Shown: one piece after another, positions 1 through 33,918 of the stretch
Position numbering within the stretch: the first letter of the stretch is position 1
How the letters are laid out: each line of letters begins with the position of its first letter
NCBI GenBank assembly: GCA_030613245.1
Contig: JAUWMI010000045.1
Span: 1-33,918, forward strand
Length of the DNA stretch: 33,918 bases
Direction: 5' to 3'
Source: Candidatus Sumerlaeota bacterium
GTDB lineage: Bacteria > Sumerlaeota > Sumerlaeia > MWCT01 > JAUWMI01
Translations under genes and position numbers: made by a program
The notes under the pieces: model-generated
Database searches by the model: none
Told to the model about the DNA's origin: nothing
What the model saw: the letters and a program-made list of their open reading frames with translations, nothing else

Positions 1-2
1 CG

Positions 3-131
3 AACTGTGTTGGTGAGGACTTACTCATCGCCTTTGACATACTGAGCTTCAACCCCGCAGACGCCGCAACCGCAAGCCTGATCCTGGACCGGGCAATAAT
101 CGAAACTCTCTCACCCCCAGCCTCACCCTGA
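3..131 (+). CDS. C-terminal end of a secreted beta-helix protein paralogue (5' partial)
   Basis: An open frame runs from the window edge to a TGA at 129-131 and encodes 42 residues. They match the last 42 residues of the complete protein encoded at 333-3977 at all but a few positions: both start NCVGEDLL, contain FDIL and LILDRA, and end in SPP-SP. This is therefore the tail of an upstream tandem paralogue carrying the same C-terminal beta-sandwich-like module. The rest of the gene lies outside the window. Function is unknown beyond a likely surface or secreted role inferred from the paralogue. Confidence 0.85.
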   Translation, partial: NCVGEDLLIAFDILSFNPADAATASLILDRAIIETLSPPASP

Positions 132-332
132 TCCGCCTTCGGCGGTAATGCGCGTCTTCGGCGGACAAGTTTTGCACGTAAAGGGGCACGCTGCGGCGTG
201 CCCCTACTGGTTTTCCTCTCACACTCGCCATTCAGATTATCTGCGAAAAAGCTTGATTCTGGTTGGGAGCAGTGAGATAAGAAATCTGGAGAAGGGAATC
301 CTGAGGAACCAGGCTTTTTGAGGGGGATTAAA
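132..332. other. Intergenic region between tandem beta-helix paralogues
   Basis: It holds a small CCGCC-TTCG-GCGG hairpin just after the stop and a long GC-rich hairpin at 182-205. The last bases contain a purine-rich AGGGGG at 321-326, six bases before the ATG at 333, which is the ribosome-binding site of the next gene. No convincing promoter was seen. Confidence 0.5.
182..205. repeat. GGGGCACGC / GCGTGCCCC hairpin element (copy 1)
   Basis: This is a perfect inverted repeat, AGGGGCACGC and GCGTGCCCCT around a TGCG loop. The same element with the same flanking text, including TTTTGCACGTA just upstream, occurs at 4022-4049 after the next paralogue. It could act as a transcription-end hairpin, but no uridine run follows directly, so a dispersed palindromic element is the safer call. 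Confidence 0.75.
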
Positions 333-3300
333 ATGCAGAAGCTTCGTTCTCAGAGCCGATTGGTAATATGCAAACCGGCGTCGCTCCAAATACCAATTCT
401 TCTAGCGTCAATCTGCTTCCTTAACTTCTCTCTGGTATGCACTGCAGCGATAATTAAAGTTCCTGAAAACTATTCAATAATCCAGTCAGCCATCAACGCC
501 GCATTCGATGGCGATGAAATCATCGTCTCCCCGGGCACCTACTATGAGAACATCAACGTCAACGGCAAGAACATCATCCTCCGCTCCACTGACCCCACCA
601 GCGCAACTGTTGTCGCCAGCACCGTAATAAATGGGCGTTCTTCCGTCGTATGGTTCAGTGGAAGAGAATCTCCGTCCTGCATCCTCTCTGGCTTCACTAT
701 TACTAATGGCAATTATTTCAAGGGTAGTGGTATCTATGGTAGTGGCACCCGGGCAACTATCGAGAACAATCACATTACTACAAATACGACCTATGGGTTT
801 AGCGCTTCATATAGTAGAGGCGGTGGTATATGGAATTGCGACGGACTTATACAGAACAATGTAATTTCAGGAAACAGGACAACTGACTCTTGGGGTGCCG
901 GTGGTGGGCTCGCTGAGTGCGACGGGGTGATCAGAAACAATATTATCACAGGTAACTCTGCTACTGGAACGGGAGCCACGGGCGGCGGGCTCTATAACTG
1001 CAATGGCACTATTGAATACAATACCATTTCGGGCAACTGGGCTAGGAGTAGCGGCGGTGGGCTCGCAGAGTGCAGTGCTATCATCCGGAACAATATCATT
1101 TCAAACAACAAGTCTTACAGAGATGGCGGTGGGCTCGCCGGTTGTAATGGCATCATCGGGAACAATACCATATGGGGCAACTCCGCCAGCGAATATAGCG
1201 GTGATGGTGGCGGGCTCTATGATTGCGATGGCGTCATTCAGAATAATACCATATATGGAAACACGGCCAAATCAGGTGGCGGTCTCTATGAATGCCGGGG
1301 TTTTATTACTAATTGCATCATTTGGGGGAATTCCGCTTCCTACGGTAGCCAGATTGCTGAGTGCAGAGTGCCCTTTTCCAGCTGCATTCAGGGTTGGACT
1401 TACAATGACAGAGCCAATATCTCGGATGATCCCAGATTTATTGATCCGGGTAATGGTAATTTTCATATCCCACCCGATTCCCCTTGCATTGACGCTGGCA
1501 ATACATACTATCTTCTTGGCCAATACCTTGCTGATATAGATGGGGAATGCCGTGTAGCAGGCAGCTCGGTAGATATGGGAAACGATGAATGTGGCAGTTC
1601 GCCTGACAATGATGGTGATTTGCTATCGGATGCTAATGAGGCAGATCACGGTAGCGACCCTAATAAGCCCGACACAGATGGAGATGGTTTAAAAGATGGC
1701 TTGGAAGTTCAGAGAGGCACAGATCCAAACTTCTACAATACACCTACAGGAATTTCCATTCCCGCTCAATATTCCTCCATTCAGCAAGCACTGTTCTTTG
1801 CTTTTCCCTCGGAAACAGTAACCGTATCACCTGGAATTTATGAAGAAAACCTCCACTTCCTGGGCAAGAATCTAATCCTTCGGAGTACAAATCCCCTGGA
1901 TGATAATACAACCAGTAACACGATAATAGATGGGGGGCTATTATCTGCAGCGATAACTTTTAAAGGCACTGAAAATGAAAGCTGTATGATTAAAGGCTTT
2001 ACTATCCAGAATGGCGCTAGGCGGAATGGTGGGGGTATACGGGGCAATGGAACACTGGCTACCATTCAACACAACAAAATCTTTGGCAACTACGCTCAGC
2101 AGGGATCTGGAATTTTCGGGTGTCAAGGCACAATCGAGAAAAACGTAATTTCCGGCAACTTTGCAGGAGGGCACGGCACACTCTACGGGTGCAATGGCAC
2201 CATCCGTGACAACATCATTTCTAATAACACTGCAATCTGGAGCGGAGGTGGATTGTGCGATTGTGATGGCCTCATTGAAAACAATTCCATTACAGACAAC
2301 CATGTTCGTGATAGCAACTTTTCCTTTGGCGGCGGGCTTAGCGAATGCGATGGTACGATTCAGAACAATAATATTTTGCGGAATCATTGTAGTGGATTTG
2401 AGATCGGCGGTGGCGGTGGGCTGGCAGGGTGCAACGGCACCATCCAGAACAATGTCATTTCAGAAAACATAGGCTCTGGTATTCAGAGCTTTGGGGGCGG
2501 CCTTTCAGGTTGCTCCGGCATTATCCTGAACAATATCATAAGTGGTAATTCCGCTCAGCGTGGCGGTGGGCTCTCTAGCTCTGATGGTTTTATTGCGAAC
2601 AACACCATCTGGGGCAATTCGGCCCATTGGTATGGCGGCGGCCTTTATAAATGCCCGGGCAGAATCAGGAATTGCATAATATGGCAAAATACTGCCTCTG
2701 CCGATAGCCAATTGCATGATTGCCCGCTAATCAGCTATTCGTGCATCCAGGACTGGGCAGATGGTACCGGCAATATCTCATCCGATCCTCTTCTGGTTAA
2801 TCCCTCAAATGGGGATTTTCACCTTCTCGCAAGCTCGCCCTGTATAGATGCTGGTTGTCTAGCTCGTTGGGGAAAGGACTTTGAAGGAGATCCCAGACCG
2901 TGGGACGCTACAAGCGAGCAGCGGGGCGATGGCAGCAACTTTGACATAGGCGCCGATGAATTCGTTGGGCCTGTGGAGTTCGACTTTGTCCTTTCCCGTG
3001 AAGGCTGGACAACTGGCACAGCCCCGATTTTTACTGCGCCAAAGTGGATATTTGAGACAGGATGCGTGAAACTGGTTTCGCAAAATAATACCAACACCTT
3101 TGGGTACTGGAGTACCTCGGCCAATGCAATTCCCGTCACCCAGAATTATCTCTATCGTGCGCAGTTTGTGGTCTCTACGGATGTGACGCAGCCGGAACTT
3201 GTTCCGCAGATTCGCCTGCGAGTAAATTCACGCAACTTCCAACAGGCCGACTGCCTGACGATTGACAGCAATGGCGACGGTGGTGCATCGCCTACTCCCG

Positions 3301-3977
3301 AGGGCACAACCTATGATCTCTATTTTGTTCCACCAGCAAATGAGCAATTCTGTATGCTCGCATTTGACTTGCTCAACTTCACCAGCAACGATGCGCCAGA
3401 CGCGGAACTCGCGCTCGATAGTGTGCTGATTGACCGCTTCCGATTGGACACGCTGGACGATTCTGCTGGTACCAGCTGGACATATGATTTTGAGGCAAGT
3501 CAGGGGTTCTGGTTACCTGGCGATGCTGCGTTCGTATTTAGTGCTCCTGAGTCTTTCTGGGAAGATGGGGCGTTGCATTTGCGGTCAACGACAAACACCA
3601 ATACATTTGGCTACTGGGGAAGCGATCCAACAGATATTACGATTGAGGAGAATCGTCTATATCGTGGGACGTTTGAGGTAAGAACGGACGAAACAAACCG
3701 AAGTCGCGTGCCGCAGATGCGCCTACGATTCAACGCTGCAAATTTGCAAGCATGTCGTTCTCTCGAAATCGCAAGCAGCGACGACGGAGCAAATTCCCCG
3801 GGTACCACAAACACAACATACGACCGACTCTATTTCCTGCCTCCAGCGAACTGCGTCGGTGAAGACTTGCTCATCTCCTTCGACATACTCAACTTTAACC
3901 CCGGAGACGCCCCAACCGCCAGTCTGATCCTGGACCGAGCTGTAATCGAATCACTTTCACCACCAGGCTCACCCTGA
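333..3977 (+). CDS. Giant secreted right-handed beta-helix protein with two helix blocks and twin C-terminal modules
   Basis: The start is set at ATG 333 because AGGGGG lies six bases upstream; a TTG at 318 extends the frame by five codons. The product is 1,214 residues. The N-terminus has a basic start and a hydrophobic stretch (about residues 19-39) typical of a signal peptide. Two parallel beta-helix blocks follow, about 40-390 and 470-840, built from rungs of the form GGGL-x2-C-x-G-x-I-x2-N-x-I. Each block begins with a related segment (YSIIQ/YSSIQ, VSPG-Y-EN, GKN-ILRST) and ends with SPCIDAG, as in choice-of-anchor Q type proteins. Between them, about 425-465, is an aspartate-rich thrombospondin-3-like calcium-binding segment (DTDGDGLKDG). 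Two copies of a ~160-residue module containing NTNTFGYW follow at about 880-1040 and 1050-1210. Proteins of this shape often bind or cleave polysaccharides or act as adhesins; no catalytic residues could be identified. Confidence 0.85.
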   Translation: MQKLRSQSRLVICKPASLQIPILLASICFLNFSLVCTAAIIKVPENYSIIQSAINAAFDGDEIIVSPGTYYENINVNGKNIILRSTDPTSATVVASTVINGRSSVVWFSGRESPSCILSGFTITNGNYFKGSGIYGSGTRATIENNHITTNTTYGFSASYSRGGGIWNCDGLIQNNVISGNRTTDSWGAGGGLAECDGVIRNNIITGNSATGTGATGGGLYNCNGTIEYNTISGNWARSSGGGLAECSAIIRNNIISNNKSYRDGGGLAGCNGIIGNNTIWGNSASEYSGDGGGLYDCDGVIQNNTIYGNTAKSGGGLYECRGFITNCIIWGNSASYGSQIAECRVPFSSCIQGWTYNDRANISDDPRFIDPGNGNFHIPPDSPCIDAGNTYYLLGQYLADIDGECRVAGSSVDMGNDECGSSPDNDGDLLSDANEADHGSDPNKPDTDGDGLKDGLEVQRGTDPNFYNTPTGISIPAQYSSIQQALFFAFPSETVTVSPGIYEENLHFLGKNLILRSTNPLDDNTTSNTIIDGGLLSAAITFKGTENESCMIKGFTIQNGARRNGGGIRGNGTLATIQHNKIFGNYAQQGSGIFGCQGTIEKNVISGNFAGGHGTLYGCNGTIRDNIISNNTAIWSGGGLCDCDGLIENNSITDNHVRDSNFSFGGGLSECDGTIQNNNILRNHCSGFEIGGGGGLAGCNGTIQNNVISENIGSGIQSFGGGLSGCSGIILNNIISGNSAQRGGGLSSSDGFIANNTIWGNSAHWYGGGLYKCPGRIRNCIIWQNTASADSQLHDCPLISYSCIQDWADGTGNISSDPLLVNPSNGDFHLLASSPCIDAGCLARWGKDFEGDPRPWDATSEQRGDGSNFDIGADEFVGPVEFDFVLSREGWTTGTAPIFTAPKWIFETGCVKLVSQNNTNTFGYWSTSANAIPVTQNYLYRAQFVVSTDVTQPELVPQIRLRVNSRNFQQADCLTIDSNGDGGASPTPEGTTYDLYFVPPANEQFCMLAFDLLNFTSNDAPDAELALDSVLIDRFRLDTLDDSAGTSWTYDFEASQGFWLPGDAAFVFSAPESFWEDGALHLRSTTNTNTFGYWGSDPTDITIEENRLYRGTFEVRTDETNRSRVPQMRLRFNAANLQACRSLEIASSDDGANSPGTTNTTYDRLYFLPPANCVGEDLLISFDILNFNPGDAPTASLILDRAVIESLSPPGSP

Positions 3978-4021
3978 TCCGCCTTCGGCGGTGATCTGCC
4001 TTCGGCGGACATGTTTTGCAC

Positions 4022-4049
4022 GTAGGGGCACGCTGCGGCGTGCCCCTAC
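4022..4049. repeat. GTAGGGGCACGC hairpin element (copy 2)
   Basis: This is a perfect 12-base inverted repeat around a TGCG loop, 45 bases after the stop of the beta-helix gene. The preceding CCGCCTTCGGCGG hairpin and the TTTTGCACGTA text are also shared with the region after the upstream paralogue. The 3' flank therefore appears to have been duplicated with the gene. Confidence 0.75.
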
Positions 4050-4169
4050 ATCTTTCCACATGAAGGATCAACTGTCCAGAGGCGCAAGATCACACTGCGG
4101 CGTTTCCGCACGTTTCATGCGATTCTAGATCCCTTCGGAGAATGGTGTAGAATTAGCAACCGATTTGAT

Positions 4170-4748
4170 CTAGGGCGCCTGTGCATAGGTAAGGTCGAGG
4201 ATGGCAGGGTTGAAATCCAGATCGAGATAGCGACGCGTGAACTCCCGTGCCGCAATCTCTTCTATCAGATTTTTGTGAGTGGATTGGGGAGTTTGCAGCT
4301 CTGAATGTGATCTGCGCACGTCGTTAAGAAAAATGTGGAATAGCTCGTGGCAAACCGCGATTACGTGCAGCATATGAAGAGAAAGGGGAAGCACAGGTGT
4401 CAGCCGTTTTTGCAGCTGGGTAAGCGCGGTAGTATTTACTCGAATTTTCCGCTGCTCGACGATTACCTCACTGAGCACCGCAGGTTGCGCGGCTGTGAGG
4501 TCGCTAAGATAGGTTTTGATCTGAATATTCAAGTGCATGGCCGCATAAGCCACATTTTTTTGCCGACGATGAGGCAGCGCACTCACTGCTTCGTAAAAAT
4601 GGTCAAGACACTGCTCGGCCATCTGCTTCCCTTCGGCAATCAGTGCAGCGTAGCTGGACGGATCCGGTGCACGTGTGGATGGGTAGATTGAAATGAGTTG
4701 GCCATAAAGTGCATCAATGTCACCAGCATGTTCCGAAGAATTATTCAT
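4170..4748 (-). CDS. HELFH-motif protein, putative zinc metallopeptidase-like (ImmA/IrrE-style motif)
   Basis: ATG 4748 is chosen because AAGGAA lies seven bases upstream; a GTG at 4823 would add 25 residues. The product is 192 residues, with no signal peptide or membrane segment. Residues 134-138 read HELFH, an HExxH zinc-binding signature in a hydrophobic helix. After 24 residues comes EEIAAREF (163-170), which resembles the third-ligand helix of gluzincins and of ImmA/IrrE proteins. The rest is predicted to be mostly helical and is not recognised. It is the last gene of a minus-strand operon, 90 bases after the acetyltransferase gene. The metallopeptidase call rests on the motif and its spacing alone, so the substrate is unknown and loss of catalysis cannot be excluded. 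Confidence 0.6.
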   Translation of the reverse strand: MNNSSEHAGDIDALYGQLISIYPSTRAPDPSSYAALIAEGKQMAEQCLDHFYEAVSALPHRRQKNVAYAAMHLNIQIKTYLSDLTAAQPAVLSEVIVEQRKIRVNTTALTQLQKRLTPVLPLSLHMLHVIAVCHELFHIFLNDVRRSHSELQTPQSTHKNLIEEIAAREFTRRYLDLDFNPAILDLTYAQAP

Positions 4749-4838
4749 GCAAGGTTCCTTTTGGCCAGCCGGGATACGCAAGCCCGCGACGCGTCTATAA
4801 AGCCAGTGCGACGGTGGAGCCACTTATGTGCAATAGTG

Positions 4839-5687
4839 TCAACACGTTTCAGGGGAGCAATTATCCCCGGGGTGTTTCGGACGAATTACCTGCCGCCGTC
4901 GTGGGCAAATGCTGCAATCTTCTGTTCGGCAAAGAAGCAGATCAGGCTCTTCCTGCAGCTTCCGGACCATCGTTTCTACGAGGGCTTTCACGTCAAGCAG
5001 CTGGCTTCGACTTCTGCAAATCGTCACATCCTTCAGCACCTCTTCTGCACGCAGGTATGGTTCGCACTGCGTAAATCCGCGCGAGCATCCCGGCACCTGG
5101 TACAGACGAAACTCCACGATTCCCCCTTTTTCATTCTTCATCACTGCAATCTCGAAATTCTGTCCTGGCGTAAACGCAACCTCCAGGTAGGGTAGCTTAG
5201 CCAGCACTTCGCACAGATGAAGAATCGAGTTGGTATCCTGTCGCGTACCCAACAGCAGGATTTTTCCGCCAGAGCGGTAGAATTTCTCGAATGGCGACTT
5301 GCAGCCCAGGGGTGTACACTGTAGGTGATCACTCAGCAGCTCCTCAGCCAGAGGTCCAAAGGCAGCCGCGGAATGCGAGGGATGGTCGCTGCGCAGCACA
5401 CCGGGCATCTGGCGGAAGACTTCTGTCAGCCGTCCAACGCGCGATGGTGACGTCGCCTTCTCGTACGGCGGCATGTTCCACATCGGCAGGGAAAACGTGA
5501 ACGTAGGCATCATCAGCGTTCCGCCTGGTACGATCGTCCTCAGAAAGGCGTTTATGACCGTTTGTGCTCCACCATGCACATGGCCCAGGCTCTTGAGCGA
5601 ACTATGGACGATAAGATTATCGTCTTGCTGAATCCCTGCCCGGCTTAGTTCCTGAATTAAGATGTCTTCCGTGACAGCTTCATTCAT
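4839..5687 (-). CDS. AAC(3)-family N-acetyltransferase
   Basis: The start ATG 5687 overlaps the stop of the upstream oxidoreductase gene (ATGAATGA, 5680-5687), suggesting translational coupling; an in-frame ATG at 5747 is less likely. The product is 282 residues, the usual length for the antibiotic N-acetyltransferase fold (PF02522). Visible family motifs are VHSSLKSLG (27-35) followed by GGA, GGTLMMPTFTF near 55-65, and DHPSHSAAAFGP at 101-112 with the conserved histidines. Members acetylate an amino group using acetyl-CoA; many act on amino sugars or metabolites rather than drugs. The location between an FAD oxidoreductase and a HELFH protein, downstream of nanE, favours a metabolic role. 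A C-terminal cysteine cluster (C253, C258, C261) is an unusual addition. Confidence 0.85.
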   Translation of the reverse strand: MNEAVTEDILIQELSRAGIQQDDNLIVHSSLKSLGHVHGGAQTVINAFLRTIVPGGTLMMPTFTFSLPMWNMPPYEKATSPSRVGRLTEVFRQMPGVLRSDHPSHSAAAFGPLAEELLSDHLQCTPLGCKSPFEKFYRSGGKILLLGTRQDTNSILHLCEVLAKLPYLEVAFTPGQNFEIAVMKNEKGGIVEFRLYQVPGCSRGFTQCEPYLRAEEVLKDVTICRSRSQLLDVKALVETMVRKLQEEPDLLLCRTEDCSICPRRRQVIRPKHPGDNCSPETC

Positions 5688-7041
5688 GGGGAGGACTTCC
5701 CAAGTTTGCTCCCTGGGTGCGCAGACGCTTCTGAAGCTGAGGAACATCGAGCGAGCGAGGAGTGGTATGGAGTTTCAGGCAGAGGGCTGCGGCTGTGCCT
5801 GCTGCTTCGCCCATTGCCATGCAGATGGGCTGAATGCGAATGGCCGACTGCCCTTCGTGGGTGCTGGAGGCACATCGCCCGGCTACCAGGAGGTTTTCGA
5901 TCTCCTTGGGCACAAGGATACGATACGGAATGTCGTACAGCAGGGGCTCAGGTGGGTACTCCACTGTGCTTGACTCGCCTTTTGGATCATGAATATCAAT
6001 TCCATAATTGCCGCGCGCAATTACGTCGGGAAATCGGTTGCCTTGAATAACGTCATCACCCGTGAACACATACTCGCCCAGAATGCGCCGACTTTCGCGC
6101 ACCCCTATGTGCGGCGCTGTTGCCACCAGGTAGGCCTGTTCAAATCCCGGCAGCTCTTTGAGCACATCCATTATTTGCCAGACCTGTTTGCGCGCAATAA
6201 TTTCCGCCCTGGTTAAGTCATACGCATCCAGCGGACTGAGCTCGAGCACATTTGTCGTGTTGAACACTACCGTCCCATCCAGAGGAAGCGAAATGAAAAA
6301 CAATTGCTGAACCGCGCGATCCAGGCGTCCCTCCTCCTGCGCTTTTCGTACTGCCGAGAAGAATCCTGCCCGGCACAGCATGTCTGTTTCGCCATATGCA
6401 ATCGTATCTGCATCCGGCCAGTGGATATACTCCTCCGGGTGACTCAGAAGGTAGTCCTCGACCCGCTGGCAATCTACACCTCCTACCACAAACATCAGCG
6501 TCATGGCCTGCGTGAGGCCGTCTGAAGGCCGGCCTACTTCATAAGGAGCACCTGCCAGCGTTGCCAGATCTCCATCGCCGGTTGTGTCAATAAATAGCGG
6601 CGCGCTCAGGTTTAACCGTCCGCCTTTGGTCATCACCGTAATATGTTTGATCTTCCGATCCTTGACCCGCACCTTTGTCAGATAGGCGTGCAAAAGAAGC
6701 TCGACGCCTGCTTCCAGAGCCATCTCTTGGGCAACGCGTTTGTATTTTTCAGGATCGAATGACGCATGCTTAAACCCTGCCACTCGTTTGAGCCGCTCGC
6801 AGAACTCCTGGAAGATGCCCTGGATTAGCTGCTCTTCTTTCGTAGCGTAGCGCATAAATGGGCCCACCAATCCCATAGTGGCAAGTCCCCCGAGGAACCC
6901 GTATTGCTCGACCAGCAGAACACGTGCGCCATTGCGTGCCGCAGCCACAGCAGCCACCCAGCCAGCTGGGCCACCTCCTACAATCACAATTTCCGGCTTT
7001 CTGCGCCATTGGCGCCTTGGTTTTGTCGCCTGTGTGCTCAT
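5680..7041 (-). CDS. FAD-dependent oxidoreductase (FAD_oxidored family)
   Basis: The product is 453 residues from ATG 7041, which has AGGA seven bases upstream. An N-terminal Rossmann dinucleotide fold is clear: VIVGGGPAG at about 19-27, an acidic residue at the end of the second strand (E45), then GFLGGLAT. Mid-protein DTTGDGDLA and the C-terminal AGRCASSTHEGQSAIR and MGEAAGTAAAL segments are hallmarks of the PF12831 group. These flavoproteins are common in Planctomycetes-like genomes, often in carbohydrate or organic-acid catabolic clusters, and their substrates are mostly undefined. It starts 29 bases after nanE ends and overlaps the acetyltransferase start by eight bases, so all are probably co-transcribed. 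No signal peptide was seen, so it is predicted to be cytoplasmic. Confidence 0.85.
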   Translation of the reverse strand: MSTQATKPRRQWRRKPEIVIVGGGPAGWVAAVAAARNGARVLLVEQYGFLGGLATMGLVGPFMRYATKEEQLIQGIFQEFCERLKRVAGFKHASFDPEKYKRVAQEMALEAGVELLLHAYLTKVRVKDRKIKHITVMTKGGRLNLSAPLFIDTTGDGDLATLAGAPYEVGRPSDGLTQAMTLMFVVGGVDCQRVEDYLLSHPEEYIHWPDADTIAYGETDMLCRAGFFSAVRKAQEEGRLDRAVQQLFFISLPLDGTVVFNTTNVLELSPLDAYDLTRAEIIARKQVWQIMDVLKELPGFEQAYLVATAPHIGVRESRRILGEYVFTGDDVIQGNRFPDVIARGNYGIDIHDPKGESSTVEYPPEPLLYDIPYRILVPKEIENLLVAGRCASSTHEGQSAIRIQPICMAMGEAAGTAAALCLKLHTTPRSLDVPQLQKRLRTQGANLGSPPHE

Positions 7042-7070
7042 AGAATTTTCCTTTACTCTAAAATAAGGTG

Positions 7071-7772
7071 CTATGCACTTCCGAGTAATGCGTGAATTCT
7101 TTCGACAAAGCGAGCGGTAATCAGCTGGGGCCGCGTGATTGCGGTCCCTACGACCACAGCGTATGCTCCGAGTTCCAGAGCTCGCACTGCTTCCTCCGGA
7201 CTCGTGTAGCCTCCTTCCGCGAGTACAGGAATTTTAACCGCTCCGACCAGCTGCTTGAGCAACTCCAGGTCTGGCCCATCGGTCATGGTGCTATATGACG
7301 TATATCCAGCGAGTGTGGTGGCGATTGCATCGGCGCCAGCATCTGCTGCGGCCATGGCTTCTTCAAACGTTGCAATGTCCGCAACTACTGGCAGTTGCAG
7401 TGTGGATTTCATTTCGCGGATCAGCACGTCTGCGGTTTTTTGAGCAGGCCGGCGCCGCGCTGTAGCATCCAGGGCTATCGCATCTGCGCCCGCTCGTGCA
7501 ATTGCCTCTGCCGCCTCTAGTGTCGGGGTAATCTCGACCTCTGAGTTCGGATAGCTAACTTTGTTGAGGCCGATGATAGGAATCGAGACTGCCTGTTTAA
7601 TTGCCGCAATGTCTTCAGGCGAGTTTGCGCGGACACCAAGGGCACCGCCAATCTCTGCAGCACGCGCCATCGCAGCCATGTGTCCGCTTCCGTGCAACGG
7701 CTCATCTTCCAGTGCCTGGCACGAAACAATCAGGCCGCGTTGAAACGTATCTGTAAATGGCCGCTCAGACAT
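7071..7772 (-). CDS. nanE: Putative N-acetylmannosamine-6-phosphate 2-epimerase
   Basis: ATG 7772 is preferred over the adjacent TTG 7775 because AAAGGA lies seven bases upstream. The 233-residue protein is a TIM barrel with the NanE pattern: an N-terminal GLIVSCQALEDEPLHG, then GALGVRAN, IPIIGLNK, ADAIALDATAR, PVVADIATFEEA and a C-terminal ALELGAYAVVVGTAITRP. NanE converts N-acetylmannosamine-6-phosphate to N-acetylglucosamine-6-phosphate in sialic acid and amino-sugar catabolism. No nanA, nanK or nagA lies nearby, so the pathway is incomplete in this window. It heads a tight four-gene minus-strand unit and starts 65 bases after argB ends, so it may share argCJB transcription or have its own promoter. 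Confidence 0.88.
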   Translation of the reverse strand: MSERPFTDTFQRGLIVSCQALEDEPLHGSGHMAAMARAAEIGGALGVRANSPEDIAAIKQAVSIPIIGLNKVSYPNSEVEITPTLEAAEAIARAGADAIALDATARRRPAQKTADVLIREMKSTLQLPVVADIATFEEAMAAADAGADAIATTLAGYTSYSTMTDGPDLELLKQLVGAVKIPVLAEGGYTSPEEAVRALELGAYAVVVGTAITRPQLITARFVERIHALLGSA

Positions 7773-7836
7773 CAACAGATCCTTTCGATTAGCATGTCAG
7801 ACAGGGCATAGGAGGGTGGAAAACGTAGCACGGGCG

Positions 7837-8760
7837 CTAGGTGGCATTCTTGACGATCTGAGTGCCGATTCCTTTGTCGGTGAACAGCTCGAGAAGCAGA
7901 GCGTGTGGAATTCGGCCATCCAGAATGTGTGTTTTCCTGACGCCCGCATTCAGGGCGCGCAGGCACGCGCGTACCTTGGGAATCATGCCACCCCCGATTA
8001 CCCTTTTTTCAATCAGCCCCTCGAGCTCATCTATCTGGATCGAAGGGAGAAGCGAGGACTCGTCATTAAGGTTTCGCAAGATACCCTTCACGTCGGTCAA
8101 TAGAATAAGTTTCCGTGCCTGTAGCGCTATGGCCAGCTCCGCAGCCACTGAATCGGCATTGATATTGTATGTCTGACCACTGCTGTCTACCCCAATAGGC
8201 GAAACGACAGGAATAAACTGCTTCTCATCGAGAACCGAGATAATCTCAGGAGAAATCTGCTCGACTTCGCCTACGAAACCAATGTCTGCGGTTGCATCGC
8301 CCGTGGACGACGGCATAGTATACTTACGCGCCGTAATTAACCCTGCATCCTTTCCGCTCACCCCTACCGCTCTACCTCCCAGCTGATGAATCTGATTTAC
8401 AATCTCCCCGTTGAGCTTCCCTGCCAGGACCATCTCTGCTACGTCCAGCGTCTCTGCATCCGTAACGCGCTGACCCTCAACGAATTTCGGCTCCAACCTC
8501 ATTTTCTTCATCAGATCAGAAATCTCCGGCCCGCCACCATGCACCACAACAGGCTTTATTCCTACGTACTGCATCATGACAATGTCTTGAATGACATTCT
8601 TCTTGAGTCCCGGGTCAATCATGGCGTGGCCGCCATACTTGATGACCACACGGCAGCCGCGGAATTCCTTGATGTAAGGAATCGCCTCGACCAGGATGTT
8701 TGCCCGCTCAATCAGCTCTGCCAGCGGGAGGTTGCGAATATCTGCGTTGTCTGAAGCCAT
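7837..8760 (-). CDS. argB: Acetylglutamate kinase
   Basis: The 307-residue protein phosphorylates N-acetylglutamate in arginine biosynthesis. Visible hallmarks of the amino-acid kinase fold are VIKYGGHAM (39-47, phosphate-binding lysine), VVHGGGPEI (72-80), GKDAGLITARK and the C-terminal GGMIPKV. The first ~35 residues form a helix with ILVEAIPYIKEF, which matches the N-terminal extension of hexameric arginine-inhibited kinases. Feedback control by arginine is therefore likely, as expected where ArgJ recycles the acetyl group. The ATG at 8760 has GAGGG six bases upstream. It lies 106 bases downstream of argJ, with a hairpin element between them. Confidence 0.95.
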   Translation of the reverse strand: MASDNADIRNLPLAELIERANILVEAIPYIKEFRGCRVVIKYGGHAMIDPGLKKNVIQDIVMMQYVGIKPVVVHGGGPEISDLMKKMRLEPKFVEGQRVTDAETLDVAEMVLAGKLNGEIVNQIHQLGGRAVGVSGKDAGLITARKYTMPSSTGDATADIGFVGEVEQISPEIISVLDEKQFIPVVSPIGVDSSGQTYNINADSVAAELAIALQARKLILLTDVKGILRNLNDESSLLPSIQIDELEGLIEKRVIGGGMIPKVRACLRALNAGVRKTHILDGRIPHALLLELFTDKGIGTQIVKNAT

Positions 8761-8820
8761 CTCGAACCCTCAGCTTTCCCGTGGTTCTGATAATTGTGCA
8801 TTCCGCCCTAGGTTATTATT

Positions 8821-8847
8821 GTAGGGGCAGTCCTCGTGCCCGCCCTA
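8821..8847. repeat. GTAGGGGC-type hairpin element between argJ and argB
   Basis: The text GTAGGGGCAG...GCCCGCCCTA is an imperfect palindrome of the same general type as the elements at 182-205 and 4022-4049. It is flanked on both sides by ATTATTATTGT-like sequence (TTATTATTGTAGGG and TTATTATTGTGGG), which may be a target duplication or a small repeat. It sits inside the arg operon without breaking a gene. Confidence 0.5.
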
Positions 8848-8866
8848 TTATTATTGTGGGCAACGT

Positions 8867-10054
8867 CTACGTATGGTACTCGGCGTTCAGCCGCACGTAC
8901 TGTTCTGTCAGATCACACGTCCAGACCGTAGCAGTTCTGGTGCCCGCATTCAGCTGAATCTCTATGCGAATTTCCGGCTGCTTCAGATAAGTCTTCAGAA
9001 CTATTTTGTCAACCGCTTGCGGCGACCCATTTGTAAAGAGCTTGTATTGGCCAAGTATGATGCTGAGCTTCTCCAGGCTACATGCCACACCCGAGTAACC
9101 CACGGCGCATGCAATACGTCCCCAATTGGGGTCGCAACCGAAGACTGCCGTCTTCACCAGATTCGAGCGCGCTATTGCCATTGCGATTTGCCGCGCATCT
9201 GCCACTGAACTAGCTCCGCTTACCACGATTTCGATCAGCTTGGTTGCACCTTCGCCGTCGCGGGCAATCTCACGCGCCAGCCACTGACACAGCTCGGTCA
9301 GACTCGCTTCAAACGTACGATACGCACTGGAACCAGGAACGACGATTCTATTGCCAGCCATTCCGTTTGCGAGTACTATAACACTGTCATTGGTGCTCGT
9401 GTCGCCATCCACTGTAATGGCATTGAACGAAAGATCTACGGCCGTCCGCAACGCCTGGCGTAGCGCATCCTGACTGATACTCGCGTCTGTAGCGATAAAC
9501 GCCAGCATGGTAGCCAACCTGGGATGAATCATACCTGCGCCTTTCGCCACACCGAGCAGGCTGAGTTGTTTTCCATCCAGTTCCAGCTCCAGGGCGTGCA
9601 ACTTTGGCCGCGTGTCAGTGGTCATGATGGCATTGGCGACCTCAGGCCAGTGGTCCGGGCTAAGGCCCTGTGTGGCCGCAGAAATGCCCGTGCGAAGGCG
9701 ATCCATCGGCAGACGTTCGCCAATTACGCCAGTCGAGCAAACCAGCACTTCCTCATCTGCGAGCCGCAATGCCTTGGCTGCCCGATGCGCCATTGCCAAT
9801 GCATCCTCCATTCCCTGGTTACCGGTACAGGCATTCGCATTTCCAGAATTGGCAACTATGGCGCGTGTAGCTCGACCGAGGAGATGCTTCTTGGAGACCT
9901 GCACGGGGGCCGCAGCAAATGCATTGGTCGTAAACATGGCCGCTGCTTCGCACGTCTTCGTAGAGTAGATCAACGCAAGATCCCGCTTCTCCCCTGGCTT
10001 GATCCCACAGCTCACTCCTGCTACTTCAAAGCCTCTTGGGTAACGCACTGGCAT
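8867..10054 (-). CDS. argJ: Bifunctional glutamate N-acetyltransferase / amino-acid acetyltransferase
   Basis: The protein is 395 residues from ATG 10054, which has AGGAG five bases upstream; the GTG at 10060 sits directly on that site and is unlikely. ArgJ moves the acetyl group from N-acetylornithine to glutamate, making a cyclic arginine pathway. The self-cleavage site LATMLAF is present, with nucleophile Thr182, and SGNANACTG (70-78) forms the oxyanion region. The conserved C-terminal asparagine of the family falls in the final residues (RLNAEYHT). No argA was seen here. Whether the enzyme also accepts acetyl-CoA (bifunctional) cannot be read from sequence. It lies between argC and argB, all on the minus strand. 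Confidence 0.95.
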   Translation of the reverse strand: MPVRYPRGFEVAGVSCGIKPGEKRDLALIYSTKTCEAAAMFTTNAFAAAPVQVSKKHLLGRATRAIVANSGNANACTGNQGMEDALAMAHRAAKALRLADEEVLVCSTGVIGERLPMDRLRTGISAATQGLSPDHWPEVANAIMTTDTRPKLHALELELDGKQLSLLGVAKGAGMIHPRLATMLAFIATDASISQDALRQALRTAVDLSFNAITVDGDTSTNDSVIVLANGMAGNRIVVPGSSAYRTFEASLTELCQWLAREIARDGEGATKLIEIVVSGASSVADARQIAMAIARSNLVKTAVFGCDPNWGRIACAVGYSGVACSLEKLSIILGQYKLFTNGSPQAVDKIVLKTYLKQPEIRIEIQLNAGTRTATVWTCDLTEQYVRLNAEYHT

Positions 10055-10138
10055 AGACACTCCTCTCAGCGCCTGTATTCCTCTTCATTTCAAAGTTAGA
10101 GTCAGACGGCTACCATTTGTGATGGCTCACCCCTGGGA

Positions 10139-11161
10139 TCAGAGCAAACCCGCGGTTTCTGGAAATCCACGCATCAGATTAAGGCACTGAACAGCCTGAC
10201 CCGCTGCTCCCTTCACCAAATTGTCTATGGCGGTCAGCACAATAAGCCGTTGGGTGCGAGCATCAACTACGATGGCGATGTCGCAAAAGTTCGAACACGT
10301 CACAGCCCGTGTGTTTGGCAGCGTATTCACAGGCAGCACGCGCACAAATGGGGCTTCTTGATAAAATTGCTGATAGCGCTTCAGAATCGCCTCTTCATCA
10401 ACCATGCTTTTTAGCTTTACATAGATCGTGCTAAGAATCCCGCGATTCATCGGCACCAGATGTGGCGTAAAGGTGATGCGCAACGGCATCCCTGCCAGCG
10501 CCGACAGCTTCTCTTCAATCTCCGGCGTGTGACGATGCTGGGCCACACTGTAGGCTGCAAGCGACTCGTTGCATTCGGGAAAATGTGTTGCAGGTGTTGG
10601 GCTACGTCCTGCTCCCGACACCCCGGATTTCGCATCCGCTATGATTGAGTGAGGATCAACATATTCTTTTCCCATGAGTGGGGCACACCCAAGAATCACA
10701 CTCGTCGGATAGCAGCCCGGCACCGCAACAATTCGAGCCTTTTTGATCGCTTCGCAAAACAGCTCCGGCAGTCCGTAAACCGCCTCTCTGTTCAGCTTCG
10801 GATCAAGGTGGCGTACCCCATAGGTCTGCTCGTAGGTGGTGACGTCGTCAAAGCGAAAATCGGCGCTTAAATCCAGAATGATTTTCCCGGCCTTGTACAG
10901 TGGGACAACATACTCCTGCGATACCTTGTGCGGCAGCGCGAGAAAGACAACATCAGTCTCTTGCGCAATACGCTCGCTATCTGCTGGCTCAATATCCGCA
11001 TCAAGCTTTCCTCGGAACTGTGGATACACAGATGAGAGCGCGACCGGCTTCTCAAGCTTATCCGCCAGGATGGTGAGCTTTACCTCTGGATGACCACGCA
11101 ACAGCCGGATTAGCTCAGCGCCAGCGTATCCCAGTGCACCAACTATCCCTACTCGTAGCAT
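10139..11161 (-). CDS. argC: N-acetyl-gamma-glutamyl-phosphate reductase
   Basis: The 340-residue protein reduces N-acetylglutamyl phosphate to the semialdehyde using NADPH. The Rossmann motif GALGYAGAEL is at residues 8-17 and the catalytic cysteine is C150 in VAVPGCYPTS, both typical of the family (type 1 length). SGAGRSPTPATHFPE and a HRHTPEIE segment supply the conserved substrate-binding histidines. The ATG at 11161 has GGAT about six bases upstream. It is the first of the argC-argJ-argB order, 84 bases before argJ. The remaining arginine genes (argD, F, G, H) are not in the window. Confidence 0.95.
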   Translation of the reverse strand: MLRVGIVGALGYAGAELIRLLRGHPEVKLTILADKLEKPVALSSVYPQFRGKLDADIEPADSERIAQETDVVFLALPHKVSQEYVVPLYKAGKIILDLSADFRFDDVTTYEQTYGVRHLDPKLNREAVYGLPELFCEAIKKARIVAVPGCYPTSVILGCAPLMGKEYVDPHSIIADAKSGVSGAGRSPTPATHFPECNESLAAYSVAQHRHTPEIEEKLSALAGMPLRITFTPHLVPMNRGILSTIYVKLKSMVDEEAILKRYQQFYQEAPFVRVLPVNTLPNTRAVTCSNFCDIAIVVDARTQRLIVLTAIDNLVKGAAGQAVQCLNLMRGFPETAGLL

Positions 11162-11281
11162 TTCTTATCCATTTTCGTGTAATTATGAAACAGCGTGTAT
11201 GCAACGGCACACAGCTTTTATGGGAAAACCCTCCCAGAATGCAACAATTTTTTCTTACTTGCCACTCACGCATTGAATATT

Positions 11282-11317
11282 TAGGAGCGACCCGCCACGG
11301 CGGGCGGCTCGTCCCTA
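11282..11317. repeat. Large GC-rich hairpin element upstream of argC
   Basis: The sequence TAGGAGCGACCCGCC, then AC, then GGCGGGCGGCTCGTCCCTA is a near-perfect palindrome. It lies between the glycosyltransferase stop (11323) and argC. It resembles the other TAGG-N-CCTA hairpins in the window and may act as a terminator for the upstream gene on the minus strand or be a mobile palindrome. Confidence 0.55.
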
Positions 11318-11322
11318 CTTCC

Positions 11323-12921
11323 TCAGACACGCCAGCGCGCATTCCAGGCCTCAGCGTTCAGCCCAATGCGTAGCATCTTTTCCTGTGCATCGGGATGGTT
11401 AGTGCGTCGCCCAAATACCTGGTATTCGTTGATATCATACGGATGATTAGCTTTCAGCACATAAAGCCGCACGTATCGCTCGCGAAACCGATCGTCGCGC
11501 GCTGTAGCTGCCAATTGCCCGATCAACGGCACACCATTTTGCGCGTACAGCACCACATAGTCAGGATTTCTTCTCAGCAGTAGCTCCGTAGAGTAATCCC
11601 TGTGCGCGATCTCAACGTCCATCAGTCCGATCAGGTCAATAATATGATGGCGAGAATAATAGCCGAGCTGGCCCATCTGATCCGCAGCAAGCAACGCATC
11701 CGCAGGCAGGTACTCGTGTATCCAGCGTCCCACATCAGCTCCGAGAAAAACCGGTGGTTCAAGATACCATTTCAGCCTTGCCCCAAAGTCCCAGCTCGCG
11801 AGAAATTCCCACGTGCGAACGTGCAGCCGTGTGCGAGGTGCATCGAGATTTTTGTACGTGTAAAAATTCATGCCCAATATTACCAGGCATACCAACCCAA
11901 TGGCGCCCCAACGTCCTACCAGCTGTTCCTTCGCGCTTCGGAGCAACTCCTGAATCAGCAAAATGACAAACGGGATCATTGGAACGTAGTGACGAAACGG
12001 CGCGCCGAAGATATCGCCAATCGCAAGCGTATATAGTGTTACCGCTGCCGCTATTGCCCCTAACACCAGCAGCGTGCGTCTGCGCTCGGCAGACTTTTGT
12101 CCAATCGTTAAAAAGACCGGCAGCGCTAGCAGTGGAACGAACGAACACGACTTAATGAACTGCCATAGCATCGCAATGCTGGGTTGCTGCCAGAAGTACA
12201 GCGGCGTGGTCTTTGCATACACGGTGTTCGGAAATGGGTATCCATAGTAGCTCAGGCGCCACAAAATGTACACACTGAAGATTACCGCGTAGGGGAGAAA
12301 GAAGCGCAGCATGGGTGCGATCGTTTGTCGTTCAGGTGTGCGTTTCAGCATTGCATTGTAATCAATCAGAAAGAAGGGAACCAGCACCCAGAAGTAGAGA
12401 AATCCTTCCGGCCGCGTAAGCGCTACCGCCGCAAAAGCAAATGAGCTCGCCATGTACCGCCGCCGTACAAAGTAATACACGGCCACCAGGATGAGCAGTG
12501 CGTAGAGGCACGTTTCTAGCCCGCGGTCGCTATTGTAGTGAAGCATCGGATTGAAAAACACGAGCAGCGGCGCCATCAGATAGACGATTGGAATATCCTT
12601 GTGCTTTCTTTCCGTGAAAAACAAGCCAACAACAATGAGAATTAGCGCGTTCGCCAGCACCCCCAGCACCTTTGAGCTGTTGATCACCCCAAAGCCCACA
12701 AAACGCAATAGCGCCAGCAGCATTACCCACAGGAAGTTCGAATAGCCCTCCACGCGGTCGCCGGAGTTGTAAACCAAGCCCTCGCCTTCGATAAAATGTT
12801 CTACATAGCGAAAGCTGATAAAACAATCCTCGCCGATGTGGTTAAATGTAACGATTGAATAAGGAACCAGAACAACGGCCAGTGCAACAACGATAGAAAT
12901 GTATGTCAGTCTAGGAATCAT
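11323..12921 (-). CDS. Membrane GT-C glycosyltransferase, ZomB/AftB-like
   Basis: The start is uncertain. ATG 12921 gives 532 residues and places the first membrane helix at 8-25, a usual layout; longer frames reach ATG 12966 or TTG 12996, and no clear ribosome-binding site separates them. After the first helix comes the loop GEDCFISFRYVEHF (30-43) and VYNSGDRVEGYSNFLW. This follows the D/E-D-x-F/Y-I-x3-R-Y and N-x-G-x-R-V-E-G-Y/F pattern of polyprenyl-phosphate-dependent arabinofuranosyl/GT-C enzymes. About nine further hydrophobic segments follow, then a ~150-residue soluble C-terminal domain. It should transfer a sugar from a lipid carrier on the outer face of the membrane. It is 161 bases upstream of argC with a hairpin between, so probably not part of the arg operon. 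Confidence 0.65.
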   Translation of the reverse strand: MIPRLTYISIVVALAVVLVPYSIVTFNHIGEDCFISFRYVEHFIEGEGLVYNSGDRVEGYSNFLWVMLLALLRFVGFGVINSSKVLGVLANALILIVVGLFFTERKHKDIPIVYLMAPLLVFFNPMLHYNSDRGLETCLYALLILVAVYYFVRRRYMASSFAFAAVALTRPEGFLYFWVLVPFFLIDYNAMLKRTPERQTIAPMLRFFLPYAVIFSVYILWRLSYYGYPFPNTVYAKTTPLYFWQQPSIAMLWQFIKSCSFVPLLALPVFLTIGQKSAERRRTLLVLGAIAAAVTLYTLAIGDIFGAPFRHYVPMIPFVILLIQELLRSAKEQLVGRWGAIGLVCLVILGMNFYTYKNLDAPRTRLHVRTWEFLASWDFGARLKWYLEPPVFLGADVGRWIHEYLPADALLAADQMGQLGYYSRHHIIDLIGLMDVEIAHRDYSTELLLRRNPDYVVLYAQNGVPLIGQLAATARDDRFRERYVRLYVLKANHPYDINEYQVFGRRTNHPDAQEKMLRIGLNAEAWNARWRV

Positions 12922-13089
12922 ACACGGATGATTTGAGCCGCACACGTCATGAATTACAAAAAGCATACGCAGGGCTTTCGCAAAGCCCAAGCTCAATGCT
13001 AGAGATTCCAGCCCACCCTATATGGAGGATGGATATTTTCAAGTGCCAATTGTGAGTGCAAGAGGACACTATTTGCACGAAGTTTTCGT

Positions 13090-13111
13090 TTTAGCAGGGC
13101 TTCAGTCCGCT
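13090..13111. repeat. A-type palindrome (TTTAGCAGGGCTTCAG...), diverged copy
   Basis: TTTAGCAGGGCTTCAGTCCGCT differs slightly from the A repeats at 13230, 25982 and (inverted) 25037. The pairing AGCAGG with CCTGCT is partly lost here. Confidence 0.6.
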
Positions 13112-13229
13112 CACTTTGCTTTGATATACTTAATGCAGCATATTTTTACAGCTGGTGTCGCATGGAGCTTGGGCATTTTCCATTATCATTTGGAGTGAAA
13201 GCGGACTACGTCCACGCGATCCGGCATTG

Positions 13230-13330
13230 TTTAGCAGGGCTTGAGCCTGCTACCCTTTGCACCCCGCCTCGGCGGGGGTGAAGAGATAGCACAAAAATCA
13301 CCCTAAGCGCGCTTTAGCGTGGCTTATCGA
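13230..13330 (+). repeat. Composite REP-like element, order A-D-C
   Basis: Three palindromes follow each other: A (TTTAGCAGGGCTTGAGCCTG, 13230-13251), D (CACCCCGCC-TC-GGCGGGG, about 13260-13279) and C (AAGCGCGCTTTAGCGTGGCT, 13305-13330, ending TATCGA). The element at 25982-26082 has the same order and the same total length of 101 bases, although the spacer between D and C differs. C can fold as AAGC-CA-CGC / GCG-C-GCTT with a TAAA loop, the imperfect stem typical of REP sequences. Confidence 0.75.
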
Positions 13331-13555
13331 ATCCACGGGTCTAGCAGTACGCTCAAGCAGGTAGTAACGCTGTTTATACACCACTCCTTCTCACGATTTG
13401 CAAGATGATTTTTCTCGGTCTGTCGAACTGCTTTCAGATGAGGAATCATTCGCGGCTGTAAAGAGATCACCCGGGCTGCGCCGCTCCCAGTATTGGCTGG
13501 CTGATATTGGGCGCTACTCCGCAAATTTAAACGCAGGGCTTAGGCTCAATCGGGG

Positions 13556-13585
13556 TTGACAGCTCAAATTTTTCTAATGTATGAT
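13556..13585 (+). promoter_or_regulatory. Sigma-70-type promoter of the acyl-CoA dehydrogenase gene
   Basis: TTGACA at 13556-13561 and TATGAT at 13580-13585 are separated by 18 bases, close to the sigma-70 consensus. The expected start is near 13592, giving an untranslated leader of about 90 bases before ATG 13683. Confidence 0.7.
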
Positions 13586-13682
13586 ATTTAAGTTTTCCGG
13601 CTGGCCTTTTGCGCAGTGCAAGCGTTAAATTTTGAATCAAGTCTTGTCTTAACTCACCAATTCTCATGAGAGGGTCGGAGCT

Positions 13683-14837
13683 ATGGATTACGGATTCAAT
13701 GAACTGCAACAGATGATCCGTGACTTGGCGCGCAAGATCGCCGAAGAACGGATTTTGCCCGAACGTGCCCGGCTGGACGAAGCTGAAGAGTACCCAAAGG
13801 AGGTTATGAAGACGCTCTCCGATTCCGACATGCTTGGCATCTACATCCCCGAAGAATATGGCGGCATGGGCGGCGGATGCATGGAGCTCAGCATTGCCAT
13901 CGAGGAGCTGAGCAAGGTCTGTGGCGGAGTTGCTATCTGCTATGCTGCAAATGTCCTCGGCGCGTATCCTATTCTACTTCACGGAACCGAAGAACAGAAG
14001 AAGAAATACCTGCCGCAGTTCGCTACGGGGAAAATGTTCGCTGCCTTTGGTCTGACTGAACCTAATGCAGGCAGCGATGCTGGTGCGGTGGAAACCACTG
14101 CCGTCCGCCACGGCGATACCTACATCCTTAACGGTACGAAGCAATGGATTACCAATGCGAGCGAGGCCCATGTCTTCACGATCATTGCGTCAACCAACCG
14201 CAAGCGCGGGGCACGCGGCATCAGCGCGTTCATCGTGGAGCGTGATACGCCGGGGTTTACCATTGGCAAGAAAGAAAAGAAACTCGGCATTCGCTGTTCC
14301 CCGACGTGCGAACTGCATTTTGAAGACTGTAAGATCGCGCGCGAAAACATGCTGTACAAGGAAAATCGCGGGTTTCGCGTAACTATGAACACCCTTCATA
14401 AAGCGCGCCCGGGCATCGGCGCACAAGCCGTGGGTATTGCCCAGGGAGCGCTCGACGAAGCCGTTGAGTTTGCCAAGAATCGCGTTCAGTTCGGCCAGCC
14501 GATATCCAGCTTTCAGGCCATTCAGCACATGCTGGCTGACATGGCAACGCAGATTGAAGCTGCGCGATTGCTCGTTTACCACGCTGCTCGCGCCGTTGAT
14601 TCCGATGCTAAGGATGCCGCGAAGATCGCTGCTATGGCCAAAGTGTTCGCCTCCGACGTTGCCATGAAAGTGACTGTTGATGCCATCCAGGTGTGCGGCG
14701 GTACCGGCTACATGCGGGATTATCCCGTGGAAAAATACATGCGCGATGCGAAAATTACGCAGATCTACGAAGGTACCAATCAAATTCAGCGCACTATCAT
14801 TGCACTTGCGCTCGTTAAGGAGAGCTCGAAAAAATAG
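13683..14837 (+). CDS. Acyl-CoA dehydrogenase
   Basis: The 384-residue flavoprotein has the full family layout: N-terminal helices, YIPEEYGG, the FAD/substrate segment FGLTEPNAGSDAG and WITNA, then GFRVTMNTL-x2-ARPGIGAQAVG, VQFGQPISSFQAIQ, and CGGTGYMRDYPVEKYMRDAK. The catalytic base is E363 in YEGTNQIQR, the position used by short- and medium-chain enzymes. It desaturates an acyl-CoA and passes electrons to an ETF. Its likely partner, etfB-etfA, lies on the same strand 1.9 kb downstream across a repeat-rich insert. With a ferredoxin-domain EtfA it may form a butyryl-CoA dehydrogenase or CarCDE-like bifurcating complex. The purine-rich AGAGGG eight bases upstream supports the start. Confidence 0.93.
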   Translation: MDYGFNELQQMIRDLARKIAEERILPERARLDEAEEYPKEVMKTLSDSDMLGIYIPEEYGGMGGGCMELSIAIEELSKVCGGVAICYAANVLGAYPILLHGTEEQKKKYLPQFATGKMFAAFGLTEPNAGSDAGAVETTAVRHGDTYILNGTKQWITNASEAHVFTIIASTNRKRGARGISAFIVERDTPGFTIGKKEKKLGIRCSPTCELHFEDCKIARENMLYKENRGFRVTMNTLHKARPGIGAQAVGIAQGALDEAVEFAKNRVQFGQPISSFQAIQHMLADMATQIEAARLLVYHAARAVDSDAKDAAKIAAMAKVFASDVAMKVTVDAIQVCGGTGYMRDYPVEKYMRDAKITQIYEGTNQIQRTIIALALVKESSKK

Positions 14838-14910
14838 TGCCCATACGCCGGTGCACTATCATCTTTGAACTGGCTAACAAGTTGTAACATGGGTATCTTG
14901 TGCTTTATAC

Positions 14911-15045
14911 ACACGGGTTGGAAGCCAGTGCCTGGAGTTTGGATATTTTGCCAGGCAATGAACAGGTTTGGGATAGGGTGGTCAATGAATTTGGCCTGCC
15001 TTGGCGGGTTCGCCTTTGCACTCGCCTCAGGCGAGGCGAAACATT
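14911..15045 (+). repeat. Composite REP-like element, degenerate (B-core-D)
   Basis: It begins with a B palindrome (ACACGGGTTGGAAGCCAGTG), followed by a core that starts with GGAGTTTGGATATTTTGCCA and runs to a GGCCTGCCTTGGCGGG hairpin, then CTCGCCTCAGGCGAGGCG. The same order and similar core text recur at 15441-15618 and, more diverged, at 26090-26255. Confidence 0.65.
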
Positions 15046-15064
15046 GAAAAAACATCTTCCATCT

Positions 15065-15169
15065 ATGATGTGTTATGAAAACAATCAAAAGGAGCATCAC
15101 AGAAAAGGAACTATTAAAAAGGTTTTGGAGGAATTCAGAACATACTTTGAAGAAGAGCGGACAGAATGA
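15065..15169 (+). pseudogene. C-terminal remnant of a REP-associated tyrosine (Y1/IS200-like) transposase
   Basis: The frame encodes a peptide containing YENNQKEHHRKGTIKKVLEE and ending FEEERTE-stop (TGA 15167-15169). The pattern Y-x-N-Q-K-E-H-H-x2-G-T-I is the well-known C-terminal helix of RAYT/Y1 transposases, which carries the catalytic-tyrosine-side helix and its HH pair. The rest of the gene is absent: upstream lies only a D-type palindrome. A second copy at 24872-24946 keeps the same frame, and most base differences between the copies are silent, including TGA versus TAA. The stop is 11 bases before an inverted C palindrome (15181-15206), as in the second copy. It is non-functional as it stands. 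Confidence 0.75.
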
Positions 15170-15180
15170 CTAAAGTCGGT

Positions 15181-15206
15181 TCGAGAAGCCACGCTAAAGC
15201 GCGCTT
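15181..15206 (-). repeat. C-type REP palindrome, 3' of transposase remnant
   Basis: TCGAGAAGCCACGCTAAAGC GCGCTT forms AAGC-CA-CGC / GCG-C-GCTT with a TAAA loop. It is inverted relative to the copies at 13305 and 15593 and starts 11 bases after the transposase stop, as at 24958. Confidence 0.75.
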
Positions 15207-15440
15207 GGGGTTTTGATGCAACCACCTTTTCACCCCCGCCTAGGCGGGCTAAACAACACCGCATCGAGTGCATAGCGTTTCTTCTTGTACTCCGAGGAAT
15301 ACTGGAAAACATCCGAACCGCATAGAACACGGGTTGGAAGCCTGTGTCAAGTCCATCAAGGTTAAATTGCTCCCTAGCGCCGCATCAGCCTTGAACTAAT
15401 GGGTGGTTGGTGTCATGGACAACCTGGCCATGATACGCAA

Positions 15441-15618
15441 GCGCTGGAAGCCCACGCCAGGAGTTTGCACGTTTTGGCAGGCAAAGGCCAGGTTTGTGAT
15501 AGGACGATCAGTGAATTTAGCCCGCCTTGGCGGGCTCTCCTTAGCACCCGCCTTCAGGCGGGGTGAAAAGAGAAGAACGCGAACCCAATGTTAAGCGCGC
15601 TTTAGCGTGGCTTCTCGA
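15441..15618 (+). repeat. Composite REP-like element, order B-core-D-C
   Basis: A degenerate B (CGCTGGAAGCCCACGCC) is followed by the core (AGGAGTTTGCACGTTTTGGC onward), an AGCCCGCC-TT-GGCGGGCT hairpin, a CACCCGCCTTCAGGCGGGGTG hairpin and a C palindrome at 15593-15618. It ends about 90 bases before the start of an AT-rich orphan gene. Confidence 0.7.
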
Positions 15619-15711
15619 ATAGGCTTTAGCAATCATACAAGGTTCAGGACACATCTTCAGTGAAATCTATCTTGAGTTCAAAAAAGAATCACAAAACCAA
15701 GAAAGTTAAAA

Positions 15712-16458
15712 ATGAAATCCTTGGAAGAAATTAAAGATAACATAAGGTATATTATTTACGAACTTCGCATAGATAAAGATGATGGTTTTGACAGACGACA
15801 GACTTTGGTTAAGTATTATACTTCTCTTGCAGTCTCAGAAAAAGAAATATGTGAACAGTATATTTGTAATGCTATAAAGACACAAGATGAAAAGTTGAGT
15901 TACTGGTTAATCCGGCTATGTGCCGATGCAAAGTTGCATGACTTTGCTCCGTGCGTTGAAGAGGTATATAATTCCAAGCGATTTATCTCAAATATAATGC
16001 GAGAACAAATGCTATTGACCATGCTTCGCGTTGGATATGAACCTGCTGTTACTCTTATGTTGGAATTTTTAGATCAAATTACGCCGGAAAGTAATCGGTT
16101 TAGAGCTAAAATGATTTTAACTGCAACAACAGCACATGCTGATGAAGATTCATTTATTAATTTAGCCAGAGATTTCTGGTTAGATTTGTTTTCATATAGA
16201 AAAAGTAAAAATCTAGACACTATTGCAGGTGTATTCACATACCATATTTTTGAAAGTAATCCTACTTTGCTCAAAAAACTGGTGGAATGCATATACCGCT
16301 TGTGTCATAAGCGGGGAAAGCAACTTGCTCAATTATTCTTAAACGAAATAAACAAATTTGAGAAAGAGCATTCAGAAAAGATTGGTAAGAAGACATTGAA
16401 TGAAATTAAAGGATATTTAGAAAAATTTGTTGTCATTGATGAAGCCCGAGATCTATGA
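15712..16458 (+). CDS. AT-rich orphan protein, predicted all-helical, unknown function
   Basis: The 248-residue protein is not recognised. It is cytoplasmic in appearance, with no signal peptide or membrane segment, and reads as a chain of amphipathic helices with HEAT-like spacing (for example EKEICEQYICNAIK, YWLIRLCADAKLH, LLTMLRVGYEPAVTLMLEFL) and a lysine-rich C-terminus. Base composition and codon use are clearly more AT-rich than the flanking genes, suggesting recent acquisition. The ribosome-binding site is weak (AAGAAAG about six bases before ATG 15712). It lies within the repeat-rich insert that separates the acyl-CoA dehydrogenase from etfBA, between a transposase C-terminal remnant and an N-terminal remnant, and its TGA directly abuts the latter. 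Helical repeat proteins of this size occur as immunity-like or regulatory passengers, but nothing here allows a functional call. Confidence 0.75.
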   Translation: MKSLEEIKDNIRYIIYELRIDKDDGFDRRQTLVKYYTSLAVSEKEICEQYICNAIKTQDEKLSYWLIRLCADAKLHDFAPCVEEVYNSKRFISNIMREQMLLTMLRVGYEPAVTLMLEFLDQITPESNRFRAKMILTATTAHADEDSFINLARDFWLDLFSYRKSKNLDTIAGVFTYHIFESNPTLLKKLVECIYRLCHKRGKQLAQLFLNEINKFEKEHSEKIGKKTLNEIKGYLEKFVVIDEARDL

Positions 16459-16614
16459 TTGAAAAACATCTACCTCAACTGGCATTGTCACAACGACACT
16501 CCCATGATCAGGCCTTCAACTGAACCTCTTCTTTATGAATTGCTTAAGGGATATTGCCGCAAGATTAAAGGCATTCATTTTGGAAGAGTTGGAGGCACCG
16601 AGACGTTAAGATAG
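16459..16614 (+). pseudogene. N-terminal remnant of a RAYT (Y1/IS200-like) transposase
   Basis: The frame TTG 16459 to TAG 16612-16614 encodes 51 residues containing IYLNWHCHNDTPMIRP, LLYELLKGYCRK and FGRVGGTE. This matches the start of RAYT transposases, in which YLH-x-W-H-x-K-N-x-x-P-x-I is followed by a helix and GG-T/V-E-x-HVHL. The remnant breaks directly after GGTE, so the catalytic H-hydrophobic-H motif and everything after it are missing. It begins immediately after the stop codon of the orphan gene, in the same frame. An A-type palindrome follows at 16628-16650. Confidence 0.75.
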
Positions 16615-16627
16615 GATTATCATAGCA

Positions 16628-16650
16628 TTTAGCCGGACTTCAGCCTGCTA
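16628..16650 (+). repeat. A-type palindrome after transposase N-terminal remnant
   Basis: TTTAGCCGGACTTCAGCCTG CT is a diverged A repeat and is followed by AAATGGAGTGAG. The same AAATGGAGTGAG text follows the inverted A copy at 25037-25058. Confidence 0.65.
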
Positions 16651-16784
16651 AATGGAGTGAGGTTGGGTGCGATAGGCTGTGCTTGTCTCCCGATTGATGC
16701 TGGAATTCAGTATTCGAGTGGTGAAAATTTCGTGGCAGCACTTCGATCATACTGTTGACTATTCTCTGCATCTGAGGATTCGCG

Positions 16785-17573
16785 ATGAAGATCATCGTCT
16801 GCATTAAACAAGTTCCTGATACTACGGATGTCAAGATTGACCCATCAACTAACACCCTGATTCGCGAAGGGGTGCCGAGTATTGTGAATCCCTTCGACAT
16901 GTATGCCCTGGAGGAAAGTCTGCGCCTGCGCGAAAAAGTCGGTGGCACGGTCACCGTCATCACCATGGGCCCGCCCCAGGCCAAAGAAGCCCTTCGCGAA
17001 GCCATTTCCCTGGGTGTGGATCAGGGCATCCTGATTAGCGACCGCGCCTTTGCCGGCTCTGATACTCTGGCGACTTCCTATGCACTGGCCAGCACTATCC
17101 GGAAAATCGGCGCCTACGACTTGATTATATGCGGCAAACAGGCGATTGACGGCGATACGGCCCAGGTCGGCCCCGGTATTGCCGAATGTCTCCAGATACC
17201 CTTTGTGGCTTTTGTGAAAAAGATTGAAGAGGTCTCGGATCAGACCATGCGCGTGGAGCGAATGATGGAAACCGGCTATGACGTCATCGAACTTCCGCTA
17301 CCTGCCGTGATTACCGTGGTCAAAGAGATCAACGAGCCACGGCTGCCGTCCCTGCGCGGTCAGATGCGCGCCAAGAAATACGAACCAACGCTGTGGACCA
17401 GCAGCGATCTGGATGTTTCGGAAGAGCGGATCGGGCTAAAAGGCTCCCCTACACAGGTGATCAAGATTTTCACCCCGGAAATTCGCAAGGCTGGCGAGCA
17501 CCTGGAGGGCGATCCTGAAGAAGTAGCTGACAAACTCTTTCAGCGTTTCAAGGAGGCCAAAATCATTCCATGA
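16785..17573 (+). CDS. etfB: Electron transfer flavoprotein, beta subunit
   Basis: The 262-residue protein begins MKIIVCIKQVPDTT and has GVPSIVNPFDMYALEE, VTVITMGPPQA, ISDRAFAGSDT and GKQAIDGDTAQVGP, followed by GLKGSPTQVIKIFTP. The AIDGDTAQVGP block and the GLKGSP segment are close to those of clostridial EtfB proteins of bifurcating complexes, where beta binds a second FAD instead of AMP. This is an inference from motif similarity, not proof. ATG 16785 has GAGGA seven bases upstream. Its stop overlaps the etfA start by four bases (ATGA), so the two are translationally coupled. Confidence 0.93.
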   Translation: MKIIVCIKQVPDTTDVKIDPSTNTLIREGVPSIVNPFDMYALEESLRLREKVGGTVTVITMGPPQAKEALREAISLGVDQGILISDRAFAGSDTLATSYALASTIRKIGAYDLIICGKQAIDGDTAQVGPGIAECLQIPFVAFVKKIEEVSDQTMRVERMMETGYDVIELPLPAVITVVKEINEPRLPSLRGQMRAKKYEPTLWTSSDLDVSEERIGLKGSPTQVIKIFTPEIRKAGEHLEGDPEEVADKLFQRFKEAKIIP

Positions 17574-18766
17574 ATATCTATATTGATGCCGATGCCTGTA
17601 CCGGCTGCGAGCTATGCCTCCCTTCGTGTCCCTTCAATGCAATCGAGATGCGCGAAGACAAGGCCGTGATTCTAGACAATTGTACGCTGTGCAATGCCTG
17701 TCTCGACGTCTGCCCTGTAGATGCGATTCACAAAGTCGAAGAGAAGGTTACTGCGCCTCACAAACCTTGTGTAATTGAAGAATATGCTGGTGTATGGGTC
17801 TTTGCGGAACAGCGCAAAGGCGTGCTCCAGACCGTGACGTTTGAACTCCTCGGCGAAGGCAAGAAGCTCGCCGCAACGCTCGGCGAAGAACTCTGCGCCG
17901 TCCTACTGGGCGACGGCATCCGAAAGGAAGCAGAAACCCTGCTCTATTACGACGTGGACAAGGTTTACTCGATTGACGACCCGACGCTTGCTGTGTTTCA
18001 AGACGATACCTATTCCGCCTGCATGGCTGCCCTCGCACGCCAGTTCAAGCCGAACATCATTCTCGGTGGTGCAACACATATCGGGCGTTCCTTTATACCA
18101 CAGGTGGCCGTTAAACTCCAGACCGGACTCACCGCCGACTGCACCGGCCTTACCATTGAAGATTCCAGCAAGCATCTGATGCAAACGCGGCCGGCATTCG
18201 GCGGCAGCATCTTCGCCACCATTGCCACGTACCATCATCGCCCGCAGATTGCCACTGTGCGCCACAAAGTCATGAAGCCCGCAAAGCGCCAGTCCGAGCG
18301 CCGCGGTGAAATTGTTCAGCTCCCCCTGCCCGACGAAGCAAAGCGCTGTCGCACACGCTTTATTACGTCTGTAGAAGAACTTGAAGAAACCGTTAATCTT
18401 GCCGAGGCGGATATTATTGTCTCCGGTGGCCGCGGGCTCGGCGATCCAAAGTACTTTAGCCTGATCCAGGAGCTCGCCAAGACCCTAGGAGGTGCAGTTG
18501 GCGCATCACGCGCTACAGTGGATGCTGGCTGGATTCCCTATTCACATCAGGTGGGGCAAACTGGCAAGACTGTCTGTCCAAAACTCTACATCGCGTGTGG
18601 TATCTCCGGAGCCGTGCAGCACCTCGTCGGAATGCAATCGTCCGACGTCATCGTGGCCATTAACAAAGATCCGCAAGCCCCGATTTTCAAAGTCGCCAGC
18701 TACGGCATTGTGGGTGACCTGCATGAAGTGATTCCCGCGCTCATCAAGCGGTTTTCTGCACGCTAA
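17570..18766 (+). CDS. etfA: Electron transfer flavoprotein, alpha subunit with N-terminal 2x[4Fe-4S] ferredoxin domain
   Basis: The protein is 398 residues, about 70-80 longer than standard EtfA. The extra N-terminus holds two CxxCxxCxxxC motifs (C10, C13, C16, C20 and C38, C41, C44, C48), a bacterial-type ferredoxin domain. Then comes the normal EtfA fold: GVWVFAEQ, a middle domain with GATHIGRS and TGLTADCTGL, and the FAD-binding C-terminus with SGGRGLGD, VGASRATVDAGW, VGQTGKTVCPKLYIACGISG and INKDPQAPIF. Such a fusion is known in CarE of caffeyl-CoA reductase and in some lactate dehydrogenase ETFs of anaerobes. It suggests electron exchange with ferredoxin. It is encoded directly after etfB, with a four-base overlap. 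Confidence 0.93.
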   Translation: MNIYIDADACTGCELCLPSCPFNAIEMREDKAVILDNCTLCNACLDVCPVDAIHKVEEKVTAPHKPCVIEEYAGVWVFAEQRKGVLQTVTFELLGEGKKLAATLGEELCAVLLGDGIRKEAETLLYYDVDKVYSIDDPTLAVFQDDTYSACMAALARQFKPNIILGGATHIGRSFIPQVAVKLQTGLTADCTGLTIEDSSKHLMQTRPAFGGSIFATIATYHHRPQIATVRHKVMKPAKRQSERRGEIVQLPLPDEAKRCRTRFITSVEELEETVNLAEADIIVSGGRGLGDPKYFSLIQELAKTLGGAVGASRATVDAGWIPYSHQVGQTGKTVCPKLYIACGISGAVQHLVGMQSSDVIVAINKDPQAPIFKVASYGIVGDLHEVIPALIKRFSAR

Positions 18767-18807
18767 GCACTTGAGCCGCGGAATGAAAAGAAGAGTAGGG
18801 AAGTATC

Positions 18808-19026
18808 GTGGATTTGGCTACTCGATTAAAACGGCGTTCCAACCGCATCTGTAACTTGATTCTCCATTCCGACATGCAATGGGTTGATATCGCAATTGAA
18901 ATTGAGAAGATGCGGCAGCTCTGCGAAGAGGAAGCACCGCAAAAGATCGAGCTCTTCGAGCGGCTCTACGTCAGCCGCTTTCAGCGCCTCTGGGATCAGT
19001 GGAGAGTCAAGCAAGAAAACTCTTAG
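18808..19026 (+). CDS. Small conserved-looking helical protein of unknown function
   Basis: GTG 18808 has AGGGAAG a few bases upstream. The product is 72 residues, highly charged and predicted to be a helical hairpin (IEIEKMRQLCEEEAP, IELFERLYVSRFQRLWDQW). It starts 41 bases after etfA on the same strand and is probably co-transcribed with it. No family is recognised. The antisense frame over the same span looks less protein-like. Real-gene status rests on the ribosome-binding site, the operon position and the amino-acid composition. Confidence 0.6.
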   Translation: MDLATRLKRRSNRICNLILHSDMQWVDIAIEIEKMRQLCEEEAPQKIELFERLYVSRFQRLWDQWRVKQENS

Positions 19027-19076
19027 GTGATGGCCTTCAACCGATTGCTTCCCGCCTTATTGCTATGCTTAGCGTC

Positions 19077-21644
19077 TCATGAGGTGACGCGGATGACTTC
19101 TTCGACGGTAGTCAGGCCCTGAAGGATTTTTACAATCCCTTCCTCGCGCAAAGTGTGCATGCCCTTCTTTCGCGCCAGCTCGCGTATCACTGATGTGGCG
19201 ACGTTCGCCTCAAGAATTTCCCGCATCCCCTCGTCGGGCATGAGAATCTCAAAAATGCCCAGCCGGCCATAAAACCCCGTATTGTTACACTCCGAACACC
19301 CCTGGCCCTTCATGAACACAATGTCTCTATCTGCCGTGGAGATGCCCAGCAGATCCAGGTCTGATTTTTTCGGCTTGTAGGGCTTCTTGCATTCGGTACA
19401 ATTGACGCGAATTAGTCGCTGTGCCACCATAGCAACCAGAGCCGACGCAAAGCGCCGGGGCTCGACCCCCAGATCCCAGAGCCGCGCAAACGAGCTCGCT
19501 GTGTCTATCGTATGGAGTGTTGAAAAGACAAGGTGCCCGGTCACAGCCGCATCCACCCCAATTTCGGCGGTCTCGCGGTCGCGAATCTCGCCAACCATGA
19601 TCACGTCCGGATCCTGCCGCAGGATCGAGCGTAGCCCCGTGGCAAAGGTGAAGTTCGCCGACGGATTAACCTGCAGCTGATTCACTCCTTTAATCCGATA
19701 CTCAACCGGATCTTCAATAGTAATAATATTCTTCTCCCCTGTATTGATCGTATTCAGCGCCACGTAGAGCGTCGTGGATTTCCCGCATCCCGAGGGCCCG
19801 ATGGCCAGAACCATGCCGTGCGGCTTGCGAATGGAACGCTCAAATTTTTCGAGATTGTCACCCTCCAGGCCGAGCTTCGTGGAATCCACCTGTATGATCT
19901 TTGAATCCAACAGACGAAGCGAGACTTTTTCCCCCATGGCCGCAGGGCTAGAGGAAGTGCGAATGTCAATATCGGTCTTATCCACCCAGAGATCAAATTT
20001 GCCATCCTGGGGAATGCGCTTTTCCGCGATGTCGAGATTCGCCATTACCTTGATCGCCGACACCAGGGAATTCGCCAGAGCACGCGGCAGGTTAATCATT
20101 TCGTGAAGCATCCCGTCAACGCGGATGCGCACCTTGATGCCTTCGATTTCCGGTTCAATGTGCAAGTCGCTTCCGCGTTTCCGCACAGCCAGCGTAATCA
20201 GAGCACGCACCAGCTTCAACATCGCATCTTTCTCAACGAGCGCCTCTCCCGCTCGTCCAGCTTTTTTGCCCCGCACAATCTCTCGTTCCAGCTGCTTGAC
20301 CAGATGATCAATGTAGTCGCTCAGGTCATAGACAGGTGTGATGTTCTCCCGGCAATGCGGGCAGATATAGAAGTTCATATCCGCATAGGCATTAATGTCG
20401 TCAATGGCTCGATTGCAAAAGGGACAGCGTTTCTTTGGCCCTCGCAGCTTAATCTGCCGTGCCAGGTAGGCAAGGTACACCGGAAGCCCGAACATCTTGA
20501 TTGAGCTGCAGTATTGCGTAGCCAGAAGGTCGCCCTTCGCTGTTTGCCGTTTGATCAGCTTATACGGCAGAATCCAGATTACCACTATGGCCAGCGGAAT
20601 GCCCAGAATAAAGATAAGATATTCCCCATGGGCGACCTGGCGGGGAATGTCACTGATGAGCTGAAATGTCGGACTCGCCTTAACCTTGTTGTAGTAGACT
20701 TTCCACTTCGGTTCTTGCTTTGGCGGTGGAGGGGGCGGTGGAGGTGGCGGCGTCGCGCGCGGAAGCTGTGCAATTGGCTGGAAAATGATCACCGGCGTTG
20801 GTGTTGGGGGAACAGGCGTTGTTCCAGGCTGTGGCGATCGCGTCTGTTCCATCTTTATAACTGAGATCAGCGAATTCGCCTCGTTGCGCTGGCTAATATC
20901 CAGACTAAATGTCGCAACGTGTTCCAGGGTTTTCAATGCCTCGTCCCACTTCTTAAGCTTGCGCTGCACCGCGGCCAGCTCAAGCAGGATGCGGAACTGC
21001 TCGTCAGTATTGCCCCTCACCAACGCCTTCGCCTGCAACAGATCCCGCTCCGCAGAGCCCAAATACGATGGCCCGCTTTCCGCGGAGCGCTTGCCCCGCT
21101 CATAGTAGCTCGTGGCAAGTCCGTTTTTAACGTCGTTGCGCAGGGCGTACCATGGCGCCAAATCGTCAACAAAGAGCCTGTCTTTTACCGTCGGGTTGTT
21201 CAGCGCGTCCCAGAGAAAGAGGAATTGATTAAGCGCCTGGTCGGACTTACCACGGTCGAGGTTATTCTGGGCCTCTCTCAAGGACTCGATGACCGCTGGT
21301 GTGAAAATGCGCTTTGCAGGGTCTGCTTCCGTCGGATTCTGCGTAACTACTTTTATGATCTGCGTGATTGCCTGGTGATATGCTTTTTGCTGCATAGCCT
21401 GACGCGCTGGTGCAAGCACATCCACAATCGCAGGCTTGCGCTCTATCGTGAGAATGTCCCGGTGGCTGATCGTCGTCAGTACTGAGCCCTGTTTGATAAC
21501 AACGTTCTTCCCGTCGTCCGAGATGATATCCCCAGTGATCACTTTCCCATCAGTCTTTATAATTTGATCTCCAAGACTCGAAGACAGCGTACTAAACATC
21601 ACCAGTCCGCAAAGAAGTGCTTGACAAAGCCATAGCCTCTTCAT
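19077..21644 (-). CDS. Membrane-anchored GspE/PilB-family ATPase with signal peptide, exported domain and zinc ribbon
   Basis: The product is 855 residues. Residues 1-25 form a signal peptide. About 26-70 is a small beta module (IIKTDGKVITGDIISDD, then DILTIER) common in secreted proteins. Residues 75-265 are TPR-like helices, and 270-312 is a proline-rich linker with a run of ten or more prolines. A membrane helix spans about 342-363. The cytoplasmic part has a zinc ribbon (C407, C410, C428, C431), then a GspE-type ATPase: SDLHIEP (492-498), Walker A GPSGCGKS (616-623), Walker B VIMVGEIRD (681-689), the histidine box HLVFSTLHT (704-712) and a tetracysteine motif (C749, C752, C783, C786). The ATPase motor for type II secretion or type IV pili is normally wholly cytoplasmic, so the exported N-terminus is unusual. 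Walker A departs from the usual GPTGSGKT. No pilin or other gsp gene is nearby. Confidence 0.88.
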   Translation of the reverse strand: MKRLWLCQALLCGLVMFSTLSSSLGDQIIKTDGKVITGDIISDDGKNVVIKQGSVLTTISHRDILTIERKPAIVDVLAPARQAMQQKAYHQAITQIIKVVTQNPTEADPAKRIFTPAVIESLREAQNNLDRGKSDQALNQFLFLWDALNNPTVKDRLFVDDLAPWYALRNDVKNGLATSYYERGKRSAESGPSYLGSAERDLLQAKALVRGNTDEQFRILLELAAVQRKLKKWDEALKTLEHVATFSLDISQRNEANSLISVIKMEQTRSPQPGTTPVPPTPTPVIIFQPIAQLPRATPPPPPPPPPPKQEPKWKVYYNKVKASPTFQLISDIPRQVAHGEYLIFILGIPLAIVVIWILPYKLIKRQTAKGDLLATQYCSSIKMFGLPVYLAYLARQIKLRGPKKRCPFCNRAIDDINAYADMNFYICPHCRENITPVYDLSDYIDHLVKQLEREIVRGKKAGRAGEALVEKDAMLKLVRALITLAVRKRGSDLHIEPEIEGIKVRIRVDGMLHEMINLPRALANSLVSAIKVMANLDIAEKRIPQDGKFDLWVDKTDIDIRTSSSPAAMGEKVSLRLLDSKIIQVDSTKLGLEGDNLEKFERSIRKPHGMVLAIGPSGCGKSTTLYVALNTINTGEKNIITIEDPVEYRIKGVNQLQVNPSANFTFATGLRSILRQDPDVIMVGEIRDRETAEIGVDAAVTGHLVFSTLHTIDTASSFARLWDLGVEPRRFASALVAMVAQRLIRVNCTECKKPYKPKKSDLDLLGISTADRDIVFMKGQGCSECNNTGFYGRLGIFEILMPDEGMREILEANVATSVIRELARKKGMHTLREEGIVKILQGLTTVEEVIRVTS

Positions 21645-21960
21645 TGTAATCCTCTTTCAGGAGAGGTGGGGCAGTGATGAGTACATAAGCCTACCATGCC
21701 AGCGTTTGGTGTTCGCCGTGTGCAATGCTCTTCGACGACGCTCCGACCGCAGATATTGCCACCACACGGTAAGGTCATCAATGAAAATCAACAGCAGCAG
21801 GGGAGGTGTTCTAAATCTACTTGTTACGCGCTGGGCTCTCCACCCGTAACGTTTGGAACTCGATAAGCAAAATTATGGCGGTTTTTCATACGTCAATGTT
21901 ACTTCTATACTCGCGTCTGGTTTTTTTTCAAGCAAATTATCCACAGGAGCAAGATGATTA
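21645..21960. other. Divergent intergenic region between the ATPase and tldD
   Basis: About 316 bases separate the two divergent genes. A TATACT (21906-21911) could be a -10 box for tldD, but no good -35 box was seen. AGGAG at 21945-21949 lies 11 bases before the GTG start of tldD. No RNA gene or repeat was seen. Confidence 0.4.
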
Positions 21961-23403
21961 GTGATTCCATTTGCCCTCCAGATAGCTGATGCTCTTCAGG
22001 GAATGAACGTGGACTATGGCGACGTCCGTGTTATCCATCTCCAGGCCCAGGAGATTACAGTAACCAATCAGATCCCAGAGGTTGTGGGCGGAAGCGAGAC
22101 TCTTGGATTTGGCGTTCGGGTGCTGAAGGGAGGAGCCTGGGGGTATGCAGCCTCGGCCACAATGGACGCTTCGCTGATCGTGCCCACGGTGAAGCGTGCC
22201 CTTGCCGTAGCCGAGGCGAGCACCATGGTCGCATCTGAGCGCGATCCTTTTCAACCTCCGCCTGTTGTGCAGGGCAAATTCGTAACTCCGTGCAAAATTG
22301 ATCCGTTTGATGTGCCGATTGAGCAGAAAGTTACGCTCTTACTCGCCGCAACAAAAATTATGCAGCAGACCAAACAGATCCATCTCGCCAAAGGCTTCCT
22401 GGATTTCCGTAAAGAACGAAAAGTCTTCGTTGCAACCACAGGCACGCAGCTCGACCAGGAGATTATTCAATGCGGCGGCGGCATCGTCGCCTATGCTACT
22501 GATGGAAACGATGTGCAGCACCGCTCTTATCCAAGCTCATTTCGCGGCAATTTCGCCAGCGCTGGCTGGGAATTTGTCGAGGCACTCGGCCTGGTCAGTC
22601 ACGCAGAACAGGTCGCTGACGAAGCGCGCCAGCTTCTGGCCGCACCGCTTTGCCCCACGATGCAGACCACCCTGATACTTGAAGACGATCAACTCGCGCT
22701 CCAAGTTCACGAATCTATCGGCCATCCTATCGAACTCGACCGCATCTTTGGCTACGAGGCGAGCTACGCCGGAACTTCATTCCTTCGGCCCGACATGCTC
22801 CGCTCCTTTCGCTATGCTTCTGAGATCGTAAACGTTACGGCCGATGCAACTATCCCCGGTGGCCTGGGCACGTTTGGCTACGACGACGAAGGAACTCCGG
22901 CACAGCGTGTGCCAATTATTCGCGACGGAATTCTCGTCGGATTTCTCTCGTCCTGTTCTACAGCGCCTCGCCTGGGACTCGCGAGCAACGGCACCATGCG
23001 CGCCGACGGCTGGCAAAACTTTCCTCTGATCCGCATGACCAATATTAATCTGGAACCGGGGGAATGGGATCGCAATGCACTCATCGCTGATACAAAGAAG
23101 GGTTTACTCCTTCAGACCAATAAGTCATGGAGCATTGACGACCAGCGCGTGAACTTTCAATTCAGCACTGAAGTAGCACGCGAAATTCATAATGGCAAAC
23201 TCGGCCGCCTCTATAAAAATCCGGTCTATACAGGAATTACGCCACAATTCTGGAACTCCTGCGACGCAATTTGTAGCGATGCGTTCGCCCAGTTCTGGGG
23301 CACACCAAATTGTGGCAAGGGCGAGCCGCCTCAAACTGCCAGGGTCGGCCATCGGGTCGCTCCGGCTCGCTTTCGAAATGTCAGGGTCTGGGGCGCAAAG
23401 TGA
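21961..23403 (+). CDS. tldD: TldD-family metalloprotease, catalytic subunit
   Basis: The 480-residue protein is the catalytic half of a TldD/TldE heterodimer. The zinc motif HESIGHP (250-256, HExxxH) and the distant cysteine ligand in PNCGKGEP (about 456) are both present. SLGF-like ETLGFGVRV and GWGYAA-like GAWGYAASA near the N-terminus, plus LGTFGYDDEG and GFLSS, complete the family pattern. These proteases degrade unfolded or modified peptides inside a barrel-shaped dimer. GTG 21961 is the only start upstream of residue 15 in this frame; AGGAG lies 11 bases before it. An ATG at 21954 is in another frame that ends after 11 codons and is not used for this product. The tldE partner follows 57 bases downstream. 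Confidence 0.92.
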   Translation: MIPFALQIADALQGMNVDYGDVRVIHLQAQEITVTNQIPEVVGGSETLGFGVRVLKGGAWGYAASATMDASLIVPTVKRALAVAEASTMVASERDPFQPPPVVQGKFVTPCKIDPFDVPIEQKVTLLLAATKIMQQTKQIHLAKGFLDFRKERKVFVATTGTQLDQEIIQCGGGIVAYATDGNDVQHRSYPSSFRGNFASAGWEFVEALGLVSHAEQVADEARQLLAAPLCPTMQTTLILEDDQLALQVHESIGHPIELDRIFGYEASYAGTSFLRPDMLRSFRYASEIVNVTADATIPGGLGTFGYDDEGTPAQRVPIIRDGILVGFLSSCSTAPRLGLASNGTMRADGWQNFPLIRMTNINLEPGEWDRNALIADTKKGLLLQTNKSWSIDDQRVNFQFSTEVAREIHNGKLGRLYKNPVYTGITPQFWNSCDAICSDAFAQFWGTPNCGKGEPPQTARVGHRVAPARFRNVRVWGAK

Positions 23404-23460
23404 TCGCGGCGCACCAAAGAAGGTTTGCAGGCTGACGGAACTCCAGAGGCTAAAGTAAAA

Positions 23461-24816
23461 ATGATCACCGGACACGCAGACATCTTCTCATTTCTGGATC
23501 GTATTATCCGCCAGGCCAATGTTGACCAGGCAGAAGTACTTCTGCTCCGTACCGACACCGGCCTTACGCGCTTTTGCAAAAATAGTATTCATCAGAATAC
23601 CATAACCACTACACAAAGGCTCCAGATTCGCGTTGCCGTCAACCGTAAGCTCGGCTCGTTCTCCACTGATCGCATTGATGACGCTGGCATCGCACACGCA
23701 ATCCAGAATGCTGTCAGCATTGCGAACGCCCAGCACCCGGACCCTGAGTTCAAGTCACTTCCCTCCGGCAACACAATCGTCGAGCCGCGTGGTTACGTGG
23801 AAGCCACTGCTCAGTGTGCACCTGCGCAGCGTGCCCAACTCGTCAAGCAGATGTGCTCTCTGGCCGTGAACCAGAAGGCAGAACTCGCTGGCGCACTCTC
23901 AACCACTACTGAAGAACTCGCCATTGTGAACTCGCTCGGCATCCATGCATATCAGCAGAGCTCTCTGGCCGAAGCTAATATTGTGGCCTCAAAAGCCGCG
24001 CTCTCAGGCTATGCCTATTGGCTAGGCACCGACATCACCGCTCTTCCCGCCTCGTTTCTTTCAGAACAGGCACTCTCTAAAGCCACCTCTTCACTTCCCA
24101 TTATTACGCTCGAACCAGGCCGCTATACGGTCGTCCTCGAGCCTTATGCCGTTGGCACACTGGTGGACGATCTTTCCTATGTTAGCTTTAGCGCTAAGGC
24201 ATTTCAGGAAAAGCGCTCATTCATGAGCCAGAAAATCGGCACCCGCGTCGCAGAACCGTGCATCACCATCTGGGATGATGGCCTCGATGCCCAGGGGCTT
24301 CTCCGTGCCTTTGACTTTGAAGGTGTGCGCAAAAGAAAGGTCCTGTTGATTGACCGGGGCATCGCCAGAGGCGTAGTGTATGATTCACGTACCGCAGCTC
24401 GCCAGAAGGATGCGCAAAACACCGGACACGCACTCCCTGCTCCGAACGCCTACGGTCCACTCGCCATTAACCTTTTCATGCAGGGCGGCGCAGCCCGGAG
24501 CATTGACGAGATGGTTCGCACCATTGAGCACGGGCTCTACATCACACGGTTTCATTATGCAAATATCGTAGAGCCCCTTGCCACGGTGCTCACAGGCATG
24601 ACTCGCGACGGCACATTTCTGATCGAGAATGGCAAGCTGACGCGTCCGGTCAGAAACATGCGCTTTACGCAGAGTATTCTTGAGGCGCTAGCGAACGTTG
24701 AGGCCCTGACGGCGGAGACCAGTCTGGTGGAGGGCTTTTATGGCGGAACTCGCGTTCCTGCTCTAAAGATCAGCGACTTTCATTTTACCGGTGTCTCGGA
24801 GCTCGCCGAAAGCTAG
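23461..24816 (+). CDS. tldE: TldE/PmbA-family protease partner subunit
   Basis: ATG 23461 gives 451 residues; a TTG at 23425 would add 12 less typical ones. The protein has the same fold as TldD but lacks the HExxxH motif, as expected for TldE. Family features include LQIRVAVNRKLGSFSTD, IITLEPGRYTVVLEPYAVG, LVDDLSYVSFSAKAFQE, the GTRVAEPCITIWDDG segment and C-terminal FHYANIVEPLATVLTGMTRDGTF and IENGKLTRPVRNMRFTQS. It pairs with the upstream tldD product. The ribosome-binding site is weak (AGAGG 11 bases upstream), compatible with coupling to tldD. Confidence 0.9.
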   Translation: MITGHADIFSFLDRIIRQANVDQAEVLLLRTDTGLTRFCKNSIHQNTITTTQRLQIRVAVNRKLGSFSTDRIDDAGIAHAIQNAVSIANAQHPDPEFKSLPSGNTIVEPRGYVEATAQCAPAQRAQLVKQMCSLAVNQKAELAGALSTTTEELAIVNSLGIHAYQQSSLAEANIVASKAALSGYAYWLGTDITALPASFLSEQALSKATSSLPIITLEPGRYTVVLEPYAVGTLVDDLSYVSFSAKAFQEKRSFMSQKIGTRVAEPCITIWDDGLDAQGLLRAFDFEGVRKRKVLLIDRGIARGVVYDSRTAARQKDAQNTGHALPAPNAYGPLAINLFMQGGAARSIDEMVRTIEHGLYITRFHYANIVEPLATVLTGMTRDGTFLIENGKLTRPVRNMRFTQSILEALANVEALTAETSLVEGFYGGTRVPALKISDFHFTGVSELAES

Positions 24817-24841
24817 GGCACTGTAGACCTTGAAATGATAC

Positions 24842-24866
24842 ACACGGGCTGGAAGCCCGTGCCACG
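24842..24866. repeat. B-type palindrome (ACGGGCTGGAAGCCCGT)
   Basis: This is a perfect palindrome around GGA. It ends directly upstream of the transposase remnant, in place of the missing part of that gene. Related copies lie at 14911, 15328, 25267 and 25398. Confidence 0.75.
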
Positions 24867-24871
24867 TACAC

Positions 24872-24946
24872 CATCACAGAAGAGGGACCATTAAAAAGGT
24901 TTTAGAGGAATTCAGAACACACTTTGAGGAAGAGCGGACAGAATAA
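24872..24946 (+). pseudogene. C-terminal remnant of a RAYT transposase (copy 2)
   Basis: The frame encodes HHRRGTIKKVLEEF and ends FEEERTE-stop (TAA). It is the same peptide as at 15065-15169 with two or three changes (for example Y to H), most other differences being silent. A B palindrome abuts its 5' side and an inverted C palindrome begins 11 bases after the stop, as in the first copy. Confidence 0.75.
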
Positions 24947-24957
24947 CTAAAGTCGGT

Positions 24958-25058
24958 TCGAGAAGCCACGCTAAAGCGCGCTTAGGTGGAGTTTTATCCT
25001 ACCTCTTCACCCCCGCCGAGGCGGGGTGCAAAGAAGAGCAGGCTGAAGCCCTGCTAAA
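24958..25058 (-). repeat. Composite REP-like element, inverted (C-D-A)
   Basis: Inverted C (24958-24983), a D hairpin CACCCCCGCC-GA-GGCGGGGTG (25009-25029) and inverted A (25037-25058) occur in the exact reverse order of the A-D-C composites at 13230 and 25982. The span is again 101 bases. Confidence 0.75.
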
Positions 25059-25078
25059 TGGAGTGAGTTTACGTCGCC

Positions 25079-25172
25079 TGAGAAGCCATGCTAAAGCGCG
25101 CTTGGGGCTTGGCGCAACCACCTTTTCACCCCGCCTGAAGGCGGGTGCAAAGAAGAGCCCGCCTAGGCGGGC
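25079..25172 (-). repeat. Second inverted C-D composite
   Basis: An inverted C (GAGAAGCCATGCTAAAGCGC GCTT, 25080-25103) is followed by CACCCCGCCTGAAGGCGGGTG and AGCCCGCCTAGGCGGGCT hairpins. Its downstream text matches 15206-15424. Confidence 0.7.
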
Positions 25173-25266
25173 TAAACAACACCGCATCGCGTGGACACCG
25201 GATCGAATGCATAGCATTTCTTCTTGTACTCCGAGTAATGCTGGAAAACATCCGAACCACATAGAA

Positions 25267-25287
25267 CACGGGCTGGAAGCCCGTGTC
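25267..25287. repeat. B-type palindrome
   Basis: ACACGGGCTGGAAGCCCGTG is a perfect B palindrome; the matching position in the other duplicated block (15328) is degenerate. Confidence 0.7.
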
Positions 25288-25397
25288 GAGTCCGTCAAGG
25301 TTAAACTGCTCCCTAGCGCAGCATTAGCTTTGAACTAATGGATGGTTGGTGTCATGGACATCACGCCACAGGCGCATTTTCAACTTGCCCATGATAC

Positions 25398-25421
25398 ACA
25401 CGGGCTGGAAGCCCGTGCCAC
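25398..25421. repeat. B-type palindrome
   Basis: ACACGGGCTGGAAGCCCGTG recurs, followed by CCACGTGCATTA. Upstream, the text CATCACGCCACAGGCGCATT (25362 region) is repeated again near 25496-25520. Confidence 0.7.
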
Positions 25422-25981
25422 GTGCATTAAAATCAAATTTCTCTCTGGTGTGAGCAATTGCCATTGAGATAATGTGGATGAGTTGTATCATGGGCATCAC
25501 GCCACAGGCGCATTTTCAACTTGCTCATTTCTCCCCAAAATTTCAAAACCCAAGACACGAATTCCGGCCAGTGCGTACCATGGGCTAGTAGTCCGTCAAC
25601 ATTGTTTTGATGGGTAGCGCCCGCCTCTGGCGGGCAGTCTGGAGGGCATCCTGCCCTCTCCTCATATGAAGGCGAGACGCCGACGCTACGCCATATCAAC
25701 AACTGACTTTGCCATAGGCACCAACCCATCATTTCAAAGCTAATGCTGCATCACACAGTGATTTATTGATCTTCGCATAAGTAATGGTACAGTTGAAAGC
25801 TTAGCGATCGTGTAAAAATCGGTCTTTTAGGAGCATTGGGCATTACTTTATTTATGCGAAATTCGATAAACTAGATGGACGCGACTTGACAAGACCATCC
25901 AGCCCATGGATGTATGGAGTTTGATATTCTTGAGTCGTCAATCGGGATACAAGAAGACGCATTATCCACGACAGAGTTTTG

Positions 25982-26082
25982 TTTAGCAGGGCTTCAGCCT
26001 GCTCTTCTTTGCACCCTGCTTTAGCTGGGGTGAATTCAGTGAAGGATGAATCCTTAAAGCGCGCTTTAGCGTGGCTTCTCGA
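25982..26082 (+). repeat. Composite REP-like element, order A-D-C
   Basis: A (25982-26003), a diverged D (CACCCTGCTTTAGCTGGGGT, 26012-26032) and C (26057-26082) span 101 bases, as at 13230-13330. Bases 26008 to 26089 are repeated exactly at 26260-26341. Confidence 0.75.
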
Positions 26083-26089
26083 GAGAGGC
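26008..26089 (+). repeat. 82-base exact direct repeat, copy 1
   Basis: All 82 bases are identical to 26260-26341, with a period of 252 bases. The unit contains a D hairpin, a GGATGAATCC palindrome and a C palindrome. Confidence 0.85.
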
Positions 26090-26255
26090 GGACCGGAAGC
26101 CCGCCTCAAGAGTTTGGATACTTCAGCGGGCAGCGAGCAAGTTTGTGAGAGGGAAATTGGAAAATTTAGCCTGCCTCAAGAGTTTGGACATTTTAGCGGG
26201 GAATAAGCGGGCTTGCGAAGGGAAAATCGGAGAATTTAGCCCGCCTAGGCGGGCT
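26090..26255 (+). repeat. Degenerate B-core segment between the direct repeats
   Basis: It has CCGGAAGCCCGCCTCAAGAG followed by a core duplicated in tandem (GCCTCAAGAGTTTGGA occurs twice, near 26101 and 26173) and ends in AGCCCGCCTAGGCGGGCT (26238-26255). Confidence 0.6.
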
Positions 26256-26259
26256 GCCC

Positions 26260-26341
26260 TTTGCACCCTGCTTTAGCTGGGGTGAATTCAGTGAAGGATG
26301 AATCCTTAAAGCGCGCTTTAGCGTGGCTTCTCGAGAGAGGC
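26260..26341 (+). repeat. 82-base exact direct repeat, copy 2
   Basis: It is identical to 26008-26089. It ends 11 bases before the first possible ATG (26352) of the NIF3-like gene, so that gene's leader is largely repeat DNA. Confidence 0.85.
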
Positions 26342-26396
26342 TTTAGCGATTATGCGCAGTAACAAGAAAACAGATTTCAAAAGGATGAATAGACAA

Positions 26397-27206
26397 ATGA
26401 ACACAGATCAGATTATGCAAATTGCGCTTGACCTCGTTGGATTTCCTGAGATTCCCGGCGACAGCACTATCTACGTGCCAGGGGATGACATCCAACGCGT
26501 TGCAATCGGCGTAGATATGGAGGCCGCTGAACTCCTGCTCGCCATGCAAATCGGCGCCCAGTGTGTTATTGCTCATCACCCGGCTGGCGGCACGGCCTTC
26601 TCGCGCTACCACGAAGTCATACGCAAGCACGTTGACCTGATGGTAAATGCTGGTGTGCCGCAACCTGCTGCTGAGGAGGCCCTTCAGCCGCTTCTCCAAA
26701 AAACATCCATCCTCATGCATAAGAAAAATCACGACCATAATCCTTCGGTCGCTCGCTTTCTCGACATGCCTTACATGAATGTTCACAATCCTTGCGACGA
26801 GCTAGGCCGCCGCATCATGCACGATACGATTCAGGCTCACCTCACCGCAACGTCAACACTTCAGGATGTCGTTGATGCTTTGATGACACTGGCCGAATTT
26901 CAGCACGCACATACCCGGATCGCCATCCTGATGGGCAAACCAGAAACTCCGGCCGGCCGCGTCGTAGTCGCCCACGGGGCAGGTACCAATGGCGGCGCCA
27001 GTGTGGCAAAAGCCTATTTCGATCACGGCATTGACACAGTTATATATATTCACATTGACCCGGAGGAGTTTGAAAATCTGCGCCGCTCGGCCCGGGGTAA
27101 CCTGATTATTTCAGGACACATTGCCAGCGACGCCGTAGGCCTGAATCCCTTTATCAGAGCACTGGAAAACAAGGGATTAGAAGTCATTCGGATGAGCGGG
27201 CTGTAG
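26397..27206 (+). CDS. NIF3-like (DUF34) metal-binding protein
   Basis: ATG 26397 (MNTDQIMQIALDLVG) gives 269 residues; in-frame ATGs at 26385 and 26352 are possible, and AAGG at 26381-26384 is the only purine-rich site. The protein has the NIF3 pattern: QRVAIGVDMEAAELLLAM, VIAHHPAGG (metal-binding HH pair), a middle segment with SILMHKKNHDHNPS, GRVVVAHGAG, DTVIYIHIDPEEF and the C-terminal GHIASDAVGLNPFIRALE, which replaces the usual GHYESE. NIF3 proteins bind a dinuclear metal centre; their cellular reaction is still unclear. The repeat island ends just upstream, so the promoter must lie within or across repeats. Confidence 0.8.
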   Translation: MNTDQIMQIALDLVGFPEIPGDSTIYVPGDDIQRVAIGVDMEAAELLLAMQIGAQCVIAHHPAGGTAFSRYHEVIRKHVDLMVNAGVPQPAAEEALQPLLQKTSILMHKKNHDHNPSVARFLDMPYMNVHNPCDELGRRIMHDTIQAHLTATSTLQDVVDALMTLAEFQHAHTRIAILMGKPETPAGRVVVAHGAGTNGGASVAKAYFDHGIDTVIYIHIDPEEFENLRRSARGNLIISGHIASDAVGLNPFIRALENKGLEVIRMSGL

Positions 27207-27324
27207 ACCTTTATGCCATTTTTCCCGTTCTTTTGTCTGAAAAAGCATTGACAACTTAAGGCCTGAAGGGGAAAATCTTTTTACAAATGCGGTATCGAAA
27301 AGCCCATGAGGCGAGCCAACAGCC

Positions 27325-28287
27325 GTGAAACTCATAGCACATAGTATATTCATAGTTCTGTTCCTGGCAGCGTGCCAGTACTCCGCTTTATCTCAAGAAC
27401 CAAGGGGGAGTATCGCCTCAGTCCCAGATTTGGAGACCGGGAACGTTTACTGTGAAATCGAAAAGCCTAATCCTGGCAGGAAATATTATGTTTTTCGCAA
27501 TTCAAGACGCCTGGCAGCACTGGAAATTATCAGCACCGTTGGCGATTTCGGCGCCGTAGCGCGCGTGGCGCCAAGGCATGCTTGCTCGCTGATTAAAGTT
27601 GGCGATACAATCCACGACACCTCGATAGTCATTCCACCCGAGGAGATCGAAGAGACCCGAGAGTCTGCAACCGCTCTCCCCTCTCTTCATCCTATTGCTG
27701 CCTTGGGCCTCCAACAGCCATCACCGATGCCCACACCACCGTCCACACCTCCACCACCATCCGATACCCCAGGAACTTCCCTCTCAGCCGTGTTTGGCCC
27801 AGCCCCGTCGCCATCGCAACTTTTGGTCCCAGCTCCTACCCCTGCGATTACAGGGTACGATCTAAAGCTTCTCGAGCCGCCAGAGCTTCTGGAAGGAACC
27901 TATGCGGTCACGGCAGTCCCCGGCAAGTGGTACACGATTCTGTTGCGCGTCTCCTATGCTACACCACCAAACACGCTATTGGTAGCCGAGATTATCCCAG
28001 ATGCAGAGCAGGCGCTTGTGGAGATTCAGAGGTTGTCAGGAGACGCTCAACGCTCTCGGATCGAGCAGTTCTACAAAACCGTACATTTTGATACGCAAAA
28101 CACTCCGGGGTTTACGAACCTGGACGGCCAGGAAATTCTCAGCTTCAGCCTGAAGGGCCAAATGGTACCTCAACAAGGCGCCGAAATTAAAATCGTGCGA
28201 ATAACGCTGCACAGCCTGCCGGATTGGGAAACTCAATTCCAGGTGGCCTATAACTTTTCTCTCCAAACCAAATCACCCACGCCCTGA
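27325..28287 (+). CDS. Predicted lipoprotein with proline-rich linker
   Basis: GTG 27325 starts a 320-residue protein. Residues 1-17 are a lipoprotein signal with lipobox LAAC and lipidated Cys17. Residues ~28-98 form a small beta domain (GNVYCEIEKP, YYVFRNSRRLAALEI, AVARVAP, IKVGDTI), similar in outline to domains seen in FlgT-like and other envelope proteins. Residues ~125-175 are a proline/serine/threonine-rich linker. The C-terminal 145 residues look like a beta sandwich (WYTILLRVSYATPPNTLLVAEIIP) and are not recognised. It is likely attached to the outer face of a membrane. The closest neighbour upstream is the NIF3-like gene 118 bases away. Function is unknown. Confidence 0.75.
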   Translation: MKLIAHSIFIVLFLAACQYSALSQEPRGSIASVPDLETGNVYCEIEKPNPGRKYYVFRNSRRLAALEIISTVGDFGAVARVAPRHACSLIKVGDTIHDTSIVIPPEEIEETRESATALPSLHPIAALGLQQPSPMPTPPSTPPPPSDTPGTSLSAVFGPAPSPSQLLVPAPTPAITGYDLKLLEPPELLEGTYAVTAVPGKWYTILLRVSYATPPNTLLVAEIIPDAEQALVEIQRLSGDAQRSRIEQFYKTVHFDTQNTPGFTNLDGQEILSFSLKGQMVPQQGAEIKIVRITLHSLPDWETQFQVAYNFSLQTKSPTP

Positions 28288-28633
28288 TCAAGACGTGCAT
28301 CCGCCTTGTCTGTCTCCTACTCCCGAAAACTGGCTTTTTCTTCCAGTTACAACCAAATCCCTGTAATTTTTTCCACTTGAACATTCTTAGGCCATCTGGT
28401 TTTATTGGTGAATAATTGGTTCTATAGATGGCAAAAATTGCAGTGGATGCTCTGCTGCACTTCGCCGCTGCACCTGTTCGGTACACAGCGTTACTGGGAA
28501 TACTAGTATCCCGATACTGCGCGCCTTCTTCGGCTGGGCAGCCGACTGTACGCTATCTTCCGCACGGCACAGTTTGTTATTTTACCTCGTGCGGGTGCGT
28601 GTCTAACTGCGTGGAATGACAGGAGGGGTCCGA
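28288..28633. other. Intergenic region before the DUF2851 gene
   Basis: About 345 bases with no convincing gene. A 63-codon frame (28428-28619) is probably not coding. A near-palindrome GGGA-A-TACTAGTA-TCCC lies near 28496-28513. The final bases contain AGGAGG (28621-28626), seven bases before ATG 28634. Confidence 0.4.
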
Positions 28634-30187
28634 ATGGCATCGTCAAGTCAGCTGCAAACTTACAATGACTATCGTAATGCCATCCGGACTATGCTGCTGG
28701 CTCACAAGGTGGACGAAGCCGCACAAGCTGAAGCAGGATTCGCACGCACGGTTGACGAACGTCTCGTCCAGTGTATTTGGTACGACGGCATGTTAACAAA
28801 CGTTGGCCTTAAGACACTTTCAGGTAAGCCATTGGAAATCGTGGATGCCGGGAGATGGAACGAGGAAGGTGGCCCCGACTTTCGGATGGCAGAAGTTCGC
28901 ATCGCCGGCAGGCCAATCAAGGGCGACATAGAAATTCATCTCAATGCCTCAGATTGGGAGGGCCATAAACATCATCGGAATTTCGAATATAATACCGTGG
29001 TGCTTCATGTCTTCTTGCGCAAAAGTGATAAGAAGACCTGCGACACGCTGCACAACGGCGAACCGCTCGAGCGCTTCGAGATGGAACCCTATCTCTTTCC
29101 CGACCTGGAAACCATTCGCCGTACCATCTCAGCTGAGGATTATCCCTACAGTACCAAGACGGGCATTGGCCGGTGCGCTGAAGTAATGACCACTGTAGAC
29201 GAGGAATTCGTGCGCACGTTCCTGAACCTTGCAGGCACCGAGCGCATGGAAGAGAAGGTTCGGCGTTTTCGCGACCAGCTTTATGGCGAGGGCTTTCAGC
29301 AGGTCTTCTATCAGGCCCTGATGACTTCTATGGGGTACAAGGGAAGCAAGACGCTCTTTTTTCTTCTGTCCAAGCGCGTTCCCCTGAGCGAGTTGCTTGA
29401 TTATACGCGCGGCGAGACTGCCCAGACGCGCTGCCTCATGCTCCAGTCCATCCTGCTCCACGTAGCAAACCTGGTTCCGCAAAAGGACATTAAGCACCCA
29501 TTTTTCGACGATGAAACCATGGAATACATTAATCAGCTGAATCGCTACTGGGCAGAATTTTCCGGCTACTTTACCGATCGCATCATCCCTCCGGATCGCA
29601 AGTGGTTTGCCAAGGTGCGGCCTGTGAATTTTGCCACTCGTAGAATCGCTGGCATGAGTCATCTCATTGTCCAGCATAGCGGCGACAAGGGGCTGTTCGG
29701 CTCATTTGTCCCCTGGATTCGCCAGGAGGCTGAGCGCAGCCACACACGCAAAACAATGCTCAATCTGATCCGGCAGCTCCAGCAGGCGTTTGTCCTGGAC
29801 ATAGATGACTACTGGACACATCGCTATCTCTTCACAACAAAAAAGACCGCACGCTCAATGAGTCTCATCGGCGCTAGCAAGGCACTCTCTGTCGTATTCA
29901 ACGCCATGCTTCCCCTCATGATTTTAACAATGCGGCAAGACAAAGATCAGCACGGCGAAGAATTCTGCTGGCAACTCTTTAACGTATTTCCCAAGCTTTC
30001 ATCCAACGTCGTGATAAAATTCATGTCGCACCGCCTCTTCGGCGGCCATTCTCGGGCACGAGCGCTCTTTACCACTGAACAGCGCCAGCAAGCCCTGTTT
30101 CGCATCTTTCATGATTGTTGCAACAATAACGAAGTCAGCTGTACTGATTGCATATATCTGCGAGCTATGAATGAGAAAACCGCATGA
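28634..30187 (+). CDS. DUF2851 family protein, nuclease-like motif
   Basis: ATG 28634 is chosen because AGGAGG lies seven bases upstream; ATG 28616 adds six residues and overlaps that site. The 517-residue protein has the DUF2851 signature GGPDFRMAEVRI (79-90), GDIEIHLNASDW (97-108), HKHH (111-114) and YNTVVLHVFLR. The order D82, E100, H102 resembles a restriction-endonuclease-like (PD-D/E-xK type) active site, which is inference. The C-terminus ends with a cysteine cluster (FHDCCNNNEVSCTDCIYLRA) that may bind a metal. No signal peptide or membrane segment was seen. Members are best known from Bacteroidota and related groups; their role is unknown. Neighbours give no direct hint. Confidence 0.8.
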   Translation: MASSSQLQTYNDYRNAIRTMLLAHKVDEAAQAEAGFARTVDERLVQCIWYDGMLTNVGLKTLSGKPLEIVDAGRWNEEGGPDFRMAEVRIAGRPIKGDIEIHLNASDWEGHKHHRNFEYNTVVLHVFLRKSDKKTCDTLHNGEPLERFEMEPYLFPDLETIRRTISAEDYPYSTKTGIGRCAEVMTTVDEEFVRTFLNLAGTERMEEKVRRFRDQLYGEGFQQVFYQALMTSMGYKGSKTLFFLLSKRVPLSELLDYTRGETAQTRCLMLQSILLHVANLVPQKDIKHPFFDDETMEYINQLNRYWAEFSGYFTDRIIPPDRKWFAKVRPVNFATRRIAGMSHLIVQHSGDKGLFGSFVPWIRQEAERSHTRKTMLNLIRQLQQAFVLDIDDYWTHRYLFTTKKTARSMSLIGASKALSVVFNAMLPLMILTMRQDKDQHGEEFCWQLFNVFPKLSSNVVIKFMSHRLFGGHSRARALFTTEQRQQALFRIFHDCCNNNEVSCTDCIYLRAMNEKTA

Positions 30188-30265
30188 GGGCGATTCCTGA
30201 CCACACAGCTGCGTTGCCTGTTTGGGCTTGGAAAAGTAAACGAATAGTAATGGAAAGGAGCGGAT

Positions 30266-31177
30266 GTGCCAAGGCAGCGAATCCGATTAGCAATCATTGG
30301 CGGAAGCCAGGCCTATACGTTGCTGCAAAGCAAGGCGCTCTCGGGTAAACGCCTCGGCCCGGTCTCCACACCCTACGGCCCATCTCAGCCGCTCTATGAG
30401 ATACCCATCAGCCGCAGGCGCATCCTCTTTCTCTCGCGTCATGGGGAGAAACGATATGAAGTCACTGCACCCTTCGTGAACTACCGCGCCAATATCTATG
30501 CCCTGAAAGAACACGGCGCTACCCATATCGTGGCCTGGACAGGTCCTGGCGCCATAAATCCTGCCTTCACTCCCGGCAGCTTCGCAGTAATGACAGATAT
30601 GATTGACGAAACACGCCGACGGCCTTCCACGTTTTTCGAAAACTCAGGTTTCGGATTCATCCGTATGGGTGATGTCTTTTGTCCCAATCTGCGCAGTCTG
30701 CTCGTGCGTGTGTTGCGCAGGCTTCGCTATGAGTTCTGTGATCACGCCACCTACGTCTGCACTGAAGGGCCGCGCCTGGAGACCCCTGCAGAAATTCGCA
30801 TGTATGCGAAGCTCGGCGCTGATCTCGTTGGCATGACGCTGGCGCCGGAAGCTTTTCTCGCGCGCGAGCTCGAGATGTGCTACGCTGCGCTCGCCTACGT
30901 CACAAATTTTGCCGAGGGCGTAAAGCAGCGTCGCTTCCGCAATGGTGAACTCTTTGAAGGCCTGGCCACCTCCACAGAAAAACAGCGGGTCGGCCAGGCA
31001 GTCAAACGCTTTCCCTCGATCATCGGCGCCTTGGCACAGCAGCTCGATCGTGCCACGCAAGAAGTCAGTCGTGCGCGCAAGCCCCTCCCACCGGGCTGTC
31101 ACTGCCAGCGCGCAATGGAACGATACCGTAAGCAGGGACTCCTGAGTGAGGATTGGCACGAATGGCTGAGCCGGTAA
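30266..31177 (+). CDS. MTA/MTI phosphorylase family protein
   Basis: GTG 30266 has AAGGAG five bases upstream. The 303-residue protein has the MtnP fold markers: LAIIGGSQAY near the N-terminus, FLSRHGEKRY (phosphate-binding histidine), VNYRANIYALKEHGATHIVAW, PGSFAVMTDMID, VCTEGPRLETPAEIRMY and the GADLVGMTLAPEAFLARELEM block. These enzymes phosphorolyse 5'-methylthioadenosine or methylthioinosine to a sugar phosphate and a base, part of methionine salvage. The usual GGT-/GGSG start is replaced by GGSQ. The C-terminal cysteine/histidine cluster GCHCQRAM is an unusual ending. Its stop overlaps the downstream amidohydrolase start (TAATG). Confidence 0.82.
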   Translation: MPRQRIRLAIIGGSQAYTLLQSKALSGKRLGPVSTPYGPSQPLYEIPISRRRILFLSRHGEKRYEVTAPFVNYRANIYALKEHGATHIVAWTGPGAINPAFTPGSFAVMTDMIDETRRRPSTFFENSGFGFIRMGDVFCPNLRSLLVRVLRRLRYEFCDHATYVCTEGPRLETPAEIRMYAKLGADLVGMTLAPEAFLARELEMCYAALAYVTNFAEGVKQRRFRNGELFEGLATSTEKQRVGQAVKRFPSIIGALAQQLDRATQEVSRARKPLPPGCHCQRAMERYRKQGLLSEDWHEWLSR

Positions 31178-32448
31178 TGTTTCGCAGCCGCTGGATGCTC
31201 CAGCCGGACTTCTCTGTCACCGAAGACGCTGCACTCATCGCTGCCGATGGTTTCATTCACGCCACCGGCCGCTTTCCTCATCTTCAGCACACCCATACAG
31301 GCCCAACAATTGACTTCGGTGATGCCTGGATGCTGCCCGGGTTCATCAACACCCACACGCATCTGGAACTCACGGGGCTCAGAGGAAAGATTCCACCAAC
31401 GCCCCACTTCACCGAATGGCTGACAAAGCTGATTCCCCAACGCCTTCTCATGCCCAAGCAGAACATCCGTGACGGCGTTGAGCAGGGAATCAAGGAGTCT
31501 CTCGAAGCTGGAACTTCCTGTATTGTTGACATCAGCTCGTTCGAGGACTCTATTGCTCCGCTACATCATGCCACTGTGCGAAAATGGATCTTCCTGGAGC
31601 TCATTGATCTCAATCCGCTTACCGCGCACCAGACCGCCGGGCAATGTCGTCTCCGTCTGTCCCAGATCTCCCCTCATCCTTTGCTCCGCGTCGGAATCTC
31701 GCCCCATGCTCCGTACTCTGTTTCTCCAGAGCTATTCAAGGCATTGAATGCCCTGGCGCATGACCACAAGCTTCTCATGGCAGTACATTGTGCTGAGGTA
31801 CGGGAAGAAATTGATCTTCTTTCGCACGGAACTGGCCCCCTCTTCGACCTTTTCTCGCGCGTTCGCTTCCTTCCTGATGGCTGGACACCGCCACAGCTTT
31901 CACCGGTTCATTATCTGCACAGCCTCGGGGTATTAAACTCCTCAACGCTGCTCATTCATCTTAACTATCCTGCCAGTGACGAGATTGATCTGGTCAAGCA
32001 AGCCCAGGCGAGCGTTGTTTTCTGTCCGGGCAGCCACCGATTCTTTTCACACGACCCCTATCCGCTGCGCGAGTTCCTTCGCGCAGGCATTAACGTATGC
32101 CTCGGAACCGATAGTCTCGCCAGCAACCAATCGCTCAGCATGCTTCACGAACTCCGCATCCTTCACGACCAATTTCCCGAGCTGCGAGCTCCCCAACTCG
32201 TGCAGCTCTGCACCTGGAATGCAGCCAAGGCACTGCACTGCAAAGATCGCCTTGGCATGCTGCGCGAAGGCTACCAGTGTGATGTGACCGTGCTGGAGCC
32301 ACCATCTCCTTCTGGAACTCCAGTTGGTCGGACAAGTCCAAGTGGAAGCTCAGAGGCGTCTCACCAGCTCGAAGCCCTTCTGCTCGATCCCAGCACACGT
32401 TGCTCTGCCACGGTCGTTGCAGGAGAAGTTGCCTACCGCGCGCCCTAA
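31177..32448 (+). CDS. Amidohydrolase (COG0402-type adenosine-derivative deaminase)
   Basis: ATG 31177 overlaps the previous stop in TAATG and gives 423 residues starting MFRSRWML, which fits family starts; ATG 31162 is an alternative. Metal-binding motifs are NTHTHLELTGL (H60, H62), ISPHAPYS, VHCAEVREE, LIHLNY, CPGSHRFF and GTDSLASN (catalytic aspartate). This is the pattern of chlorohydrolase/MtaD-like deaminases and of aminofutalosine deaminases. Pairing with a methylthio-nucleoside phosphorylase suggests deamination of methylthioadenosine to methylthioinosine followed by phosphorolysis. An aminofutalosine role is an alternative, but no mqn genes are in the window. It is cytoplasmic by sequence. 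Confidence 0.82.
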   Translation: MFRSRWMLQPDFSVTEDAALIAADGFIHATGRFPHLQHTHTGPTIDFGDAWMLPGFINTHTHLELTGLRGKIPPTPHFTEWLTKLIPQRLLMPKQNIRDGVEQGIKESLEAGTSCIVDISSFEDSIAPLHHATVRKWIFLELIDLNPLTAHQTAGQCRLRLSQISPHPLLRVGISPHAPYSVSPELFKALNALAHDHKLLMAVHCAEVREEIDLLSHGTGPLFDLFSRVRFLPDGWTPPQLSPVHYLHSLGVLNSSTLLIHLNYPASDEIDLVKQAQASVVFCPGSHRFFSHDPYPLREFLRAGINVCLGTDSLASNQSLSMLHELRILHDQFPELRAPQLVQLCTWNAAKALHCKDRLGMLREGYQCDVTVLEPPSPSGTPVGRTSPSGSSEASHQLEALLLDPSTRCSATVVAGEVAYRAP

Positions 32449-32458
32449 CATCTTGAAA

Positions 32459-32516
32459 CGCCACAGAGACACGGAGACACAGAGTAAAAGATAAATATAT
32501 GAACTTCTCTGTGGCG
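32459..32516. repeat. CGCCACAGAGA inverted repeat
   Basis: An 11-base perfect inverted repeat (CGCCACAGAGA at 32459-32469, TCTCTGTGGCG at 32506-32516) encloses CACGGAGACACAGAG. It starts 10 bases after the amidohydrolase stop. Phrases of this type are dispersed in many uncultured bacterial genomes. It might also end transcription, though no uridine run follows. Confidence 0.65.
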
Positions 32517-32645
32517 GTATTTAAAGGATTATTTGGAGAAGATAAAAACGAGAAGCACAACAAGGAGGATTACAACGAGAATAGCTAGGAGTCCAACACC
32601 AAAAAACATATAATATTGCCTCAGCACATTGGTATGTGCTTGTCC

Positions 32646-33056
32646 CTATACCTCTCGAATATTAAACACTGTATCCAGCATCAAAGTCTCGATGAACAAC
32701 CTGACTTGCGGGAGTAAATTCATCAGAATCATCTTCTTGCCTGCTTTTTCAAACAGCTGATGCAGCTCCAGCAGAACCCCGATAGCCATGCTATCAACGA
32801 ACGGCACTTTTTTCATATTGAGGACAATGCGGGCAATCTGAGGCACATCTGCGAATCGTTGGAGGGCTTCCTTCACAGGATGAAAGTTTTCAGCAACTAT
32901 CTCATTCTCCAACGTCACAATAAGGATATTCTCTTTCACCCGTTGTTTCATCTGTACATCACGGCGCACTTGCTGGCGCCGTTCAACAATAGGTGAAGGA
33001 GTCTCGTATTCAGGACGCCTCCGGTCTGCGCGACTTCGTCTGCGTGGAACAGCCAC
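32646..33056 (-). CDS. STAS-domain protein (anti-sigma factor antagonist-like)
   Basis: GTG 33056 has AGGAG eight bases upstream. The 136-residue protein has a ~35-residue arginine-rich N-terminal extension, followed by a STAS domain (residues ~38-136): ENILIVTLENEIVAEN, ARIVLNMKKVPFVDS with the phosphorylatable serine S89, and AIGVLLELHQLFEKAGKKMIL. Such proteins, like SpoIIAA/RsbV, are controlled by serine phosphorylation and bind kinase partners or act in stress and envelope regulation. The usual DSSGLG is DSMAIG here. No kinase or sigma gene is adjacent, so partners lie elsewhere. Confidence 0.85.
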   Translation of the reverse strand: MAVPRRRSRADRRRPEYETPSPIVERRQQVRRDVQMKQRVKENILIVTLENEIVAENFHPVKEALQRFADVPQIARIVLNMKKVPFVDSMAIGVLLELHQLFEKAGKKMILMNLLPQVRLFIETLMLDTVFNIREV

Positions 33057-33237
33057 CGTATTGTCTCCTCACACGAACTGGAACGTCTCAGCAATGAGCT
33101 CTGCACTTCGCGCTCGAGTATGCATTATGCCCCAGCCACAGTATCGTTGTTCAGACCGCCAACTCAGCCCCGTGTGGCAAGACCACCGTATCGTCTCCCA
33201 CGCATCGCCGTTAACAGTGAGTGCTACATCAAGAGCA

Positions 33238-33426
33238 CTAGACTGCCTTGACTACGCGCTTCGATTTAATACACCGCGTGCATACGTTCATCCGCTTGAC
33301 CGTGCCATTCACATTGACTCTGACCTTCTGGACGTTTGCACCAAAAGTCCGTGGCGTCCTGTTATGCGCATGGCTGATATTCTTGCCAAATCCAGTTGAT
33401 TTTCCGCAAATCTGACACGTCGCCAT
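33238..33426 (-). CDS. rpmB: 50S ribosomal protein bL28, zinc-binding form
   Basis: The 62-residue protein is bL28 of the large ribosomal subunit. It contains SHAHNRTPRTFGANVQKVRV, typical of the family, and all four zinc cysteines (C4, C7, C49, C52), so it is the C+ form that responds to zinc supply in some bacteria. ATG 33426 has GGAG eight bases upstream. A promoter is visible upstream (33471-33499). The usual rpmG partner is not next to it. The 181 bases between it and the STAS gene contain nothing recognisable. Confidence 0.95.
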   Translation of the reverse strand: MATCQICGKSTGFGKNISHAHNRTPRTFGANVQKVRVNVNGTVKRMNVCTRCIKSKRVVKAV

Positions 33427-33470
33427 TTCAAAAACTCCATTTCACTGGTCTTATTCTAAAAAATATGTTC

Positions 33471-33499
33471 TATTAATAGTGTATATCGCAAAATGTCAA
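33471..33499 (-). promoter_or_regulatory. rpmB: Sigma-70-type promoter of rpmB
   Basis: On the minus strand TTGACA (33499-33494) and TTAATA (33476-33471) are 17 bases apart. It is about 45 bases upstream of the rpmB start. Confidence 0.6.
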
Positions 33500-33617
33500 G
33501 CATTCTCAGTAGCTTACGTCACATAAAGTATCATCACATCGCCGTCCACTGTAAAGCTCTAATTGCCTTTCCGAAAGTAGTTTTTGTTTTTTCGGCCGTT
33601 CCATTATTGAACAGCAT

Positions 33618-33918
33618 TCACTTTGCTTTCTTTTTATCCATCTTTTCTTTTAATCTTTTGATGGCGCGTAAGTTTACCTCCTCACCTATTTTATCGCCTA
33701 TTTCGCACATGATTTCCAGGCTCTGGGTGTAATATTCCAAAGCCTCCTCATAACGGTTTTTTAACCGATAAACCATGCCGATCTGATACAGGCTTCTCGC
33801 CTCGCCAGCACGGTTGCCTATCTCCCGCTCGATTTCCAGGCTCTGGTTGTAATATTTCAAAGCCTCCTCATATCGGTTTCTCTCTTCATAAACCATTGCG
33901 ATCTGATGAAGGGTTCCG
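33618..33918 (-). CDS. TPR-repeat protein, C-terminal part (5' end beyond window)
   Basis: The frame is open through the window edge (residues GTLHQIA precede the first internal methionine), so this is the last ~100 residues of a longer protein. It has two 40-residue TPR units of kinesin-light-chain style: NRYEEALKYYNQSLEIEREI and NRYEEALEYYTQSLEIMCEI, each preceded by an IxMVY helix. It ends in a lysine-rich tail. The repeats are also near-identical at DNA level, with a 120-base period. TPRs mediate protein binding; partners are unknown. Confidence 0.8.
   Translation of the reverse strand, partial: GTLHQIAMVYEERNRYEEALKYYNQSLEIEREIGNRAGEARSLYQIGMVYRLKNRYEEALEYYTQSLEIMCEIGDKIGEEVNLRAIKRLKEKMDKKKAK

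Follow-up and report, generated by a model that had tools for sequence, protein, structure and literature searches.

REP systems usually go together with class 2 RAYTs, and HUH/Y1 enzymes bind single-stranded hairpins, cleave DNA under the guidance of a foot sequence through a tyrosine-linked intermediate, and rejoin the ends. In the RAYT/TnpAREP REPtrons and their REPINs, a Y1 HUH gene lies between inverted palindromes near its stop codon, inverted palindrome doublets are scattered in the genome, and the stems vary while their 5′ foot is conserved (Nunvar 2010, PMC2817692; Bertels and Rainey 2011, PMC3116915). Two other groups of TnpA_Y1 proteins are also pertinent. Those of subclass 1.2 carry the motifs DH[VI]H, WQ and Y[IV]xNQKEHH (YIKNQKEHH-like), are approximately 148–150 aa long, occur in low copy number and were reported without REPs, mostly in Cyanobacteria and Bacteroidetes (Quentin 2018, PMC6006769, Table 1). 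Class 3 proteins (NHVH, W[TA], Y-x4-Q, CnGA foot) come from Planctomycetes and Acidobacteria, have several atypical flanking structures and were placed as intermediates between IS and REPtron (Quentin 2018, PMC6006769).

The window, i.e. the whole stretch of DNA analysed here (33,918 nt from the genome of a Candidatus Sumerlaeota bacterium), contains transposase fragments that are probably (a chance of roughly three in four) the remains of a small IS200-type element with a REP-like system of mirrored palindromes. Such elements resemble REPtrons and REPINs in all the respects listed above, but their enzyme is of the IS200 type (Y-x3-Q), their foot is CGAGA and not GT[AG]G, each side carries three to four palindromes, and the copy number is low. 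Their transposase family shares its motifs and size with subclass 1.2, yet differs from it in having mirrored palindromes and in its hosts (Sumerlaeota, Planctomycetota and Acidobacteriota). With class 3 it shares Planctomycetes and Acidobacteria as hosts and multiple gene-flanking structures; it is set apart by the published motif descriptions (DHVH/DHIH, WQ and Y-x3-Q in the family), and its CGAGA foot resembles the CnGA foot without a clear fit. The catalytic core and the Y-x3-Q motif are those of IS200/IS605 TnpA proteins (ISDra2, ISHp608), which have one subterminal hairpin per end rather than mirrored arrays. No description of the family was found in the open-access papers searched on REPtron, TnpAREP and Sumerlaeota.

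Transposase fragments and palindrome arrays in the window

Both peptide fragments reported in a preliminary description of this DNA (15065–15169 and 24872–24946), and both palindromes, were found at the positions given there. The fragments translate as MMCYENNQKEHHRKGTIKKVLEEFRTYFEEERTE and (H)HHRRGTIKKVLEEFRTHFEEERTE, respectively, each ending in a stop codon, and 11 bases separate the stop from TCGAGAAGCC at both sites. The first fragment proved to be longer than originally noted, with similarity starting at 15047, and two additional pieces of the gene, missed previously, were located at 15635–15687 (weak alone) and 16465–16605 (strong).

These assignments were obtained with a profile HMM built from 21 family members, which scored no higher than 11.2 bits in any of 30 shuffled windows. 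The C-terminal fragment (15047–15160) scored 25.9 bits (E=6.7e-7), its second copy (24869–24937) gave E=0.03, and residues 10–56 (16465–16605) reached 47.7 bits (E=1.3e-13). The protein signal of the N-terminal scrap at 15635–15687 (match 15647–15697) is weak when taken alone (5.6 bits); the scrap sits at the expected gene start, directly preceded by an inverted P1 and by the leader GGCTTTAGC known from intact genes. Compared with an alignment of 11 family members, the window fragment YENNQKEHHRKGTIKKVLEE has lost none of the five positions that are invariant in this part of the protein. No intact transposase copy was detected at E≤1e-15 in the source genome (G000; ~96% complete).

The features of the region are listed below (P0 to P3 number the palindromes outwards from the gene).

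13230–13328, minus strand: left-type array P3, P2, P1, not followed by any recognisable gene start
14994–15039, minus strand: left array of element A, reduced to inverted P3 (outer) and P2 (middle); the inner palindrome and gene residues 1–105 are missing (from the sequence)
15044–15169, plus strand: C-terminal transposase fragment, from about residue 106 to the stop, with the catalytic-Tyr position YENNQKEHH (HMM, alignment)
15168–15177, plus strand: mini-palindrome P0′, GACTAAAGTC, the innermost of the series and the homologue of GGCTGAAGCC, which lies at the stop of intact relatives (alignment)
15182–15206, plus strand: P1 ("C") palindrome of the right side, with CGAGA foot (CGAGAAGCC, invariant in the right-end alignment)
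15231–15253, plus strand: fused P2 and P3, apparently through deletion (comparison with 25122–25176)
15256–15421, no strand: linker within the duplicated segment, repeated at 25195–25360 (91%; repeat search)
15516–15616, minus strand: inverted P3, P2 and P1 forming the left array of element B (P1 at 15593–15616)
15621–15687, plus strand: P0 GGCTTTAGC and N-terminal transposase scrap (M)QGSGHIFSEIYL (alignable with the leader and start regions of intact genes)
15712–16458, plus strand: AT-rich orphan ORF of 248 aa, between the N-terminal scrap and residues 10–56 of the transposase
16465–16605, plus strand: transposase residues 10–56, NIYLNWHCHNDTPMIRPSTEPLLYELLKGYCRKIKGIHFGRVGGTET (HMM)
16628–16651, no strand: outer-type palindrome; AAATGGAGTGAG comes next, as it does after the outer palindrome at ~25055
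24869–24946, plus strand: second copy of the C-terminal fragment, from HH to the stop (profile HMM)
24959–25055, plus strand: right array of copy 2, P1, P2, P3
25080–25176, plus strand: second right array adjoining that of copy 2, P1, P2, P3
25982–26080, minus strand: left-type array P3, P2, P1
26235–26354, minus strand: left-type array P3, P2, P1 (P1 at 26309–26332), then the transposase leader GGCTTTAGCGATTATG

With up to 3 mismatches allowed, the window contains 7 copies of palindrome GAGAAGCCACGCTAAAGCGCGCTT, compared with none in 100 shuffles. The array at 14994–15039 is a direct repeat of 15516–15568, and P0′ occupies most of the 11-base spacer after the stop codon.

Comparison of the two fragment sites revealed that segment 15095–15636 is colinear with 24872–26353 (BLAST pieces in the same order), with 93% identity over the 115 nt at the fragments (15095–15209 versus 24872–24986). 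Since the two sites represent one duplicated segment, the match in their 11-base spacing counts only once as evidence. The loci had previously been regarded as two decayed insertions: both copies are indeed decayed, in a genome where no intact one was found, but since they are colinear duplicates, two separate insertions are not supported. The differences between the copies, earlier called mostly silent, comprise four silent and two replacing changes among the sense codons (plus one stop-to-stop change), a ratio that is suggestive but based on too few changes to prove selection.

Other features accompany the arrays. The leader and ATG in GGCTTTAGCGATTATG (ATG at 26352) are also where the ORF of a DUF34/NIF3 gene (26352–27206) begins; this gene may now depend on both of them, or its actual start may lie further inside. 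Members of a second palindrome family, ACACGGGCTGGAAGCCCGTG, alternate with the arrays (14906–14930, 15327–15345, 24842–24861, 25266–25285 and 25398–25417), and one of them directly precedes the second C-terminal fragment. Elsewhere in the window, AGGGGCACGCTGCGGCGTGCCCCTAC forms an inverted pair (182–207 and 4022–4047) around the gene of a large beta-helix protein (318–3977).

The orphan ORF has a GC content of 33%, compared to 52% for the window. It was considered as a known defence or phage gene, an assignment that was rejected: no Pfam or PADLOC match was obtained and the PHROGs matches were weak only. No relatives were detected in the 38 other genomes of the class. A search for an exact target duplication around the ORF found none, and the gene junctions contain only an imperfect ATCTATCTT/ATCTACCTC pair; therefore, no defined insertion mechanism is claimed.

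The transposase family in related genomes

A search of 60 related genomes with a 34-aa peptide identified longer open frames with the same ending, from which proteins of ~150 aa were read out. Thus, full-length Y1_Tnp proteins sharing the C-terminus of the fragments do exist, and in several cases the same palindrome lies directly downstream of the gene. The two intact relatives scanned matched PF01797 (Y1_Tnp) with 60.5 and 66 bits. Members were detected by a genome scan in Candidatus Sumerlaeota, Planctomycetota and Acidobacteriota. The family motifs are Y-x3-Q-x2-HH, DHVH/DHIH and WQ, and in the alignment of 11 members HUH, Y119, Q123, H127, L136 and E137 are invariant. Assignment to class 3 was dropped, as these motifs disagree with the published table (Quentin 2018, PMC6006769, Table 1); the CGAGA foot resembles CnGA, yet does not fit its published description. 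Judged from its sequence, the enzyme is IS200-like, similar to subclass 1.2, and not a classical GTAG-type RAYT.

The palindromes could in principle be the usual terminal hairpins of an ordinary IS200/IS605 insertion sequence, with solo copies arising from deletions. This explanation draws on the class 1 motifs, on the match to the NCBIfam IS200/IS605 model NF033573 (61.9 and 54.7 bits; cut-off 55), on the best PDB relatives of intact family proteins, which are IS200-type TnpA proteins such as that of ISHp608, and on a tree in which the 21 members form one group (98/98) on the IS200 side. We nevertheless consider it unlikely. IS200 carries one subterminal hairpin per end, whereas family genes are flanked by mirrored multi-palindrome arrays, and short paired-palindrome units are dispersed in the genomes. 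Moreover, the several near-identical copies per genome typical of IS200/IS605 class 1.1 were not seen in the family genomes: nine of the 298 Planctomycetota genomes contain the family, each as a single copy, and the pair in genome G005 is divergent.

That the enzyme is instead a classical class 2 RAYT of a GTAG-type REPtron is highly improbable, even though the anatomy (inverted palindromes around the gene and dispersed doublets) is REPtron-like. The NCBIfam model for REP-associated tyrosine transposases (NF047646) scored 18.6 bits, far below its cut-off of 80, the motif is Y-x3-Q rather than of the Y-x3-NP type, and the palindrome foot is CGAGA, not GTAG. In addition, the family and three class-2-like proteins of the same genome fall on opposite sides of a supported branch, although the branches to these three proteins are very long and the placement is supportive only. 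The source genome itself encodes three other Y1_Tnp proteins (L001, L002 and L003), all class-2-like.

Mirrored and dispersed palindromes

The stop codon of intact family genes is followed, in order, by P0′ (GGCTGAAGCC-like), P1 (the CGAGA foot with its hairpin), P2 (often CACC...GGTG, then CAA) and P3. The same series, inverted, precedes the genes, with up to four palindromes per side. The CGAGAAGCC palindrome is inverted before the ATG in L054, L056 and L063, and CGAGAAGCC is invariant in six right ends, including one from Planctomycetota. The spacing of 11 bases, previously put forward as fixed, is not a rule of the family and was not seen outside the window: TCGAG (CCGAG in L063) lies 6–8 bases past the stop in L054, L056, L057 and L063, and in other intact relatives the stop lies inside a hairpin loop.

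The median mirror score of the flanks was 53 for the family (at least 30 in 16 of the 21 genes), compared to 13 for 97 control ORFs (95th percentile, 20). The mean flank score was 45.9 within elements and 17.8 between them. Stems vary between elements, yet match from left to right and enclose TRAA-type loops, a pairing that is a biased test, because the sequences compared had been chosen as hairpins. Some family genes (L039, L038 and L170) have no mirrored flanks, and the window copies keep only parts of theirs. The Bacteroidota relatives L065 and L066 also lack mirrored flanks, in agreement with published subclass 1.2. In 8 of the 21 family genes the stop codon lies within a hairpin loop closed by three or more base pairs, compared with none of 30 sister genes and 24 of 527 control ORFs, a conservative comparison, as the control set may still include family ORFs.

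Y1 proteins with a YDERYVWD-type tail (L089, L053, L164 and others) form a sister group, in which mirror scores reach at least 30 in 21 of 29 cases; the REP-like arrangement may thus be wider than the family described here.

P1 is also dispersed (≤1 mismatch): 16 copies were found in the source genome, 20 in G011 (a genome with an intact family gene), 10 in G008 and 6 in G009. It is rare or absent in the remaining members of the class, and a reversed-pattern control gave no hits. The copy number is modest (16–30 at the mismatch levels used), well below that of typical REPs. P1 and the family gene, each present in 7 of 39 class genomes, co-occur in only three, a small overlap that may be explained by variation of the P1 stem.

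Two inverted P1 copies with a short spacer, the structural trait of REPINs, were found dispersed at nine loci in the source genome (spacers of 37–46 nt) and at one locus each in G011 and G009 (43 nt). These units retain P0-like leader sequence (of the GGCTTTAGC type in the source genome), and the unit of G011 (L117) additionally retains GGCTGAAGCC from the stop side. The longest ORF across ten checked units of the source genome is 79 aa. Locus L124 of G008 contains both P1 copies, a start region and the C-terminal third of the gene and is, by its composition, an intermediate between the full element and a gene-deleted unit. The simplest reading of the paired units is that they are REPIN-like derivatives of the element, formed by internal deletion.

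The idea that the palindromes are independent repeats or terminators, placed beside the gene by chance and co-duplicated with it, accommodates the origin of both window copies in one duplication and the abundance of such palindromes in these genomes, but is already disfavoured and has very little probability left, given the mirrored flanks of 16 of the 21 relatives as compared with control ORFs, the same CGAGAAGCC foot adjoining the gene across phyla, and the parts of the gene's leader and stop region kept in paired units.

The proposed element

The homology of the fragments and the anatomy, dispersal and decay of the element are direct observations; DNA recognition, cleavage and mobility are ascribed to the family enzyme by analogy. 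The preliminary description had taken the palindrome for the cognate REP of a RAYT family. Its association with an IS200-like HUH Y1_Tnp C-terminus stands, as the palindrome adjoins the stops of relatives and is dispersed; the enzyme is, however, not a RAYT in the strict sense.

The complete element would consist of a HUH/Y1 single-strand nuclease of ~150 aa encoded between mirrored hairpin arrays (P3-P2-P1-P0, gene, P0′-P1′-P2′-P3′). A REP-like mechanism appears most likely, in which the enzyme would bind single-stranded hairpins via the conserved CGAGA foot beside a variable stem. Foot-guided cleavage nearby by its tyrosine, with a tyrosine-linked intermediate, would be followed by rejoining of the ends. 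Copies that lose the gene and retain their ends would persist as short, REPIN-like paired-palindrome units. In the source genome, where the gene is dead, the segment comprising C-terminus, right array, linker, left array and N-terminus was presumably duplicated ~10 kb apart; the copies would then have been eroded by deletions, and one of them interrupted by the AT-rich ORF.

The chances appear evenly balanced that the family represents an IS200-class (Y-x3-Q) lineage with a REP/REPIN system of its own, separate from both the GTAG-type RAYTs and class 3, and distinguished by up to four palindromes in each mirrored array, a CGAGA foot common to its Sumerlaeota and Planctomycetota members, and stop-containing TGAA/TAAA loops in 8 of 21 genes. 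With an IS200-class enzyme at its centre, a REP-like system would constitute a further, possibly independent, route from insertion sequence to genome-resident repeats. The CGAGA hairpin and the enzyme would form a testable pair, and the series of gene-deleted derivatives would illustrate a possible origin of REPIN-like units.
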